From Promicromonospora sp. MEB111 (GTDB lineage: Bacteria; Actinomycetota; Actinomycetes; Actinomycetales; Cellulomonadaceae): 64,000 bases of DNA. Under the pieces are notes generated by a model. That model did not search any database. It was not told the DNA's origin and saw only the letters and a program-made list of their open reading frames with translations. The stretch lies in the NCBI RefSeq assembly GCF_030209445.1, contig NZ_JARVSD010000005.1, positions 124,001-188,000 of the forward strand. Reading direction: 5' to 3'. The first letter of the stretch is position 1; each line of letters begins with the position of its first letter. Positions 1 through 64,000 of the stretch are shown here, in pieces. Position numbers and translations under genes: made by a program.

Positions 1-932
1 CCTGCAGCCCGATGCCGCCGACGGCGACGCGGATCGGGCCGAATCGGTCGGTCAGCCATCCGAACACGGGGCTGAACGCGAACATCCCCAGCACGTGCAG
101 GCTGATGACGATGCCGACGAGCTGGAGCGACATCCCGCCGTGCTGCATGTGCACCGGCGTCATCACCATCACCATGATCATCACGCCGTGCGCCACGGCC
201 GTGGTCACCACGGCGAACCGGGCCCGCGGACGGGCCCATGCCCACCGCAGCGCCGCGAGGGCCCCGGTCCGTCGCGGTTCGGCTCGCTTGTCCCCGTGCC
301 CCTGCCCGACGGCGCCCGCGGGCACCACCCGCCCCGCCACGCCGCCCGCCGGATCCCGGTACAGGCTCAGCAGCAGCAGCCCGGCGAGCAGGTACGCGAC
401 GACGGAGAACAGGTAGGGCCCGCCGAGGTCGGGTATGCCGAACCCGCTGCCGACCACGGCGCCGGGCGCCGCGAGGTTGGGCCCGACCACGGAGCCGACG
501 GTCGTGGCCCACAGGACGACCGACATGGTGCGGGCACGCGTGCCGGACCCGACGTTGTCGGCGGCGGCGTAGCGGGACTGGAGGTTGGTCGCGTTCGCGA
601 CGCCGTAGAGCATCAGGCCGACCAGGAGCAGCACGAGCTGGCCCAGCACGGCCGCCGTCACGATGAGCAGCGCGCCGGCCGTGGACAGGGCGTACCCGAG
701 CGAGAGGGCCCACCGCCGTCCGCGGAGCTGGGCGAGCGTTGCGAGCGGGATCGAGGCGACCGCCGCGGCGAGCACGCTGACGGCCTGTGCGAGGCCCGCC
801 ACGGAGGTGCCGCCCAGGCTCTCCGCGAGCAGGGCGCCGACGGCGGCGCCGGACGCGACCCCGACACCCGCCAGGAGGTTGCTGAACACCAGGACGACGA
901 GGTTTCGGCGGGCGTGCGGCGGATTCTCCACG
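1..932 (-). CDS. MFS transporter, N-terminal part (runs off window)
   Basis: A hydrophobic major facilitator superfamily protein whose C-terminal part lies beyond the window edge; about 310 residues are visible. The translation opens with VENPPHARRNLVVLVFSN and then shows repeated membrane segments, including the family-like stretch SLGYALSTAGALLIV and a later GWLTDRFG loop, typical of MFS proteins. The start is taken as GTG at 932 because AGAGGA lies a few bases upstream and no in-frame ATG exists. The substrate cannot be read from sequence; a drug or metabolite exporter is likeliest. A small inverted repeat lies just upstream. Confident on family, not on role. Confidence 0.8.
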
Positions 933-955
933 ATTTCCTCTCATTGGCCCGGCAG

Positions 956-968
956 TACCGGAACGGTA
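956..968. promoter_or_regulatory. Inverted repeat upstream of the MFS gene
   Basis: TACCG-GAA-CGGTA is a perfect 5-3-5 inverted repeat 24 bases before the MFS start codon. It could be a repressor operator, but it is short and no regulator gene is visible next to it. Confidence 0.3.
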
Positions 969-1205
969 GACCGCTCTGGGTTGCGGAAGTCATCGGATAG
1001 TGCGGGCTGACACGGTCCCGGGAGCCGCTACGCCGTCGTCGTCCACAGGTTCGTACACAGGTTCGCGTCCTCTGTGAGCAGAAAGTTACGCACGACTCGC
1101 CGTGGAAGGGCCTGTTCTCCGCGAATTCCTGCCGATCTGCTGGCAGTATGGGGCCTCGTCGTCGGGCGGGTACCGCCGCACGACGTGACCGAAGAAGGGA
1201 AACGC

Positions 1206-1487
1206 ATGTCGCTCAACAAGTCCGAGCTCGTCTCGGCCATCGCCAGCAAGGCCGAGATCAACAAGACCGAGGCCGAGGCCGCGCTCAACGCCTTCCAGGA
1301 GGTGCTGATCGAGTCGCTCGCCAAGGGCGAGGCCGTCAAGGTGACGGGCTTCCTCTCGGCCGAGCGCGTCGAGCGTGCCGCCCGCACGGGTCGCAACCCG
1401 CGCACCGGCGAGGAGATCTCGATCCCGGCGAACTTCGGTGTCAAGATCAGCGCCGGCTCGCTGCTGAAGAAGGCTGTCGCCAAGTGA
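1206..1487 (+). CDS. hup: HU family DNA-binding protein
   Basis: A 93-residue nucleoid protein of the HU/IHF family that bends and compacts DNA as a dimer. It opens MSLNKSELVSAIASKAEI and carries the conserved arm region around residues 52-75, where RTGRNPRTGEEISIPA matches the DNA-wrapping beta-arm of HU. The length is normal for a short actinobacterial HU without the Lys/Ala tail found in mycobacterial HupB. GAAGGG precedes the ATG at 1206; the open frame extends upstream to 1074 but that part has no HU homology. It stands alone, with a strong hairpin after its stop. Confidence 0.95.
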   Translation: MSLNKSELVSAIASKAEINKTEAEAALNAFQEVLIESLAKGEAVKVTGFLSAERVERAARTGRNPRTGEEISIPANFGVKISAGSLLKKAVAK

Positions 1488-1514
1488 CGCTTCGCCGCTG
1501 AGCTCTTCAGCGAC

Positions 1515-1551
1515 GCGAAGGCCCGGCTCCCCCTGGGGGCCGGGCCTTCGC
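1515..1551. terminator. Bidirectional hairpin terminator after HU gene
   Basis: GCGAAGGCCCGGC at 1515-1527 pairs perfectly with GCCGGGCCTTCGC at 1539-1551. It sits between the HU stop and the stop of the convergent membrane protein gene, so it can serve both. There is no strong T-tract, which is common in such GC-rich genomes. Confidence 0.8.
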
Positions 1552-1556
1552 ACGTC

Positions 1557-4121
1557 TCAGAGGTCGCCCTTGCGCTCCAGGTACCGCATCGCGACCCAGC
1601 CGATCGGGATCCGGCCCCAGTAGGTGCACAGGCGGTACAGGATCGTCGCGGAGAACGCGATGGTGGCCGGCACCCCCGCGGCCGACAGACCGGCCGTCAG
1701 GGCGCCCTCCACGCCGCCCAGGCCGCCGGGCGTGGGGATGAGCGCACCCAGCGCGTTGCCGACCAGGTTGACGAGGGCGATGTCGACCAGCGAGAGCGAC
1801 TCCCCGAACGCCGCGAGGCAGCACCACAGGGCCACGATGTAGCCGAGCGTCATGATCAGGTTCCCGGCCACGCCCAGCGCCAGCCGGCCCGGGTGGCTCA
1901 GCATCTGCGCCAGCCGCGGCCACACCTGGCGCAGCCTCGGTCCGATGAAGCCCATGCCCCACCGCCGCACCGGCGGCACCAGCAGCGTCGCGACGACGGC
2001 GAGGGCCACGCCCGCCAGCGTGATCAGCACGGCCGGCGACGGCAGCTCCACGAGTGCCCCCGAGCCCGTGAAGACCGACAGCGCCACGAGCAGCAGCACC
2101 GTGACCACGAACTGCGACACCTGCACGAGCGCCACGGTGGCGACGGCCATGGACATCGAGACGCCGCGCTGGGTCAGGAGCCGCAGGTTCAGCGCGGCCG
2201 GTCCGATCCCCGCGGGGGCGGCCAGCGCCACGAACGAGCCGGCGGCGGCCGTGAGCGTGGCGCGCCCGATCGGCACGCGCGCCGGGGAGAACGCGACGAG
2301 CGTGAGGCCCGCGCCGAACCAGGTGACGAGGGCGAGCACGAACGCGACCGCCACCCACCACGGGTTGGCCTCGCGCACGGCCGTGGCGATCTCGTCGAAG
2401 TTGATGGTCGTGACGATCACGGCCACGGCGACGATCGCCACGGTCGTGGTCAGCACGGTGCGCGCGCTGAAGCGGGAGATGCGCTGCGGCTGCACGCTGG
2501 CCTCGGGCAGGCGCTCCACCAGCGCGTTCCGGAGCTCGCCCATGAGCCCCTTTGCCTTGCGCACCTCTTCGCGGGTGGTCCGGGGCAGCGCGATCGTCTG
2601 GATCAGGGGCCCGATGGCGGCGATGTCGGCGTCGGGCAGGGCGCGCACCGCGGAGGCGACGGCGCGCCGCGGGCCCACGCGCAGCCCGATGAGCGCGAGC
2701 ATCTGCACCAGGTCGAGGCGCCGGGACAGGGGTGACGACGCGATGTCGCCCTGCTCCCAGCCGGTGATCCACACGTGCGCCCGGCCGTCGGCGTCGCGGT
2801 GCGTGAGCAGCACGTCCTGGGTGAGCGCGCGGTGCGTGAGGCCCACGGCGTGCGCACGGCCGAGCTGGTCCCAGGCCTCGGCGAGCACGTCCTCGTGCAG
2901 CCCGTCGTCGGGTACGTCGCGGAACGAGACGGCGTCCGAGGCGTGCTCCAGGACGAGCGCGATCGAGTCGCCGTACTCGCCGATCCCGAGGAGCCGGGGG
3001 GTGCGGACGCCGGCGGCGCTCGCCGCGTACGACAGCAGGGCCGTGCGCTCGGCCACCGCCTTGAGCGAGATCGCGGCGCGGCCCTCGATGCCGCGCAGGC
3101 GCAGGGCCCGCCACAGCCGTGTGATGAGGCCGACCACCTGGCGGTCGCCGTCGAGCACCACCACGTCGCGGCGTACGCCGTCGTCGCTGTAGAGGGCGTA
3201 CACCCGGTTGTCGCCGGCCCGGCCCAGCGCCAGTGCGGCCGGGTCGTCCGGCGGGCCGTGCTCGACGGCGAGGGCGGACGCGACGGCGTGCCCGGCGTGC
3301 TGCGCCGCGTCGTGACCGGGGGCGCGCTCGGACACGGCGTGCACGCGGGCCAGCGACGTCGGCGCGAACCCGGCGCGGCGCACGGCGGCGACCAGGTCGG
3401 GGCCGTAGGCGCGCTCGCTGCGGATGCCCGACACGTACTGGACCGTGGAGCCCGCCAGCCGGCCCAGCAGCAGCGCGACGAGGGTGCCCGGCAGCGAGAC
3501 CTGCCCCGTGATCAGCACGATGAGCAGGGCGAGGAACATCAGGTTCCACGAGATGCGCACGGTGCGCCGCCGCGTCGCGGGCCCGGCGACGGTGAGCATC
3601 GCCGTCAGCGCGACCGCGAACTCCGGGATGGTCAGCACGTAGCCCGTGCCCCGCTCCCAGACCGACATGCCCCGCACCAGCTCGTCCGAGCCCAGGTGGC
3701 GCACCAGGACGGTGGTGAGCACGCCGATCAGCAGCCCCAGCACGCCGGCCACGATGGACTCGACGATCTGCCGGCCCAGCCGGCGGACGCCCAGCTCGAT
3801 CATCACGGCCACGGGGGCGAACAGGATGACCAGGCCCTGCAGCACGGCGACGGGCACGAACAGGATCGTGGCCAGCAGATCGTTGAAGCTCCGGACGTCC
3901 TCCGTGACGCCCGCGGTGGTGCCGTGCGCCACGACGGACAGGAACATGACGCCCGCGGTGCCGAGGGCGCACGCGATCATCCAGACGAGCGCGCGGGGGT
4001 GCCGCACACGCTCCTCCGGGGTGTCGACGACACGGACGAGGCCGCTCTCGAAGGGCACCGCCTCCGGTACGTCGGACACCTCGGCACCGGCGTCAGCCCG
4101 GCCGGTGCGCGAGTTGGACAT
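1557..4121 (-). CDS. Lysylphosphatidylglycerol synthase TM-region protein with kinase-like middle domain
   Basis: An 854-residue membrane protein in three parts. Residues about 40-185 hold several membrane helices. Residues about 225-475 are soluble and resemble a degenerate phosphotransferase/kinase fold (ALVLEHAS, then GLTHRALTQDVLL where a kinase would have its HxD-type catalytic loop). Residues about 540-850 hold the flippase-like LPG_synthase_TM (UPF0104) region with many helices and the IPTPGGLGGVEGALTAGL segment typical of that family. It lacks the lysyl-transferase domain of MprF, so lipid or glycan export is more likely than lysine transfer. The start is the ATG at 4121. It lies 106 bases downstream of the CPBP gene on the same strand. 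Confidence 0.75.
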   Translation of the reverse strand: MSNSRTGRADAGAEVSDVPEAVPFESGLVRVVDTPEERVRHPRALVWMIACALGTAGVMFLSVVAHGTTAGVTEDVRSFNDLLATILFVPVAVLQGLVILFAPVAVMIELGVRRLGRQIVESIVAGVLGLLIGVLTTVLVRHLGSDELVRGMSVWERGTGYVLTIPEFAVALTAMLTVAGPATRRRTVRISWNLMFLALLIVLITGQVSLPGTLVALLLGRLAGSTVQYVSGIRSERAYGPDLVAAVRRAGFAPTSLARVHAVSERAPGHDAAQHAGHAVASALAVEHGPPDDPAALALGRAGDNRVYALYSDDGVRRDVVVLDGDRQVVGLITRLWRALRLRGIEGRAAISLKAVAERTALLSYAASAAGVRTPRLLGIGEYGDSIALVLEHASDAVSFRDVPDDGLHEDVLAEAWDQLGRAHAVGLTHRALTQDVLLTHRDADGRAHVWITGWEQGDIASSPLSRRLDLVQMLALIGLRVGPRRAVASAVRALPDADIAAIGPLIQTIALPRTTREEVRKAKGLMGELRNALVERLPEASVQPQRISRFSARTVLTTTVAIVAVAVIVTTINFDEIATAVREANPWWVAVAFVLALVTWFGAGLTLVAFSPARVPIGRATLTAAAGSFVALAAPAGIGPAALNLRLLTQRGVSMSMAVATVALVQVSQFVVTVLLLVALSVFTGSGALVELPSPAVLITLAGVALAVVATLLVPPVRRWGMGFIGPRLRQVWPRLAQMLSHPGRLALGVAGNLIMTLGYIVALWCCLAAFGESLSLVDIALVNLVGNALGALIPTPGGLGGVEGALTAGLSAAGVPATIAFSATILYRLCTYWGRIPIGWVAMRYLERKGDL

Positions 4122-4227
4122 GCTCGCGATTCTAGAGCCGTTGAGGCTCGCTTGACCGGGAAGCAGGTGTGACGCCCGGAATTTCCGGGTCAGGTCGACG
4201 GCGTCCCCGGCGTACGTCCAGGTATCC

Positions 4228-5025
4228 TCACCGGATCCCGAGGGCCTCGCGCCACTCGGCCGGTACGAGGGCGTAGCCCACGAACGCCACGATGTCGAGC
4301 AGCGTGTGCGCCACGACGAGCGGCACGATCCGGTGCCGGCCGCCGGGCTGGAACCTGGGCGAGGTGTAGAACCACGAGAACACGACGCCCATCACGACGT
4401 TCCCGATGAACGGCCCGATGCCCTGGTACAGGTGGTACGAACCGCGCAGCAGTGAGCTCGCGACGATGAACCTGACCCGGTTCCACCCGAGGTCCCGTGT
4501 GCGCTCGTACAGGTAGCCGACGGCGATGACCTCTTCGAGGAGGCCGTTCTGGAACGCGCTGAGCACCAGCACCGGGACGGTCCACCAGTACGCGTCCAGG
4601 GCGCTGGCCTGCACCTCCACGGTGATGCCGACCGCCCGCCCGAGGGCGTAGAACGCGAGGCCCGGGATGCCGATGGCGGCGGCCAGGGCGAAGCCCCACC
4701 CCACGTCGCGGGCCGGGCGCGTGCCGTCCAGGCCGAGGCTGCGCGTCGCGCTGCGGCCGTTCGCGCTGAGCAGGTACAGCGCCAGGGCCACCGGCACCAG
4801 GGCGAACCCGATGCTCAGGAGCTGGTAGACGAGGTCGAGGTAGGGGCGTTCCGACTGGCTCGCGTTGAGCGTGGCGGTCTGCTCGGCGAGCGGCGTCCCC
4901 GCGGTGAGCCGGGCCACGATGTTGACGAGGGCGTACACCCCGGACTGGCCCAGGCTGAGGCCGAGCACTATCCACACCTCGGCGGTGATGCGGCGGCGGG
5001 AGACGGTCTGCTCGGTCGTGGTCAC
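4228..5025 (-). CDS. CPBP family intramembrane glutamic endopeptidase
   Basis: A 265-residue polytopic membrane protein of the CAAX protease/bacteriocin-processing (Abi) family. The diagnostic motifs are visible: the paired glutamates in GLLEEVIAVGYLYER, the Arg/His pair in LLRGSYHLYQGIGPF and the late HTLLDIVAF motif. These residues line the active site in characterised family members. The substrate is unknown; members process prenylated or signal-type peptides in the membrane. The ATG at 5025 gives a hydrophilic N-terminus followed by a first helix. It follows the S10 peptidase gene, separated by a strong hairpin, so it is probably transcribed separately. Confidence 0.85.
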   Translation of the reverse strand: MTTTEQTVSRRRITAEVWIVLGLSLGQSGVYALVNIVARLTAGTPLAEQTATLNASQSERPYLDLVYQLLSIGFALVPVALALYLLSANGRSATRSLGLDGTRPARDVGWGFALAAAIGIPGLAFYALGRAVGITVEVQASALDAYWWTVPVLVLSAFQNGLLEEVIAVGYLYERTRDLGWNRVRFIVASSLLRGSYHLYQGIGPFIGNVVMGVVFSWFYTSPRFQPGGRHRIVPLVVAHTLLDIVAFVGYALVPAEWREALGIR

Positions 5026-5040
5026 GTCCGGAACCTACCT

Positions 5041-5073
5041 CGCGTGGCCGGCGGTGCGTCCGCCGGCCACGCG
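5041..5073 (-). terminator. Hairpin terminator after the S10 peptidase gene
   Basis: CGCGTGGCCGGCGG at 5041-5054 pairs perfectly with CCGCCGGCCACGCG at 5060-5073, with a five-base loop. It lies a few bases beyond the stop of the upstream minus-strand peptidase gene and just before the CPBP start codon. Confidence 0.75.
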
Positions 5074-5078
5074 GGGGA

Positions 5079-6581
5079 TCAGCGGTTCGAGGCCCGCCGG
5101 ACGAAGTCCGCGAGGTCCGCCGACTGCGCGACCCGCGACTCGGGGTGGATGTACATCATGTGGCCGGCCGGGTAGACCCGGGTCTCGATGCGCTCGCGGT
5201 ACGACGCCGGGACGGCCATCTGGTCCAGGCTGTACTCGATGGCCTCGACCGGCACACCGCCGTCGTACCGCCCCATGGCGATGTGCACCTGGAGGTGCGG
5301 GTTGAGGATCATCGCGTTCGCGAGCTTGTCGGCGACGTCGACGGCCTTGCCCTCGAACTCCTTGTAGGACCACGGGTGGACCTGCCGGGACAGCACCTCG
5401 TAGATCGCGTCGTGCTCGTACCCGAGCTCGCCGCGCAGGTAGTGGTGCAGCGCCGCCGTGTACGGGCCCGAGGTCGCGGTCAGGAACGGGTCGTACGGCA
5501 TCTGCTCGTGGATGTAGTGGTCCGCCGGGCCGGTGAACCGGGTGTCGAGGCGGCCGGTCACGAGGCGGCGCGTCCGCAGGAGCTCCGCGTAGACCCGGGT
5601 GTGCTCCAGGCGCAGGTTGGCGCGGTCCACGTAGTCCTCGCTCAGCCCGGTCAGGGAGGCGATCTTCGCGACGGCGGCCGCGCGCTCGTCGTCGGGCACA
5701 CGCGCCCCGCGGGCCAGCACGGAGGCGTAGGTCTCGGCCCAGTCCCGGGCCTCGGCCACGACGTCGTCGAGCGCCCGGTCGCCGAGCAGGCCGTGGTAGT
5801 GCGCCGTCGCCGCGTAGACCGGAAGGAACAACGGGTGCGGCAGGTTGGAGTGCTCGCCGTCGAACAGCGCCTCCATGTTGAGCGCGGGGGCCACCAGCAT
5901 GACGCCGTTCAGGAACATGCCGAACCGCTGCTGCAGGTACTCGGCCAGCGCCGCGCCGCGCGTGCCGCCGTAGGACTCGCCGATGAGGAACTTGGGGCTC
6001 ATCCACCGGTCGTTCCGGCTCGTCCACAGGCGGATGATCTCGCCGACGGACTCCAGGTCGCCCGTGAAGCCGTGGAACGGCTTGGCCTGCTCGCCCTCGG
6101 TGGCCCGCGAGAAGCCCGTGGAGACGGGGTCGATGAACACCAGGTCGGAGACGCGCAGCAGGGTCTCGGTGTTGTCCACGAGCCCGTAGGGCGGCGCGGT
6201 CAGGTTGCCGACGTCGCCCGAGTCGACCCGGCGCGGGCCGAGCACGCCCAGGTGCAGCCACACCGAGGACGAGCCGGGGCCGCCGTTGAACGCGAACGTC
6301 ACCGGGCGCTGCGTCACGTCGGCGTCGTCCAGCGTGTAGTACGTGATCGAGACCTCGGCCTTGGGCTTGCGGCCGTCGTACTTGTCCTCCTTGACCGCCT
6401 CCTGCCGCAGCACGACCCGGCCCGTCGTGGCGGAGTACGCCACGTCGCCCTCCGGGGTGTGCAGGGTGTGGCGCGTGGTGACGAGGTCGTCGGCGGGCTC
6501 CGGCTTCTTCGCCGGGCTCCCCTCCGACGCCGCCTTGGTCGCCTCGGGCCGTTCGGTGCTGGTGCGCTTCTCGTCGGTCAC
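5079..6581 (-). CDS. S10 family serine carboxypeptidase-like protein
   Basis: About 500 residues, normal for bacterial S10-like peptidases. The serine carboxypeptidase signatures are present in order: the oxyanion-hole motif FNGGPGSSS, the nucleophile motif GESYGG with the catalytic Ser, a late Asp region (GRYDGGVP) and the catalytic His in YPAGHMMY. No clear signal peptide is seen: the N-terminus is charged and rich in Lys, Glu and Pro (TDEKRTSTERPEATK), so it is probably cytoplasmic. GTG at 6581 is the only plausible start; the open frame continues to 6992 but that stretch overlaps the divergent promoter and has no similarity. Likely a peptidase acting on peptide C-termini. Confidence 0.88.
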   Translation of the reverse strand: MTDEKRTSTERPEATKAASEGSPAKKPEPADDLVTTRHTLHTPEGDVAYSATTGRVVLRQEAVKEDKYDGRKPKAEVSITYYTLDDADVTQRPVTFAFNGGPGSSSVWLHLGVLGPRRVDSGDVGNLTAPPYGLVDNTETLLRVSDLVFIDPVSTGFSRATEGEQAKPFHGFTGDLESVGEIIRLWTSRNDRWMSPKFLIGESYGGTRGAALAEYLQQRFGMFLNGVMLVAPALNMEALFDGEHSNLPHPLFLPVYAATAHYHGLLGDRALDDVVAEARDWAETYASVLARGARVPDDERAAAVAKIASLTGLSEDYVDRANLRLEHTRVYAELLRTRRLVTGRLDTRFTGPADHYIHEQMPYDPFLTATSGPYTAALHHYLRGELGYEHDAIYEVLSRQVHPWSYKEFEGKAVDVADKLANAMILNPHLQVHIAMGRYDGGVPVEAIEYSLDQMAVPASYRERIETRVYPAGHMMYIHPESRVAQSADLADFVRRASNR

Positions 6582-6655
6582 CCGGGAGAACCTATCGCGC
6601 GGCCCTGCGCACCGGGCAGGCAAAAAGTGCTTGCGCACCACCGGCGTGATCCGGC

Positions 6656-6682
6656 AAACTGGTTTGCAGTACAAACCAGTTT
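6656..6682 (+). promoter_or_regulatory. Perfect 10-bp inverted repeat, probable operator of the ABC operon
   Basis: AAACTGGTTT at 6656-6665 and AAACCAGTTT at 6673-6682 are exact reverse complements separated by seven bases (GCAGTAC). It ends 13 bases before the start codon of the first gene of the four-gene operon, exactly where a repressor would block transcription. The AT-rich arms stand out from the GC-rich surroundings. The winged-helix regulator encoded second in the operon is the natural candidate to bind it. Confidence 0.7.
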
Positions 6683-6695
6683 GAGAGGCGAGGCG

Positions 6696-7412
6696 ATGAC
6701 CATGGCTACGGACCCGACGTCGGGCACCTCCGCGGAACCGGGGCGTCCGGCGGACGGCGGCGCGGGCCTCGACCCCGCCGAGACGCTGCGCCTGATCCGG
6801 CAGCAGCAGGAGGCGGCGCGCGACGCCACCGAACCCGACGGCCGTCTGCTGTTCGGCGCGTGGGGCCTGGCGTGGCTGATCGGGTACCTGGCCATGTGGA
6901 CGACGGCGCGCGAGACGGGCGCGCCGGAGCCGTGGGCCGGCTGGGTGCTCGCGGGCTGCATCGTCGGCGCCACGACCTTCACGATCGTGCACAGCGTGAC
7001 CCGGACCGCCGGCCTGCGCGGCGACAGCGCCCGGATCGGCGCGATGTACGGCTGGACCTGGTTCCTCGCGTTCACGGCCCTCGGCGTCATGCTGGGCGCG
7101 ATGGGCGCAGCGGGGGCGTCGCCGCAGGTCATGGCCATCGCCGCGAACGGCTTCGCGTGCGTGGTCGTCGGCCTCATGTACATCGCGGGCGGGCTGCTCT
7201 TCGAGGAGATCCGCATGGCCGCCGTCGGCGGCTGGATGCTGGTCGCCGCGGTGCTCGCGGCCTTCGCGGGGATGCCGAACACCTACCTGGTGATGGCCGT
7301 GGCGGGCGGCGGCGGCTTCCTGGCCATGGCCGTGGTGGAGCAGGTGTTCCGCACCCGGCGCCGATCGGCCGGGTCACCCGGCAGGGCGGAGAGTGGTGGG
7401 CAGCGTGCCTGA
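6696..7412 (+). CDS. Six-helix membrane protein of an ABC operon
   Basis: A 238-residue protein of unknown function. A hydrophilic N-terminus of about 45 residues (DPAETLRLIRQQQEAARDAT) is followed by six hydrophobic segments, beginning LLFGAWGLAWLIGYLAMW and ending TYLVMAVAGGGGFLAMAV. The ATG at 6696 is preceded by GAGGCGAGG. Its stop overlaps the start of the regulator gene, and the following ABC genes overlap in turn, so it is the leader of a tightly coupled operon. It may sense or assist the transporter in the membrane; nothing in the sequence settles this. Confidence 0.75.
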   Translation: MTMATDPTSGTSAEPGRPADGGAGLDPAETLRLIRQQQEAARDATEPDGRLLFGAWGLAWLIGYLAMWTTARETGAPEPWAGWVLAGCIVGATTFTIVHSVTRTAGLRGDSARIGAMYGWTWFLAFTALGVMLGAMGAAGASPQVMAIAANGFACVVVGLMYIAGGLLFEEIRMAAVGGWMLVAAVLAAFAGMPNTYLVMAVAGGGGFLAMAVVEQVFRTRRRSAGSPGRAESGGQRA

Positions 7413-7703
7413 GGACCTCGACCCGGTCATCCACGCCCCGGCGCGCCTGCGCGTCGTTGCCTCGCTCGCGGCCCTGGGCCGTGGCGACGAGGTCTCCTTC
7501 CCCAAGCTGCGCAAGCTGCTCGACATGACCGCGGGCAACCTGTCGACCCACCTGCGCAAGCTGGAGGACGCCGGGTACGTACGGGTCACCAAGACCCACG
7601 AGGGCAGGACTCCGGCGACGTACCTCGCCCTCACCGACACCGGCCGCACCGCGTTCGCGGACTACCAGGCGGCACTGATGGACCTTCTGAAGGGAGCACA
7701 GCG

Positions 7704-7707
<4 letters not shown>
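7393..7707 (+). CDS. Winged-helix transcriptional regulator
   Basis: A 104-residue (or slightly shorter) DNA-binding protein resembling the MarR/ArsR-like single winged-helix group (HTH_34 type). The helix-turn-helix is seen in FPKLRKLLDMTAGNLSTHLRKLEDAGYV, followed by the wing VRVTKTHEGRTPATYLALT and a C-terminal helix for dimerisation. Three in-frame GTG codons at 7393, 7396 and 7405 are possible starts; all overlap the preceding stop, so translation is coupled. It probably controls its own operon by binding the AAACTGGTTT repeat. The inducer is unknown. Confidence 0.88.
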
Positions 7708-8578
<871 letters not shown>

Positions 8579-8582
<4 letters not shown>

Positions 8583-9397
8583 GCGCCACCACGAGCACGA
8601 CCGGAGCCGGGGCCCCGGGCCCCGACGCCCCCGCCGGGCAGACCCAGTCGATCTGGGTGCTGTCCTGGCTGCACCTGAAGTACCAGTTCCTGGAGACCGT
8701 CCGGATCCCCATCGCGGTGCTCGGGAACGTGCTGTTCCCGTCGCTGTCGATGTTCTTCTTCGTGGTGCCGCAGGAGTCGGTGGCGGGCAACCCCCTCTAC
8801 GCCACGGTCGCGGTCGCGGGCCTCGGCCTGTTCGCCGTCTGCTCCGCCAGCCTCTTCACCTACGGCCTGGGCGTGGCCGAGGACCGGCAGCTGCCCTTCT
8901 ACCCGTTCCTGCGGTCGCTGCCCGCCGGACCCGGGCCGCAGATGGTGGCGCGCGTGCTGAACGGCGGCATCTTCTCGCTGTTCGGCCTGCTGCCGCTGAT
9001 CCTCATCGGCTGGCTGTTCACCGCTGCCACCCTGACCGCCGGCCAGCTCCTCGCGGGCGTCGGCACCATCCTCGCGGTCTCCGTGCCGTTCGTGCTGCTC
9101 GGCATGGCCATCGGCTACAAGCTGTCGGCCAAGGCCGCGCTGCCGGTGGTGCAGGTCATCCTGTTCCCGCTCGCCTTCGCGGGCGGCCTGTTCCTGCCGC
9201 CCCAGATGTTCCCCGCCTGGCTGGACGCCATCTCGAAGGCCACGCCCACCCGGGCCGGCCGTGACCTGCTGGTCCAGGCGACCACGGGTCTGGACGCCTA
9301 CGCGCTGGCGCTCCCGGTCCTGGCCGGGTGGACCCTGCTGTTCGCGGTGCTGGCCGTGCTGTCCTACCGGAGCGACGAGGGCCGCCGCTTCCGCTGA
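8579..9397 (+). CDS. ABC-2 type transporter permease
   Basis: A 272-residue integral membrane protein with about six helices, typical of ABC-2 permeases that form homodimers with one ATPase. The N-terminal cytoplasmic stretch QTQSIWVLSWLHLKYQFLETVRIPI leads into the first helix, and the late GGLFLPPQMFPAWLDAIS motif before the last loop matches this family well. The ATG overlaps the ATPase stop by four bases. Together with that ATPase it probably exports a compound sensed by the operon regulator; no substrate can be named. It ends seven bases from the convergent copA stop. Confidence 0.9.
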
Positions 9398-9404
9398 CCC
9401 GGGA

Positions 9405-11897
9405 TCACACGGCGCGGCGGAGGCGGAGGGAGTTCGCGACGACGAGCACCGAGCTCGCCGCCATCGCCCCGCCCGCGATCATCGGGCTCAGCAGCCCGGC
9501 CGCCGCCAGCGGGAGCGCCGCGACGTTGTACGCGAACGCCCAGAACAGGTTCTGCCTGATGATCCGCAGAGTCTTCCGGGACAGGCGTACGGCGCTCGCG
9601 GCGGCCCGCAGGTCGCCGCGGACCAGCGTGATGTCACCGGCCTCGATGGCCACGTCGGTGCCCGTGCCCATCGCGAGGCCCAGGTCCGCCGTGGCCAGCG
9701 CGGCGGCGTCGTTCACGCCGTCGCCCACCATCGCCACGGTGCGTCCCTCGGCCTGCAGCCGGGCCACGACCGCCGCCTTGTCGGCAGGCAGCACGCGCGA
9801 GACCACGTCCGCGTCGGGGATGCCCACGGCACGCGCGGCCACGAGCGCCGCGCCCGCCGAGTCGCCGGTCAGCAGGTAGGGGCGCAGGCCCAGCTCCCGC
9901 AGCTCCGCGACCGCGCGGGCCGACGTCGGCCTGGCCGGGTCGCGCAGCGCGATCACGCCGCCCGCCGCGCCGTTCCAGGCCACGACCACGGCGGTGGCCC
10001 CGGCCTCCTCCTGCTGCCCGACGGCGGCACGCACCTCCGCGGAGACCGTCACCCCCTGCTCGGCGAGCCAGTCGGGGCGGCCCACCAGTACGCGCCGGGT
10101 GTTCAGCGCGCCGTCCGGGGCGAGTCCCGCGTGCGCGCGCCGGACCAGGCCCTCGACGCCGCCGCCCGGGTGCGCGACGAAACCCGTGACCTCCAGCGGG
10201 GTCTCCGGGTCGGGCTCCGCCGCGGCCCGGCCCGCCGCCGCGACGGCCCGCGCGATCGGGTGCTCGCTCAGCGCCTCGACGGCGGCCGCGTACCGCAGCG
10301 CCTCCGGGGCGTTGGTCAGGTGGTTCGCGTCGTCGGCGTCCTCGGGCCGGGCAGGCTCTTCCTCGTGTCCGGGTGCCGCGCGCCGCACGCCGGCCATGGC
10401 CGGGCTCCGGTCGGGGCTCCACACGTCGACCACGCGCATGCGGCCCTCGGTGACCGTGCCCGTCTTGTCGAGCACCACGGTGTCCACGCGGCGGGTGCTC
10501 TCCAGGATCTCCGGGCCACGGATCAGCACGCCGAGCTGCGCGCCGCGGCCGGTGCCGACCAGGATCGCCGTGGGCGTGGCCAGCCCCAGGGCGCAGGGGC
10601 ACGCGATGATCAGCACCGCGACGGCGGCGGTGAAGGCCGCCTCGACGTCGCCGGTCAGGACGAGCCAGCCCGTCAGCGTGAGCACGGCCAGCGCCAGCAC
10701 GACGGGCACGAACACCGCCGAGATGCGGTCGGCGAGCCGGGCCACGGGGGCCTTGCCCGTCTGGGCCCGGGCCACGAGCCGCCCGATGCGGGCGAGCATC
10801 GTGTCCTCGCCCACGCGGGTCGCGCGCACCAGCAGGTGCCCCGAGGTGCTGACCGTGCCGCCCACGACGTCGTCGCCCGGGGTCACGTCCACCGGCACCG
10901 GCTCGCCGGTGACCAGGGACGTGTCGAGCGCCGAGGCGCCCTCCACGACCGTGCCGTCCGTGGCGACGGTGCCGCCCGGCCGCACCGCGAACACGTCCCC
11001 GACCTGCAGGGCGGCGACGGGCACGGCGGTCGTGCGCCAGCCGCCGTCCGGCAGGCGCAGCGGGGTGCCGTCGGGGCCCAGCGCGATGCGCTCCGCGTCC
11101 TTGGCGCCCAGGCTGAGCAGCGCGCGCAGGGCGTCGCCCGCGCGCCGCCGCGACCGGTGCTCGGCGTACCGGCCGGCCAGCAGGAACGTGGTGACCACGG
11201 CCCCGACCTCGAAGTACAGCGCCGGACCCATGCCGTGCCCCACGGGCCGGAGGGTGTCGGCGACCAGCACCCAGAGCGACCACAGGGTCGCCGCGACCAC
11301 GCCGATCGACACCAGCGTGTCCATCGTGGAGCTCGCGTGCCGGGCCGCGCGCACGGCGGCGGCGTGGAACGGCCAGGCGCCCCACACCACGACGGGCAGC
11401 GCCAGGGCGGCGACCACCCACTCGGCACCGGGGAAGGCCAGCGCGGGGACCATCGACAGCAGGAGCACCGGGACGGTGAGCACGGCCGAGACGCGCAGCC
11501 GGCGCAGCAGGTCCGCGCCGCGGTACTCGGCGCCGGGGGCCGCGCCGTCGGCAGCCGCCGCGCCGTCGGCACGCGCCGCGTCGCCCGGCTCGGTGCCGCC
11601 GCCGGGCGCGGCGTCGTCCGCCGCGTCGCCGTCCCGCCCGACGGTGCCGGTCGTGGCCCGGCGTCGCGTGACGCGCGCCTCGTACCCGGCGGACTCGACG
11701 GCGTGGACCAGGTCCTGGTCGGTGACCTCGGACGACAGCACGACGTGCGCCGACTCCAGCGGCAGGTTCACGGTCGCGGCGACGCCGTCGAGCCGGTTGA
11801 GCTTGCGCTCGACCCGGGCGACGCACGAGGCGCAGGTCATCCCGGACACAGCGAGCTCGACCTCGCCGAGGGGGTGCAGGGCCTCAGCGGCAGGCAC
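9405..11897 (-). CDS. copA: Copper-translocating P-type ATPase
   Basis: An 830-residue P1B-type ATPase that exports Cu(I) across the plasma membrane. One N-terminal heavy-metal domain carries GMTCASC (residues 19-25). The transport CPC motif lies in IIACPCALGLATP near residue 433, and the phosphorylation motif DKTGT follows near residue 475; the GDGVND hinge motif is near the end. The region around residues 82-115 is a low-complexity acidic/Ala linker. The ATG at 11897 begins MPAAEALHPLGEVELAVSGM. It is the last gene of csoR-copZ-copA, 30 bases after copZ, and is presumably induced by copper through CsoR. Confidence 0.95.
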   Translation of the reverse strand: MPAAEALHPLGEVELAVSGMTCASCVARVERKLNRLDGVAATVNLPLESAHVVLSSEVTDQDLVHAVESAGYEARVTRRRATTGTVGRDGDAADDAAPGGGTEPGDAARADGAAAADGAAPGAEYRGADLLRRLRVSAVLTVPVLLLSMVPALAFPGAEWVVAALALPVVVWGAWPFHAAAVRAARHASSTMDTLVSIGVVAATLWSLWVLVADTLRPVGHGMGPALYFEVGAVVTTFLLAGRYAEHRSRRRAGDALRALLSLGAKDAERIALGPDGTPLRLPDGGWRTTAVPVAALQVGDVFAVRPGGTVATDGTVVEGASALDTSLVTGEPVPVDVTPGDDVVGGTVSTSGHLLVRATRVGEDTMLARIGRLVARAQTGKAPVARLADRISAVFVPVVLALAVLTLTGWLVLTGDVEAAFTAAVAVLIIACPCALGLATPTAILVGTGRGAQLGVLIRGPEILESTRRVDTVVLDKTGTVTEGRMRVVDVWSPDRSPAMAGVRRAAPGHEEEPARPEDADDANHLTNAPEALRYAAAVEALSEHPIARAVAAAGRAAAEPDPETPLEVTGFVAHPGGGVEGLVRRAHAGLAPDGALNTRRVLVGRPDWLAEQGVTVSAEVRAAVGQQEEAGATAVVVAWNGAAGGVIALRDPARPTSARAVAELRELGLRPYLLTGDSAGAALVAARAVGIPDADVVSRVLPADKAAVVARLQAEGRTVAMVGDGVNDAAALATADLGLAMGTGTDVAIEAGDITLVRGDLRAAASAVRLSRKTLRIIRQNLFWAFAYNVAALPLAAAGLLSPMIAGGAMAASSVLVVANSLRLRRAV

Positions 11898-11927
11898 GGT
11901 TCTCCTTACGGGGGCGGGCCGTCCGGA

Positions 11928-12236
11928 TCAGGACGGGACGATCGGCAGCATGCGGGTCGCCTGGCGGCCCGGGGCCTGCGCGGCGGACTCGGCGGCGACG
12001 GCGTTCTCGAGCACCTCGACGTCGGCGACGTCGTAGCCGGCCTCGTCCACGGCGTCGCGCAGGGGCGCCTCGGCGAGCGGGAGCTTGGAGATGACGCGGA
12101 CCAGCGAGGTCTCACCGGCGTGCAGCTCGACGCTCACGTCCTGGACGTCCGGCACGGCTCGCAGCTCGTTGGTCACGGCGGACACGCAGTGTCCACAGGT
12201 CATGCCGGTCACGGCGAGCTTGGTCACGGTGGTCAT
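11928..12236 (-). CDS. copZ: Copper chaperone CopZ-like heavy-metal-associated protein
   Basis: A 102-residue protein whose first 70 residues form one HMA domain with the Cu(I)-binding motif GMTCGHC at residues 11-17. The remainder (from about residue 75) is a short extension ending RMLPIVPS, longer than the usual 68-residue CopZ. It should carry Cu(I) to CopA, encoded immediately downstream. GGAG a few bases before the ATG at 12236 decides the start; the open frame runs on upstream through csoR in another frame. Co-transcribed with csoR and copA. Confidence 0.9.
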   Translation of the reverse strand: MTTVTKLAVTGMTCGHCVSAVTNELRAVPDVQDVSVELHAGETSLVRVISKLPLAEAPLRDAVDEAGYDVADVEVLENAVAAESAAQAPGRQATRMLPIVPS

Positions 12237-12304
12237 GTGGTCTCCTCGGTTCGTGGGCTGCTGGACGTGCGGGTGCTGCTCGACGTGCGCGGGCTGCTCG
12301 GCGT

Positions 12305-12679
12305 TCACATGCGGACGAGGCGGGCGATCGCCTCCGAGGCCTCCCGGACCTTTGCGGCGCCCTCGGCGTCGGACGCCTTGGCCGCGTCCACCACACAATG
12401 TCCCAGGTGGTCCTCGACGAGCGCCAGGCTCACCGCCTGCAGTGCCTTGGTGACGGCGCTGACCTGGGTGAGCACGTCGATGCAGTACACGTCCTCGTCG
12501 ATCATCCGCGCAATGCCGCGAACCTGCCCCTCGATGCGGCGCATCCGCTTGAGGTAGCCGGCCTTGTCGGACGCGTAACCGTGCGGTCCGTCGTGCGCAC
12601 CGGCCGCGTGGTGGTGCTCGTGATCCTGCTGCCCGACGGCGGCCTCGGTCGCCTCGGTGGTCTCCGTCGCCTCGGTCAT
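12305..12679 (-). CDS. csoR: CsoR family copper-sensing repressor
   Basis: A 124-residue DUF156 regulator. All three Cu(I) ligands of CsoR are visible: Cys66 in DVYCIDV, His91 and Cys95 in DHLGHC. A His-rich N-terminal tail (QQDHEHHHAAGAHDGPHG) precedes the fold and may add metal binding. The start is the ATG at 12679; a longer TTG-initiated frame to 12715 would translate the promoter and operator itself and is rejected. With Cu(I) bound, CsoR leaves its operator and the csoR-copZ-copA operon is expressed. Confidence 0.95.
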   Translation of the reverse strand: MTEATETTEATEAAVGQQDHEHHHAAGAHDGPHGYASDKAGYLKRMRRIEGQVRGIARMIDEDVYCIDVLTQVSAVTKALQAVSLALVEDHLGHCVVDAAKASDAEGAAKVREASEAIARLVRM

Positions 12680-12687
12680 GTGTCCAT

Positions 12688-12715
12688 GAGATACCCCACG
12701 GGGGTAGTGAGTCAA
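12688..12715 (-). promoter_or_regulatory. csoR promoter with embedded CsoR box; probably leaderless
   Basis: On the minus strand TTGACT (12715-12710) is a good -35 and TATCTC (12693-12688) a fair -10, 16 bases apart. Between and over them lies the inverted repeat TACCCC-N3-GGGGTA (12692-12706), the known pattern of CsoR boxes. Transcription would begin six to nine bases beyond the -10, at or within about two bases of the csoR ATG at 12679, so the mRNA probably has no leader. Confidence 0.75.
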
Positions 12716-12763
12716 GTGTGCTGACCACGGGCGCGGTGGCGAGGTCGTTGCTACGTTCGACCG

Positions 12764-13501
12764 ATGGACCAGTCAGGGGGACGGGGCGTCGCGGTCGTGG
12801 TCGAGGACGACGACCTCATACGTGAGGTCATCGAGGTCATACTGCAGCAAGCCGGATTCACCGTGCACCTCGCCGCCACCGGCGCGCAGGGCGTCGCGCT
12901 GGTGAAGGCCCACCGGCCCGTCGTGACCACCGTGGACGTCTCCCTGCCCGACATCGACGGGTTCGAGGTCGTGCGCCGCGTGCGGACCTTCTCCGAGACG
13001 GTGGTCGTCATGCTCACTGCCCGGGTCGACGAGGTCGACACGCTCATGGGTCTCGAGTCCGGTGCCGACGAGTACGTCACCAAGCCGTTCCGGCCGCGTG
13101 AGCTCCGAGCGCGCATCGACGCGCTCCTGCGCCGGTCCGGCCACCTCGTTCCGGCGACGGCGGAGGAACCCGCCTCCGGCGAGGACGGCGACGGCGGGCT
13201 CGAGGTCGACACCGCGCGTCGCACGGTCCGCCTGGGTGGCGAGCCCGTCCACCTCACCCGCACCGAGTTCGTCCTCCTCGCGGCCCTTCACGAAGCGCGC
13301 GGCCGACCGGTGCCGAAGGGCGATCTGGCCCGCCTGCTCTGGCCCGACGAGCACGGCTACGGCGGCGACGTCACCGACGCGGACCGCCGCACGGTCGAGG
13401 TGCACGTGGCCAACGTCCGTCGCAAGCTCGGCGACAGCCCCACGAGCCCGCGCTTCATCCATACGGTCCGGGGGCTGGGGTACCGGTTCGAGAATGCCTG
13501 A
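12764..13501 (+). CDS. OmpR-family response regulator, orphan
   Basis: A 245-residue two-component regulator. The receiver domain (residues 8-125) has the acidic cluster Glu14-Asp17, the phospho-acceptor Asp58 in TTVDVSLPDIDG, Thr85 and Lys107 (TKPF). A linker leads to a C-terminal winged helix (about 145-245) with the LTRTEFVLLAALHEARG and TVRGLGYRFE hallmarks of OmpR/PhoB proteins. No histidine kinase gene is adjacent. Instead its last 47 bases overlap, on the opposite strand, a gene for an Hpt-like protein without the phospho-acceptor histidine. Target genes unknown. Confidence 0.93.
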   Translation: MDQSGGRGVAVVVEDDDLIREVIEVILQQAGFTVHLAATGAQGVALVKAHRPVVTTVDVSLPDIDGFEVVRRVRTFSETVVVMLTARVDEVDTLMGLESGADEYVTKPFRPRELRARIDALLRRSGHLVPATAEEPASGEDGDGGLEVDTARRTVRLGGEPVHLTRTEFVLLAALHEARGRPVPKGDLARLLWPDEHGYGGDVTDADRRTVEVHVANVRRKLGDSPTSPRFIHTVRGLGYRFENA

Positions 13502-13958
13502 CCAGCGCGACCTCGGTGTCGTGCGCCAGGCGCATGAGCCGCTCCAACGTCTCGACCGGCGGAACGGTGCGTCTCCGCACCACGTCCTGCGCCACGGACC
13601 AGGCCGCCCGGGCCAGTGCGACCGCCCCGACCATGGCGCCCGAGACGGCCAGCCCGACCGCCGTGTCGTAGACGGCGTACCCGCTGCGGTCGAACGAGGC
13701 GACGGTGAGGAGCTCGAGGCGCCGCTTGAGACCGGCGGCATACTGCTCGGCGAGCCGCCGGGCGGTCGGCCCTCCGAGATCCTGGGCGAGGTCGCGGAGC
13801 ACGCTCTCGTCGAGGATGTCCGCCGCGAGGGCACGCGTCGGCGGGGTGGGCACCGGCCCGGGTTCGCCGGCGGCCGGGAGGTCGGCGGCGGACGCCCGCC
13901 CGTACCCGCTGGTCGCCCGCACGTACCCGCCGGCCCAGAAGTCTTGTACCTCCGCCAT
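13455..13958 (-). CDS. Hpt-like helical protein lacking the phospho-acceptor histidine
   Basis: A 167-residue protein. Residues about 47-160 read as an Hpt-type helical bundle: ILDESVLRDLAQDLGG, then EQYAAGLKRRLELL, then a segment aligning with the Hpt core. In a normal Hpt this core reads AHSLKGS; here it is AVGLAVS (residues 100-106), so the histidine is Val101 and the lysine Ala104. That alignment is mine, by eye. GGGAGGT six bases upstream of ATG 13958 decides the start; the longer frame to 13997 is less likely. It overlaps the response-regulator 3' end by 47 bases. It could bind a receiver without passing phosphate. Confidence 0.6.
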   Translation of the reverse strand: MAEVQDFWAGGYVRATSGYGRASAADLPAAGEPGPVPTPPTRALAADILDESVLRDLAQDLGGPTARRLAEQYAAGLKRRLELLTVASFDRSGYAVYDTAVGLAVSGAMVGAVALARAAWSVAQDVVRRRTVPPVETLERLMRLAHDTEVALVRHSRTGTPAPGPYG

Positions 13959-14026
13959 GGCCGCACCTCCCGTGAGTGCCTGAACGGCTGCTCCCATCGT
14001 GCGACCCGGAACTCAACGCCCAGCCG

Positions 14027-14067
14027 AAGAACCTCAAGGGCTGCCCAGGATCGCCCTTGAGGTTCTT
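14027..14067. repeat. 15-bp perfect inverted repeat between divergent genes
   Basis: AAGAACCTCAAGGGC (14027-14041) pairs exactly with GCCCTTGAGGTTCTT (14053-14067), loop 11 bases. It lies between two divergently transcribed genes, where no terminator is needed. The right arm runs into a ninefold-base tandem repeat. Confidence 0.85.
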
Positions 14068-14082
14068 GAGGTTCTTGAGGTT
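14056..14082 (+). repeat. Three tandem copies of a 9-bp unit
   Basis: CTTGAGGTT is repeated three times without gaps in the region before the esterase gene. The first unit and a half forms the right arm of the hairpin at 14027-14067, so alternative pairings are possible. Confidence 0.9.
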
Positions 14083-14199
14083 CGGTGGTCCCAGGGGCGC
14101 CCGGCCGCCCGCTCGGACGAGCGGCTTCGAGGGCCACCCGGATCGGATACCTTTCGTCCTGGATACCCCAGACCCTGCATGAGAGGTCCTCCCGTCGGC

Positions 14200-15060
14200 A
14201 TGCCCGCCTCGATGACTCGCCGCCTCCTGCTCGCCGCGCTGGCGGCGGCCGGACCGCTCGCCCTCACGGCGAGCGCGGCACCCACCGACACCCCCGCGCC
14301 GCCGCCCGCGGTGGTCCCTGCCGCGACGCGGAAGGCCCAGGCGCAGGAGGCGCCCCGCATCTACCTCGCGGGCGACTCCACCGCGTCGCAGAAGTACGCG
14401 GGGGTCTTCCCCGAGACCGGCTGGGGCATGGGACTGCCCTGGTACGTCGCGCCGCGGATCGAGGTCCTCAACCACGCGATGAACGGGCGGAGCTCCAAGA
14501 GCTTCATCGCGGAAGGGCGCCTCGACGTGATCCTGGACGCCGTCCGCCCCGGCGACGTGCTGCTCGTGCAGTTCGGGCACAACGACCAGAAGTCCGACCC
14601 GCACGTCGGTACCGACCCGTGGACCAGCTACCCGACCCACCTGCGCCGCTACCTCGACGGCGCCCGGGAGCGGGGCGCGCGGCCGGTGCTGCTGACGCCG
14701 GCGGAGCGCCGCCGGTTCGACGCGGCCGGGAACGCCGTCGCCACCCACGGGTTCTACCCGGACGCGATGCGGGCGCTGGCCGCCGCCGAGGGCGTGCCGC
14801 TGATCGACGTCACGGCGCAGACGCTGGCGCTGTGGCAGGAGCTCGGGCCGGACGGCACCCAGGTGTACTTCCTGAACACCTACGAGGGGCGGCAGGACAA
14901 CACGCACTTCAACACCCCGGGCGCCCGCCTGATCGCCCGGATGGTGGCGCGCGGCCTGCTCGCCGCGGGCGTCCTCGCGGAGAACCAGGTGCGCCGCCTC
15001 GACGAGAGCATCCCGGTCGAGTGGTTCACCTGGCCGGAGGAACCGCCCGCGGCGACCTGA
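14200..15060 (+). CDS. Secreted SGNH-hydrolase, rhamnogalacturonan acetylesterase-like
   Basis: A 286-residue exported esterase of the GDSL/SGNH superfamily, closest in pattern to CE12 pectin/xylan acetylesterases. The four blocks are visible: Ser60 in AGDSTASQ, the Gly in NHAMNGRSS, Asn128 in FGHND, and the catalytic Asp/His pair in DNTHFNTPG near residues 233-236. The N-terminus MTRRLLLAALAAAGPLALTA is a Sec signal with an Ala-rich cleavage site. In-frame ATGs at 14179, 14200 and 14212 are all possible; 14200 is a compromise, with GAGAGG upstream. It should deacetylate plant polysaccharides outside the cell. Confidence 0.88.
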   Translation: MPASMTRRLLLAALAAAGPLALTASAAPTDTPAPPPAVVPAATRKAQAQEAPRIYLAGDSTASQKYAGVFPETGWGMGLPWYVAPRIEVLNHAMNGRSSKSFIAEGRLDVILDAVRPGDVLLVQFGHNDQKSDPHVGTDPWTSYPTHLRRYLDGARERGARPVLLTPAERRRFDAAGNAVATHGFYPDAMRALAAAEGVPLIDVTAQTLALWQELGPDGTQVYFLNTYEGRQDNTHFNTPGARLIARMVARGLLAAGVLAENQVRRLDESIPVEWFTWPEEPPAAT

Positions 15061-15064
15061 GCCG

Positions 15065-15373
15065 TCAGCCCAGCGCGGCGTCGACGTTGGCGACGACGAC
15101 GGCGACGACGGCCACGGCGGCCCAGAGGAGCAGGCCGAACCGCCACCAGAGGTTGAGGTTCAGCCGCTTGGGCGCGTCCAGCTCCATGGCCTCGGCGTCC
15201 GACAGCGGGCGCGTGGCCCACCCGGCCTCGGTGGCGGTCGCGAGGCTGTACCGCAGGCCCCACGAGAACCGCAGCAGCCAGAACAGGTGGACGTACGAGT
15301 AGCGCAGCACCAGGGCTCGCCCCGCGTCGAGCGGCGCCGTCTTGCTCTTGCTGCCCCAGCCGAAGAAGACCAT
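15065..15373 (-). CDS. Small membrane-anchored protein of unknown function
   Basis: 102 residues. I do not recognise the family. The first 50 residues are rich in aromatic and basic residues (RYSYVHLFWLLRFSWGLRYS), which may lie on the membrane, followed by a polar stretch and one clear C-terminal helix (FGLLLWAAVAVVAVVVANV). GAGGGAAAAAGAAC precedes the ATG at 15373, a good ribosome site. It is convergent with the esterase gene, four bases apart, and divergent from fdhA. Codon use looks normal for the region, so it is probably a real gene. Confidence 0.7.
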   Translation of the reverse strand: MVFFGWGSKSKTAPLDAGRALVLRYSYVHLFWLLRFSWGLRYSLATATEAGWATRPLSDAEAMELDAPKRLNLNLWWRFGLLLWAAVAVVAVVVANVDAALG

Positions 15374-15451
15374 GTTCTTTTTCCCTCGTCTCGAACCGTG
15401 CGCACCGTGCGCGCGGCGAGCGAAGCGTGGCAGAGCGCGGGCGTACGGTCA

Positions 15452-15469
15452 GTGGGGAGAACTCCCCAC
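15452..15469. promoter_or_regulatory. 18-bp near-continuous palindrome upstream of fdhA
   Basis: GTGGGGAG-AA-CTCCCCAC is a perfect 8-2-8 palindrome about 110 bases before the fdhA start, in the divergent gap with the small membrane protein gene. It could be an operator for either gene; no regulator lies beside it. Confidence 0.45.
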
Positions 15470-15577
15470 CTGCGGCTTCCCGCCGCCTCCGCGGTCCGGA
15501 TGAGAGTCACCGGGGCCCGGCGTAACGTGACGAGAGACCGAAGCCAGTTCGATGATGACTGGAAGGGGTAACCCAAC

Positions 15578-16798
15578 ATGCCTGGAAACAAGGCGGTCGC
15601 GTACCGCGAACCCGGCGTGGTTGAGGTGGTCGACATCGACTACCCGACGTTCGAGCTCCGGGACGGACCCGGGGTCAATCCGGCCAACATAGGTCGCAAG
15701 GTGCCGCACGGAGTGATCCTGCGGACCGTGTCCACCAACATCTGCGGCTCGGACCAGCACATGGTCCGCGGTCGTACCACCGCGCCCCCGGGACTGATCC
15801 TGGGGCACGAGATCACCGGCGAGATCGTCGAGAAGGGCCCGGACGTCGAGTTCCTGGACGTGGGCGACATCGTCTCGGTGCCCTTCAACATCGCCTGCGG
15901 GCGGTGTCGCAACTGCAAGGAGCGCAAGACCGGCATCTGCCTCAACGTGAACCCGGACCGGCCGGGGTCGGCGTACGGGTACGTCGACATGGGCGGCTGG
16001 GTCGGTGGCCAGGCGGAGTACGTGCTGGTGCCGTACGCGGACTTCAACGCCCTCAAGTTCCCGGACCGCGACCAGGCCCTCGAGAAGATCATGGACCTGA
16101 CGATGCTCAGCGACATCTTCCCCACGGGCTTCCACGGGTGCGTGAGCGCAGGCGTGGGCGTGGGGTCCACGGTGTACGTGGCGGGCGCCGGACCCGTGGG
16201 GCTGGCCGCCGCGGCGTCGGCCCACCTGCTGGGAGCCGCCGTGGTGATCGTGGGCGACCTCAACAAGGAGCGGCTGGAGCAGGCGCGGTCCTTCGGCTGC
16301 GAGACGGTGGACGTCGCCGCCGGGCCGATCGGTGACCAGATCGAGCAGCTCCTGGGTGAGCCGGAGGTGGACTGCGGCGTGGACGCCGTGGGGTTCGAGG
16401 CGCGCGGGCACGGGTCCGACGCGTCGACCGAGCACCCCGCCGCGGTGCTGAACGCCCTCATGGAGGTCACGCGGGCGGGCGGCTCGCTCGGCATCCCCGG
16501 TCTGTACGTGACGGGCGACCCCGGCGCGTCGACCGAGGCGGCGAAGGTCGGGTCGTTGTCGCTGCGGCTGGGGCTCGGCTGGGCCAAGTCGCACGCGTTC
16601 ACGACCGGTCAGTGCCCGGTGATGAAGTACCACCGCGGCCTGATGCAGGCGATCCTGCACGACAAGGTGCAGATCGCGCAGGCCGTCAACGCCCAGGCGA
16701 TCCCGCTGACGGAGGCGCCTGCGGGCTACCACGAGTTCGACGAGGGCGCGGCGACGAAGTTCGTCCTGAACCCGAACGACTACATCAAGGCCGCCTGA
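15578..16798 (+). CDS. fdhA: Glutathione-independent formaldehyde dehydrogenase
   Basis: A 406-residue zinc-dependent medium-chain dehydrogenase of the FdhA class, which oxidises formaldehyde with tightly bound NAD and no thiol cofactor. The catalytic zinc ligands Cys56 (NICGSDQH) and His67-type site (His77 in GHEITGE) are present, and the structural zinc cysteines are Cys107, 110, 113 and 121. The Rossmann motif is AGAGPVGLAAA. The N-terminal stretch KAVAYREPGVVEVVDIDYP and the long insert at NVNPDRPGSAYGYVDMGGW separate it from ordinary alcohol dehydrogenases. GGAAGGGG precedes the ATG. Role: formaldehyde detoxification. A perfect hairpin terminator follows. Confidence 0.93.
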   Translation: MPGNKAVAYREPGVVEVVDIDYPTFELRDGPGVNPANIGRKVPHGVILRTVSTNICGSDQHMVRGRTTAPPGLILGHEITGEIVEKGPDVEFLDVGDIVSVPFNIACGRCRNCKERKTGICLNVNPDRPGSAYGYVDMGGWVGGQAEYVLVPYADFNALKFPDRDQALEKIMDLTMLSDIFPTGFHGCVSAGVGVGSTVYVAGAGPVGLAAAASAHLLGAAVVIVGDLNKERLEQARSFGCETVDVAAGPIGDQIEQLLGEPEVDCGVDAVGFEARGHGSDASTEHPAAVLNALMEVTRAGGSLGIPGLYVTGDPGASTEAAKVGSLSLRLGLGWAKSHAFTTGQCPVMKYHRGLMQAILHDKVQIAQAVNAQAIPLTEAPAGYHEFDEGAATKFVLNPNDYIKAA

Positions 16799-16847
16799 CC
16801 CCCAGTGAGGTGGCCTCTTCCGGGACAGCACCCGGGGAGGGACGGGG

Positions 16848-16882
16848 CGGGGCAGGACCCGGGCGCACCGGGTCCTGCCCCG
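16848..16882. terminator. Bidirectional hairpin terminator between fdhA and hemL
   Basis: CGGGGCAGGACCCGG (16848-16862) pairs perfectly over 15 bases with CCGGGTCCTGCCCCG (16868-16882), loop five bases. Placed between two convergent stops, it can end transcription in both directions. Confidence 0.85.
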
Positions 16883-16920
16883 CCTGTCTCTCGTCCGACG
16901 TTCCTCCCCCGGCGTTGCTC

Positions 16921-18306
16921 CTACCGCGGTGTGGCAGCGGCGGCGGCCCGGGCCGCGCCCGGGAGCGCGTCGAGGATCCGCTGCACGGCGGCGTCGTCGT
17001 GCGCCGCGGAGACGAACCAGGCCTCGAAGACCGACGGGGGCAGGTTGACCCCGGCCGCCAGCATCGCGTGGAACAGGGCCGTGTACCGGAAGGTCTCCTG
17101 CGCCTGGGCCTGCGCGTAGTCGCGCACCCCCGACGCCGCGGCCAGCGGCCCGAAGAACACCGAGAACAGCGAGCCCGCGCGCTGCACGCGGTGCTCGACG
17201 CCGGCGGCGGTCAGCGCCTCGCCCACGGCGTCCGACAGCACGCGCGAGACCTCGTCGACCCGGGCGTACACGGCGTCGTCGGCCAGCCGCAGGGTCGTCA
17301 GGCCCGAGGCGACCGCCACGGGGTTACCCGACAGCGTGCCCGCCTGGTACACCGGCCCCAGCGGGGCCAGGTGGTCCATGACCGACGCCGGTCCGCCCAG
17401 CGCCGCCACCGGCATGCCGCCGCCGATGACCTTGCCGAACGTGAACAGGTCGGGCGTGTAGCCCGCGCCCCCGGCGGCCCGGATCGCGTCGTTCTCCACA
17501 CCCCACCAGCCGGCGGGACCCACGCGGAACCCGGTGAGCACCTCGTCCAGGATGAACAGCGCGCCGTGCGCCGACGTGATGCGGCGGAGCCCCTCGTTGA
17601 AGCCCTCGGCCGGCGGCACCACACCCATGTTCGCGGGCGACGCCTCGGTGATGACCGCGGCGATCTCGGAGCCGCGCTGCGCGAACGCCGCCTCGACGGC
17701 CGCCAGGTCGTTGTAGGGGAGCACCAGGGTCTCGGCGGCGGTCGCCTCGGTCACGCCCGCCGAGCCCGGCAGCGCGAGCGTGGCGACGCCCGAGCCGGCC
17801 TCGGCCAGCAGCGCGTCCATGTGTCCGTGGTAGCAGCCGGCGAACTTGATCACGAGCGGCCGGCCCGTGACCCCGCGCGCCAGACGGATCGCCGTCATCG
17901 TGGCCTCGGTGCCCGTCGAGACGAGGCGCACGCGCTCGGCCGCGGGGACCCGGCGCCGGACCTCCTCGGCGAGCTCGACCTCGGCCACGGTCGGGGCGCC
18001 GAACGACAGGCCGCGCGCGGCGGCGTCCTGCACCGCGGCGACGACGTCGGGGTGCGCGTGGCCCAGCAGCGCCGGGCCCCACGAGCAGACCAGGTCCACG
18101 TACTCGCGCCCCGCGACGTCGGTGACGTAGGGCCCCCTGGCCGAGGCGAGGAAGCGCGGGTCGCCCCCCACGCTGCCGTAGGCGCGGACCGGCGAGTTCA
18201 CGCCGCCCGGGATCGCGCCCTGCGCGCGCACGAACGCCGCGTGGTTGGCCTCGGGCGCACGGCGCAGCGCCTGGGCCTCGACGGTGTCCCGGTTCTCTTC
18301 GGTCAC
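16921..18306 (-). CDS. hemL: Glutamate-1-semialdehyde 2,1-aminomutase
   Basis: A 461-residue PLP enzyme converting glutamate-1-semialdehyde to 5-aminolevulinate, the last step of the C5 route. The substrate-binding opening [45 protein letters not shown] and the PLP lysine in [11 protein letters not shown] (Lys292) are all intact. GTG at 18306 overlaps the hemB stop (GTGA), so translation is coupled to hemB. It works with the divergently encoded HemA. A short Ala-rich tail ends the protein. Confidence 0.97.
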
Positions 18307-19304
18307 TTGATCCACTCCGCGATCTCGAGCGCCCAGTAGGTGAGGATGACGTCGGCGCCGGCGCGCTTGATGCTCGTCACCGACTCCAGGACGGCGCGGT
18401 CGCGGTCGATCCAGCCGTTCGCCCCGGCCGCCTCGATCATCGCGTACTCGCCCGAGACCTGGTACGCGGCCACGGGCACGTCGCTCCGGTCCGCGACAGC
18501 GCGCAGCACGTCCAGGTACGACCCGGCCGGCTTCACCATCACGAGGTCGGCGCCCTCGGCGAGGTCCAGGTCGGCCTCGCGCAGGCCCTCGCGGCCGTTC
18601 GCGAAGTCCATCTGGTAGGTCTTGCGGTCGCCCTTCAGCTCCGAGTCCACGGCCTCGCGGAACGGGCCGTAGTACGCGCTCGCGTACTTGGCGCTGTACG
18701 CCAGGATGCTCGTGTCGGCGAAGCCGGCGTCGTCCAGCGCGTCCCGGATCATCGCGACCTGGCCGTCCATCATGCCCGACGGCGAGATCACGTCCGCGCC
18801 CGCCTTGGCCTGCGCCACCGCCATGGAGGCGTAGCGGATCAGGGTCGCGTCGTTGTCCACAGCCCCTGTGGACGTGAGCACGCCGCAGTGCCCGTGGTCG
18901 GTGAACTCGTCGAGGCAGGTGTCGGCCATGAGCACCGGCGTGGGCGCGCCGGGGGCGAGGCCCTCGTCCAGCGCGGCCCGCGAGGCCCGCAGCGCCCGCT
19001 GCAGGATCCCGTCCGGGGCGTCCGCCTGCGAGCCGTTCGCGTCCTTCACGGCGGGGATGCCGAACAGCATGACGCCGCCCAGGCCCGCGGCCCGTGCGGC
19101 GCGGACGGCGTCGACCAGGGACTCCTCGGTGTGCTGCACCTGCCCGGGCATGCTCGCCAGCGGCGCCGGCTCGGTCAGGCCCTCCTTGACGAAGAGCGGC
19201 AGCACCAGGTCGGCGGGGTGCAAGCGGGTCTCTGCGACCAGACGGCGCATGCCCGGCGTGGCGCGCAGACGGCGCGGCCGGTACACGATCCCGGAGGAGC
19301 TCAC
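18303..19304 (-). CDS. hemB: Delta-aminolevulinic acid dehydratase (porphobilinogen synthase)
   Basis: A 333-residue enzyme that condenses two 5-aminolevulinates to porphobilinogen. Both Schiff-base lysines are visible, in [15 protein letters not shown] and [11 protein letters not shown]. The metal region [16 protein letters not shown] has two cysteines. GTG at 19304 after GAAGGA gives [20 protein letters not shown], a normal N-terminus; the open frame continues upstream without homology. It overlaps hemL by four bases, and the 71-base gap before it holds inverted repeats that may be its own control region. Confidence 0.96.
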
Positions 19305-19340
19305 GATGTCCTTCTCTCTCGTTGTGGTGTCGGACGCACC

Positions 19341-19380
19341 GGTCACCAGGGTGACCCATACGCCTGACAGGTGCGTCAGG
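19341..19380 (-). promoter_or_regulatory. Two short inverted repeats before hemB
   Basis: GGTCAC-CAGG-GTGACC (19341-19356) and CCTGAC-N6-GTCAGG (19363-19380) lie between the hemD stop and the hemB start. The second overlaps the end of hemD and may be a weak terminator; the first is operator-like. Confidence 0.4.
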
Positions 19381-20188
19381 TTCTGACGAGGGCTTCGGTC
19401 ACGGCGTCGGCCAGGGCCGCGTCCGTGGGTGTGGCGGCCACGGCGAGCACCGTGTGCCCGACGGCTCGTGCCGTGCCGGCCGACGGCCCCCCGATCGCGA
19501 CCACCCGCTGCGGGCCCAGCTGGGCCGCGACCTGGCGGGCGGCCGAGCCCGAGGTGACCACGACGACGTCGTACGAGCCGCGCAGCTCCGCGGGCAGCTC
19601 GCGCGCGACCGTGCGGTAGGCGGTCACCACGTCGGCGACCCAACCTTTGGCGGCGAGGCCCGCGCGGAGGGTGTCGGACGCGAGGTCACCGAGCGGCAGG
19701 AGGACACGGTGCGCGGGACCCAGGGGCGCCACGGGGAACGCGTCGGCGAGCCCGGCCCCGGTCGTGGTGCGCGGCACCAGGTCGACGCTGATGCCGTGCG
19801 CGGCCAGCGCCTGCTCCGTCGCGGGTCCGACGGCGGCCCACCGCACCGGCCCGGCGTGGACCGACCGCGACTCGGCCGACTCGGGACCGAGCAGGGCGTC
19901 CACGGCGTTCACGCTCGTGATCGCGACCCAGTCGTACGCGCCGTCGGCCAGGCGCTCGCGGGCGGCGTCGAGCTCCGCCGGGTCCTCGACCGGGGCCCGC
20001 TCGATCACCGGGGACGCGACCGGGTCCAGTCCGCGCCCGCGGAGCAGGGCGAGGAGCCCGGCGGCGCGCTCCGGGGCGCGGGCCACCAGCACGGCGGGCT
20101 GCCCGGCGGTCGGCGCGGGGCTGTCGGAGGATCCGGTGGACCCGGCCGCAACCGGGGGACCGGCCGCAGGGGGGACCGGCTCGGTCAC
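19376..20188 (-). CDS. hemD: Uroporphyrinogen-III synthase
   Basis: A 270-residue HemD, which cyclises hydroxymethylbilane with inversion of ring D. The family diverges strongly, but the two-domain pattern is seen: [59 protein letters not shown], then VVTAYRTV and [14 protein letters not shown] Pro/Ala-rich N-terminal stretch of about 30 residues is extra. GTG at 20188 overlaps the hemC stop (20185) by four bases. Its position directly after hemC supports the call. Confidence 0.9.
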
Positions 20189-21234
20189 GCCTTCTCCGGG
20201 ACCGTCGCACTCAGCGGTGCGAGCCGCTCGGCGCCGTCGGCCAGCAGGTGCTCGGCGACGGCGACGCCCAGCGTGCGGGCGGCGTCGTCGAGCGCCTCGG
20301 GGGCGATGTCCGGGGACAGCGACGCCTCCCCGCCGCGCGACATCTGCTCCGAGCCGTCGACGGCGGCCACGACGGACCGCAGGCGCAGCACCGAGCCGGA
20401 CACCGTGGCGTGCGCGCCGACCGGCGCCGCGCAGCCGGCCTCCAGCCGGGCCAGCACGGAGCGCTCGGCGAGCACCGCGAGGCGGGTCGGCCGGTGGTCG
20501 AGCAGGTGGATCGCCTCGGCGAGGTCGGGCGCGGGAGCCGCGCCCGTCGCGGGGTCGGACACGATGTCCGCGGTGCGCACCTCCACGGCGAGCGCACCCT
20601 GCCCGGGGGCGGGGGCCACGACGTCGACGTCGAGCACCTCGCTGATCACGTCGGTGCGGCCCAGGCGCGACAGCCCGGCGTAGGCGAGGACGACGGCGTC
20701 GAGGTCGGCGTCGGGCCCGAGCGCGCGGTTGAGCCGCGTGCCCACGTTGCCTCGGATGTCGACGACGTCCAGGTCGGGTCGCGCCGCGCGGATCTGGGCG
20801 GCCCGCCGCGGCGAGCCGGTGCCCACGCGCCCCCCGTGCGGGAGGGTCGCGAGGGTGAGGCCGTCACGTGCGCACAGGGCGTCCCGTGGGTCCTCGCGCT
20901 CGGGCGTCACGAAGGTGAGGCCGGGCGCGGGGGTGGTCGGCAGGTCCTTGAGGGAGTGGACGGCGACGTCGCAGCGGCCGTCCAGCAGCGCCTCGCGCAG
21001 TGCGGTCACGAAGACGCCGGTGCCGCCGAGGCTCGCGAGGCTCCCCGTCTTCACGTCGCCCTCGGTCTTGATGTGCACCAGCTCGACCGGTCGGCCGGTC
21101 AGCTCCTCCAGGCGCCTGGCCACCAGACCGCTCTGGGTCGTGGCGAGGGCGCTCGCACGGGTCCCGAGGCGGATCGGCGCGGCGTCGCCCGGGGTGCTTC
21201 CAGGGGTGCTGACGGACAGGGGGGTCGGGGTCAC
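20185..21234 (-). CDS. hemC: Hydroxymethylbilane synthase (porphobilinogen deaminase)
   Basis: A 349-residue enzyme polymerising four porphobilinogens. Motifs: IRLGTRASALATTQS at the start of domain 1, HSLKDLPT, GTGSPRRAAQIRA, DIRGNVGTRL, APGQGALAVEVR and the dipyrromethane cofactor Cys268 in LEAGCAAPVG. GTG at 21234 is chosen because a purine-rich GGTGGAG precedes it and it gives a short leader; the frame is open to 21300. The 123-base gap upstream suggests its own promoter, with hemD translated together with it. Confidence 0.95.
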   Translation of the reverse strand: MTPTPLSVSTPGSTPGDAAPIRLGTRASALATTQSGLVARRLEELTGRPVELVHIKTEGDVKTGSLASLGGTGVFVTALREALLDGRCDVAVHSLKDLPTTPAPGLTFVTPEREDPRDALCARDGLTLATLPHGGRVGTGSPRRAAQIRAARPDLDVVDIRGNVGTRLNRALGPDADLDAVVLAYAGLSRLGRTDVISEVLDVDVVAPAPGQGALAVEVRTADIVSDPATGAAPAPDLAEAIHLLDHRPTRLAVLAERSVLARLEAGCAAPVGAHATVSGSVLRLRSVVAAVDGSEQMSRGGEASLSPDIAPEALDDAARTLGVAVAEHLLADGAERLAPLSATVPEKA

Positions 21235-21357
21235 CAACCCAGTCTCCACCCGAACCCCCGCCGGGAGGAAACCAGAAGGTGCCCGATGGGCGGATTTCAC
21301 AGGGTTGGTGGCGTGCTGTCAGAACCTTGTGCCGGAACGCGGTGTCCGGCGCGTTCC

Positions 21358-22794
21358 TCAGCCCTTCTCGCCCAGGCGCTCAGCGGTTCGCCCGGCGTGC
21401 GCGACGATCGCCGCCAGGCCCGTGCCGGCGATCCAGCCGCCCGTGACGTCGAGGCCGGGCTCGGCCAGGACCGCCCCCTCGTACTCCCGGACGGCGGCCC
21501 GGTAGGCCGGCGTGGGCGGGGGCAGCGCGCCGTCCCAGCGCTGGTGCAGCACCTCGCGCACCCGGTCGGTCAGGTCCATCCCCAGCAGCGCCGACGCGTC
21601 CCGGGCGGCCTCCTCGGCGGTGGGCTGCGGCGTCGGCTCACCCATGCGGCCGTAGCTGAGGCGCACCACGTGCACCCCCGGTCCGGCGGCGGCGCGCACG
21701 CGGCGCGCGAGCCACGGCCACTTGGCCGTCGCGTGGGTCAGCGCCTTGGCCCGCACACCGCCCGCCGCCGTGTCGGGGGCCACGAGCATCCCCGAGCCGC
21801 GCGGGGCGGCGTCGAGCTCCGGCGCGTCGACGAGCAGCGCGGCCAGCCGGATGTCCGCCCCCCGCTCCGGGGTTGCGGGCGGGACCAGCCCGGCCGAGCC
21901 GAACTCGGTGCGGGTCGCCAGCACCACGCGGGGCGTGCGCAGCACCCGGCCGTCGGCGGTGCGCACCAGCCAGGCAGGGCCGCCGGCTGCGGCGCCGCCG
22001 GCAGCATCCCCGCCGTCCGCCCGCTCCACGTCCGGCACCCGCTCCAGGCCTGCGACCCGCGTGCCGAACCGGACGTCCAGGCGGTCCACCAGCGCGTCCA
22101 CCAGGGCGTGGACGCCGCCGTCGATCCCGCGCACCGCGGACCCCGGGGGCGCCGCGGCCCGCAGCGACGCCACGGCCCGCGAAAGGGACCCGGTCCGGGC
22201 GTACGCGTCCAGCAGCCCGGGCGCGACGGCGGCGACGTCGAGCCGGTCGAGCGGCGCCGAGTGCACTCCGGCGGCGACCGGGGTGACGAGCCGGTCCGCC
22301 ACCCGGGAGCCGAGCCGCGACCGCGCGAGGGTCCCCAGGTCGGTCGGGTCGACGAGCCGCGCGGGCAGCACCCGGTCCAGCGAGCCGCGCAGCACCCCGG
22401 GCCAGCCGATCGCGCGCCGCACGTCGGCGGCCCACGGGCGCGACGGGATGCCCAGCACGCCGGCCGCCGGCAGCGGGAACGCCCGCCCGGCGGCATAACC
22501 CCAGGCGGAGAGCGCGGCAGGCGCCTCGACGGTCAGCCCGAGCCCGGCGACGAGCTCCTCCACGGCCCCGCCCCGCACCGCGAACGACTCCGCCCCGAGG
22601 TCCAGCGGCACGTCCGGCAGCGACGTGAACGCCCCGCCGAGGATCGGCCCGCCGGCTCGCTCGCCGGCCTCCAGCACGACGACACGCAGCCCGCGGGCTG
22701 CGAGCGTGTGCGCGGCGACGAGCCCGCCGATCCCGGCGCCGACGACGACGGCGTCGGCGTCCGCCGCACCGGACCGACCGGCCGTGGGGGTCAC
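21358..22794 (-). CDS. hemG: FAD-dependent protoporphyrinogen/coproporphyrinogen oxidase
   Basis: A 478-residue PPO-type flavoprotein (also called HemY or CgoX). The dinucleotide fold [16 protein letters not shown] and [13 protein letters not shown] open the protein, [26 protein letters not shown] is the mid motif, and the C-terminus [23 protein letters not shown] matches the FAD-closing motif. In Gram-positive bacteria such enzymes usually oxidise coproporphyrinogen III, so the likely product is coproporphyrin III. GTG at 22794 overlaps the hemE stop. An Ala/Gly insert near residue 260 is unusual but harmless-looking. Confidence 0.93.
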
Positions 22795-23876
22795 AACGAG
22801 TGGACCAGCTCGACCACGCGGGTCAGCACCGTCGGGTCCGTCTCCGGGGGAACGCCGTGGCCCAGGTTGACCACGTGGCCGGGCGCCTTGAGGCCGCGGG
22901 AGACGACGTCGCGCACGTGCGCCTCCAGCACCGGCCACGGCGCGGCCAACAGCGCGGGGTCGATGTTCCCCTGCAGGGGCACGCCGGGCAGCAGCGCGGC
23001 GGCCTCGTCGAGAGGCGTCCGGTAGTCGACGCCGACGGCGTGGTCCGTCAGGCCGGCGTCGGCCAGGACCGTGCGCATGGCGGGCAGCAGGTGCCCGGTG
23101 CCGGTACCGAAGTGGATGGCCGGCACGCCGGCGTCCGCGACGTAGGAGAGCGCGCGGGTCGACGACGCGGCGACACGCGTCGTGTAGTCCGCGAGCGAGA
23201 GCGACCCGGCCCAGGAGTCGAAGAGCTGCACGGCGCTGGCGCCCGCCTCGACCTGAGCCCGCAGGAACGTCCCGGTGAGGTCTGCGGTCCACGTCACGAG
23301 CGCGTCCCACGTGGCGGGGTCGGCGTGCATCAGGGTGCGCGCGGCGAGGTGGTCGCGCGACGGCCGGCCCTCGACGAGGTAGGCCGCGAGGGTGAACGGC
23401 GCGCCGCCGAAGCCGAGGAGCGGCGTCGACCCGAGCTCGGCGACGGTCAGCGCCACGGCCTCGCGGATCGGCTCGAGCGCGGCGTCGTCCAGGCTGCGCG
23501 AGGTGAGCCGGGCGACGTCGTCGGCCGTGCGGTACGGCTGGTCCATGACCGGTCCGACCCCGGGCTGGATGTCCACGCCGACCCCGGCCAGCTTGAGCGG
23601 CACCACGATGTCGGAGAAGAAGACGGCGGCGTCCACGCCGTGCCGGCGGACGGGCTGCAGTGTGATCTCGGCCGCGAGGTCGGGCCGCAGGCAGGCCTCC
23701 AGCATGCCGGTGCCCACGCGGACCTCGCGGTACTCGGGCAGGGAGCGACCCGCCTGCCGCATGAACCAGACGGGCGTGCGACCAGGACGTTCACCCCGGA
23801 GCGCCTGCACAAGGGGTGCGGCGGTGGTCCGCCCGTCGGCGAGCGGGTGAGCAGGGGTGATCGTGGTGGACTTCAC
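22791..23876 (-). CDS. hemE: Uroporphyrinogen decarboxylase
   Basis: A 361-residue enzyme that decarboxylates the four acetates of uroporphyrinogen III to give coproporphyrinogen III. Motifs: [17 protein letters not shown] (active-site loop), [17 protein letters not shown] (catalytic Asp), [16 protein letters not shown], and [12 protein letters not shown] near the end. GTG at 23876 starts [18 protein letters not shown]. It is the first gene of the minus-strand heme run and is divergent from hemA across 49 bases that must hold both promoters. Confidence 0.96.
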
Positions 23877-23925
23877 GCTTCACGATTCTGCCCTGCCCGG
23901 CCGCGGTGCATAAAGTTGGAGCACT

Positions 23926-25434
23926 GTGGTTCTCCTCTCCCTCACCGCCAGCCACCGAGAGCTCGATCTCGACGCGCTGGAGCGCCTGTCCACGGGTTCG
24001 TCGTCAGTGGGTCGTGTTGTCGTGGGTACATGCGGCCCCGTCGCGGGCGCCGTGGTGATCTCCACGTGCAACCGGTTCGAGCTCTACCTCGACGTCGACG
24101 CGCCGCTGAGCGGCGACAGCGTGAAGCACGCGACGCGCCACGTGGCCGAGCTCGTGGCCCACGCGTCGGGCGTGACCGGCGACGTCGCCGCGCGGAGCTT
24201 CACCGTCCGCACCGGGCCGGAGGTCACGGAGCACCTGTTCGCCGTGGCGTCGGGCCTGGACGCGATGGTCGTGGGCGAGCGCGAGATCGCCGGCCAGGTG
24301 AAGCGCTCGCTGGCGATCGCGCGCGAGCAGGAGACCACGTCCAAGACGCTGGAGCTCCTGTTCCAGACGGCGTCGCGCACCTCCAAGCGGGTCGGCACCG
24401 ACACGGAGCTCGGCGCGGCGGGCCGGTCCGTCGTCGCGCTCGCCCTGGACCTCGCCGAGAGTGAGCTGCCGCCGTGGGACGGCACGCGTGCCGTGCTGAT
24501 CGGCACCGGCTCGTACGCGGGCGCCTCCGTCGCGGCCCTGCGGGCCCGCGGCTGCGAGGACATCGGCGTCTACTCGCAGTCCGGCCGCGCCGAGGCCTTC
24601 GCCGAGTCGCACGGCGTGCGGTCGGTGGACTCGCTCGTCGAGGCCCTGGCCGACGCCGACATCGTGGTGAGCTGCAGCGGGGCCCGGGGTCGGGCGCTCG
24701 CCGCGCGGTCCGACGGAGAGCCGGCCCAGCCCGGCTCGGCCGGGTCCGACGAGGCGCTCGGCGCCATGGTGGCCGGGAACTTCGGCGGCCAGACCACGCT
24801 GCCGCGCGGACTGTCCGGCGAGGTCGGCCCCGAGGCGAGCCTCGGCCACGTGCTCGACGCCGCCGCGGTGGTGCGCGCCCGGGAGCGTGCCGCGGACCGG
24901 GCCGGGGACGAGCCGGAGCCCCGCCCGCTGGTGATCCTGGACCTCGCCCTGCACCGCGACGTGGACCCGCGGGTCGCCGACGTCGAGGGCGTGCTGCTCT
25001 ACGACCTCGCCACGCTGAAGGCGCACGCACCCGCGGTCGCGCACGACGTCGTCGCGCAGGCGCAGGGGATCGTGGACACCGCCGCCCGGCGCTTCGAGGA
25101 GACGCGCCTGGGCCGGGAGGCCGACGCCGCGGTGGTCGCCCTGCTCGACGAGGCGGAGGTCCGGGTCGTGGCCGAGGTCGACGCCGCCGTCGCCCGGCTG
25201 ACCGACGAGCTCGCCCTGCGCGGCGAGCCCGCCCCCGAGGAGTCGGACGTCGACGTCATCGCCCGTGACGTCCGCAAGCGGGTGCACGCCGAGCTGCACG
25301 ACAAGATCGTCGCCGTCCGGGCCCGGGCCACCGCCGAGGCGCGGGCCGCGGAGGCCGCGCTGGTCCAGGGCGCCGTGGCCCTGACGAAGAAGGCGTCCAC
25401 CCAGCGGGACGCCGACCACCGCTCCAGCCGATAA
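23926..25434 (+). CDS. hemA: Glutamyl-tRNA reductase
   Basis: A 502-residue NADPH enzyme that reduces Glu-tRNA to glutamate-1-semialdehyde, the committed step of heme synthesis. The nucleophile Cys48 lies in VVISTCNRFELYL. GLDAMVVGEREIAGQVKRSL, RTSKRVGTDTELGAAGRSVV and the Rossmann stretch RAVLIGTGSYAGASVAALRARG follow, then the dimerisation domain. The protein is longer than average because of an inserted loop near residues 255-285. GTG at 23926 has GGAG close upstream. Divergent from hemE, so the pathway entry and later steps may be controlled together. Confidence 0.96.
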   Translation: MVLLSLTASHRELDLDALERLSTGSSSVGRVVVGTCGPVAGAVVISTCNRFELYLDVDAPLSGDSVKHATRHVAELVAHASGVTGDVAARSFTVRTGPEVTEHLFAVASGLDAMVVGEREIAGQVKRSLAIAREQETTSKTLELLFQTASRTSKRVGTDTELGAAGRSVVALALDLAESELPPWDGTRAVLIGTGSYAGASVAALRARGCEDIGVYSQSGRAEAFAESHGVRSVDSLVEALADADIVVSCSGARGRALAARSDGEPAQPGSAGSDEALGAMVAGNFGGQTTLPRGLSGEVGPEASLGHVLDAAAVVRARERAADRAGDEPEPRPLVILDLALHRDVDPRVADVEGVLLYDLATLKAHAPAVAHDVVAQAQGIVDTAARRFEETRLGREADAAVVALLDEAEVRVVAEVDAAVARLTDELALRGEPAPEESDVDVIARDVRKRVHAELHDKIVAVRARATAEARAAEAALVQGAVALTKKASTQRDADHRSSR

Positions 25435-25456
25435 CCAGCCCGCGCGCCGATAACCA
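25428..25456 (-). repeat. Direct repeat CCGATAACCA around the hemA stop
   Basis: CCGATAACCA occurs at 25428-25437 and 25447-25456, 19 bases apart. On the minus strand each reads TGGTTATCGG, sharing the GTTATCGG core with the motif before the LAXTG protein gene, so these may be extra binding half-sites for the same regulator. Confidence 0.45.
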
Positions 25457-25517
25457 ACCGGCGGCGATTGTCCGGATATGCCGGGCGGACTGCCATCCAG
25501 GGTCCAATTCGTCCATC

Positions 25518-25533
25518 GTTACCGAATCGTGAT
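25518..25533 (+). promoter_or_regulatory. Shared direct-repeat motif before the Val/Gly-repeat protein
   Basis: GTTACCGAATCGTGAT contains two half-sites (GTTAC and GTGAT) six bases apart and matches, in 13 of 16 positions, the element before the next secreted protein gene. The GTNAY-N6-GTNAY layout resembles MtrA-type binding sites of actinobacteria. A GGGTGA-N6-TCACCC inverted repeat follows at 25536-25553. Confidence 0.5.
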
Positions 25534-25624
25534 CAGGGTGATTTTATTCACCCGGGGGTGCGGGCTAAGTTCGGTGGCTCAAGGACCGAACGCGCATTTG
25601 CGCATCGAGATGCTGGAGCACCTT

Positions 25625-27004
25625 TTGAAGCACGCAGCACACAAGAAGAAGACCGCATCGGCGGGCGCGCGGACCATCGCGACCGTCGCCATCGCAACCG
25701 CCGCCACGAGCATGGCGGCGCCGGCCATGGCCGCCGAGGCCTCGCCGCTGGACTCCCTCGGGGACCTCGGCACCACCGCCGAGGGCCTCAAGTCAGCGGT
25801 CCCCGCCCTCTCGTCGACCTCGATCGACCTCAGCGAGCTCACCGGCTCGCTCCCCGCGACCGACGTGGTCACGGACGTGGCGAAGAAGGCAGAGCTGCCC
25901 GCCTCCATCGCCCCCACCACGGCCCTCGCGCCGAACTACGAGCCGGCGCAGTACGTCTCGGGCGCCCTCCAGGGTGCCGCGCCCCAGGTCGTCTCCGAGG
26001 TCGTCGGCGGCGTGACCGGCGGCTCGGCCGTGTCCGGCGTGACCGGCACCGCCAAGGCTGCGCTGGCCAACGTGCTCGGCGGCGGCGCCCTGGGCACCGC
26101 GACCGGCGTGGTGTCCGGCGTGACCGGTGGCGTGCTGCAGGGTGACGTCGTGAACGGCGTGGCCGGTGGCGTGCTGCAGGGTGACGTCGTGAACGGCGCC
26201 ACGGGCACCGTGACGGGCGTCGCGACCGGCGCCGTCGAGGGCGTTCCGGCCACCGTGGCCGACGTGATCCGCAACGTGCCGAACGTCCTGGGCGGCGTGA
26301 CCGCTCCGGTCGCCGGCCTCACGGCCAACCTGCCGGGCGTGCTCGGTGGCGTGGGCGGCGTCGTGAACAGCGTCGTCTCGAACGTGCCGGGCGTGGTCGC
26401 CAGCGTTCCGGGCCTCGTCGCCAAGGTCACCACCCCGGCCGCCGGTGCGGTCGAGACGGTCGTGGGCGACGTCGCCGTGGACGGCGTCGTCAAGCCGGTC
26501 GCCACCGGTGTGGTGCCGGGTGCCGTGGGCACCGTGCAGAACGGCGTGGTCCCGGGCGTCACCTCGACCGTGGGCAACGTGACCGGCTCGGTCGTCCCGG
26601 GTGCCGTCGGCACCGTGACCGGCGACGTCGTGCCGGGCGTCGTGAACGACGTGGCCAAGCCCGTCGTCGGTGACGTGGTGCTCGGCGGTGTCGTCGGCGG
26701 CGTCGTCAAGGGCGACGTGGTGGGCGGCGTCGTGGCGCCGGTCGTGAAGGACACCGTCGTCGACGGCGTCGCGAAGCCGCTGGTCGAGGACGTCGTCGTC
26801 GAGGGTGTTGCCAAGCCCGTCGTGAAGGACGTCGTCGTGGACGGCGTGGCCAAGCCCGTCGTGAAGACCGTGACCGGCACCGTCGAGGGCGTCGCCGGCG
26901 GCGCCGTCAAGGACACCGTCGGTGGCGTGACCGGCGCCGTGGACGGACTCACCGGCGGGGCCGTGAGCGGCCTCACCGGCGGTCTGCTGGGAGGTCTTTC
27001 CTGA
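25625..27004 (+). CDS. Secreted Val/Gly-rich protein with 13-residue repeats
   Basis: A 459-residue exported protein of unknown function. TTG at 25625 is the chosen start: GGAG lies six bases upstream and the resulting MKHAAHKKK opening matches the MKHAAVKPS opening of the next secreted protein. A signal peptide ends at about Ala36 (AAPAMA). The mature part is nearly all Val, Gly, Ala, Asp and Lys, in imperfect 13-residue units such as GGVLQGDVVNGVA and VVDGVAKPVVKDV. No cysteine, no LAXTG motif, no known catalytic motif. It may be a fibrous surface or matrix protein; that is inference. A strong hairpin follows. Confidence 0.75.
   Translation: MKHAAHKKKTASAGARTIATVAIATAATSMAAPAMAAEASPLDSLGDLGTTAEGLKSAVPALSSTSIDLSELTGSLPATDVVTDVAKKAELPASIAPTTALAPNYEPAQYVSGALQGAAPQVVSEVVGGVTGGSAVSGVTGTAKAALANVLGGGALGTATGVVSGVTGGVLQGDVVNGVAGGVLQGDVVNGATGTVTGVATGAVEGVPATVADVIRNVPNVLGGVTAPVAGLTANLPGVLGGVGGVVNSVVSNVPGVVASVPGLVAKVTTPAAGAVETVVGDVAVDGVVKPVATGVVPGAVGTVQNGVVPGVTSTVGNVTGSVVPGAVGTVTGDVVPGVVNDVAKPVVGDVVLGGVVGGVVKGDVVGGVVAPVVKDTVVDGVAKPLVEDVVVEGVAKPVVKDVVVDGVAKPVVKTVTGTVEGVAGGAVKDTVGGVTGAVDGLTGGAVSGLTGGLLGGLS
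26124..26198 (+). repeat. 39-nt tandem repeat inside the Val/Gly-repeat gene
   Basis: Two identical 36-base stretches begin at 26124 and 26163, a period of 39 bases or 13 codons, coding GGVLQGDVVNGVA twice. Later units (around 26756-26876) keep the 13-codon period but diverge in sequence. Confidence 0.85.
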
Positions 27005-27050
27005 GCTGAATTCCCCGGGAGGACCCCAGCCTCTTCGGTCTTGACGTAGC

Positions 27051-27079
27051 GGGGTGGAGCGCCATTGGCGCTCCACCCC
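27051..27079 (+). terminator. Hairpin terminator after the Val/Gly-repeat gene
   Basis: GGGGTGGAGCGCC (27051-27063) pairs perfectly with GGCGCTCCACCCC (27067-27079), loop ATT, followed by GTTTGCGTTCT. It separates the two secreted-protein genes into independent transcripts. Confidence 0.85.
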
Positions 27080-27126
27080 GTTTGCGTTCTCCGGCGCTTT
27101 CAGAAGGTTCCATTCCTCTGTCCGTT

Positions 27127-27142
27127 GTTATCGGATCGTTAC
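27127..27142 (+). promoter_or_regulatory. Shared direct-repeat motif before the LAXTG protein
   Basis: GTTATCGGATCGTTAC carries two half-sites (GTTAT and GTTAC) six bases apart and is the counterpart of the motif at 25518-25533. It lies 111 bases before the start codon. Confidence 0.5.
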
Positions 27143-27253
27143 CATCGCATCAGGTTTTTCCGGTCTACCCCTTTTTCCGGCTATTACCGATCAGGTAGCG
27201 TCGTGGCGTCCCGGGTTCCGGGCCGATGTAGCCGACCAGCTGGAGCAGCTCTC

Positions 27254-28081
27254 ATGAAGCACGCCGCCGTCAAGCCTTCGTCCGTCGCCAGGTCCGCGGC
27301 CACCCGCGTCGTGGCGACGATCGCGCTCGCCACCGCTGCGACCGCCGTCGCCAGCCCGGCGATGGCGCACGAGGGCCGCGGGCACGACGGGCCGGACGGG
27401 CACTCCGCGGGCTATGACCGTGGGCACGACCGCGGGAACGAGCGTGGGCACGACCGCGGCCGGGAGGCCCAGGCCCCGCGCTCGTACCAGCCGGCCAGCT
27501 ACACGGAGCCCGACTACGACGTGCCGCAGTACGGCGGCTCGAAGGACAGCCGGTCCGAGGACGGCGACTGCGGCCGTGGCGCGACGCCCCAGGGCAACCA
27601 GCGCGACTGGACCGACGAGGACCGCGACAGGGTCCGCGAGGCCGTCCAGGAGTTCGTGGAGGAGGCGAACGAGTCCGCCGCCGAGGAGCAGCCGCAGGTC
27701 GTCACCGAGGTCGAGCAGACCGCCACGCCCGCCGAGAAGCCCGCGGTCGTCGAGGCCGAGGCCCCCGCGAAGGTCGTCACCCCCGTGCAGGTCGAGGCGT
27801 CGGAGCCGCCGGCGGCCGTCCAGGCGCCGGGTCAGCAGTGGGAGGGCCCGACCGAGGCGGACACCGCCGGGGCCGAGCTCACCGCCTACGTGCCGAGCGA
27901 GGACACCTCCGTCACGACAGCGCAGCAGTCCGGCTCGCTCACCGAGGCCACGCTGGACGCTCCCGTCCGGCTCGCCACGACCGGCGCCGAGGCCACGGCC
28001 CTGACGTCGGCGGCGGGCGCCCTGGTCCTCGGCGGCGCCGCCTCGCTCCTGGTCGCCCGCCGCAGCCGCATCCGCGCCTGA
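27254..28081 (+). CDS. LAXTG-anchored surface protein, acidic and Pro-rich
   Basis: A 275-residue cell-wall protein. The signal peptide (MKHAAVKPSS to PAMA at 35-38) resembles that of the preceding gene. A His/Arg/Asp/Gly-rich segment with RGHDRGNERGHDRG repeats follows, then an acidic, Pro/Glu/Val-rich central region (about 115-225). The C-terminus is a class E sortase signal: LATTG near 240-244, a hydrophobic helix and the basic tail RRSRIRA. It should be cut at LATTG and linked to peptidoglycan. No sortase gene is in the window. GGAG precedes the ATG at 27254. Ligand or partner unknown. Confidence 0.85.
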   Translation: MKHAAVKPSSVARSAATRVVATIALATAATAVASPAMAHEGRGHDGPDGHSAGYDRGHDRGNERGHDRGREAQAPRSYQPASYTEPDYDVPQYGGSKDSRSEDGDCGRGATPQGNQRDWTDEDRDRVREAVQEFVEEANESAAEEQPQVVTEVEQTATPAEKPAVVEAEAPAKVVTPVQVEASEPPAAVQAPGQQWEGPTEADTAGAELTAYVPSEDTSVTTAQQSGSLTEATLDAPVRLATTGAEATALTSAAGALVLGGAASLLVARRSRIRA

Positions 28082-28127
28082 CCCGACACCGGCGTCCGAC
28101 CGGGCGCCTCGCCGGGACCGTCCGCCC

Positions 28128-29462
28128 CTAGCCGGGGAAGGGCTGCCAGCCCGGTGCGTCCGTACCCCACGGGTGCGCGGGGTGCGGGTAGTCGTCGTAC
28201 CCCGGGAGCACCGGCCGCGCGGTGGTGACGCCCGCGTGCGTCACCGACCCGCTGCCCGACGGCGTCGCGGCGGCCGGGTGCACCGGGTCGCGTCCCGGCA
28301 GGTCCAGGAGCCAGGCGGCGGTGCGCGCGAGCGACACCGCGACGTCGCGGCCGGGTCCGTCGTCGTCCCGGAGCGTGAGGGCGTCCACGACGCCCGCCGC
28401 GAGCAGGTACCCCGAGGCATGGTCGAGCGCCTGGGCGGGCAGTGCGCCGGGCGCCCCGTCGCGGCCCTCCAGCAGCGCGATGCCGCTGGCCGCCTGCACG
28501 ATCGAGTCGAAGCCGCGGCGGTCGGCCCACGGCCCGGCGTCGCCCCAGGCGGACACCCGCCCGGTCACCGCGCCGGCCGGCACCCGGAGGCCGAACGCCT
28601 CGATCGCGCCGGGGCGGTACCCGGTCACGAGCACGTCGGCGGCGTCGAGCAGGTCCTGGGCCGTGCGGCGGTCGCGGGTGTCCCGGAGGTCAAGGACGGC
28701 GCTGCGCTTGCCCTGCCCCGTGTCGAGGTGCTGCCAGCCGATCTCGGCGGGTTCCGGCGGGTCCACCCGCAGCACGTCCGCGCCCAGCAGCGCGAGCGTC
28801 CGCGTGGCGACCGGTCCGGCGATGACCCGGGTCAGGTCGAGCACCCGGACCCCGGCCAGCGGCGCCGCGCCCGGCGGTGCCGCGTCGAGCCCGGGGCGTG
28901 GCGCGTCCCGTCGCGAGCCCGCCGGGCGGTCTCCCGTTCCGGTCGCGGGTTCGCGCGCCTGGGTCCGCACCAGCGGGCCGGACGCCGCGGCGCGCCCCGG
29001 CGCGGATCCCCGCCACTCCTGCTCGGTCCGGACGCGCGCGACGATCGCGCCGGCGTCGGCGGCCCGGTCTTCCAGGTCCTGCGCCGAGAACTCGGCGAGC
29101 CGTTCGGCGAAGGCGGGCCGGCCGACGTCGTCGGGCAGCCCGACGAGCGCCGTCAGGCGGGAGCGGTGGTGCGGGTAGTTCGCGTGCGTGCGGACCCAGC
29201 CGTCGGCCGTGGCGAAGAAGCCGGAGAGCGGGGCGAACCCCTGCACCGGCTGCCCGTCGACGGTGAGGACACGGTCGGACGCGAAGCCGGCGGCGACCCG
29301 GGCGGGGTCGAGCGGGTCCGGGTCGAGCGGGTCCGGGTCGGGCAGGGCCGGGTCGCCCGCGCCCGCCCGGCGGCCCGCTCGTGCGGCCGCGCGCTGCACG
29401 GCGCGGACGGCGTCCAGCGCGAGGTCGAGCACGGGCAGGTGGGCGGCGAGCCAGGGTTCCAC
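28128..29462 (-). CDS. Class III CoA-transferase (CaiB/BaiF) with permuted domain order
   Basis: A 444-residue CoA-transferase-like protein. The usual N-terminal CaiB block, LAGVRVLDLTRVIAGPVATR, begins only near residue 200 and continues through VLVTGYRPGAIEAFGL and GFDSIVQAASGI, where the Asp (about 318) fits the catalytic position. The small domain normally found after this block (ATADGWVRTHANYPHH and RLTALVGLP) comes first, at residues about 60-135. This reads as a circular permutation. A DPLDP repeat sits near residue 45. GTG at 29462 is the start in frame with homology. It faces the DUF5926 gene divergently. Substrate unknown. Confidence 0.78.
   Translation of the reverse strand: MEPWLAAHLPVLDLALDAVRAVQRAAARAGRRAGAGDPALPDPDPLDPDPLDPARVAAGFASDRVLTVDGQPVQGFAPLSGFFATADGWVRTHANYPHHRSRLTALVGLPDDVGRPAFAERLAEFSAQDLEDRAADAGAIVARVRTEQEWRGSAPGRAAASGPLVRTQAREPATGTGDRPAGSRRDAPRPGLDAAPPGAAPLAGVRVLDLTRVIAGPVATRTLALLGADVLRVDPPEPAEIGWQHLDTGQGKRSAVLDLRDTRDRRTAQDLLDAADVLVTGYRPGAIEAFGLRVPAGAVTGRVSAWGDAGPWADRRGFDSIVQAASGIALLEGRDGAPGALPAQALDHASGYLLAAGVVDALTLRDDDGPGRDVAVSLARTAAWLLDLPGRDPVHPAAATPSGSGSVTHAGVTTARPVLPGYDDYPHPAHPWGTDAPGWQPFPG
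29305..29334 (-). repeat. 15-nt tandem duplication in the CoA-transferase gene
   Basis: GGGTCGAGCGGGTCC is present twice in a row (29305-29319, 29320-29334) with part of a third copy. In the protein it gives a DPLDPDPLDP linker, so it is in frame and tolerated. Confidence 0.88.
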
Positions 29463-29550
29463 GGTTCCATCATGGTCCCGTCCGACGGGCTGCCCCGAAA
29501 CATCACCGGCCCGACAGATCTGCGACCATGCGCGCGGATACACTCGCCGC

Positions 29551-30375
29551 ATGGCCAAGAACCCCTCCTCCGACTTCGTGCTCCGGCCCTTCGAAGGTCT
29601 CCCCGGGGAGACCGACTGGGTGGCGATGCGCGAGATCGTCCCGTCGGCGACCGCGACCGCTCGGACCACCGCCGAGTACGGCTCCCGCGACGTCACGGTC
29701 GTGACCCTCCTGCCCGGTGCGTGGACCGCGCTGCACCGTGCCGACGGCACGCTCCTGCTCGCGGTGCAGGGCATCGTCGGGTCGGGCGACGTGAGCCGTG
29801 ACCTCGCCGCCGCCCTGCTGGAGGCGATGGAGCTGGAGCCGGGTACGGCCGTGGAGTCGGGCGAGCTGCCGGGCGAGGGCCCGCGGCTGCAGGACGTGCT
29901 CGACCTGAGCGTGCCGTTCGAGGTCACCGTGCACGACACGTTCGACTACTGGCTCGACCCGAGCGCCGACGTGACGCCGGAGCTCAAGCAGAACCTGGAG
30001 GACGCGGCCGACGGCGCGATCCCGACCGTCAAGGTGTCCTCGGTCGAGTCCGCCTACTGGTGCAGCATGTCCCGTGAGTTCCTCCGCTGGGCGCGTCCCG
30101 AGGCGGAGGACGACGTCATCGACGCGATCTCCCGCCTCCACGCAAAGCGTGAGTCAGGGCTCGCGGGTGGAAGGTTCGTGGGAGCGTTTCGTGCGTCGGG
30201 CCTGGTCGTCCCGGTCTGGGAGCTGCCGAAGGGCACCGAGGCCGCGGACCTGGAGGGTCCCGTCGCCGAGCTCGGCGAGAAGCTCGCGAAAGCACTTTCC
30301 ATCAAGGAGCCGCTTGATGCGAACGAGCGACGCGCAAGAGCAGGTATCGTCTCTCGCCAGGTCACCCTGCGCTAG
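29551..30375 (+). CDS. DUF5926 family protein
   Basis: A 274-residue protein widespread in actinobacteria and of unknown function. The opening DFVLRPFEGLPGETDWVAMREIVPSATA and the central FDYWLDPSADVTPELKQNLEDAA, then YWCSMSREFLRWARPEAEDD, are characteristic of the family. It is soluble, acidic and has no catalytic motif I can name. ATG at 29551 is chosen because family members start shortly before this conserved block; no strong ribosome site precedes it, so a leaderless or short-leader transcript is possible. Divergent from the CoA-transferase gene. Confidence 0.85.
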   Translation: MAKNPSSDFVLRPFEGLPGETDWVAMREIVPSATATARTTAEYGSRDVTVVTLLPGAWTALHRADGTLLLAVQGIVGSGDVSRDLAAALLEAMELEPGTAVESGELPGEGPRLQDVLDLSVPFEVTVHDTFDYWLDPSADVTPELKQNLEDAADGAIPTVKVSSVESAYWCSMSREFLRWARPEAEDDVIDAISRLHAKRESGLAGGRFVGAFRASGLVVPVWELPKGTEAADLEGPVAELGEKLAKALSIKEPLDANERRARAGIVSRQVTLR

Positions 30376-30498
30376 TCCGGACGCCCCGGCCGGTCGCGCG
30401 CGAGCGGCCCGGAACGCGTCGGCAGTCACCGCGGATCGCCACGAGCGGCCCAGGTTTCGGCAACTAGCGGACCAAGGGAGTAGGATTCCAGGGGTAAA

Positions 30499-30521
30499 CC
30501 TTTGCACTCACCAAGCAAAGG
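30499..30521 (+). promoter_or_regulatory. Small hairpin in the leader of the GT2 gene
   Basis: CCTTTGC (30499-30505) and GCAAAGG (30515-30521) form a seven-base inverted repeat 49 bases before the GTG start. The gap 30376-30570 contains no gene; this is the only structure seen in it. Confidence 0.35.
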
Positions 30522-30570
30522 GCTATCCGAACACCCACCAAGGCAAATCGACGCTTCAGGCAGGACAGGT

Positions 30571-31368
30571 GTGAACGCTCTCCCGGTCGCGAAGACCACG
30601 CGTCCCGGCAATGCACAGGCAGGCAAGAACGTCCAACGGGTGGCGGCCATCATTCCCGCCAAGGACGAGGCCGAACGCATCGCCGCCACCGTGCGCTCTG
30701 CGCGTGCGATCCCCCACGTCGACCTCGTGCTCGTGGTCGACGACGGCTCCGAGGACGACACGCAGCACGTGGCGCGCGCCGCGGGCGCCGTCGTCGTGCG
30801 CCACTCCCACAACCGCGGCAAGGCCGCCGCGATGGAGACCGGTGCGGCGGTGGTGGCGATGCGCGACGCCGACGGTCGACCCCCGCGCCTCCTCATGTTC
30901 ATCGACGGTGACCTCGGCGACACGGCCGTGAACACCGCACCCCTCGTGCGCCCGGTCCGTGAGGGCGTCGCCGACCTCGCGATCGCGCTGCTGCCCAAGC
31001 AGGCCGGCGCCGGTGGCCGGGGCGTCGTCGTCGGCGCGTCCCGCCGGGCGATCGAGGCCATGACCGGCTGGAGCCCGTCGCAGCCGCTGTCCGGCATGCG
31101 GTGCCTCACCCGCGAGGCGTTCGAGGCGGCCACGCCGCTCGCCCGCGGCTGGGGCGTCGAGACCGGCATGACCATCGACCTGCTGCGCAAGGGGTACGTC
31201 GCCGTCGAGGTGCCGTGCGACCTCAAGCACCGGGCCTCCGCCAACGACCTCAAGGGTCAGATCCACCGGGCGGCCCAGTACCGCGACGTCCTGCTGGCCG
31301 TGAACGCGCGCAAGATGCGCGGCGCGGTGGACGCCGTGCGGCACGCGGGGTCGAACGTCCGCAGCTGA
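30571..31368 (+). CDS. Family 2 glycosyltransferase
   Basis: A 265-residue GT-A fold enzyme without membrane segments. The nucleotide-sugar region AAIIPAKDEAERIAATV, LVLVVDDGSEDDT and the metal motif LMFIDGDLGD are present; LSGMRCLTREAFEAA and GWGVETGMTIDLLRKGYVAVEVP match the acceptor side of polyprenol-type GT2 enzymes. GTG at 30571, after CAGGACAGGT, begins the part with homology. It heads a same-strand group with a lipid kinase-like gene and a large membrane protein, which suggests lipid-linked glycan or glycolipid synthesis. Sugar and acceptor unknown. Confidence 0.88.
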   Translation: MNALPVAKTTRPGNAQAGKNVQRVAAIIPAKDEAERIAATVRSARAIPHVDLVLVVDDGSEDDTQHVARAAGAVVVRHSHNRGKAAAMETGAAVVAMRDADGRPPRLLMFIDGDLGDTAVNTAPLVRPVREGVADLAIALLPKQAGAGGRGVVVGASRRAIEAMTGWSPSQPLSGMRCLTREAFEAATPLARGWGVETGMTIDLLRKGYVAVEVPCDLKHRASANDLKGQIHRAAQYRDVLLAVNARKMRGAVDAVRHAGSNVRS

Positions 31369-31401
31369 TCGACCTTCAGGCCGGACCCGTACCCTGACCC
31401 C

Positions 31402-32520
31402 ATGGAGTGGCAGGTCTGGCTCGGCATCATCGCGATCGTCATCGGGGTACTGGCACTCGCCGTCGCCGTCGGCGCATGGTCGCAGCAGGCCTGGATGCGT
31501 CGCCGGGACGGGCGGCGCGCGGTGCCGCAGAGCGTGCAGGCGGCCCGGCAGATCGCGGTGGTCGTGAACCCGTCCAAGCTGCACGCGAGCGGGCTGCGCG
31601 CCCGCGTGCGGGCGCACTGTGCGGCGAACGGGCTCCCGGAGCCGCTCTGGTACGAGACCACCATCGAGGATCCCGGCAAGGGACAGGCCCGGCAGGCGCT
31701 GGACGACGGCGCGGACATCGTGATCGCGGCCGGCGGCGACGGCACGGTGCGCGCCGTGGCCGAGACCATGGTCGGCTCGGACAAGCCGATGGGCGTGCTG
31801 CCGGTGGGCACGGGCAACCTCCTGGCGCGCAACCTCGAGCTGCCGCTGACCAGCATGGACGAGGCCCTCGACGTGATCCTGGCCGGGCGCACGCGCGCCA
31901 TCGACGTCGGCTGGCTGCGGGTCGTGGAGTTCGCGGACACCCCGCGCAACGACGAGCACCCCAACCAGCCGGACCACGAGCCCGACACGGACCGCGAGCA
32001 CATCTTCCTGGTCATCGCCGGCCTCGGTTTCGACGCCGCGATGGTCGCCACCGCCGACTCCAACCTGAAGAAGAAGGTGGGCTGGGTGGCCTACTTCGTG
32101 GCGGGGCTGTCCCACATGCAGGCCCGCCGGATGCGCGCCACCCTGCAGCTCGACGACGACCCGCCGGTGGACGCCCGCGCCCGCTCGATCATGGTCGGCA
32201 ACTGCGGCATGCTGCCGGGCGGCGTCACCCTGCTGCCCGACGCCGTGCTCGACGACGGGGTGCTCGACGTGGCCGCCGTCGACGTGCGCGGCGGGGTGCT
32301 CGGCTGGGCCCAGCTCACGCTCGAGATCGCCATGCAGGGGGTGGGGGTGCGGAACGAGCTGCCGGAGAAGCTCGGCCGCATCGACCACACCAAGGCCCGC
32401 CGGGCGCGCATCCGGGTGCCCGCGGGCGAGGAGGCCCAGGTCGACGGGGATCCCCTCGGCCGGGCCGTCGAGGTCGACGTGCGCGTCGAGGCGGGCGCGC
32501 TCCTGGTCCGGGCCCCGTGA
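31402..32520 (+). CDS. Diacylglycerol kinase family lipid kinase
   Basis: A 372-residue member of the DAGK catalytic family with one N-terminal membrane helix (LGIIAIVIGVLALAVAVGAW). The ATP-site motif GGDGT is at residues 111-115 and PVGTGNLLARN follows near 131. VNPSKLHASGLR at about 55 begins the catalytic domain and MVGNCGMLPGGVTLLPDA belongs to its second lobe. Enzymes of this family phosphorylate diacylglycerol, sphingoid bases or undecaprenol. It begins 33 bases after the glycosyltransferase gene and ends 26 before the large membrane protein gene, so co-transcription is likely. Confidence 0.92.
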   Translation: MEWQVWLGIIAIVIGVLALAVAVGAWSQQAWMRRRDGRRAVPQSVQAARQIAVVVNPSKLHASGLRARVRAHCAANGLPEPLWYETTIEDPGKGQARQALDDGADIVIAAGGDGTVRAVAETMVGSDKPMGVLPVGTGNLLARNLELPLTSMDEALDVILAGRTRAIDVGWLRVVEFADTPRNDEHPNQPDHEPDTDREHIFLVIAGLGFDAAMVATADSNLKKKVGWVAYFVAGLSHMQARRMRATLQLDDDPPVDARARSIMVGNCGMLPGGVTLLPDAVLDDGVLDVAAVDVRGGVLGWAQLTLEIAMQGVGVRNELPEKLGRIDHTKARRARIRVPAGEEAQVDGDPLGRAVEVDVRVEAGALLVRAP

Positions 32521-32546
32521 CTCCCGCGGCCATCTACCCTGGGCGG

Positions 32547-35500
32547 GTGAATCCCCGCTCCACACGGGCACTGACCGTGCCCGCGGCCCTCGTCGTGCTC
32601 GTCGCGGCCCTGCTGGGCCTGATCGGCCCGACGACCGCGTCGGCGGCCCCGTGGTCCGTGCCCGCGGCCGGGTCGACGGCGGTGACCGGGACCGGGACCG
32701 CGGACGCCGTCGGGTCCGCGGCCGCAGGCTCCACGCAGGCCGCGGAGCCTCCACCGGCCGCCCCCGTGGTGGTGGTCGGTGTGGCCGGCCTCCGGTGGAC
32801 GGACGTCTCCCGGAGCACGACGCCGAACCTGTGGCACATGATCGGCGGCGGCTCCGTCGCGTCGATCAACGTGCGGACCGCGGCGCCCGCGACGTGCCCG
32901 CTGGACGCGTGGCTCACGCTCTCGGCGGGGAGCCGGACGGTCTCGGCCGGCAGCGCCGAGCGCGCCGACCAGCCGGACCCCGAGGGCGAGGAGCGCGAGG
33001 CCCGCGGGGCGACGTCGTGCACGCCGGTGCCCGAACCCGCGACCGGGTCCGCGCAGGGCTCCGGCGACGCGGAGCCGACGCGCGCCACGGTCGACGACTG
33101 GGCGCAGCTCCCGCAGAAGGACGAGGACGAGGAGGAGGTCGCCGAGCCCGCCGAGCGCGAGAAGGCGCCCGCCCCCGGCCTCCTCGGCGAGATGCTGGAC
33201 GAGGCGGGTGCGTGCTCGACGGCGGTCGGGCCGGGCGCCGCCGTCATGCTCGCCCGTGAGGACGGGACCGTGGGCCGGTACGTCCCCTCGCTGGACGCCT
33301 TGACCCCGGACGGCGCCGAGGGCTCGGCGAGCACCTTCGGTGCCCGTGGCCCGGCCTGGGACGCCGCCCTCACGGACTGCCCCGTGACCGTGATCGACGC
33401 CGGGAGCCTGCCCGAGGGTCCGGAGCGCGCCAAGGCCCTGGAGACCCTGGACGGCACGCTCGGCAGCCTGACCCGGAGCCTGCCCGCCGGCACGCGCGTG
33501 CTCGTGGCGGGCGTCGCGGACACACCGCTCACGCAGCAGGGGCTCCAGGTCGTCGTGGACTGGTTGGTGGACGTCCCCCGGGTGCGTTGGCTGACGTCGG
33601 ACGCGTCGCGCAGCACCGGGTTCGTGCAGCTCACCGACCTCACGGCCACCGCGGCCGAGGCCGCCGGTGCCCTCCCGGACCCCGAGGCCGAGGAGACCGA
33701 GGACGCCGAGCCGGACCCGGCGCTCGAGGAGCCCTCGATCGACGGCTCGCCGATCGAGGTGGGCGAGCCGCGGCGGACCACGGTCGCCCGCACGGTCGAG
33801 AACCGGCAGTACATCAACGTCCTGGCCGACACCATCCCCGCGCAGGTGCCCGCTTTCGCCGGCGTGATCGTCCTGTTCCTGCTGATCGCCGTGCTGGTCC
33901 TGGTGCTGCCGCGCCGCGCCGCGCGTCCGCGGCGGGAGCCCGGGCCGTACCGGCAGCGGCTGGCCCTGAGCGCCGTGCTGCTCGCGGTGTCGGCGCCGGC
34001 GGCGGCGAGCCTGGCGACGCTCTCCCGGTGGTGGGTGTGGCCCGCGCCGGAGTTCGGCCTGGCGCTGTCGCTGACGGCCGCCGCGGTCGCCGTCGCGCTC
34101 ACCGTGCGCGGCGTCTCGCGCCTGCTCCCCGCGGCCCCGTGGCGCAACGCCGTCGCGGCGGCCGGGATCACCTGGCTGGTCTTCACGATCGACGGGGTCA
34201 CCGGCTTCACGCTGCTGCAGGGCTCCCTGCTGGGCCCGTCGCTCGCCACCGCGGACCGCTTCTACGGGTTCTCGGACGTGGCCTTCGTGATCTACGCGGT
34301 GTCCGGGCTCGTCCTCGCGGGCGGGCTCGCGGCCTACGCGGCGCGTCGTCGCACGGCGACGAGTGCCGGCTCGGTGCTCGGTGACGGCGCCCGCGCCCGC
34401 GAGACGCAGCGCCCCACCCGGCCGGTGTGGCTCGGGGTGGCGGCCGTGACCGCCGTCGCGGTCGTGACCGTCGGCGTGGACGCCGCGCCGTACTTCGGGG
34501 ACCGCCTGCGCGGGCTCGCGCTGTTCGTGCCGTTCGCCCTGGTCGCGCTGCTCGCGGCGCGTCCGGACCTGGTGACCCGGTTCCTCGGCGCCCGCGGCTG
34601 GCTCCCGTCCGGCCGGCACACCGAGCCGGTCCGCCGCGTGCCGTCCGCCGTGCTGGGCCTGTCCGGCGCGCTGCTGCTCAGCCTGCTCTTCGCGGCGGCC
34701 GTGCTGCCCGTGCCCGGCGCCGAGGCCGCAGGCGAGGAGTCAGGCTCGCTGAGCAGCGCCGAGCCCGTGGTGCCGCCCGGCGAGAACGTGGTCGTGATCG
34801 GCACGCAGGGCCTGCGCTGGACCGACGTCCAGCCGTCCCTCGACACCGGTACGGCCCCCGCGCCCACCCTCTACGGCATGCTCACCGACGGCGCGGACGC
34901 CGCGGGCCTGACCCTGCCCAACGGGCGCGCGGCGCGCTGCCCGGACAGCGGGTGGCTCAGCCTGTCGGCGGGGCGCCTGGCCGAGGTCGCCGACGAGCGC
35001 GACGCCGACCGGCACTGGATCTGCGACGAGATCACCGTGACGCCGGTGGCGGACGACACGGCGGACGGCGGGGCGGGCGAGAACGGCGCGGACGCCGCCG
35101 GCGAGGACACGGCCGACGCCGCCTCGGCCGGTGCCGGGACCGCGGGAGGCGACCGCCCCGCCGTCGTCGACCAGTGGGACCGGCTGACCGCGCTGCAGCG
35201 CGGCTCCGGCTACGCCGCCCACCCCGGCACGTTCGGGGACGCCCTCGCCGACGAGTGCACGACGGCCGTCGGGCCGGGCGCGGCGGTCGCGCTCGCCGAG
35301 CGGGACGGCAGCGTCGGGCGGTACTTCGACCTCGACGCGGCGCTGGCCGCGGAGTCGGGCGCCTGGGACTGCCCCGTCACGTTCGTGGACGCGGGCTCCG
35401 CGCTGCTGGACGTCGCCGAGCGGGCGGACCTGGAGAAGCAGCCCGACGGCGCCGAGCGGGTCGAGGAGCTCCGCGCCGACCTCGTCGCCGCCGTCGACCT

Positions 35501-36959
35501 CGCGGTGTGGCGCGTGCTGGACGCCGCCCCCGCGGACGCGACCGTGCTCGTGATCGACGTCGCCACCACGCCGGAGCACGCGCTCGAGCTGGGGCCGGCG
35601 CTGGTGCGCCCGTCGGCCAACTACGACGGGCTGCCGCGCTACCTGGCCAGCACGGCGACCCGCACCGAGGGCGTGGCGCGCCTGATGGACGTCCCGGCGG
35701 CGGTGCTCGACGCCGTCGGCGTGGACCTGCCCGCCGACATCGACCCGACGCCGCTGCTGCGCGCCGGGGAGCGCCCCGCCTCGGCCTGGCTCACCGCCGA
35801 CGAGCTCGCGGACATGACGGCGCGCGACCACGTGCGCCGCGACGCGTACATCTGGCTCGTCGACGTGCCGTTCTGGCTGGGCCTCGCCCTGGCGGCGGCC
35901 TGCTGGTGGGTGCCGCGGCGGGTCGCGTTCGTGCCGGGCGGGCTGCGGCGCGCCGCGGTCGTCTCCGCCACGGCGCTGACGGCGCTGCCGGCGGGCGGCT
36001 TCCTCGTCTCCCTCACCGGCTGGTGGCGGTTCGACCTGCCCGTGCTCGCGATCGTGGGCGCCACCCTGCTCGTGACGGCGGCCGTGACCGGGCTGAGCCT
36101 GCTCGCCCCACGACGGCCCCTGTGGGCGGCCCCCGCCGTGGTCGCGGGCATCACGTTCGTCGCGCTCACGCTGGACGCCCTGTTCGGCACACCGCTGAAC
36201 CGGGCGGCACCGCTCGGCTCCGCCCCGACGTTCGGTGCGCGGTTCTACGGCTTCGGCAACCCGACGTTCTCCGTGTACGCGGTGGCGGCGATCGTGCTCG
36301 CGGCCGCGCTGGCGCAGCTCCTCGTGTCACGCGGCAGACGGGTCCTGGCCACCCTGGCCGTCAGCGTCGTGGGCGTGATCGCGATGGCGGTCGACGTCTG
36401 GCCCACCCTCGGGGCGGATCTCGGCGGCGGTCTGGTGCTCGTCCCGGCGTTCGTGGTGGTCGCCACCGCCGCGTCCGGGCTGCGCCTCACCCTCTGGCGC
36501 TTCACCTGGGTCGCGGCGGCCGGCGTCGGCGTGGTGGCCCTCGTGGGTGTCCTGGACTGGCTCCGCCCGCCCGAGTCCCGCTCGCACCTCGGCCGGTTCG
36601 TGGCCCAGGTGGTCGACGGAGAGGCGGTCTCCACCGTGCTGCGCAAGGCGCTGTACGCGCTGAACTCGATCACGGGCGGGCCGGCGGTCTGGGCCACCGT
36701 GGTGATCCTGGTGCTGGTCGGCCTCGCGCTCTTCGGACCGGCGACATGGCGGGAACGCCTGACGCCCGCATGGTTCACGCGCGCGGGGCGGAGCTGGGAG
36801 TTCCTGCGCCCCGCGCTGGTCGCGATGTGGGTGATGGCGGTCCTGGGCTCGCTGGTCAACGACTTCGGACTGCGGATCGCGATGATCGCGCTCATCCCTG
36901 CCGTGCCGCTGCTCACGATGGTCGCGCTGAGGACGAATTCAGAGCGACAGCCCCGTTAG
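32547..36959 (+). CDS. Giant internally duplicated membrane protein, phosphatase-like ectodomains
   Basis: 1,470 residues made of two tandem copies of one module. Each copy has an N-terminal signal-like helix, an outside domain opening with [14 protein letters not shown] (about residue 74) or [14 protein letters not shown] (about 748), resembling alkaline-phosphatase-superfamily starts, and a multi-helix membrane domain. The signature [10 protein letters not shown] is intact in copy two (about 1232) but reads [10 protein letters not shown] in copy one (about 571). The spacing between matching motifs is about 660-675 residues. GTG at 32547 starts a Sec-type leader ending TASAAP. The reading frame is unbroken, so this is a true fusion. 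It precedes serS by ten bases. Function unknown, probably envelope. Confidence 0.82.
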
Positions 36960-36969
36960 GCTCGTCCCC

Positions 36970-38241
36970 GTGATCGATCTCCGACTTCTGCGCGACAACC
37001 CCGACGTCGTCCGCGCGAGCCAGGTGGCCCGCGGTGACGACCCCGACCTCGTGGACGCGGCGCTCGACGCCGACGCGCGCCGCCGCTCCTCTCTGACCGA
37101 GTTCGAGAACCTGCGCGCGGAGCAGAAGTCCCTGGGCAAGCAGGTGGCGCAGGCGCAGGGCGACGAGAAGCAGGCGCTGCTGGCCCGCACCAAGCAGCTC
37201 GCGCAGGACGTCAAGCAGCACCAGGCCACCGCGGCCGAGGCCGAGCAGGAGCTCGACCGGGTGCTGTACTCGATCGCCAACGTGATCGAGGGCGCGCCCG
37301 CGGGCGGCGAGGAGGACTTCATCGAGCTCAAGCAGGTCGGTACCCGCCGTGACTTCGCGGCCGAGGGCTTCGAGCCCAAGGACCACCTGGAGCTCGGGGA
37401 GGGCCTGCGCGCGATCGACACCAAGCGCGGCGCCAAGGTGTCCGGGGCGCGGTTCTACTTCCTCACCGGCATCGGCGCGCGGCTCGAGCTGGCGCTGCTC
37501 AACATGGCGATGGACCAGGCCGTGGAGCAGGGCTTCACGCCCATGATCACGCCCACCCTCGTCAAGCCCGAGACCATGCAGGGCACGGGCTTCCTTGGCG
37601 CGCACGCCGACGAGATCTACCGCCTGGAGAAGGACGACCTCTACCTGGTCGGCACCTCCGAGGTGGCGCTCGCGGGCTACCACAGCGACGAGATCGTGGA
37701 CCTGTCCGACGGACCGATGCGGTACGCGGGCTGGAGCGCCTGCTACCGCCGCGAGGCCGGCTCGGCGGGCCGCGACACGCGCGGCATCATCCGCGTGCAC
37801 CAGTTCCACAAGGTCGAGATGTTCAGCTACTGCGCCCCCGAGGACGCCGAGGCCGAGCACCAGCGGCTGCTGGGCTGGGAAGAGGCCATGATGGCCAAGG
37901 TCGAGCTGCCCTACCGCGTGATCGACACGGCTGCGGGCGACCTGGGCTCGTCGGCGGCCCGTAAGTTCGACTGCGAGGCGTGGCTGCCCACGCAGGAGCG
38001 CTGGCTGGAGCTCACCTCGACGTCGAACTGCACCACGTTCCAGGCCCGCCGCCTGGGCGTCCGCGAGCGGACCGAGGACGGCTCGACCCGGAACGTCGCG
38101 ACCCTGAACGGCACGCTCGGCACCACGCGCTGGATCGTCGCCATCCTGGAGAACCACCAGCAGGCCGACGGCTCGGTCCACGTCCCGGAGGGCCTGCGCC
38201 CCTACCTGGGCGGCCTGGAGGTCCTGGAGCCCGTGAAGTAA
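36970..38241 (+). CDS. serS: Seryl-tRNA synthetase
   Basis: A 423-residue class II synthetase charging tRNA-Ser. The N-terminal coiled-coil arm (about residues 30-105, rich in Lys, Gln and Glu) is followed by the catalytic core: motif 2 in [21 protein letters not shown] and motif 3 in [33 protein letters not shown] is the serine-binding loop. The GTG at 36970 follows the large membrane protein gene with a ten-base gap and gives the standard opening [19 protein letters not shown] 19-bp hairpin follows. Confidence 0.97.
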
Positions 38242-38268
38242 CCGGGCCGGGCCCCTGGGATCGGCAGC

Positions 38269-38310
38269 ATGTCAGGTGATCGGCAGCACGAGCTGCCGAT
38301 CACCTGACAT
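38269..38310 (+). terminator. 19-bp perfect hairpin after serS
   Basis: ATGTCAGGTGATCGGCAGC (38269-38287) pairs with its exact complement at 38292-38310, loop ACGA. There is no T-tract. GATCGGCAGC occurs once more just upstream (38259-38268), giving two direct and one inverted copy of that decamer. Probably a terminator between serS and the HAD genes. Confidence 0.7.
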
Positions 38311-38370
38311 TCCGCCGATCACGGTCCATCGGTCTGCTGCCGTTCACCGGCGGGTGGGTAGGCTTCCAAC

Positions 38371-39174
38371 GTGCCTCCTGCGACCGATCGAAAGCTCATC
38401 GCCCTCGACATCGACGGGACCCTCGTCACGTACGACGAGGTGCTGTCCGACGCGGCACGCGAGGCGGTCGCCGCCGTCCGTGCCGCCGGGCACCACGTGG
38501 TGCTGGCGTCCGGACGCTCGCTCATCGCGATGACGCCCGTCGCGGCGGACCTCAAGATCGAGGACGAGTGGATCGTCGCCTCGAACGGTGCCGTCACGGC
38601 ACGCATCGACGCGTCCGCGCCGATGGGCTACACCCTGGAGCGCGTCGAGACGTTCGACCCCGAACCGGTGCTGCGCATGCTCAAGGTCGAGCTGCCGCAC
38701 GCACGCTACGCGGTCGAGGATGTCGGCGTAGGCTTCCGGATGACCGAGCTCTTTCCCGAGGGCGAGCTCAACGGGGAGCACCGCGTGGTGGACTTCGAGG
38801 AGCTCTGGGCCGGTGACGTCACGCGCGTCGTCGTCCGCAGCCCCGGGGAGACGAGCGCGGAGTTCCACGAGATCGCAGCGCGTCTCGGCTTCGACGACGT
38901 CACGTACGCCGTCGGCTGGTCCGCGTGGATGGACATCGCACCGCAGGGCGTGACCAAGGCGTCGGCCCTGGAAGTGGTACGCAAGGAGCTCGGCGTGGCG
39001 GCGGAGAACACCGTCGCCGTGGGTGACGGCAGCAACGACATCGACATGCTGCGGTGGGCCGGACGGGGCGTGGCGATGGGGCACGCGACCGAGCCGGTGC
39101 AGGCGGCGGCCGATGCCGTGACCGGTTCGATCGACGACGACGGCGTGGTGGACGTGCTCCGCTCGCTGCTCTGA
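38371..39174 (+). CDS. HAD superfamily (Cof-type) phosphatase, copy A
   Basis: A 267-residue class IIB HAD hydrolase. Motif I is LIALDIDGTLVT (nucleophile Asp), motif II VVLASGRSL, motif III the Lys in GVTKASAL and motif IV VGDGSNDIDML. A C2 cap domain lies between, where substrate choice is made. Such enzymes dephosphorylate sugar phosphates, flavin precursors or PLP. GTG at 38371 is the start with the family-like short leader. The next gene is a diverged paralogue, so an old tandem duplication is likely. Confidence 0.93.
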   Translation: MPPATDRKLIALDIDGTLVTYDEVLSDAAREAVAAVRAAGHHVVLASGRSLIAMTPVAADLKIEDEWIVASNGAVTARIDASAPMGYTLERVETFDPEPVLRMLKVELPHARYAVEDVGVGFRMTELFPEGELNGEHRVVDFEELWAGDVTRVVVRSPGETSAEFHEIAARLGFDDVTYAVGWSAWMDIAPQGVTKASALEVVRKELGVAAENTVAVGDGSNDIDMLRWAGRGVAMGHATEPVQAAADAVTGSIDDDGVVDVLRSLL

Positions 39175-39310
39175 GTCGGGCAGGATCTCGCAAGCGTCGA
39201 CACGGGTGAAAGTTATCCGTGCAAAGGTATGGATCACAGGGCGAATGCCTGTACATTTGGGCGCGATCCGTCGAAGGGTGACGGCGCTCACGGTGCCATG
39301 GGGGTACGTG

Positions 39311-40129
39311 ATGATCCTGGACGACCAATCGGTGTCCATGCGAGTGCGCAACGACGCGCCTCACCTGGTCGCCCTCGACATCGACGGGACCCTGTTGGTC
39401 ACCGGGCAGCCCGTGCCCGGGCCGACGGTTCTGGCCGTGCAGCTCGTGCGTGGCCGGAAGCATCACGTGGTCCTGGCGTCGGGACGGTCGTTGACGGGGA
39501 TCCTGCCCGTGGCCAAGGAGCTCGGCATCACCGACGGCTGGGTGGTCGCCTCCAACGGGGCGGTCACGGCGCGGCTCTGCGCCACGTGCACCAACGGTTA
39601 CATGCTCGAGGACGTCCTGACGTTCGACGTCGGTCCCGTGGTCCGGATGGCACTGAGCCGGTTCCCCGACGTGCAGATCGGCGTCGAGGAGATCGGCATC
39701 GGCTACCGCGTGAACCGGCTGTTCGAGCCGCACGAGGTCAACGGCGCCCAGCGTGTGGTCGGCATCGACGAGCTGGGCATGATGCCCGCCTCGCGCGCGA
39801 TCCTGCGGGGGCCGAACGTGCTGGACCTGCTGGAACCGCTGCGCCGGCACGGCGTGACCGCCACGGAGGCCGGGCCCGACTGGATCGACGTGACCCCGCG
39901 GCACCTGAGCAAGGCGACGTCGCTGGAGAACATCCGCTCCACGCTCGGCGTCCCGCGGCACAACACGCTCGCCGTCGGCGACGGCCTGAACGACATCGAG
40001 ATGCTGAGCTGGGCCGCCCGCGCCGTCGCGATGGGCCACGCTCCTGCCGCCGTGAAGGCGATCGCGAACGAGACCGTGGGCGACATCTCGCAGCACGGCG
40101 TGATCCAGGCGCTCAAGACCCTGATCTAG
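39311..40129 (+). CDS. HAD superfamily (Cof-type) phosphatase, copy B
   Basis: A 272-residue paralogue of the preceding HAD gene. Motif I HLVALDIDGTLLV, motif II VVLASGRSLTG, the Lys in LSKATSLENI and motif IV VGDGLNDIEML are intact. VASNGAVTAR and VAMGHAPAAVKAI are shared with copy A, while the cap differs enough to suggest another substrate. ATG at 39311 (or GTG 39308) is preferred; an open frame from 39206 adds residues without homology. A promoter-sized gap of 136 bases separates the copies. Convergent with map. Confidence 0.92.
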   Translation: MILDDQSVSMRVRNDAPHLVALDIDGTLLVTGQPVPGPTVLAVQLVRGRKHHVVLASGRSLTGILPVAKELGITDGWVVASNGAVTARLCATCTNGYMLEDVLTFDVGPVVRMALSRFPDVQIGVEEIGIGYRVNRLFEPHEVNGAQRVVGIDELGMMPASRAILRGPNVLDLLEPLRRHGVTATEAGPDWIDVTPRHLSKATSLENIRSTLGVPRHNTLAVGDGLNDIEMLSWAARAVAMGHAPAAVKAIANETVGDISQHGVIQALKTLI

Positions 40130-40132
40130 CGC

Positions 40133-40178
40133 CGTGTCAGACGCTCAGGACACTCCGGTGACCTGAGCGCCTGACACG
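40133..40178. terminator. Bidirectional hairpin between HAD gene and map
   Basis: CGTGTCAGACGCTCAGG (40133-40149) pairs with CCTGAGCGCCTGACACG (40162-40178) with one G-T mismatch. It stands between convergent stops and should end both transcripts. Confidence 0.8.
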
Positions 40179-40179
40179 T

Positions 40180-40211
40180 GGGCTCGTCAGCGCGCGGGCT
40201 CGTCAGCGCGC
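40180..40211. repeat. 16-nt tandem duplication at the map stop codon
   Basis: GGGCTCGTCAGCGCGC occurs at 40180-40195 and again at 40196-40211. The second copy contains the map stop codon, so the duplication left the protein end unchanged. Confidence 0.85.
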
Positions 40212-40979
40212 CGTCAGGATGAGCGGGCCGTCCGGCGTGATCGCGATCGTGTGCTCGGAGTGGGCGCCGCGCGAGCCGTCCGCCGAGCGGAGCGTCCAGC
40301 CGTCGGGGTCGGTGAAGATCTCGTCCGTGGTCTCCAGGAACCACGGCTCGACCGCGATCACCAGGCCCGGCTTGAGCGGGAAGCCACGGCCCGCCCGGCC
40401 GTTGTTCGGCACGTGCGGGTCGCCGTGCATGGTGCGGCCCACGCCGTGGCCGCCGAAGTCGGTGTTCACCGAGTAGCCGGCGGCGTGCGCCACCTCGGCG
40501 ATCGCCGAGGAGATGTCGCCGATCTTCTTGCCCGGCTGCGCGGCGGCGATACCGGCCTCCAGCGCCACCTCGGTGGTGCGGATCAGCTTCGCGTCCCGCT
40601 CGGCGCGGGCCGGGTCGGGCTCGCCCACCACGATCGACAGCGCCGAGTCGGAGACCCAGCCGTTCACGGACGCCGCGAAGTCGATCGACAGCAGGTCGCC
40701 GTCCTGCAGCGCGTAGTCGTAGGGCAGGCCGTGCAGCACGGCGTCGTTCACCGAGGTGCAGATGACCTTGCCGAACGGCATCGCGCCGAACGAGGGGTGG
40801 TAGTCGATGTAGCACGACTCGGCGCCCTGGTCGCGGATCATCTTGTGCGCGATCTCGTCGAGCTCGAGGAGGTTCACCCCGACGCCCGCGGCCTCGCGGA
40901 CGGCGAGCAGCACGTCGGCGACGAAGCGTCCCGCCGGGCGCATCTCCTCGATCTCGCGCGGCGTCCTCAGCTCGATCAT
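40203..40979 (-). CDS. map: Type I methionine aminopeptidase
   Basis: A 258-residue dinuclear metalloprotease removing the initiator Met. Metal ligands are visible: Asp100 (LLSIDFAA), Asp111 (GWVSDSA), the His in GGHGVGRTMH, and Glu in AVEPWFLE and HSEHTIAI; His83 in NDAVLHGLP is the substrate-site His. No N-terminal zinc or SH3-binding extension, so type Ia. GAAGGA precedes the ATG at 40979. It stands alone, divergent from the sugar transporter operon. Confidence 0.96.
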   Translation of the reverse strand: MIELRTPREIEEMRPAGRFVADVLLAVREAAGVGVNLLELDEIAHKMIRDQGAESCYIDYHPSFGAMPFGKVICTSVNDAVLHGLPYDYALQDGDLLSIDFAASVNGWVSDSALSIVVGEPDPARAERDAKLIRTTEVALEAGIAAAQPGKKIGDISSAIAEVAHAAGYSVNTDFGGHGVGRTMHGDPHVPNNGRAGRGFPLKPGLVIAVEPWFLETTDEIFTDPDGWTLRSADGSRGAHSEHTIAITPDGPLILTAR

Positions 40980-41115
40980 GTCCGTCCTTCCGTAGGGGCA
41001 CCAGTGATCTGGCGGCACAAGCCTACGTCCCGCCGTCCGCACGCCGTGCGGGAGCGAGCGGCCACCTTGCGCGTGGCGTACCGGGCGTTTCACCCGTCTT
41101 GGACGACGGGTGGGA

Positions 41116-41137
41116 TTGCAACGATTTCGTAATGCAA
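41116..41137 (+). promoter_or_regulatory. TTGCA/TGCAA inverted sites before the sugar importer operon
   Basis: TTGCA (41116-41120) and TGCAA (41133-41137) are inverted half-sites, with another TTGCA at 41155-41159. A 7-1-7 palindrome CCGGCAG-T-CTGCCGG follows at 41198-41212. They lie 56-150 bases before the binding-protein gene; a LacI-type regulator would fit but the spacing is not canonical. The gap 40980-41267 holds no gene. Confidence 0.4.
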
Positions 41138-41267
41138 GGTGATGCTGTATGGGCTTGCATTGGATCGAGAACCACGGTTGCGTTGAGGGCGGGCAACCCG
41201 GCAGTCTGCCGGTCCGTACCCGCAAGTCAGAGGGTTCTGAGCCCACGAAGCAGTGGAGGAGCACGAG

Positions 41268-42662
41268 ATGACTATCCGGATGGCTTCCAAGCGCCGAGCG
41301 GTCGCCCTGGCGGCGACCGGCGCGAGCCTGGCCCTGGTCCTGGCGGCCTGTGCCGACACAGACGACGGCGGGGGCGAGGACGGCGGCGGCGAGGCCACCC
41401 AGGCCACGATCGACTGCGCCGCCTACGAGGAGTTCGGTGACCTCGAGGGCACCGAGGTCAGTGTCTACACGACGATCGTGGAGCCGGAGGCGGAGACCCA
41501 GACGGCGTCGTACAAGCCGTTCGAGGACTGCACCGGCGTCACCATCAACTACGAGGGCTCGCGCGAGATGGAGGCGCAGCTTCCCGTGCGCGTCCAGGCC
41601 GGCAACCCGCCGGACATCGCGATCCTGCCGCAGCCGGGTCTGCTCCAGACGCTGGTCAACGACTACGACGCGGTCCTCCCGGCCCCGGAGCAGGTCGAGG
41701 CCAACGTCGACGAGGGCTGGGCCCCGGAGTGGAAGGAGTACGGCACGGTCGACGGCACGTTCTACGCCGCGCCGCTGGGCTCCAACGTCAAGTCGTACGT
41801 CTGGTACTCGCCCTCGATGTTCGAGGAGGCGGGCTACGAGGTCCCGACGACCTGGGACGAGCTGATGGAGCTCACCGCCACCATCGCCGAGGGCAACGAG
41901 GGCGCCACCCGCCCGTGGTGCGCGGGCGTGGAGTCCGGTGACGCCACCGGCTGGCCGGGCACCGACTGGATCGAGGACGTCGTGCTCCGCACGGCGGGCC
42001 CGGACGTCTACGACCAGTGGTACACCCACGAGATCCCGTTCAACGACCCGCAGATCGTCGACGCGTTCGACACCGCGGGCGAGATCCTCAAGAACCCGGA
42101 CTACGTGAACGGCGGCCTGGGCGGCGTCGACTCGATCGCCACGGCAACCTGGACCGACGCGGGCTACCCGATCCTGGACGGCAACTGCTGGATGCACCGC
42201 GCCGCGAACTTCTACCAGACGCAGTGGCCCGAGGGCACCGAGGTGGCCCCGGACGGCGACGTCTACGCGTTCTACCTGCCGGCGCAGACGGCCGACGAGA
42301 AGCCGACGCTGGTCGCCGGCGAGTTCATCGGCGCGTTCACCGACCGTCCCGAGGTGCAGGCCTTCCAGACCTACCTGTCGAGCGCGGACTGGGCCAACGC
42401 CAAGGCCGCCGCCACGCCGGCCGGCGGCTGGGTGAGCGCCAACAGCGGTCTGGACCAGGAGCTGCTCGCGACGGACTTCGACCGGCTCTCCGCCGAGATC
42501 CTCGCCGACCCGGCCACCGTGGCCCGGTTCGACGCCTCGGACCTCATGCCGGCCGCGGTCGGTACCGACTCGTTCTGGAACGGCATCACCGAGTGGTTCG
42601 CCAGCGACCTGAGCAGCCAGCAGGTCACCGACCGGATCGAGGACTCCTGGCCGTCGAACTGA
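41268..42662 (+). CDS. aglE: Sugar ABC transporter substrate-binding lipoprotein (alpha-glucoside type)
   Basis: A 464-residue periplasmic-type binding protein anchored by lipid. The lipobox is VLAAC after a basic signal (MTIRMASKRRAVALA), followed by a flexible Asp/Gly linker. The mature part has family-1 solute-binding features: INYEGSREMEAQLPVRVQAGNPPDIAILPQPG, SYVWYSPSMFEEAGYEVPTTWDEL and GCWMHRAANF-like binding residues. The pattern resembles AglE, so alpha-glucosides such as trehalose, sucrose or maltose are likely, though not certain. GGAGG eight bases before the ATG at 41268 decides the start. First gene of the importer operon. Confidence 0.88.
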   Translation: MTIRMASKRRAVALAATGASLALVLAACADTDDGGGEDGGGEATQATIDCAAYEEFGDLEGTEVSVYTTIVEPEAETQTASYKPFEDCTGVTINYEGSREMEAQLPVRVQAGNPPDIAILPQPGLLQTLVNDYDAVLPAPEQVEANVDEGWAPEWKEYGTVDGTFYAAPLGSNVKSYVWYSPSMFEEAGYEVPTTWDELMELTATIAEGNEGATRPWCAGVESGDATGWPGTDWIEDVVLRTAGPDVYDQWYTHEIPFNDPQIVDAFDTAGEILKNPDYVNGGLGGVDSIATATWTDAGYPILDGNCWMHRAANFYQTQWPEGTEVAPDGDVYAFYLPAQTADEKPTLVAGEFIGAFTDRPEVQAFQTYLSSADWANAKAAATPAGGWVSANSGLDQELLATDFDRLSAEILADPATVARFDASDLMPAAVGTDSFWNGITEWFASDLSSQQVTDRIEDSWPSN

Positions 42663-42685
42663 CGCCCGGCCCTCGACCATGACGC

Positions 42686-42720
42686 GCGGAGGCGTGGGAC
42701 TTCGAGTCCCACGCCTCCGC
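42686..42720 (+). terminator. Intra-operon hairpin between binding-protein and permease genes
   Basis: GCGGAGGCGTGGGAC (42686-42700) pairs perfectly with GTCCCACGCCTCCGC (42706-42720), loop TTCGA. Located 23 bases after the lipoprotein stop and 65 before the first permease gene, it would lower permease expression or protect the upstream mRNA end. Confidence 0.8.
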
Positions 42721-42784
42721 CGTCCTAGGCTGAGGGCTGGACCAGTCAAGGAAGACCGGACCAGGACAGCGACAGGAGATAGCC

Positions 42785-43771
42785 ATGGACTGGCTGCTGT
42801 ATGCCGGGGATGACACCGGGCACAAGTTTCTGCTGATGATCATCGCGATCGTGCTGTTCGTCGCGCTGATGGGCATCATCCTCTTCGTGGTCGACCGGCC
42901 ACGTAATCCCTCCCGCTGGTTCGTCGGCTTCGGGTTCGTGGGCGCGGCGCTGCTGCTCCTCACGATCGGCCTCGTGTACCCGGCGATCCGCACCATCATC
43001 AACTCGTTCATGAACCGCAACAGCACGGAGTTCGTGGGCCTGGACAACTACATCCGAGCCTTCACCGAGCCGCAGTTCCTCATCGTGCTCGGCAACACGG
43101 CGCTCTGGGTGCTGGTCGCGCCACTGGTCGCGACGTTCCTCGGCCTCGTCTACGCCTACCTGGTCGACAAGAGCCGGTTCGAGGCGCTGGCCAAGGGGCT
43201 CGTGTTCCTCCCCATGGCCATCTCCATGGTGGGCGCGTCGATCATCTGGAAGTTCGTCTACGAGTTCAAGCCCGCAGGCGTGAACCAGACCGGCCTGCTC
43301 AACCAGTTCATCGTCTGGCTGGGCGGCGAGCCGCAGCAGTTCCTGCTCAGCCGGCCGCTGAACACCTTCCTGATCATGGTGGTGTTCATCTGGATCCAGG
43401 CGGGCTTCGCGATGACGCTGCTGTCAGCGTCCATCAAGGCGATCCCCGACGACATCGTCGAGGCCGCGCGGCTGGACGGCGTCTCCGGCGTCGGCATGTT
43501 CTGGCGCATCACCATCCCGAGCATCCGGCCCGCCCTGGTCGTCGTGCTCACCACCATCGCGATGACGACGCTCAAGACGTTCGACATCGTCAGAACGATG
43601 ACGGCAGGCCAGTTCAACACCTCGATCGTGGCCCTGGAGTTCTACGACCAGCGGTTCCGGCAGAACGAGGCGGGCCTGAGCGCGGCGCTGGCCGTGCTGC
43701 TGTTCGTCATCGTGATCCCGGTGATCATCTACAACGTGCGCCAGCAGCGCCTCTCGGAGGATGTCCGATGA
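42785..43771 (+). CDS. aglF: Sugar ABC transporter permease, MalF type
   Basis: A 328-residue permease with about eight helices, two of them in an N-terminal extension as in AglF/MalF-class proteins. The EAA loop that docks the ATPase is DDIVEAARLDGVSGVGMFWRITIP. GLDNYIRAFTEPQFLIVLGNT matches the start of the binding-protein-dependent transport domain. GACAGGAGAT precedes the ATG. It overlaps the next permease by four bases and follows the lipoprotein gene with a hairpin between. No ATPase gene lies nearby. Confidence 0.92.
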   Translation: MDWLLYAGDDTGHKFLLMIIAIVLFVALMGIILFVVDRPRNPSRWFVGFGFVGAALLLLTIGLVYPAIRTIINSFMNRNSTEFVGLDNYIRAFTEPQFLIVLGNTALWVLVAPLVATFLGLVYAYLVDKSRFEALAKGLVFLPMAISMVGASIIWKFVYEFKPAGVNQTGLLNQFIVWLGGEPQQFLLSRPLNTFLIMVVFIWIQAGFAMTLLSASIKAIPDDIVEAARLDGVSGVGMFWRITIPSIRPALVVVLTTIAMTTLKTFDIVRTMTAGQFNTSIVALEFYDQRFRQNEAGLSAALAVLLFVIVIPVIIYNVRQQRLSEDVR

Positions 43772-44697
43772 GCACCGTGAAGACAGCCGACGCGGCACCC
43801 GAGGTGCCCCGGTCGAAGGCCGACATCAGCGGCCGTGCCCGCAAGGCACGCAAGGCGCTGTCCAACCCGTGGGCGAGCACGCTCGCCGTCGTCATCGCCA
43901 TCCTCTGGACCATCCCGACGGTCGGTCTGCTCATCACGTCGTTCCGGCCGGAGCTGGACATCCGGCAGAGCGGCTGGTGGACGGTGTTCGGCTCGGCGTT
44001 CGCCGGCGAGGGTGTGTTCTCGCTGCAGAACTACGAGACCGCGCTGTTCGACGGGTCGACCAACCTGATCGTGTTCTTCGTGAACTCGTTCGTGGTCACG
44101 CTGCCCGCGGTGTTCATCCCGATCACCCTGGCGCTCCTGGCCGCGTACGGGTTCGCCTGGGTCGACTTCAAGGGCGCGGACTTCCTGTTCATCGCGGTGT
44201 TCGCCCTGCAGATCGTGCCGATCCAGATCACGCTCGTGCCGCTGCTGTCGGCCTACGTGGACCTGGGCATCAACGGCTCGTTCTGGACCATCTGGTTGTC
44301 GCACTCGATCTTCGCGCTGCCGCTGGCGATCTTCCTGCTGCACAACTTCATGAAGGAGATCCCGAGGTCCCTGGTCGAGGCCGCGCGGATGGACGGCGCC
44401 GGCCACGTGCAGGTGTTCTTCCGGGTGGTGCTGCCGCTGCTCACCCCGGCGCTCGCGGCGTTCGCCATCTTCCAGTTCCTGTGGGTGTGGAACGACCTGC
44501 TGGTCGCCCTGGTCATGGGTGACCTGAACACGTTCCCGCTCACGGTCCGGGTGGCCGAGCTCGCGGGTTCGCGCGGTGGTGACTGGCACGTGCTGTCGGC
44601 CGGTGCGTTCATCTCGATGATCGTGCCGCTGATCGTGTTCCTGTCGCTGCAGCGCTACTTCGTGCGCGGCCTGCTGGCGGGTTCGGTCAAGGGCTGA
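43768..44697 (+). CDS. aglG: Sugar ABC transporter permease, MalG type
   Basis: A 309-residue permease with six helices. The EAA loop is RSLVEAARMDGAGHVQVFFRVVLP, and the C-terminal VPLIVFLSLQRYFVRGLLAGSVKG is the usual MalG ending. ATG at 43768 overlaps the first permease stop (ATGA). With the preceding permease it forms the membrane channel of the importer. The operon stops here at a compound hairpin, so the ATPase must come from another locus, probably a shared MsiK-type protein, which is common in actinobacteria. Confidence 0.93.
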   Translation: MSTVKTADAAPEVPRSKADISGRARKARKALSNPWASTLAVVIAILWTIPTVGLLITSFRPELDIRQSGWWTVFGSAFAGEGVFSLQNYETALFDGSTNLIVFFVNSFVVTLPAVFIPITLALLAAYGFAWVDFKGADFLFIAVFALQIVPIQITLVPLLSAYVDLGINGSFWTIWLSHSIFALPLAIFLLHNFMKEIPRSLVEAARMDGAGHVQVFFRVVLPLLTPALAAFAIFQFLWVWNDLLVALVMGDLNTFPLTVRVAELAGSRGGDWHVLSAGAFISMIVPLIVFLSLQRYFVRGLLAGSVKG

Positions 44698-44710
44698 CGC
44701 CGCCGTCCCC

Positions 44711-44770
44711 TTCGAGGCCCGGGTCTCTCCGCTCTGACATCGGTCACGGCGGAGCAACCCGGGCCTCGAA
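44711..44770. terminator. Compound hairpin between importer operon and ogt
   Basis: TTCGAGGCCCGGGT (44711-44724) pairs perfectly with ACCCGGGCCTCGAA (44757-44770). The loop contains a second short stem, CTCCGC with GCGGAG, so the element can form an extended or branched structure. It lies between convergent stops. Confidence 0.8.
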
Positions 44771-44772
44771 CG

Positions 44773-45321
44773 TCACCCCGCGATCGCCTCGCGGGCCAGC
44801 AGGCTCTCCTTGACCGGCAGCCCGTAGCGGAACCCGCCGAGCGTGCCGTCCGTGCGCAGGATGCGGTGGCACGGCACGAACAGTGCCGCCGCGTTCATGG
44901 CGCACGCCCCGGCCGCCGCGCGGACGGCCGCCGGCCGTCCGGTCCGGGCCGCGTACTCGCTGTACGTCAGCCGCTCACCGGCCTTCACCTCGCGCAGCAC
45001 GTCCCACGCGTGCGTCCGGTACGGTCCGCTCGCCTGCAGCACCGGGACGCGCCCGGGCGCCCCGTGGTCGCCGTCGTAGTAGGCGCGGACGGCGTCCGCG
45101 GCCTCCGCGAGCAGTCCCGTCGGGTGCGTGTCCCGGACGTCGCCGGACGGGCGCAGGGTGGGGTGGACCAGGGCGAGGAGCGCGTCGACGTCGTCCGTCC
45201 AGCCGGCGGCCAGCACCTGCTCCCGCGTATCGCCCGCGGGGTGCCCGCCGTCGACGGCGGGGACCGCCGCGACGACGACGCTGAAGGGGCCGTCCGGTGT
45301 GGTGAGGGTCGTGGTCTTCAT
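44773..45321 (-). CDS. ogt: Methylated-DNA-protein-cysteine methyltransferase
   Basis: A 182-residue suicide repair protein that takes alkyl groups from O6-alkylguanine. The acceptor motif FVPCHRIL has the active Cys151; LTYSEYAARTGRPAAVRAAAGACAMN is the DNA-recognition helix region, and LGGFRYGLPVKESLLARE the C-terminal helix. The N-terminal half is divergent, as usual. ATG at 45321 follows GGAAGAAC. It lies 26 bases after the Ada/AlkA hybrid gene on the same strand, forming a two-gene alkylation response operon. Confidence 0.95.
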   Translation of the reverse strand: MKTTTLTTPDGPFSVVVAAVPAVDGGHPAGDTREQVLAAGWTDDVDALLALVHPTLRPSGDVRDTHPTGLLAEAADAVRAYYDGDHGAPGRVPVLQASGPYRTHAWDVLREVKAGERLTYSEYAARTGRPAAVRAAAGACAMNAAALFVPCHRILRTDGTLGGFRYGLPVKESLLAREAIAG

Positions 45322-45347
45322 GTTCTTCCTTCCGGGAGATCGAGCTG

Positions 45348-46955
45348 TCAGGCGGAGCGCCAGAGGTGCATCGCGGCGTAGGAGCGCCAGGGCGCCCAGG
45401 CCGCGCCGCGCAGGGCGAGCTCCTTGAACTGGTGGGGGCGGGACTCCTCGGCGGAGACCAGCCCGAGGTTGCGGGCCCCGGCGAGCAGCGCGACGTCGCT
45501 GTCCATGAGCACGTCCGGGTCACCGAGCACGCGGAGCGCCACGTACCCGGCCGTCCACGGGCCGATCCCCGGCCGGGCGACCAGGCGCCGCCGCAGGTCG
45601 TCGGGGTCGTCGCCGACGCTCAGCGTGAGGGTCCCGTCCGCGAGGTCCCGGGCCGCGCCGAGCACGGTCGCCAGCGTCCTGGCGGGCAGCCGGAGGTACG
45701 CGGCGGCGTCCTGCGAACCGGGAGGGCCGGCGATCTGGCGCGGTGTCGGGAACAGCAGGGTGAGCCCCTCGAACGCCGAGACGTACGGCGTGCCGACGCC
45801 CTTCGCGAGGCGTGACAGGTGCGTGCGCGCCGCGGCGACGCTGATCTGCTGGCCCACGATCGCGCGGACCAGCAGCTCGGCCGGGTCCAGCGTGCCGGGC
45901 ACCCGGATCCCGGGCACCGCCTCGACCGACGGCGCGAGCACGGGGTCGGACGCGAGCGAGGAGTCGACGGCGACCGGGTCGGCGTCGAGGTCCAGCAGCC
46001 GCCGCACGCGTGCGACGGCGACCGGCGCGTCCGCGAGGTCGGCGAGCTCGAGGTCCAGGTCGACGCGGCCGCTGCCGGGCCGGGGCACCCGCACCTCGAA
46101 CGCCCCCGGGCCGTGCGGCAGCACGACGGTGCGGGCGTACCGGAGCACGTGCGCGCCGGCGTCGGCCGACCGGGTCGTCCCCTCCGCAGCGACCGGGCCC
46201 GCCGGGCCCAGGTCCGCGAACTCCACCCCCTCGATCGCGCGGACGGCCAGGAACTCCAGCACGCCGCGCGCGTCGAACGGCTCGCGCACAGGCAGCGTGA
46301 GGGAGATCCGGACGGGCTCACGGGCCGAGCCCGGGCCGCGCGAGCGCGCCGCGCCGCCCGAACCCCGCGCCGGGCGCCGGGCACGGGCGCGCAGCTCCGA
46401 CGGCGTCGCGCCGAAGACCTCGGCCACGGTGTCGTTGAACTGCCGGATCGAGCCGAACCCGGCGGCGAACGCGACGTCGGCCAGGCGCAGCGAGGTGCCG
46501 ACCAGGAGGGTGCGGGCCGTCTGCGCGCGCTGCGCGCGGGCGAGGGCCAGCGGCCCCGCGCCCAGCTCGCCGACCAGCAGCCGGTGGAGCTGGCGCTCGG
46601 AGTACCCCAGGCGGTGCGCGAGGCCGGACACACCCTCGCGGTCGACCACGCCGTCGGCCACCAGGCGCATGGCGCGGCCCGTGAGGTCGCGGCGCAGGTC
46701 CCACGCGGGCGTGCCCGGTGCGGCCTCGGGGAGGCATCGCTTGCACGCGCGGAAGCCGGCCTCGTGCGCGGCGGCGGAGGTCAGGTAGAACGAGACGTTC
46801 TCGGCCTTCGGCGTGCGCGCCGGGCAGGAGGGCCGGCAGTAGATGCCGGTGGTACGGACCGCGGTGTAGAACTGCCCGTCGAAGCGGGAGTCGCGCGCGG
46901 CGATGGCGCGGTAGCGCTCGGTGAACGCGGGATCGCGGAGCTCGACGTCGGTCAT
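45348..46955 (-). CDS. alkA: Ada-type regulator fused to AlkA DNA-3-methyladenine glycosylase
   Basis: A 535-residue hybrid. Residues 1-80 form the Ada zinc domain with Cys40, Cys44, Cys71 and Cys74 (YCRPSC and CKRC); one of these accepts methyl from phosphotriesters. An AraC helix-turn-helix pair follows (about 88-190, [16 protein letters not shown]). Residues about 215-300 match AlkA_N, and the HhH-GPD glycosylase spans about 330-510 with [15 protein letters not shown] and an Asp in LMDSDVALL. It should sense methylation, activate its operon and excise alkylated bases. ATG at 46955 chosen; 46964 is possible. Followed by ogt. Confidence 0.93.
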
Positions 46956-46989
46956 GCCCACCATCCTGCGCCCCGTCCGGACGCGACGG

Positions 46990-47583
46990 CTAGCGGGATT
47001 CGGACACGACAGTGAGGGCCGTGAGGCGCCCCTCGAGGCCCTCGCGGACGCCGGGCCACTCGTCGGACAGCACCGAGAAGTAGAGGGTGTCGCCCTCGGA
47101 ACCGTCGGGGGCCACCCGGTGCGCGCGCAGCCTGCCCTCCTCGCGGGCGCCCAGCTTGAGGATCGCCGCACGGGACCGCGTGTTCCGCGCGTCGCACCGC
47201 AGTGCCACGCGACGCAGCCCCAGCTCCTCGAAGGCGTGTCGCAGCAGCATCAGCTTGCACGCGGGGTTCGTCACGCCCGCCCACCAGTCCCGCCCGTAGA
47301 ACGTCGAGCCGATCTCGACCCGCCGCTGCCCGGCGTTGAGCTCGTAGAACCGGGTCGACCCGCGCACCTCGCCGTCGGACCCGAGCACCGCGAAGGCGAG
47401 GTGGTCGGGTGCCGCGACGGCGGCGTCCACGTACGTCTCCATCGCCGGGACGGAGTCGGGGAGGGCGCTGGTCATGCCGGCCCAGAGCTGGGTGTCGACC
47501 AGCCCGGCCAGGGCCGGCGCGTGGTCGCGCGTCAGCGGTACGAGGCGGACGCCGTGGGCGGCGAGGTGGAGATCGTGCTGCAT
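46990..47583 (-). CDS. GNAT family N-acetyltransferase
   Basis: A 197-residue acyl-CoA transferase of the RimJ/RimL-like group. The GNAT core is seen in [87 protein letters not shown] broken into its usual blocks, with the CoA-binding N-x-x-S-R-A-A-I-x-K-L-G pattern. ATG at 47583 begins [18 protein letters not shown]; the longer frame to 47682 overlaps a hairpin and is unlikely. It lies 34 bases upstream of the Ada/AlkA gene on the same strand. Substrate unknown; N-terminal peptide acetylation or detoxification are options. Confidence 0.88.
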
Positions 47584-47610
47584 GGCGCCATCCCACCATG
47601 CCCGCCGCGC

Positions 47611-47637
47611 CCCGGGCGGCCGTGTCCGGCGCCCGGG
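47611..47637 (-). terminator. Hairpin after the large zinc-ribbon membrane protein gene
   Basis: CCCGGGC (47611-47617) pairs with GCCCGGG (47631-47637), with an inner GCCG/CGGC stem, giving an 11-pair hairpin with one bulge. It lies between the stop of the minus-strand membrane protein gene and the GNAT start. Confidence 0.6.
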
Positions 47638-47650
47638 ATCCGCGTCCTGC

Positions 47651-50600
47651 TCACCGCAGGTCCCGGAGGTACGCCGCCGCACCCCCGTACCCCTCGGTCC
47701 GCCGCTCGTCCAGGGTGGCGATGATGAGCAGCACCCCGCCGGCCGCCGCGAGCGTGAGCATCCACGGCACCGCGGAGATCTCGGTGCCGAGCTGGCTGAC
47801 GAACACGATCAGCACCTCGACCGGCAGCACCCAGACCCCCAGCAGGAACGGCGCCGCGAGCCCGCGGCGGGACCCCACCAGCACCCCGGTCAGCGCCACG
47901 CCGACCACCAGCACGGCCCGCCACGTCTGCGGGTCCGTGAAGGTCGCGAGCACCGACGGCCCGAGCAGGGCCAGGATCCCGGGGCCCAGCAGCGCCCACG
48001 AGCCCGTCCAGCCCACCGGCCAGCCCACGAGGGTGCGCCGCGGCACCCGCGCCGAGTCGGGCCCGCCCACCTTGGTGCGCGCCTCCCACTCGCCGAGCGC
48101 GAAGCAGCCGGCCACGACGAGGCCCACCCCGAGCGGCACGGAGAACACCTCGACCCGCAGCTCCCGCGGGCTCCACGCGGCGATGGCCGCGGCCAGCGCA
48201 CCCATCCACACGGCCCAGGACGGGACACCCGTGGTGTGCCCGCGCAGCAGCCGCCGCGCGACCACCACCAGCAGCACGAGCAGCGCGACCTCCAACGCCC
48301 AGAGGGTCGCGATGGCGCCCCAGTGCGGTTCGGCGTTCGCCACCGCCCCCACGGTGAGGAACAGCAGGGCGGGGACGCGGCCCGCGGTGTCGATCGCACG
48401 CCGCAGGCGGGCCGACGGCGCGCCCGGCCGGGCGCCGCCGACGGCCACGAGGGCGAGCGCACCCGCCGCGACGGCCCAGCCCAGACCCGTCACGAACCGC
48501 GGTGCCGGATCGCCCGCCGTCGATGCCGCCACCTGCAAGGACTCGACGGTCAGGCCCGCACCCGCGAGCAGCACCGCGCCCGCCAGCAGGGTCCGGGCCC
48601 GTGCGGCCCACCCGGCCGACACGATCAGCCGGCGCCGGAGCGCGAGGACGGCGAGGGTCAGGACCAGGCCGGCCACCAGCAGGACCCAGGCGCGCGGGTC
48701 GCCCGGGCCCGCGCCGAGGGCCAGCGTCAGGTCGCTCGGCACCAGCGCGAGCACGAGGCCCGCGGCGACGAGCCGCCAGCCGTGCGTCCCGGACCGCCGG
48801 GCGAGCAGCGCCCCGACGAGCACCGCGCCGAGGGCCGGCGGCAGGGTGTACGCCTCGACGAGCCGGACACCGCCGTCGGCCAGCGCGGTCCAGGCGGCCG
48901 CCGTCGCGAGGGCGCCCGCGGCCCACCAGACGCGGGTACGGTCGGGCTCGCGTGCCACGACCCCGGCGCCGACGGCGAGGAGGAGCAGCACGGCCACCGC
49001 GACGTCGGGCCCGGCGGCCGGGCGGCCGTAGGCCAGGCCGATCGTGATCGCGCCGGTGACCACCGCGCTGAGCTCGAGCATCCCGCGCACCAGCGTGCCG
49101 ACGACGCCGCCGTCCGGCACCCGGCGGGCGAGGAAGCCGGCCACGCGCGGTGCCCCGCCCGCGACGACGGCGACCGCCGCCGCGATGACGGGTAGCAGCA
49201 CGGGCGAACCGCTGAGCGGGAGCAGCATGGCGCCCGTGCTCACGACCGCCACCGCGGTGGTGGGCAGCACCAGGCCCGCGGCCAGCACGCGCACGGCCGG
49301 CGCGAGCCCGGTCCGCCGGGTGAGCAGCAGCACGAGCTCCAGGAGCAGCATCGCGGCGGCCGCGCCGGCGGACCACCAGGTGCGGTCGAGCACCACGGTG
49401 TACACCCCGAGCGCGAACGGCACGCCCGTCACGCCGAGCACGGCGAACCACTCGGCGCGGGCCACCCGCGTGCCGACGGTCACCGCGACCGCCGTCAGCG
49501 AGGCCGCGGCCGACATGGTGCAGACGGCGGCGACCCAGCCGAACCCGAGCCATCCCAGCCAGACACCGCCCACGACCAGCGCGTACGCGTAGGCGCCACC
49601 GACGAGGGCGGGGTGCGAGACGCGCGGCAGGGCCGCGCGCGCGGCCAGCGCCAGCGGCACGACGACGGCGGCGGCCACCAGTACCGTGGGTCGGCTCTGC
49701 CACGAGCCGACCGTCAGCAGCACGAGGGCGGCGCAGGCTCCGGTCAGCGCGGCCGGACGCCAGGTCGCACCCTCCTGCGGGCTCATCGCGGAGCCGCCGA
49801 GCCGCACGGTGAGCCGCGTGGCCCGGCGCAGGCCGTCGGCCCCGGCCCGCACGGCGGTGACGACGGCGCGCAGCCCGCGCCAGGAGCGCGCCGGCTCGGC
49901 CGTCGCCGCCAGCAGCACGGCGGCGAGGACCGCCAGCAGCGCGAGCGACGTCACCGCGGCCAGCCGGGCGTGCAGCGCGGCGGTGACGCCGAGGCCCACC
50001 GTCGCCCACGGCGCGAGGCCCCGGGCGGTCCGCACCAGGGGTGCCGCCGGGCGGTCTGGCCGACCCGCCGCGACGCCCAGCCGGGAGGCGGCCAGCACCA
50101 GAGCGGCCAGCACGAGCACGCCGAGCACGCTCAGCCCGCGGACGTCAGCCGGCAGGAACGGGCCACCGAGCGGAGCCTCCCCCGGCGTCCGCGCGGGGGC
50201 GACGCCGAGGGGACCCGTCAGCACCTCCAGCACGCGCAGCGCGGACAGCCACAGGGCCGGGACGGCCGAGAGCACCGCGACGAGCCACGCCGCGAGCAGC
50301 AGGTCGGCGCGCGTGCGGGCGGCGGGCACGAGCCCTCGCACACCCGCGGCGACCAGCGCGGTCAGCGCCACGGCGAGCACCGCCCACGCGACGCCCGCCG
50401 CCGCGGGCAGTACCCACAGGAACTCGATGCCCGCCCACTCGGTGAGGAACAGGGCGGCGACCGCGCCGAGCGCTCCGGCGGTGAAGGTCCACCAGCGGCG
50501 GTGCGTGCCGCGCCGCAGCACGGCGGCGACGACGGCGACGACCGCCAGCACGGCCGCCGTCCCGGCGTCCCCCGGGAGGCCGGCGAGGAACCCGGCAGGC

Positions 50601-52051
50601 GGCACCAGGAACGCGGTGCAGACGGCCAGCCCCACCCCCAGCGCCTGGGCCACCTCCAGCAGCCGGAGCTCGACCCGCAGCTCCGAGCCGACGCGCGGGC
50701 CCGAGACCCGGGCGACCGGCGGCCCCGCCAGCGCGGCCAGGGCGACCAGCAGCGCGCCCGCGCAGACGGCCCACGGCAGCGTGCCGTCGTCGTCCGAGAG
50801 GGCGAGCGCCGCCGGGAACGCCGCGAAGGGCGCCGCGACCAGACCGGTCGTGACCCAGGCCCGCACCCGCAGGGCGTGCCCGGCGGCGACGGCGCCGACC
50901 GCGACGACCGCCCACCAGGCGGCGAAGGGCAGCGGGGCGACGTCGGGCAGCGTGAACGTCGTGACCAGGGCCGCGGGCACTGCGACGGTGCGGACCACGC
51001 CCAGCACCCGCGACTCCCACCGGAGGGTGGCGTCGAGCCGTTCGCCGGCCCGGAGCAGGGCGCCGCTCGCGCCGTGCGCCACGAGACCCGTCGCGACCAG
51101 GGCGAGGATCCAGACCCAGCGAGGCAGGCCGACGTCGGACAGGCCCGCCGCGAGCAGCAGCGGGACCAGCGGTGCGGCGACGGCTCCGGCGGCGACCCAG
51201 GACCGCACCCGCAGCCGGCTGCCGAGCAGCACGAGCGCCGGGGCGAGCAGCGTGAGCAGGGCCGCGCGCGCGAGGAACGGCGCGACGCCGCCGAGCAGCC
51301 CGGCCTCCAGACCGAGCTCCGCGCACACCCAGCCCAGCGCGACGGCCAGGGTCGCGACGGCCTCCGCCGACGACCGCAGCCCGGCCCGGCGCATCAGCGC
51401 CGCCGCCACCACGGAGGCGACCGTGACCGCGAGCGTCGCGACGGTGCGCAGCACGAGCTGGTCGGCGAGCGTGAAGAACACGAAGACCACCGCGGCGACG
51501 GCGACCAGCGCGGCGCCGACCCCGGCGAGGATCGGCTGGAGGGCCACGGTGCTGGGCTGCCGGGCGGGGCCGGCGACCGGGTGGGCGACGGGGCCGGCCG
51601 GCGAGGCCGCGGCACCCGATCCGGCCGCCCCGCCCGCGCCGGCGGAGGTCCTGGGCTTCGCGCCGGACGCGCCGGGTGCGCCGCTCGCGCCGGCCGACGT
51701 CGGGGCGGCCGTAACCGCCGTCGTCGGGCGCGTGGCCGCCGAAGCGGCCTTGCCGACCCCAGCACCCACGAGCCCGGTCGCCGCACCGGCCGAGCCGCCT
51801 GCGACGGCCACCCGCCGGGCGTACGCGGCCGCGGCGGGCTGCTCGGCGCGCATCTCGTCGAGGATCCGCTGTCGCTCACGGATGGCCCGCTCGACGGCGA
51901 GCGAGGCCTCGTGCACGTCGATCCCGCGCCGGCCGCCGAGGTCGAGCGCGCAGGTGCCGCAGACGGTGTCGTGGAGGGCCGCGCCGCAGGCAGGGCAGGA
52001 CACGGTGTCGGGCAGACGCCGCAGCGCATGACGTACCCACGTCTCTTCCAT
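47651..52051 (-). CDS. Very large zinc-ribbon polytopic membrane protein (SCO7613-like)
   Basis: 1,466 residues. The N-terminus has a zinc ribbon with two CxxC pairs (CPACGAALHDTVCGTC) and a short helix, then an Ala/Gly/Pro-rich disordered linker to about residue 165, then some 40 hydrophobic segments to the end with no soluble domain. The architecture resembles the actinobacterial proteins annotated with an SCO7613 C-terminal domain; function unknown. The helices look repetitive in composition (LVAVAAVV, LLAAGL), suggesting growth by internal duplication. ATG at 52051 is chosen so that the ribbon sits near the N-terminus; the frame is open to 52096. No obvious partner genes. Confidence 0.75.
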   Translation of the reverse strand: MEETWVRHALRRLPDTVSCPACGAALHDTVCGTCALDLGGRRGIDVHEASLAVERAIRERQRILDEMRAEQPAAAAYARRVAVAGGSAGAATGLVGAGVGKAASAATRPTTAVTAAPTSAGASGAPGASGAKPRTSAGAGGAAGSGAAASPAGPVAHPVAGPARQPSTVALQPILAGVGAALVAVAAVVFVFFTLADQLVLRTVATLAVTVASVVAAALMRRAGLRSSAEAVATLAVALGWVCAELGLEAGLLGGVAPFLARAALLTLLAPALVLLGSRLRVRSWVAAGAVAAPLVPLLLAAGLSDVGLPRWVWILALVATGLVAHGASGALLRAGERLDATLRWESRVLGVVRTVAVPAALVTTFTLPDVAPLPFAAWWAVVAVGAVAAGHALRVRAWVTTGLVAAPFAAFPAALALSDDDGTLPWAVCAGALLVALAALAGPPVARVSGPRVGSELRVELRLLEVAQALGVGLAVCTAFLVPPAGFLAGLPGDAGTAAVLAVVAVVAAVLRRGTHRRWWTFTAGALGAVAALFLTEWAGIEFLWVLPAAAGVAWAVLAVALTALVAAGVRGLVPAARTRADLLLAAWLVAVLSAVPALWLSALRVLEVLTGPLGVAPARTPGEAPLGGPFLPADVRGLSVLGVLVLAALVLAASRLGVAAGRPDRPAAPLVRTARGLAPWATVGLGVTAALHARLAAVTSLALLAVLAAVLLAATAEPARSWRGLRAVVTAVRAGADGLRRATRLTVRLGGSAMSPQEGATWRPAALTGACAALVLLTVGSWQSRPTVLVAAAVVVPLALAARAALPRVSHPALVGGAYAYALVVGGVWLGWLGFGWVAAVCTMSAAASLTAVAVTVGTRVARAEWFAVLGVTGVPFALGVYTVVLDRTWWSAGAAAAMLLLELVLLLTRRTGLAPAVRVLAAGLVLPTTAVAVVSTGAMLLPLSGSPVLLPVIAAAVAVVAGGAPRVAGFLARRVPDGGVVGTLVRGMLELSAVVTGAITIGLAYGRPAAGPDVAVAVLLLLAVGAGVVAREPDRTRVWWAAGALATAAAWTALADGGVRLVEAYTLPPALGAVLVGALLARRSGTHGWRLVAAGLVLALVPSDLTLALGAGPGDPRAWVLLVAGLVLTLAVLALRRRLIVSAGWAARARTLLAGAVLLAGAGLTVESLQVAASTAGDPAPRFVTGLGWAVAAGALALVAVGGARPGAPSARLRRAIDTAGRVPALLFLTVGAVANAEPHWGAIATLWALEVALLVLLVVVARRLLRGHTTGVPSWAVWMGALAAAIAAWSPRELRVEVFSVPLGVGLVVAGCFALGEWEARTKVGGPDSARVPRRTLVGWPVGWTGSWALLGPGILALLGPSVLATFTDPQTWRAVLVVGVALTGVLVGSRRGLAAPFLLGVWVLPVEVLIVFVSQLGTEISAVPWMLTLAAAGGVLLIIATLDERRTEGYGGAAAYLRDLR

Positions 52052-52179
52052 GGGCGGAAGCCTGGCGGAGGCAGGTGGTATCCGGGTCCGCGGCACGCCA
52101 GGGATCGGTCACAGTTTCATGCCGAATGTGCGTTTCGCCCGTCAGGGTGTGGCACCCGGCCGTCGGACCCGCCCAGCCG

Positions 52180-53127
52180 TCAGACCTTGGCGTCCAGCCA
52201 GTCCAGCACCGTGGTCAGGTACTTCTCCCGGGCCGGCTTCGGGGACAGCGCCAGGTCGTGGGCGCCGCCCTCGATCACTGCGATCTCCACGGTCGTCCCC
52301 AGCCTCGGCGCCCGCGCGTGCATGTGCGCGACGTCGAGCACCACGTCCGTGCCGAGCTGCTCGGCGACCTCCCCGGCGTCGGACCCGGTCCGGCCGCTGG
52401 TACACACGAGCACCGGGCACTGCACGGACAGCCCGCGTCCGACGGCGCGGTGCCCGCGGCGGATCGCCGCCAGCCACCCGGCCCGCACCGGGAACCCCGC
52501 GTACGGCTTCCACCGCAGGTCGTACTCCCACTCGCCGCCGGAGGTGACGTGCAGGGCCCGGCCGTAGCCCTCGCCGAGCCGGGACACGACCAGCCGGGGC
52601 GAGACCCGGCCGAGCACGTAGACGGCCTGGGTGACCAGGGTGCGGTCGGACCAGCTGCCCTTGAGGTCGAACCAGGGGCTGTTCAGCACCAGGGCCGACA
52701 CCCGGTCGGGGCGGGCGTTCGCGTACATCGAGGTGATGAGGCCGCCCGTCGAGTGCCCCAGGAGCACCAGCCCGGTGTGGCCGTCCGCGGCGATCACGGC
52801 GGCGGCGGCGTCGAGGTCCTGCGCGTAGAGCTCCAGGCGGTTGATCATGTTGGCGTCGCGGCCCGCCGCCGTCCACGCGTCCATGGAGCGACCGTGACCG
52901 CGCAGGTCGACGGCGTAGAACGGGTAGCCCCGCCCGGCGACGGCCTCGGCCAGGTGCCGCTGGAAGAAGTAGTCGGTGAACCCGTGGACGTACAGCACCG
53001 GCGTGCGTCCGACCACCGGCCCGCCCTCGGGCGTGTAGCGGATCAGGGTGGCCTCGGTGCTGCCCGGGAGGTGGAGCGTCCGCGCGTCGAAGCCCGCGCC
53101 CAGCACGTCCTCGGTCCAGTCGTTCAC
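52180..53127 (-). CDS. Alpha/beta hydrolase, monoacylglycerol-lipase-like
   Basis: A 315-residue serine hydrolase. The oxyanion stretch VLYVHGFTDYFFQRHLAEA, DLRGHGRSMDAW and the nucleophile elbow LLGHSTGGL are intact; the acid is probably in the VLVCTSGRTGSDAGEVAEQ region and the His in EGGAHDLALS. This matches the Hydrolase_4 (lysophospholipase) group, cytoplasmic, without a signal peptide. GTG at 53127 overlaps the MFS stop by four bases, so it is translated with the transporter and may process what that transporter moves. Confidence 0.9.
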   Translation of the reverse strand: MNDWTEDVLGAGFDARTLHLPGSTEATLIRYTPEGGPVVGRTPVLYVHGFTDYFFQRHLAEAVAGRGYPFYAVDLRGHGRSMDAWTAAGRDANMINRLELYAQDLDAAAAVIAADGHTGLVLLGHSTGGLITSMYANARPDRVSALVLNSPWFDLKGSWSDRTLVTQAVYVLGRVSPRLVVSRLGEGYGRALHVTSGGEWEYDLRWKPYAGFPVRAGWLAAIRRGHRAVGRGLSVQCPVLVCTSGRTGSDAGEVAEQLGTDVVLDVAHMHARAPRLGTTVEIAVIEGGAHDLALSPKPAREKYLTTVLDWLDAKV

Positions 53128-54509
53128 CCGGCCAGTGTGCCCGACGTGCGCCGCGTGCGGCCAGACAACATGCGCTCCTGGCGCAACGCGGGAAGGAAGC
53201 ACAGGGCGCCCAGCGTGCTGAACACCCCGCCGACGACCATGGCCGCCTGGGTGGACAGCAGGCCCGCCGTCCAGCCGAGAGCGGGGGCGGCCAGCGAATA
53301 GGCGGCGAACCCGAGCATCGACGCCATCGACAGCACTGTGGTGCGATTGCGGGACTCGGCCTCGCGGTGCAGCAGCGCCTGGTAGGCGGGCCCGCACGCG
53401 CCGTGCAGCCCGTAGGTCACGAGGTACGCGGCGATCAGGCCGACCGGACCGAGCGCGAGCCCCATCCACACCGTCCCGAGCCCGTTGAGCACACGCGCGA
53501 TGATCGCCGTCCGGGCCACGCCGAGCCGGGGCGTGGCCAGGCCCGTCAGGGCTGCCCCGCCCGCGAAGACCGCCCAGCCGGCGGCCGCGGCCGGCCCGGA
53601 GACCGCGGCCCCGGCCTGGGTGCCGCCCAGGAGCTCGGACAGCCGGATCGGCTGGAACGTCTCGAACACCACCATCCCCACGCTCCAGAACACCTCGACG
53701 ATCAGCAGCCAGCGCAGCACCCGGTTGTCCCGCGCGAGGCGCAGGCCGTCGCGGACCACCCCGGGCGCCTGCCGCGCGGAGTCCAGCACCCGCGCGGTCA
53801 CCTTCCGCTCGTCCGACGACGGCGACGGCGGCAGGGCCGGTGTCGCCCCGGGGCCGGCCACCCCGGCGTCGGCCGCGGCGTCCGCCGTGCCCGCTCCGGC
53901 GAGGTGCGCCGTCGTGCGCGGCGCCTCGCGGACCAGCACGACCACGGCGACCAGGTGCACGATCGAGAGCACCCCGTAGATCGCGTAGGGCAGCACGAGC
54001 GCGGACCACGCGCCCAGCGGGTGCCACCAGACCAGCCCGCCGGAGACGAGGGCGCCGGCGGCGATCGAGACGCCGAGCACGGTGCTCTGCGCGGCGAGCG
54101 GGCGGTCGACGTCGGCCCCCGGTTCGGTGGCGTGCACCGTGTCGACGAACCAGGCCTCCAGCGGGCCGGAGTCGAGCGCCCGGAAGATGCCGGTGACCGC
54201 GGCGGCGAGGGCGAAGGCCCAGAAGGACTGCGCGGTGAGGAACAGGGCGGCGGCCGCCACCTGCAGCACGGCGGCGGCGACCAGCATCGGGCGCCGTCCG
54301 AGGGAGTCGGCGAGGCCGCTGGTGGGCAGCTCCAGCGCGAACACGACGAAGCCGGCGACGGACAGCGCCGTGAGCGCCTGCGGCACCGACAGCCCGCGCT
54401 CGATCGGCAGCAGCGTGGTGACCGTGACGACCAGCCCGACGGGGAACCAGCGGGTCAGGGTCAGCAGCAGGAAGACCTGCCGGGCGCGGTGCGGGGTCAG
54501 GGGGGTCAT
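53124..54509 (-). CDS. MFS transporter
   Basis: A 461-residue twelve-helix major facilitator. The loop 2-3 motif is SGLADSLGRRPMLVAAAV, and ALDSGPLEAWFVDTVHA resembles the group of MFS proteins that includes tetracycline-like exporters. A long cytoplasmic loop (about residues 185-240) is Ala/Asp-rich. The ATG at 54509 overlaps the stop of the ArsR gene upstream, and its own stop overlaps the hydrolase start, making a three-gene operon under the ArsR-type regulator. Substrate unknown. Confidence 0.92.
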   Translation of the reverse strand: MTPLTPHRARQVFLLLTLTRWFPVGLVVTVTTLLPIERGLSVPQALTALSVAGFVVFALELPTSGLADSLGRRPMLVAAAVLQVAAAALFLTAQSFWAFALAAAVTGIFRALDSGPLEAWFVDTVHATEPGADVDRPLAAQSTVLGVSIAAGALVSGGLVWWHPLGAWSALVLPYAIYGVLSIVHLVAVVVLVREAPRTTAHLAGAGTADAAADAGVAGPGATPALPPSPSSDERKVTARVLDSARQAPGVVRDGLRLARDNRVLRWLLIVEVFWSVGMVVFETFQPIRLSELLGGTQAGAAVSGPAAAAGWAVFAGGAALTGLATPRLGVARTAIIARVLNGLGTVWMGLALGPVGLIAAYLVTYGLHGACGPAYQALLHREAESRNRTTVLSMASMLGFAAYSLAAPALGWTAGLLSTQAAMVVGGVFSTLGALCFLPALRQERMLSGRTRRTSGTLAG

Positions 54510-55150
54510 GGCCGGTCCGTCCGGTCATCCGTCCCGTCATCCGTGCCGGCGGAGGTGCCGGCGACGGCGCCGTCCGCGCCCGGGATGTCGTCCGCCTCCA
54601 GCGGGAAGGCGGCCTGCCAGATCGTGACACGGCGGGCGCCGGGGCCGCCCCCGGCCTCCCGGTACCGCTCGAGCAGCAGGTCCACGTCCGCGCGGAGCGC
54701 CGTGAGCTGCTCGGCGTTCAGGTCGAGCCAGGCGTCGCCCTGGCCCGCGGCGTCCTGCCACTCGCTGGGCCAGGCCTCGGCGACGTCGAGCCAGTGGCCG
54801 AACTCGGTGCTGAAGAGCCGCAGGTAGTCACGCTGCAGCCAGCTCAGCGCGGTGGCGGCGTCCTCGTCGACGGAGAGCTCCGAGGGCGCCCAGCTGTGGG
54901 AGCTCGTGGAGGCGCGCCACAGGCGCTGCTTGCCGGCGCCGTCGCCGGTGTCCGCGACCAGGCCCACGGACTCCAGCTTGCGCAGGTGGTAGCTGGTGGC
55001 TCCGGTGTTGGTGCTGAGCGCCGTGGCGAGCGTGGTGGCCGTCGCGGGCCCGCCGCGCCGCAGGGCGCCGAGCAGGCGCGAGCGCAGCGGGTGGGCGAGC
55101 ACCTTGACGGCCTCGGGGTTGAGGCGGAAGTCGTCCTGGGGAGCGGTCAT
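54506..55150 (-). CDS. ArsR-type winged-helix regulator
   Basis: A 214-residue regulator. The N-terminal third is an HTH_20/ArsR-like domain: EAVKVLAHPLRSRLLGALRRGG, TTLATALSTNTGATSYHLRKLESVGLV and the wing VADTGDGAGKQRLWRAS. The C-terminal two thirds (EFGHWLDVAEAWPSEW, LTALRADVDLLLERYREAGGG) form a helical ligand domain seen in larger members. There are no metal-binding cysteines, so it probably senses a small organic compound. ATG at 55150 is chosen because the longer frame would translate the operator. It leads the MFS-hydrolase operon and likely represses it. Confidence 0.9.
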   Translation of the reverse strand: MTAPQDDFRLNPEAVKVLAHPLRSRLLGALRRGGPATATTLATALSTNTGATSYHLRKLESVGLVADTGDGAGKQRLWRASTSSHSWAPSELSVDEDAATALSWLQRDYLRLFSTEFGHWLDVAEAWPSEWQDAAGQGDAWLDLNAEQLTALRADVDLLLERYREAGGGPGARRVTIWQAAFPLEADDIPGADGAVAGTSAGTDDGTDDRTDRP

Positions 55151-55152
55151 AC

Positions 55153-55210
55153 GTGCACAGTACGCATGCACAATCCCTGTGCACAAGAGTCATGCACAAT
55201 AATTGTGCAT
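55153..55210 (-). promoter_or_regulatory. TGTGCA operator array and probable leaderless promoter of the ArsR operon
   Basis: ATGCACAAT-A-ATTGTGCAT (55192-55210) is a perfect 9-1-9 palindrome. TGCACA-N5-TGTGCA (55167-55183) is a second, and GTGCACA (55153-55159) a further half-site. On the minus strand TTGTGC (-35) and TACTGT (-10), 18 bases apart, lie within these sites, and the -10 ends six bases before the ATG, implying a leaderless mRNA. Confidence 0.7.
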
Positions 55211-55221
55211 GTGTGGGTCCG

Positions 55222-55983
55222 TCAGAAGAGCATGACGACGGCGGTCACCACGCCCGCGACCACCACGAGCACCCGGAACACGCCGGGCGGCATCCTGCGG
55301 CCGATGCGCGCGCCCACGTACCCGCCCACCACGGAACCCGCGGCCAGCAGCCCGATCGCGAGCCAGTCGACGTCGGCGACGACCACGAAGATGACCGTGG
55401 CGACGAGGTTCGCGGCGAGCAGCGCCACCGTGCGCAGCGCGTTGATGTTCCGCACCGCCAGGTCGGTCCCGAGCCCCAGCACGGCGGCCATCATGACGCC
55501 GGCGCCCGCGCCGAAGTAGCCGCCGTACACGCCGGTCAGCACCGAGAACACGACCGTGGCGGGGGACATGCCGTGCCGCAGGCGGGTCGGCTCGTCGCGG
55601 GTGCGTCGCAGCCACCGGCTGATCCACGGCTGCACGCCCACCAGCAGGCAGGAGGTCAGGATCAGCCAGGGCACGATCGCCTCGAACACGCCCGGCGGCA
55701 GCGCGAGCAGCAGCACCGCGCCGCCCACGGACCCGACGGCGCAGGTCACGAGCACGATCATGGCCACGCGCGGGTGCTCGCGCAGCTCCTGGCGGTAGCC
55801 GAACGACCCGCTCAGCCCGGCGGGCACGAGCCCCACGGTGTTCGACGCGTTCGCGACGACGGGCGGCAGGCCCACGGCCAGCAGCACGGGGAAGCTCAGC
55901 AGCGAGGCGACACCGACGGTCGTGGACAGCACGCCCGCTCCGAAGCCGGCGCCGAGCACGGCGAGGTGCTCCCAGCCGGTCAC
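55222..55983 (-). CDS. TauE/SafE family anion exporter-like membrane protein
   Basis: A 253-residue membrane protein of the TauE/SafE (DUF81) family with eight helices in two similar halves. The half-repeats show as AGFGAGVLSTTVGVASLLSFPVLLAVGLPPVVANASNT, split here by family blocks, and GVYGGYFGAGAGVMMAAVLGLG. Members carry sulfite, sulfoacetate or other organic anions. GTG at 55983 overlaps the stop of the GntR regulator gene, so it is co-translated with the regulator that faces the carrier and CoA-transferase genes. A second, diverged TauE gene lies 5 kb away on the other side of that cluster. Confidence 0.9.
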   Translation of the reverse strand: MTGWEHLAVLGAGFGAGVLSTTVGVASLLSFPVLLAVGLPPVVANASNTVGLVPAGLSGSFGYRQELREHPRVAMIVLVTCAVGSVGGAVLLLALPPGVFEAIVPWLILTSCLLVGVQPWISRWLRRTRDEPTRLRHGMSPATVVFSVLTGVYGGYFGAGAGVMMAAVLGLGTDLAVRNINALRTVALLAANLVATVIFVVVADVDWLAIGLLAAGSVVGGYVGARIGRRMPPGVFRVLVVVAGVVTAVVMLF

Positions 55984-56693
55984 CGCTCGTCGTCCCGCAG
56001 CAGGGCCACGTCGCTGACCATCTCGACGTGCGCGTGCATGGCCGCGGCGGCGGCCGCCGGGTCGCGCTCGCGGATGGCGTCCGCGATGGCGCGGTGCCCG
56101 GTCAGGGAGTTGCGGGGCCGGCCGGGCTGCGAGAGCGACTCGATCCGGCTCTCCCGGATCAGGCTGGCGATCTCGCGCATGGTCCGGGCCAGCAGGTCGG
56201 AGTGTGCGGCGGCGGTCACCGCCGCGTGGAACTGCTCGTCGGCGTCCACGCCGCGGTCCCCGTGCTCGATGGACGCCGCCATCGCGTCGAGGGACGCGTC
56301 GATGGCGACGAGGTCGTCCTCGGTACGGCGCTGCGCGGCCAGGGCGGCGATCTTGGTCTCCAGCGCGTCCCGGATGTCGATGATCTCGGGCATGCGGTCG
56401 GCGTGCGCGCGGATGGCCTCGACGATGCGGCTCTCGCTGTGCCTGCCGGTCAGCACGGTGCCGTCGCCGTGCCGCACCACCACGACGCCCACCACCTCGA
56501 GCGCGACGAGCGCCTGGCTGAGGGTCGCGCGGCTGACGCCGAGCCGGGCCGCGAGCTCCCGCTCCGGGGGCAGCCGGTCGCCGGCTTTCAGCCCGTTCTG
56601 GTTGATCCACGTGGTGATCTGCTCCGCCACCTGCTCGTAGAGGCGGGTGCGGGCCAGCGGGGTCGGCAGTTCGGCGGAAGCCTTCGGGGTCAC
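55980..56693 (-). CDS. FadR-type GntR transcriptional regulator
   Basis: A 237-residue repressor. The N-terminal winged helix is LKAGDRLPPERELAARLGVSRATLSQAL, and the C-terminal helical FCD domain (about 90-230) shows the metal/ligand residues of this class: Asp in IIDIRDALE, His in DEQFHAAV and His in LTGHRAIADAI. FCD regulators usually bind carboxylic acids or CoA esters; MatR of malonate operons is one of them. GTG at 56693 has GGGA close upstream. It is divergent from the carrier/CoA-transferase/carboxyltransferase operon and overlaps the TauE gene. Confidence 0.92.
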   Translation of the reverse strand: MTPKASAELPTPLARTRLYEQVAEQITTWINQNGLKAGDRLPPERELAARLGVSRATLSQALVALEVVGVVVVRHGDGTVLTGRHSESRIVEAIRAHADRMPEIIDIRDALETKIAALAAQRRTEDDLVAIDASLDAMAASIEHGDRGVDADEQFHAAVTAAAHSDLLARTMREIASLIRESRIESLSQPGRPRNSLTGHRAIADAIRERDPAAAAAAMHAHVEMVSDVALLRDDER

Positions 56694-56706
56694 TCCCTGA
56701 GGATAC

Positions 56707-56741
56707 TTGACAGAACGGACACTGGCCTATTGGCTAGGCCA
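56707..56741 (+). promoter_or_regulatory. Promoter and operator palindrome between GntR gene and carrier operon
   Basis: TTGACA at 56707-56712 is a consensus -35 for the rightward operon. TGGCCTA-N5-TAGGCCA (56723-56741) is a perfect 7-5-7 inverted repeat lying where the -10 should be, so a bound GntR dimer would block polymerase. Confidence 0.6.
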
Positions 56742-56801
56742 CTGATCCATCGTGCCTCGTCGGTCAACGGTGACCGCCGCGATGGAGACAGAGGAGTTCT
56801 C

Positions 56802-58124
56802 ATGGGTCCTGAGTGGATCGCGATCATCGCGCTCGTCGCGTTGTTCGTCGCCGGGACAGTCCTGCCGATCAACATGGGCGCGCTCGCCTATGTCGCGGCG
56901 TGGTTTGTCGGCGTCTTCGCCCTGAACATGGACGAGAAGGAGGTGCTGGGCGGGATCAGCGCCGATCTCGTCCTGACGCTCGTCGGCGTCACGTACCTGT
57001 TCTCGATCGCCAAGAACAACGGCACCGTCGATCTCATCGTCTCCAAGGCCGTCCAGGCGGTCGGCGGCCGGGTGGCGCTCATCCCCTGGGTCATGTTCGC
57101 CGTGACCGCGCTGCTCACCGCGATCGGCGCGGCCAGCCCCGCGGCCTGCGCCATCATCGGCCCGGTCGCGCTCGGGTTCGCCCGCCGTTACAAGATCAAC
57201 CCGCTCATGATGGGCATGTTCGTGGTGCACGGGGCCCAGGGCGGCGGGTTCTCCCCGATCAGCATCTACGGCACCATCACCAACTCGGTCATGGCCGACG
57301 TCGGCTACGAGGGCACCGAGATGGGCGTCTTCATCGCGTCGCTCGCGATCAACACCGCGATGGCCGTGGTCCTGTTCCTCGCGCTCGGCGGCCGCCAGCT
57401 CATGAACGAGCGGGTCGATCCCGCCGACGCGTCCGGGCACCTCGTCGACGACCTGCACGCCGGTGGCGCCTCCGTCACCGTCAGCGGCCAGGGCGCGGGC
57501 GTCTCGACCACCACGCGCGGTCTCGGCGTGCGCCGCGACCACGTGCTGACCCTCGTCGCCTTCGCCGCCGTGGCCACGACCGCGCTCGCGTTCGACCAGA
57601 ACATCGGCTTCGTCTCGATCACCGCGGCCGTCGCGCTGGCCATGCTGTCCCCGCACCAGCACAAGGACGCCGTCAAGCAGATCGCCTGGCCCACCGTGCT
57701 GCTCGTCGCGGGCGTGAGCACCTACGCCGCGATCCTCACCGAGGCGGGCGCTCCCGAGTACATCGGCACCTGGGCCGCCGGCCTCGGCATCGCGGCCGTC
57801 GGCGCGCTCGTCCTGTGCTACGTGGGCGGGATCGCCTCGGCCTTCGCGTCGTCGACGGCGCTGCTGCCGGTCATCATCCCCATCGCCGTGCCGCTCATCG
57901 CCGGGGGCGGCGTGAGCCCGTGGGCCATGGCCGCCGCCCTGGCCGTCTCCTCGACCATCGTCGACGTGAGCCCCTTCTCCACGAACGGAGCCCTGATGCT
58001 CGCCAACCGCCCGGACACGATCTCCGAGCAGGCCTACTACAAGCAGATCCTCAACTACGCCATCATCGTCACCCTCGCGGGTCCGCTGCTGGTCTGGGCC
58101 ATCCTCGTCCTGCCGGGCTGGTGA
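56802..58124 (+). CDS. MatC-like dicarboxylate carrier
   Basis: A 440-residue carrier with about twelve helices, of the MatC/SLC13-like ion-transporter superfamily. The opening IALVALFVAGTVLPINMGALAYVAAW splits into two helices as in MatC_N proteins; VTALLTAIGAASPAACAIIGPVAL and FASSTALLPVIIPIAVPLI are the two re-entrant, substrate-binding stretches. MatC proteins import malonate or related dicarboxylates. AGAGGAG eight bases before the ATG at 56802 gives a strong ribosome site. It leads a three-gene operon with CoA-transferase and carboxyltransferase and is opposed by an FCD regulator. Confidence 0.88.
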   Translation: MGPEWIAIIALVALFVAGTVLPINMGALAYVAAWFVGVFALNMDEKEVLGGISADLVLTLVGVTYLFSIAKNNGTVDLIVSKAVQAVGGRVALIPWVMFAVTALLTAIGAASPAACAIIGPVALGFARRYKINPLMMGMFVVHGAQGGGFSPISIYGTITNSVMADVGYEGTEMGVFIASLAINTAMAVVLFLALGGRQLMNERVDPADASGHLVDDLHAGGASVTVSGQGAGVSTTTRGLGVRRDHVLTLVAFAAVATTALAFDQNIGFVSITAAVALAMLSPHQHKDAVKQIAWPTVLLVAGVSTYAAILTEAGAPEYIGTWAAGLGIAAVGALVLCYVGGIASAFASSTALLPVIIPIAVPLIAGGGVSPWAMAAALAVSSTIVDVSPFSTNGALMLANRPDTISEQAYYKQILNYAIIVTLAGPLLVWAILVLPGW

Positions 58125-59386
58125 GCACCATGACCGGACCCCTGGACGACGTCGTCGTCGTGGACCTCTCCCGGGCCCTCGCCGGGCCGCACGCGACCAT
58201 GATGCTCGGCGACCTGGGCGCGCGGGTGGTCAAGGTGGAGGTGCCCGGCCGGGGCGACGACACGCGTGGCTGGGGCCCGCCGTTTGTCGGCGAGGAGGGC
58301 GCCCGCGAGTCGACGTACTTCCTGTCCGCGAACCGCAACAAGGAGTCGATAGCGCTCGACCTCAAGGCCGACGCCGACCGGGCGACCCTGCTCGGCCTCG
58401 TCGACCGTGCCGACGTGCTCGTGGAAAACTTCCGGCCAGGCGTCCTGGACCGGCTCGGGCTGGGCGTCGAGACGCTGCTGGAGCGCAACCCGCGCCTGGT
58501 GGTGCTCTCGATCACCGGGTTCGGGCACGACGGTCCGGAGGGCGGCCGTGCCGGGTACGACCAGATCGCCCAGGGCGAGGCCGGCCTGATGTCCCTGACC
58601 GGCTCCGGACCGGACGACCCGCAGCGGGTGGGCGTACCGATCGGCGACCTGCTCGCCGGGATCTACGGCGCGTACGGCGTGCTGGCGGCGCTGCACGAGC
58701 GGCACCGGACCGGCGCCGGCCAGGTGGTGCGCACGTCGCTGCTGGCCGCCGTCACCGGGGTGCATGCCTTCCAGGGCACGCGGTGGACGGTCGCCGGGGA
58801 GGTGGGGCGCGCGCAGGGCAACCACCACCCTTCGATCGCGCCGTACGGCCTGTTCCGCTGCCGTGACGGCGCCGTCCAGATAGCCGTCGGGTCCGAGGCG
58901 CTGTGGCGGCGGTTCTGCCTCGCCTTCGGGCTCGACGCCGACGCGGAGGGCATGCGGAGCAACCCCGAGCGGGTGGCCCGCCGCGACCAGGTGATCAAGG
59001 TGGTCGAGGACGCGTTCGAGCCCTACGACGCCGACGCGCTGCTGACGCGGCTCGCCGACGCCGGGATCCCGGCGGGCCGGGTGCGTACGCTCGACGAGGT
59101 GTACGCATGGGAGCAGACCGCGAGCCAGGGGCTGCTCGTGGACGTGGAGCACACGAGCCTCGGCACCCTGACCCTGCCGGGCCCGCCGCTGCGGTTCTTC
59201 GACGCCGACGGCGCCGAGGTCACGCGGCGCGAGCACCGCGCACCGCCGGTGCTGGACGAGCACGCGGCCCGGATCCGGGCCTGGCTCGACGCGGCGGCGC
59301 GGCCGGGCGCGCCGGGGCTCGACGCCGCCGGGCCGTCGGCGTCCGCGCCGACGGCGTCCGCCCCGGGACCGGAGGCCGGCGCGTGA
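58121..59386 (+). CDS. Class III (CaiB/BaiF) CoA-transferase
   Basis: A 421-residue CoA-transferase in normal domain order. The N-terminal block VVVVDLSRALAGPHATMMLGDLGARVVKVE, here quoted in parts of the family pattern, includes ADVLVENFRPGVLDRLGLG and GYDQIAQGEAG, with the Asp near residue 146 at the catalytic position. The small domain follows (FRCRDGAVQIAVGSEALWRRF). It moves CoA from an acyl donor to a free acid. GTG at 58121 overlaps the carrier stop; ATG at 58130 is an alternative. Its tail is an Ala/Pro/Ser extension. It likely activates the acid imported by the carrier. Confidence 0.92.
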   Translation: MSTMTGPLDDVVVVDLSRALAGPHATMMLGDLGARVVKVEVPGRGDDTRGWGPPFVGEEGARESTYFLSANRNKESIALDLKADADRATLLGLVDRADVLVENFRPGVLDRLGLGVETLLERNPRLVVLSITGFGHDGPEGGRAGYDQIAQGEAGLMSLTGSGPDDPQRVGVPIGDLLAGIYGAYGVLAALHERHRTGAGQVVRTSLLAAVTGVHAFQGTRWTVAGEVGRAQGNHHPSIAPYGLFRCRDGAVQIAVGSEALWRRFCLAFGLDADAEGMRSNPERVARRDQVIKVVEDAFEPYDADALLTRLADAGIPAGRVRTLDEVYAWEQTASQGLLVDVEHTSLGTLTLPGPPLRFFDADGAEVTRREHRAPPVLDEHAARIRAWLDAAARPGAPGLDAAGPSASAPTASAPGPEAGA

Positions 59387-60810
59387 CCCGCCGCTGGACG
59401 GCGCGCGAGCTGCTCGACCTGGTGCTCGACGCCGACAGCTTCGAGTCCTGGGACGAGCCGGTCGACACCTCCGGGCACACCGCCGGGTACCGCGCGGTGC
59501 TGGCGGCCGCCACCGAGAAGGCCGGCACCGACGAGTCCGTGCTCACCGGGCGCGGGCACGTCCGTGGGCGGCCCGTGGTGGTCGTCGTCAACGAGTTCCG
59601 GTTCCTCGGGGGCTCCATCGGCCGGGCCGCCGCGCGGCGGATCACCACCGCCGTCCGGCGTGCGACGGCGGAGCGACTGCCCCTGCTGGCCACGACGGCG
59701 TCGGGCGGCACGCGCATGCAGGAGGGCACCCCCGCGTTCCTCCGGATGGTCGAGATCTCGCGTGCCGTCATGGCGCACCGCGACGCCGGTCTGCCCTACC
59801 TGGCCTACCTGCGGCACCCCACGACCGGCGGGGTCTACGCGTCCTGGGGCTCGCTCGCCCACCTCACCGTCGCCGAGCCGGGCGCCCTCATCGGGTTCCT
59901 GGGCCCGCGGGTGGTCGAGGCCCTGACGGGCGAGGCTCTGCCCGACGGCGTGCAGTCCGCCGAGAACCTCGCCGCCAAGGGCGTGCTCGACGGCGTCGTC
60001 ACGCCCGAGAGCCTGCCCGCGCTGGTCGAACGGGCGCTCGCGGTGCTGGTCGACCCGCCGTCGTCGTCCACGCTGCCACGCCGGACGGGCGAGCCGTCCG
60101 GGACGACGTCCGCGTGGGACTCCGTGCTGCGCACCCGCGCCGAGGGCCGGGTGGGCGTGCGGGACCTGCTGCGCCACGGCGCGTCGGGGACCGTGCGGCT
60201 GTCCGGCACGGAGGAGGGCGAGCGGGACGAGTCGATGCTGGTCGCGCTCACACGCCTGGACGGCCGGCCGTGCCTGGTCGTCGGGCAGGACCGGACCCGG
60301 CAGACCGAGAGCGCCCCGATGGGCCCGGCCGCGCTGCGCGTGGCCCGGCGCGCGATGGGGCTGGCCGAGGAGCTGCGACTGCCGCTGGTCGCCGTGATCG
60401 ACACCCCGGGGGCCGAGCTCTCGCAGGCCGCCGAGGAAGGCGCGCTCGCCGGCGAGATCGCGCGCTGCATGGCCGCGCTCACCCGGATGACCGTGCCCAC
60501 GCTGTCGGTCATCCTGGGCCAGGGCTGCGGCGGCGGGGCGCTCGCGCTGCTGCCCGCGCAGGCGGTGATCGCGGCCGAGCACGCCTGGCTGTCGCCGCTG
60601 CCGCCCGAGGGGGCGAGCGTCATCGTGCACGGGGACACCGCGCACGCGGCCGAGATGGCCGAGGCCCAGCACGTGCGGGCGGTCGACCTGCTCGCCGAGG
60701 GCGCGGTGCAGCGGGTGGTCCCGGAGCACGACGACGACACGGTGCGAGACGTCGCCGTCGCCGTGGCGGCGGAGTGCGCGGCCGTGCTGGCCGACCTGGC
60801 CCGGGCCTAG
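59383..60810 (+). CDS. Fused AccD/AccA-like carboxyltransferase
   Basis: A 475-residue protein with a beta-type (AccD) half and an alpha-type (AccA) half. LLATTASGGTRMQEGTPAF and the YASWGSLAHLTVAEPGALIGFLGPR stretch belong to AccD; VAVIDTPGAELSQAAEEGALAGEIARC and ILGQGCGGGALALLPAQ to AccA. Both oxyanion-hole Gly motifs are kept. The N-terminal zinc ribbon of bacterial AccD is missing, and no biotin carboxylase or carrier gene is nearby. It could decarboxylate or transcarboxylate the CoA ester made by the preceding enzyme. GTG at 59383 overlaps that gene's stop. Convergent with the second TauE gene, stops overlapping in CTAG. Confidence 0.9.
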   Translation: MTRRWTARELLDLVLDADSFESWDEPVDTSGHTAGYRAVLAAATEKAGTDESVLTGRGHVRGRPVVVVVNEFRFLGGSIGRAAARRITTAVRRATAERLPLLATTASGGTRMQEGTPAFLRMVEISRAVMAHRDAGLPYLAYLRHPTTGGVYASWGSLAHLTVAEPGALIGFLGPRVVEALTGEALPDGVQSAENLAAKGVLDGVVTPESLPALVERALAVLVDPPSSSTLPRRTGEPSGTTSAWDSVLRTRAEGRVGVRDLLRHGASGTVRLSGTEEGERDESMLVALTRLDGRPCLVVGQDRTRQTESAPMGPAALRVARRAMGLAEELRLPLVAVIDTPGAELSQAAEEGALAGEIARCMAALTRMTVPTLSVILGQGCGGGALALLPAQAVIAAEHAWLSPLPPEGASVIVHGDTAHAAEMAEAQHVRAVDLLAEGAVQRVVPEHDDDTVRDVAVAVAAECAAVLADLARA

Positions 60811-61601
60811 CGCTTCTGCAGGGCCTTGCGGACCTGCTGGACCAGGGCGAACACGAGCAGCGCCGCGAACGCGATCGAGGCCACGTTGTCGGGCAGGACC
60901 ACCGACAGGCTCGCGCCGCCGAACGAGAACGCGGACGCCACCAGGCCGATGACCGCCGCCGTCTTCAGGTGCACCAGGCCGTTGCGGGCGTTGACCCAGG
61001 TGCCCGACACGGCCGTGGGGATCATCGCGACCAGCGAGGTGCCCTTGGCGAGCGCGGGGGCGAAGTCGAACAGGGCGGACAGCCCCGGCACGGCGATCTG
61101 GCCGCCGCCGATCCCGAGCAGGCCCGACGCGATGCCCATGACGAGGCCGAGCCCGACCATGCCGGCGCCGTCGATCAGGCTGGGGATGCCCTGCGCGGTG
61201 TCGACCAGCGGCGGGTCGGCGAACGCGTCGAGCAGGGACCGCACGATGCCCGCCACGAGCACGCCGACGAACAGCCAGCGCAGGAGGGTCTCCGGCACGC
61301 GCGCGAGCAGCCGGGCGCCGTACGCGGCGCCGACCACGGAACCCACCACGAGCAGCGCGGCCGAGATCAGGTCGACCGCCTGGTGGGTCAGGTACGGGAT
61401 GGAGCCGACGATCGCCGCCGGCAGGATCGCCGCGAGCGAGTAGGCGCTGGCCCGGCGCTGCGTGAGGCCGCCGAGCGAGGTGAGGAGCGGGACCATCACG
61501 ATGCCGCCGCCCAGACCGAACAGCCCGGAGAACGACCCGCCGACGATCCCCACGAGGACGGCGCGGGGTGGGGTCAGGGAGTCGTCAGTCTGCTCGGTCA
61601 C
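60807..61601 (-). CDS. TauE/SafE family membrane protein, second copy
   Basis: A 264-residue eight-helix protein. The two family half-motifs are plain: [23 protein letters not shown] near the N-terminus and [19 protein letters not shown] in the second half, cited here as separate blocks. It is closer to the classical TauE/SafE consensus than the copy at 55.2-56.0 kb. GTG at 61601 lies inside the end of the CPT-kinase gene (17-base overlap), so the two are co-translated. Its stop overlaps the carboxyltransferase stop. Anion export is likely; whether it serves the acid-CoA cluster is unknown. Confidence 0.92.
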
Positions 61602-62142
61602 CCCGTGATGATCTCAGGTGTGCGGCGATGGTCCGCGCACCGTCCAGGGACCCGGTGCTCGTGGTGTCGATCTCCAGGTCGTACCGGACACCCCGGTGGA
61701 CGACGTCGGCCTGCTGCGCGGCCATGCCCGCGATGCGGTCGCCCCGGGCGGCCTCGCGCCGTGCGGCGACCGCCGGGTCGCACCGCACACCCACCCAGAG
61801 CGTCGGCACGTCGCCCAGCGCGTCGAGCCAGCGGCGCTGGGACCCGGCGCCGCCGAGGAACACGTCGTCGACCACGAGGCGCGCGCCGGCGCGGGCCATG
61901 GCGACGAGCCCGGTGATCCAGGCGTCCTGCAGCGCCATGAAGTCCCGCCCGACGGCGACGCCGCCGTCGTCGGCGAACCCGATGCCGTCGCCGCCGGTCG
62001 TCAGCCGGGCCGGCATCGCGTCGACGAGGGTGTCGATGCTGAGCGAGAGCCAGGGCTCGGGCAGCACGGCCTGGAGCTCGCGGGCGATCGCCGACTTGCC
62101 CGAGCTGGATCCGCCGTTGAGGACGATGACCTGGGTGCTCAT
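61585..62142 (-). CDS. Chloramphenicol phosphotransferase-like (CPT) kinase
   Basis: A 185-residue P-loop kinase of the CPT family. The Walker A motif is [13 protein letters not shown] (about residues 8-20); the catalytic Asp equivalent lies in [13 protein letters not shown], and [10 protein letters not shown] and [22 protein letters not shown] are conserved family blocks, the last holding lid arginines. In Streptomyces venezuelae CPT phosphorylates chloramphenicol; distant members such as this have unknown substrates, so resistance should not be assumed. ATG at 62142. It is divergent from clpB and overlaps the TauE gene by 17 bases. Confidence 0.88.
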
Positions 62143-62187
62143 GCGGTCACCGTACGAGCGTCGGTGAGGCGCGCTACAGTGATTATC

Positions 62188-62212
62188 AAGTTGAGCGGAA
62201 TAGACTCAACTT
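62188..62212 (+). promoter_or_regulatory. HAIR-type operator (HspR) before clpB
   Basis: AAGTTGAG-N9-CTCAACTT is a perfect 8-9-8 inverted repeat and keeps the TTGAG-N9-CTCAA core spacing of HspR-binding HAIR elements. It lies 58 bases before the clpB start codon, where HspR would repress transcription until heat shock. Confidence 0.75.
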
Positions 62213-62269
62213 TGAGACGGTTTCATCTGGGCGGAACTGAGCCCACTTTCACCAGCCCCGGGAGGCTTC

Positions 62270-64000
62270 ATGGACACCAAGTTCACGACCATGTCGCAGC
62301 AGGCGATCGGCGACGCCATCCAGTCGGCGTCGGCCGCCGGCAACCCGCAGCTCGAGCCGGTCCACCTGCTCGCCTCGCTGCTCCAGCAGGAGCGCGGCGT
62401 GGCCGTGGGCCTGCTCGACGCGGTCGGGGCGAACGCGCAGGCCATCGGCCAGCAGGTGCGCGCGGCCCTCGTCGCGCTGCCCCAGGCCAGCGGGTCCAGC
62501 ACGGCCCAGCCGAGTGCGAGCCGCGCCCTGGCGACGGTGCTCGACCTCGCGGGCAAGGAGGCCCAGGGGCTGGGCGACGAGTACGTCTCCACCGAGCACC
62601 TGCTCATCGCGCTCGCGGCCGGGCAGTCGTCCGCGGCGCAGATCCTGTCCGACGCCGGGGCGACCGCCGACGCGCTGCGCGCGGCCCTGCCCGCCGTCCG
62701 CGGTTCCGGCCGGGTCACGAGCCCCAACCCGGAGGGCACCTACAAGGCGCTGGAGCAGTACGGCACGGACCTCACGCAGCAGGCCCGCGACGGCAAGCTG
62801 GACCCGGTGATCGGCCGCGACTCGGAGATCCGCCGCGTGATCCAGGTGCTGAGCCGCCGCACCAAGAACAACCCCGTGCTCATCGGCGAGCCCGGCGTCG
62901 GCAAGACCGCCGTCGTCGAGGGGCTGGCCCAGCGCGTCGTGGCCGGCGACGTGCCCGAGTCCCTCAAGGGCAAGCGGCTGATCGCCCTCGACCTGGCCTC
63001 GATGGTGGCCGGCGCCAAGTACCGCGGCGAGTTCGAGGAGCGCCTCAAGGCGGTCCTGGAGGAGATCACGGCGTCGGACGGCGAGGTGGTCACCTTCATC
63101 GACGAGCTGCACACCGTGGTCGGCGCGGGCGCCGGCGGCGACGGCGCGATGGACGCCGGCAACATGCTCAAGCCCATGCTGGCCCGCGGCGAGCTCCGCA
63201 TGGTCGGCGCCACCACGCTCGACGAGTACCGCGAGCACATCGAGAAGGACCCCGCGCTGGAGCGCCGGTTCCAGCAGGTCTTCGTGGGCGAGCCGTCGGT
63301 CGAGGACACCGTGGCGATCCTGCGCGGGCTCAAGGAGCGGTACGAGGCGCACCACAAGGTGACGATCGCCGACTCGGCGCTCGTGGCCGCCGCGTCGCTC
63401 TCCGACCGGTACATCTCCGGCCGGCAGCTCCCCGACAAGGCGATCGACCTGGTCGACGAGGCCGCGTCCCGCCTGCGCATGGAGCTCGACTCCTCGCCGA
63501 TCGAGATCGACGAGCTGCAGCGCGCCGTCACGCGCCTCGAGATGGAGGAGGTCGTGCTCTCCGAGTCGGCCGACGCCGCATCCAAGGACCGGCTCGAACG
63601 GCTCCGGGCCGACCTCGCCGACCGCCGCGAGGCGCTGGCCGCGCTCACCGCGCGCTGGGAGTCCGAGAAGGCCGGGCACAACCGCGTGGGTGACCTGCGC
63701 GCCCACCTGGACGAGCTGCGCACCGACGCCGAGCGCAAGCTCCGCGAGGGCGACCTGGAGGGTGCCGCGCGCATCCAGTACGGCGAGATCCCCGTGGTCG
63801 AGAAGGAGCTCGTCGCGGCCGAGGAGGAAGAGGCCGGTTCGGAGGACGAGCCGGACGGCCTCGGCCCCGAGAACGCCGAGCCGCCGATGATCGCCGACAA
63901 GGTGGGCGCCGACGAGATCGCCGAGGTGGTCGCCGCCTGGACCGGCATCCCCGCCGGGCGGCTGCTCCAGGGCGAGTCGGAGAAGCTCCTGCACATGGAG
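62270..64000 (+). CDS. clpB: ATP-dependent chaperone ClpB, 5' part (runs off window)
   Basis: The first 577 residues of a protein usually about 860 long. The Clp_N double repeat spans about 1-145 ([25 protein letters not shown] given as family pattern), then AAA domain 1 with Walker A GEPGVGKT at 206-213, the Walker B in TFIDELH, and [16 protein letters not shown]. The middle coiled-coil region (about 410-530) is present, confirming ClpB rather than ClpA or ClpC. The last residues begin the second AAA domain linker. GGAGG precedes the ATG at 62270. It resolves protein aggregates with DnaK. An HspR-type operator lies upstream. Confidence 0.96.

Follow-up and report, generated by a model that had tools for sequence, protein, structure and literature searches.

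A conserved actinomycete gene cassette with a MatC-like carrier, a CoA-transferase and a fused AccD/AccA carboxyltransferase, proposed to serve malonate utilisation

Which acid is handled, and by what chemistry, when a MatC-like carrier, a class III CoA-transferase and a fused carboxyltransferase are encoded side by side? The question is raised by a locus of Promicromonospora sp. MEB111, within a window of 64,000 nt (the whole stretch of DNA that was analysed; NZ_JARVSD010000005.1, positions 124,001–188,000), to which the coordinates below refer. On the minus strand lie genes for a TauE/SafE membrane protein, TauE1 (55222–55983; PF01925, 134.1 bits), and an FCD-type GntR regulator (55980–56693; PF07729, 100.7 bits; PF00392, 71 bits). 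Across an operator-like motif they face three plus-strand genes, encoding a MatC-like dicarboxylate carrier (56802–58124; PF07158 MatC_N, 180.8 bits; CitMHS, 99.3 bits), a class III CoA-transferase, CaiB (58130–59386; PF02515 CoA_transf_3, 382.5 bits), and a fused AccD/AccA carboxyltransferase, CT (59383–60810; PF01039 Carboxyl_trans, 195.5 bits; PF03255 ACCA, 131.9 bits). All of these Pfam matches exceed the cut-off, and the layout given in an earlier note on this DNA is borne out in coordinates, strands and domains. That note also described the three rightward genes as overlapping, which holds for CaiB and CT (4 bp); between MatC and CaiB there is a gap of 5 bp, which becomes an overlap with the GTG at 58121 taken as the CaiB start. 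A second, convergent TauE/SafE gene (60807–61601, minus strand; PF01925, 153 bits) was seen beside these genes only in Promicromonospora loci and others of the same genus, and lies outside the wider cassette.

The five-gene set TauE-FCD-MatC-CaiB-CT is complete in 52 of the 80 named loci and is kept in several actinomycete families, so that gene order is conserved beyond close relatives, a point on which the earlier note had staked its reading. TauE1 belongs to this conserved set, and may be an acid or anion transporter. CT occurs without cassette genes in 21 of the 80 named loci, and CaiB lacks a CT within 300 bp, among the CT matches listed, in 40 of 98 places, some of them at contig ends; the CaiB-CT pair is therefore not obligatory. 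The pair is also found in aromatic-looking clusters with FAD ring hydroxylases (L106 and L207), where malonate offers no obvious explanation. A single regular expression for MatB-like AMP-binding ligases, applied near the CTs of 51 loci, matched in L219 and L220 alone, and by eye the L220 match resembles a propionyl-CoA synthetase. No AMP-binding family was found by Pfam among the six cassette and flanking proteins. The malonyl-CoA decarboxylase (MCD) family PF05292 gave no match in the organism's own genome or in 40 chosen genomes, in a search where no positive control gave a match.

The intergenic region between regulator and carrier contains the motif TGGCCTATTGGCTAGGCCACTGATCCA (56723–56749), which includes the palindrome TGGCCTA-N5-TAGGCCA (56723–56741). 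With the window's own 19 positions as the query, the motif is retained at 17 or more positions in all 53 orthologous FCD-MatC intergenics; the palindrome is perfect in the window and in L027, and the other 51 match at 17 or 18 positions. Simple shuffles reached at best 14 of 19. Among further loci, 16 of 20 match at 15 positions or more, and the motif also stands upstream of MatC in L102 and L171. The core, CTATTGGCTAGGCCACTG, has a single match in its own genome at up to three mismatches, against 10 for the same pattern reversed. Conservation of the motif across genera and families exceeds chance, and the palindrome that the earlier note read as an operator is present. The nearest solved chain to the FCD/GntR protein is a pyruvate dehydrogenase complex repressor, and the protein is probably a repressor of the cassette.

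Assignment of CaiB to the class III CoA-transferases follows from the PF02515 profile and a conserved catalytic aspartate, Asp173, kept in at least 98% of 120 alignment rows. Judging from match ranges, we take this residue to correspond to Asp169 of formyl-CoA transferase. The nearest named models act on dicarboxylates (succinate/glutarate, mesaconate and oxalate), and the top solved chain, 4ed9, carries no named substrate. A glutarate/succinate route, suggested by the name of the best NCBIfam model (succinate--glutarate CoA-transferase), was set aside because its score of 299 bits is far under the cut-off of 750 and because a link to barbiturase, described below, indicates malonate. CaiB is proposed to be a malonate CoA-transferase.

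Residues 4–230 of CT align to AccD from AccD residue 53/54 onward, and those from about 240 to AccA; CT is therefore an AccD-AccA fusion lacking the N-terminal part of AccD, presumably the part that holds zinc. It scores under the NCBIfam cut-off for every family matched, whether accD (186 bits against 317), accA (98 against 319), malonate_beta (MdcD; 79 against 278), malonate_gamma (MdcE; 23.5 against 237) or mmdA, which is far under, and it is closer to AccD than to MdcD, so sequence alone leans towards a carboxylase. Sequence searches likewise gave AccD and AccA as the best matches (141 bits for the AccD half and 89 for the AccA half), with 87 bits to the 12S transcarboxylase subunit over nearly the whole length. 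The AlphaFold model (pLDDT 91.7) has the fold of methylmalonyl-CoA transcarboxylase 12S and propionyl-CoA carboxylase beta, which the fold search ranked first. S107-G108-G109 and G381/G383/G384 are kept in at least 98% of 157 rows; A388, at a position that we assume to matter for acyl size, aligns with an alanine of AccA and is invariant in 39 rows. In the organism's own genome no biotin carboxylase lies near CT: the two matches are on other contigs (C5 and C11), together with other CT matches, and the window's contig (C3) has none. CT matches covering AccD only are mostly due to alignment gaps and contig ends rather than to split genes. MdcD-MdcE shares the fold and, according to the available passages of PMC5534430, can decarboxylate malonyl-CoA in vitro, though less strongly than a true MCD. 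CT is proposed to be a biotin-independent malonyl-CoA decarboxylase.

The choice of substrate is informed by loci that share CaiB and CT with genes for barbiturate breakdown. In L102 and L171, from two other families, MatC, CaiB, CT, carbamate kinase and barbiturase form one run, and this CaiB and CT recur in many loci that have barbiturase; the order HyuAB-CaiB-CT-carbamate kinase-barbiturase holds for family code f38, and for f5 with extra genes. Among 394 genomes of the class, a CaiB orthologue was found in 94, barbiturase in 81 and both in 73, about 19 being expected if phylogeny is ignored; the two lie within 20 kb in 42 of those 73 genomes, over eight family codes, and in 8 of the 81 genomes with barbiturase no CaiB passed the threshold. 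Within one genus (g93), a hand count from the lists of 18 genomes with CT, among the matches listed, gave CaiB in 11/11 with barbiturase and 1/7 without. For the L103 barbiturase the match to the barbiturase structure 5hwe reaches 703 bits, whereas the best cyanuric acid hydrolase gives 330. At six loci with CaiB and barbiturase but no CT, 12 neighbour proteins viewed by eye as substitute decarboxylases looked unrelated. PF09663 (barbiturase) had no match in the window's own genome, and the cassette there is therefore not part of a barbiturase pathway. Since barbiturase and ureidomalonase together yield malonate and urea (PMC3758960, as far as its available passages go), malonate is the best-supported substrate, and the choice that the earlier note had left between malonate, methylmalonate and another dicarboxylate is narrowed accordingly. 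As far as listings of literature from mostly non-subscription journals show, no paper connects barbiturase or MatC with a CaiB-type transferase.

Taken together, gene content, conservation, the link to barbiturase and the fold make it likely that the cassette serves malonate utilisation through uptake, CoA transfer, biotin-free decarboxylation and FCD repression, and the logic of acid uptake, activation and decarboxylation set out in the earlier note fits them. MatC would import malonate, CaiB would transfer CoA to it from an acyl-CoA donor, probably acetyl-CoA or succinyl-CoA, and CT, without biotin, would convert the malonyl-CoA to acetyl-CoA and CO2. If acetyl-CoA is the donor, CaiB and CT would form a two-enzyme cycle with a net conversion of malonate to acetate and CO2 at zero ATP cost. 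Bound at the conserved motif, the regulator would keep the cassette repressed, to be released by malonate or malonyl-CoA. In other actinomycetes the same CaiB and CT may serve barbiturate (oxidative pyrimidine) breakdown, in which malonate would arise inside the cell.

Mycobacterial AccD3 bears on one of the alternatives to this route. Orphan CTs of family code f22 fall inside the CT tree, and at one such locus (L210) an enoyl-CoA hydratase gene runs divergently from CT and is followed by a metallo-hydrolase and a serine hydrolase, an order that we take to be that of mycobacterial accD3; judging from this gene order, AccD3 is a probable orthologue of CT. In the alternative, CT would be biotin-dependent and would share the biotin carrier and carboxylase of the cell's acyl-CoA carboxylase, with the cassette making or interconverting malonyl-CoA instead of serving decarboxylation alone; the best HMM matches of CT (AccD and AccA) and a fold typical of biotin-dependent enzymes would allow this. 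This is unlikely, given that no biotin carboxylase lies near CT in its own genome and that a CoA-transferase already yielding malonyl-CoA would leave a carboxylase unneeded. In the available passages, moreover, AccD3 bound none of the partners tested (PMC4347857) and M. smegmatis without accD3 showed no change in its fatty and mycolic acids (PMC5311964), results that count only if AccD3 is the orthologue.

Much the same low probability attaches to methylmalonate or another substituted malonate as the substrate, with CaiB forming methylmalonyl-CoA and CT propionyl-CoA. The ranking of 12S and propionyl-CoA carboxylase beta in the fold search and the presence of mmdA among the HMM matches, though far under cut-off, are consistent with it, and thymine oxidised by a like route could give such an acid; against it stand the modest lead of the AccD and AccA halves over 12S, the invariance of A388 and the fact that barbiturate itself yields malonate. 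That the substrate is some other acid (glutarate, oxalate, carnitine or an aromatic-derived acid), with barbiturase linked through another intermediate such as ureidomalonate, is very improbable: the models nearest to CaiB and the ring hydroxylase clusters would accommodate it, but the MatC_N carrier, the AccD/AccA-type CT and barbiturase jointly indicate malonate, and ureidomalonate is disfavoured since a cassette without barbiturase keeps its own importer.

The proposed malonate route supplies candidate genes for what becomes of malonate once barbiturase has acted, a step for which the available literature passages name none, and a testable role for AccD3, whose metabolic function, according to those of PMC5311964, "awaits further study". 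It would pass from malonate without ATP, and probably without biotin, by a CoA-transferase and a carboxyltransferase. A more speculative extension, which we hold as a possibility somewhat short of even, is that the AccD3-like fused CTs in actinomycetes constitute a family of malonyl-CoA decarboxylases independent of biotin, forming with a class III malonate CoA-transferase a portable two-gene malonate module. For external malonate the module would be controlled from the conserved FCD operator; combined with HyuAB, carbamate kinase and barbiturase, it would make up an almost complete operon for barbiturate. There, ATP would be regained from the ureido group by carbamate kinase, and the oxidative breakdown of pyrimidines would thereby save energy instead of ending in the release of urea alone.

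Among known systems, the MatABC/MatR operon of Rhizobium has an FCD/GntR regulator, and its malonate is activated to malonyl-CoA and then decarboxylated. The cassette resembles it in the proposed order of steps and in its MatC-type carrier and GntR/FCD regulator (PF07158, 180.8 bits; PF07729, 100.7 bits), and differs in that a CoA-transferase would take the role of the MatB ligase, no MatB-type AMP-forming ligase being found among the six proteins, and an AccD/AccA-type CT that of the MCD-family MatA. MatA, MatB and MatC are named in reference 24 of PMC6491548, in the passages available. Malonate decarboxylase (MdcA-E) likewise proceeds by acyl exchange and then decarboxylation in a carboxyltransferase-fold site, giving acetate and CO2 from malonate (PMC5534430, available passages). 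Its acyl carrier is a protein bearing a CoA-like group, whereas free CoA is proposed here, and the conserved cassette genes include none for an acyl carrier protein; the MdcA step would fall to the unrelated CaiB, and CT scores far under the MdcD and MdcE equivalog cut-offs. From the AccA and AccD of acetyl-CoA carboxylase CT is set apart by sub-threshold equivalog scores and the missing N-terminal part of AccD, and from mycobacterial AccD3, which stands alone, by its place in a MatC-CaiB operon. Loci of the oxidative pyrimidine pathway share CaiB and CT, whereas the genome of the window lacks a barbiturase match and its cassette brings an importer of its own. MatA of S. coelicolor and SACE_3856 of Saccharopolyspora are counted as malonyl-CoA decarboxylases among CT-domain proteins in the available passages of PMC6491548, which mention no CoA-transferase; with these, the view of the earlier note, which did not recognise the route as described, loses part of its force. 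The cassette would be a variation on known malonate utilisation rather than a wholly new kind of system.

In the window, genes for a TauE/SafE membrane protein (TauE; 55222–55983) and an FCD/GntR regulator (55980–56693) lie on the minus strand, and those for a MatC dicarboxylate carrier (56802–58124), a class III CoA-transferase (CaiB; 58130–59386) and a fused AccD/AccA carboxyltransferase (CT; 59383–60810) on the plus strand, bearing out the identities and strands that an earlier note had assigned. The CaiB and CT genes share 4 bp. A second TauE gene (60807–61601, minus strand) lies 3′ of CT; among the neighbourhoods compared, its close matches adjoin CT only in Promicromonospora and same-genus loci. 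Beyond the first TauE gene are an MFS gene (53124–54509) and an ArsR-type regulator gene (54506–55186; HTH_20, HTH_5), and directly upstream of the latter (55191–55211) an inverted repeat with perfectly matching 10-bp arms, CATGCACAAT-A-ATTGTGCATG, is likely the operator for both.

At E ≤ 1e-50, CT is present in 12 of 13 genomes of the genus (including the 6.2-Mb genome carrying the window), in none of 24 from the family's other genera, and in 5 of 22 from the order's other families, a patchiness that suggests horizontal gain or loss. A survey of named genomes covered the best 80 of 436 candidate stretches, in which the closest CTs are from Promicromonospora species (90–95% identity). Among these 80, TauE, FCD, MatC and CaiB all stand beside CT at 52 loci, in part at seven and not at all at 21, five of which have little sequence upstream; complete sets occur in Promicromonospora, Nocardioides, Terrabacter, Terracoccus, Intrasporangium, Marmoricola and Aeromicrobium. 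In other families FCD, MatC, CaiB and CT occur together, sometimes in changed order (loci L105, L205, L206, L208, L212, L215, L226, L227 and L228), and L216 has FCD, MatC and CT without CaiB. Aeromicrobium also has a stand-alone CT, in a setting that differs from that of its MatC cassette copy: at L067 (7181–10246) it lies between a GlnR-type regulator (PF21695) and mshD (TIGR03448, above cut-off), with ppk- and pstS-like genes, recognised by eye, beyond; L069 and L080 are similar. At L243 (G225:C13:113122–114490) AccD-like and AccA-like halves occupy separate open frames of 245 and 367 aa; CT may also exist in a split form.

The FCD–MatC intergenic region contains a palindrome-based element (56723–56749), the proposed FCD binding site. 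In 53 such intergenics, one of them the window's and all with both flanking neighbours showing at least 60% identity to their counterparts in the window, between 17 and 19 of the 19 positions of its TGGCCTATTGGCTAGGCCA are matched, while simple shuffles of these 53, 20 each, reached at most 14. The core CTATTGGCTAGGCCACTG has a single match in the window's own genome at up to three mismatches, as against 10 for a backward control pattern. At least 15 positions are matched within 300 bp before the first gene at 16 of 20 further loci, a set lying outside the shuffle control and in which L208 is the same place as L225. L105, L226, L227 and L209 score below 15, and variants are visible by eye upstream of FCD in the printed stretches of the first three. 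The motif also precedes FCD with CT alone (L082), FCD with CaiB–CT at places lacking MatC (L084, L092, L097, L117), and both operons in which the module is linked to barbiturase (L102, L171).

One set of 394 class genomes was searched with CT (matched in 156, E ≤ 1e-60), CaiB (94, E ≤ 1e-130) and PF09663 (81), a family spanning barbiturase and cyanuric acid hydrolase; distances were counted over at least 150 CT places in at least 138 genomes, 98 CaiB places and 84 PF09663 places. CaiB lies within 300 bp of CT in at least 57 genomes, and at no fewer than 58 of its 98 places; counting against the pairing, 40 of the 98 have no CT that close among the CT matches listed. PF09663 lies within 20 kb of CaiB in 42 genomes and of CT in at least 22. 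Both PF09663 and CaiB occur in 73 of the 394 genomes versus about 19 expected (hypergeometric P 1.7e-50, with phylogeny ignored and thresholds set in this analysis). They are unlinked in 31 genomes, in at least 21 of which, by hand count, CaiB is beside CT. Eight PF09663 genomes of the 394 searched lack CaiB above threshold, which counts against the link. Less open to phylogeny is the contrast within genus g93, where, among the matches listed, 18 genomes have CT and CaiB is found in 11 of 11 with PF09663 and in one of seven without.

The L103 protein, the one compared with solved proteins, gives 703 bits with barbiturase (PDB 5hwe), compared with 330 for the highest-scoring cyanuric acid hydrolase; the other called barbiturases match it (74–91% in one locus set). 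In families f16 (L102) and f47 (L171) the order MatC–CaiB–CT–carbamate kinase–barbiturase joins the window's module directly to barbiturase. In family f38 it is HyuA–HyuB–CaiB–CT–carbamate kinase–barbiturase (L177, L178), with one or two extra called frames between at L175, L181 and L185, and L103 (family f5) resembles it with two extra genes between. HyuA and HyuB (one example each) are hydantoinase/oxoprolinase family proteins whose closest models, caprolactamase subunits, fall far below cut-off. The carbamate kinase follows CaiB–CT at L103 (305 bits; subfamily cut-off 266), and its cluster is present in 19 of 21 and 15 of 15 barbiturase loci in two sets. The f38 operon is a candidate for a near-complete barbiturate pathway; it adjoins fmt- and rsmB-like genes. 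Elsewhere, on Paenarthrobacter and Arthrobacter plasmids (L108, neighbours assigned by Pfam; L110, by cluster, its CT read as two frames), an M20-family hydrolase precedes CaiB–CT with an amidase nearby, and it may be speculated that these free malonate from malonyl-amides. FAD-dependent aromatic ring hydroxylases lie near CaiB–CT at L106 and L207.

Among NCBIfam models, CaiB scores highest with those for the CoA-transferases of succinate–glutarate (299 bits), mesaconate (265) and oxalate (239), reaching the cut-off of none; its top solved chain is 4ed9, a CaiB/BaiF protein with substrate unnamed, followed by a succinate–hydroxymethylglutarate transferase. Of 120 rows, 98% or more keep D173, the expected catalytic aspartate. 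CT aligns with AccD, minus its N-terminus, and then AccA; S107-G108-G109 and G381, G383 and G384 are shared by 98% or more of 157 rows. Its confident AlphaFold model (mean pLDDT 91.7, pTM 0.91) best matches 12S transcarboxylase and propionyl-CoA carboxylase beta. All 42 CT rows compared match the AccD, AccA and MdcD models, and 22 match the MdcE model; the best E-values for AccD (1e-57) and AccA (2e-49) surpass those for MdcD (7e-23) and MdcE (2e-9). Sequence therefore falls short of proving a decarboxylase, and the putative decarboxylation step rests on gene context and analogy. In a quick, midpoint-rooted tree of 96 CT rows (L106 on a long branch of unsure placement), cassette, CaiB-linked and orphan copies interleave, while barbiturase-linked rows all fall within one half and MatC cassettes in both, a picture that fits a single chemistry shared among changing partners.

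The window's own genome has two biotin carboxylase matches, on contigs C5 and C11 alongside other CT matches, the window being on C3. In family f22, an orphan CT (L210) is divergent from enoyl-CoA hydratase, metallo-hydrolase and serine hydrolase genes (named by eye), the gene order of M. tuberculosis accD3; two f22 genomes (G104, G339) each have one orphan CT and one FCD–MatC–CaiB–CT set. On a Tsukamurella plasmid, genes annotated as enoyl-CoA hydratase and MBL-fold also lie no more than a few kb from a CT. The AccD3 literature bears on CT only if the L210 copy is accD3. AccD3 interacted with no partner tried (PMC4347857), and accD3 deletion in M. smegmatis, where MSMEG_2169 is a second homologue, left fatty and mycolic acids unchanged, the function awaiting study (PMC5311964).

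In the proposed route, malonate would enter through MatC or arise from barbiturate, CaiB would make malonyl-CoA, and CT would release CO2. Barbiturase and ureidomalonase are described as yielding malonate and urea (PMC3758960). By analogy, a precedent for the CT fold is MdcD–MdcE, which can decarboxylate malonyl-CoA in vitro, though with weaker activity than a true malonyl-CoA decarboxylase (PMC5534430). The novelty of the decarboxylase half is limited, since PMC6491548 already includes malonyl-CoA decarboxylases in its tally of CT-domain proteins and calls SACE_3856 a MatA orthologue; a literature search, with most subscription papers beyond its reach, turned up no account of the CaiB half or the barbiturase link. 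MatABC employs a ligase and a malonyl-CoA decarboxylase, both of which would be replaced in the window's cassette, and Mdc an acyl carrier protein, whereas the proposed cassette route would use free CoA.
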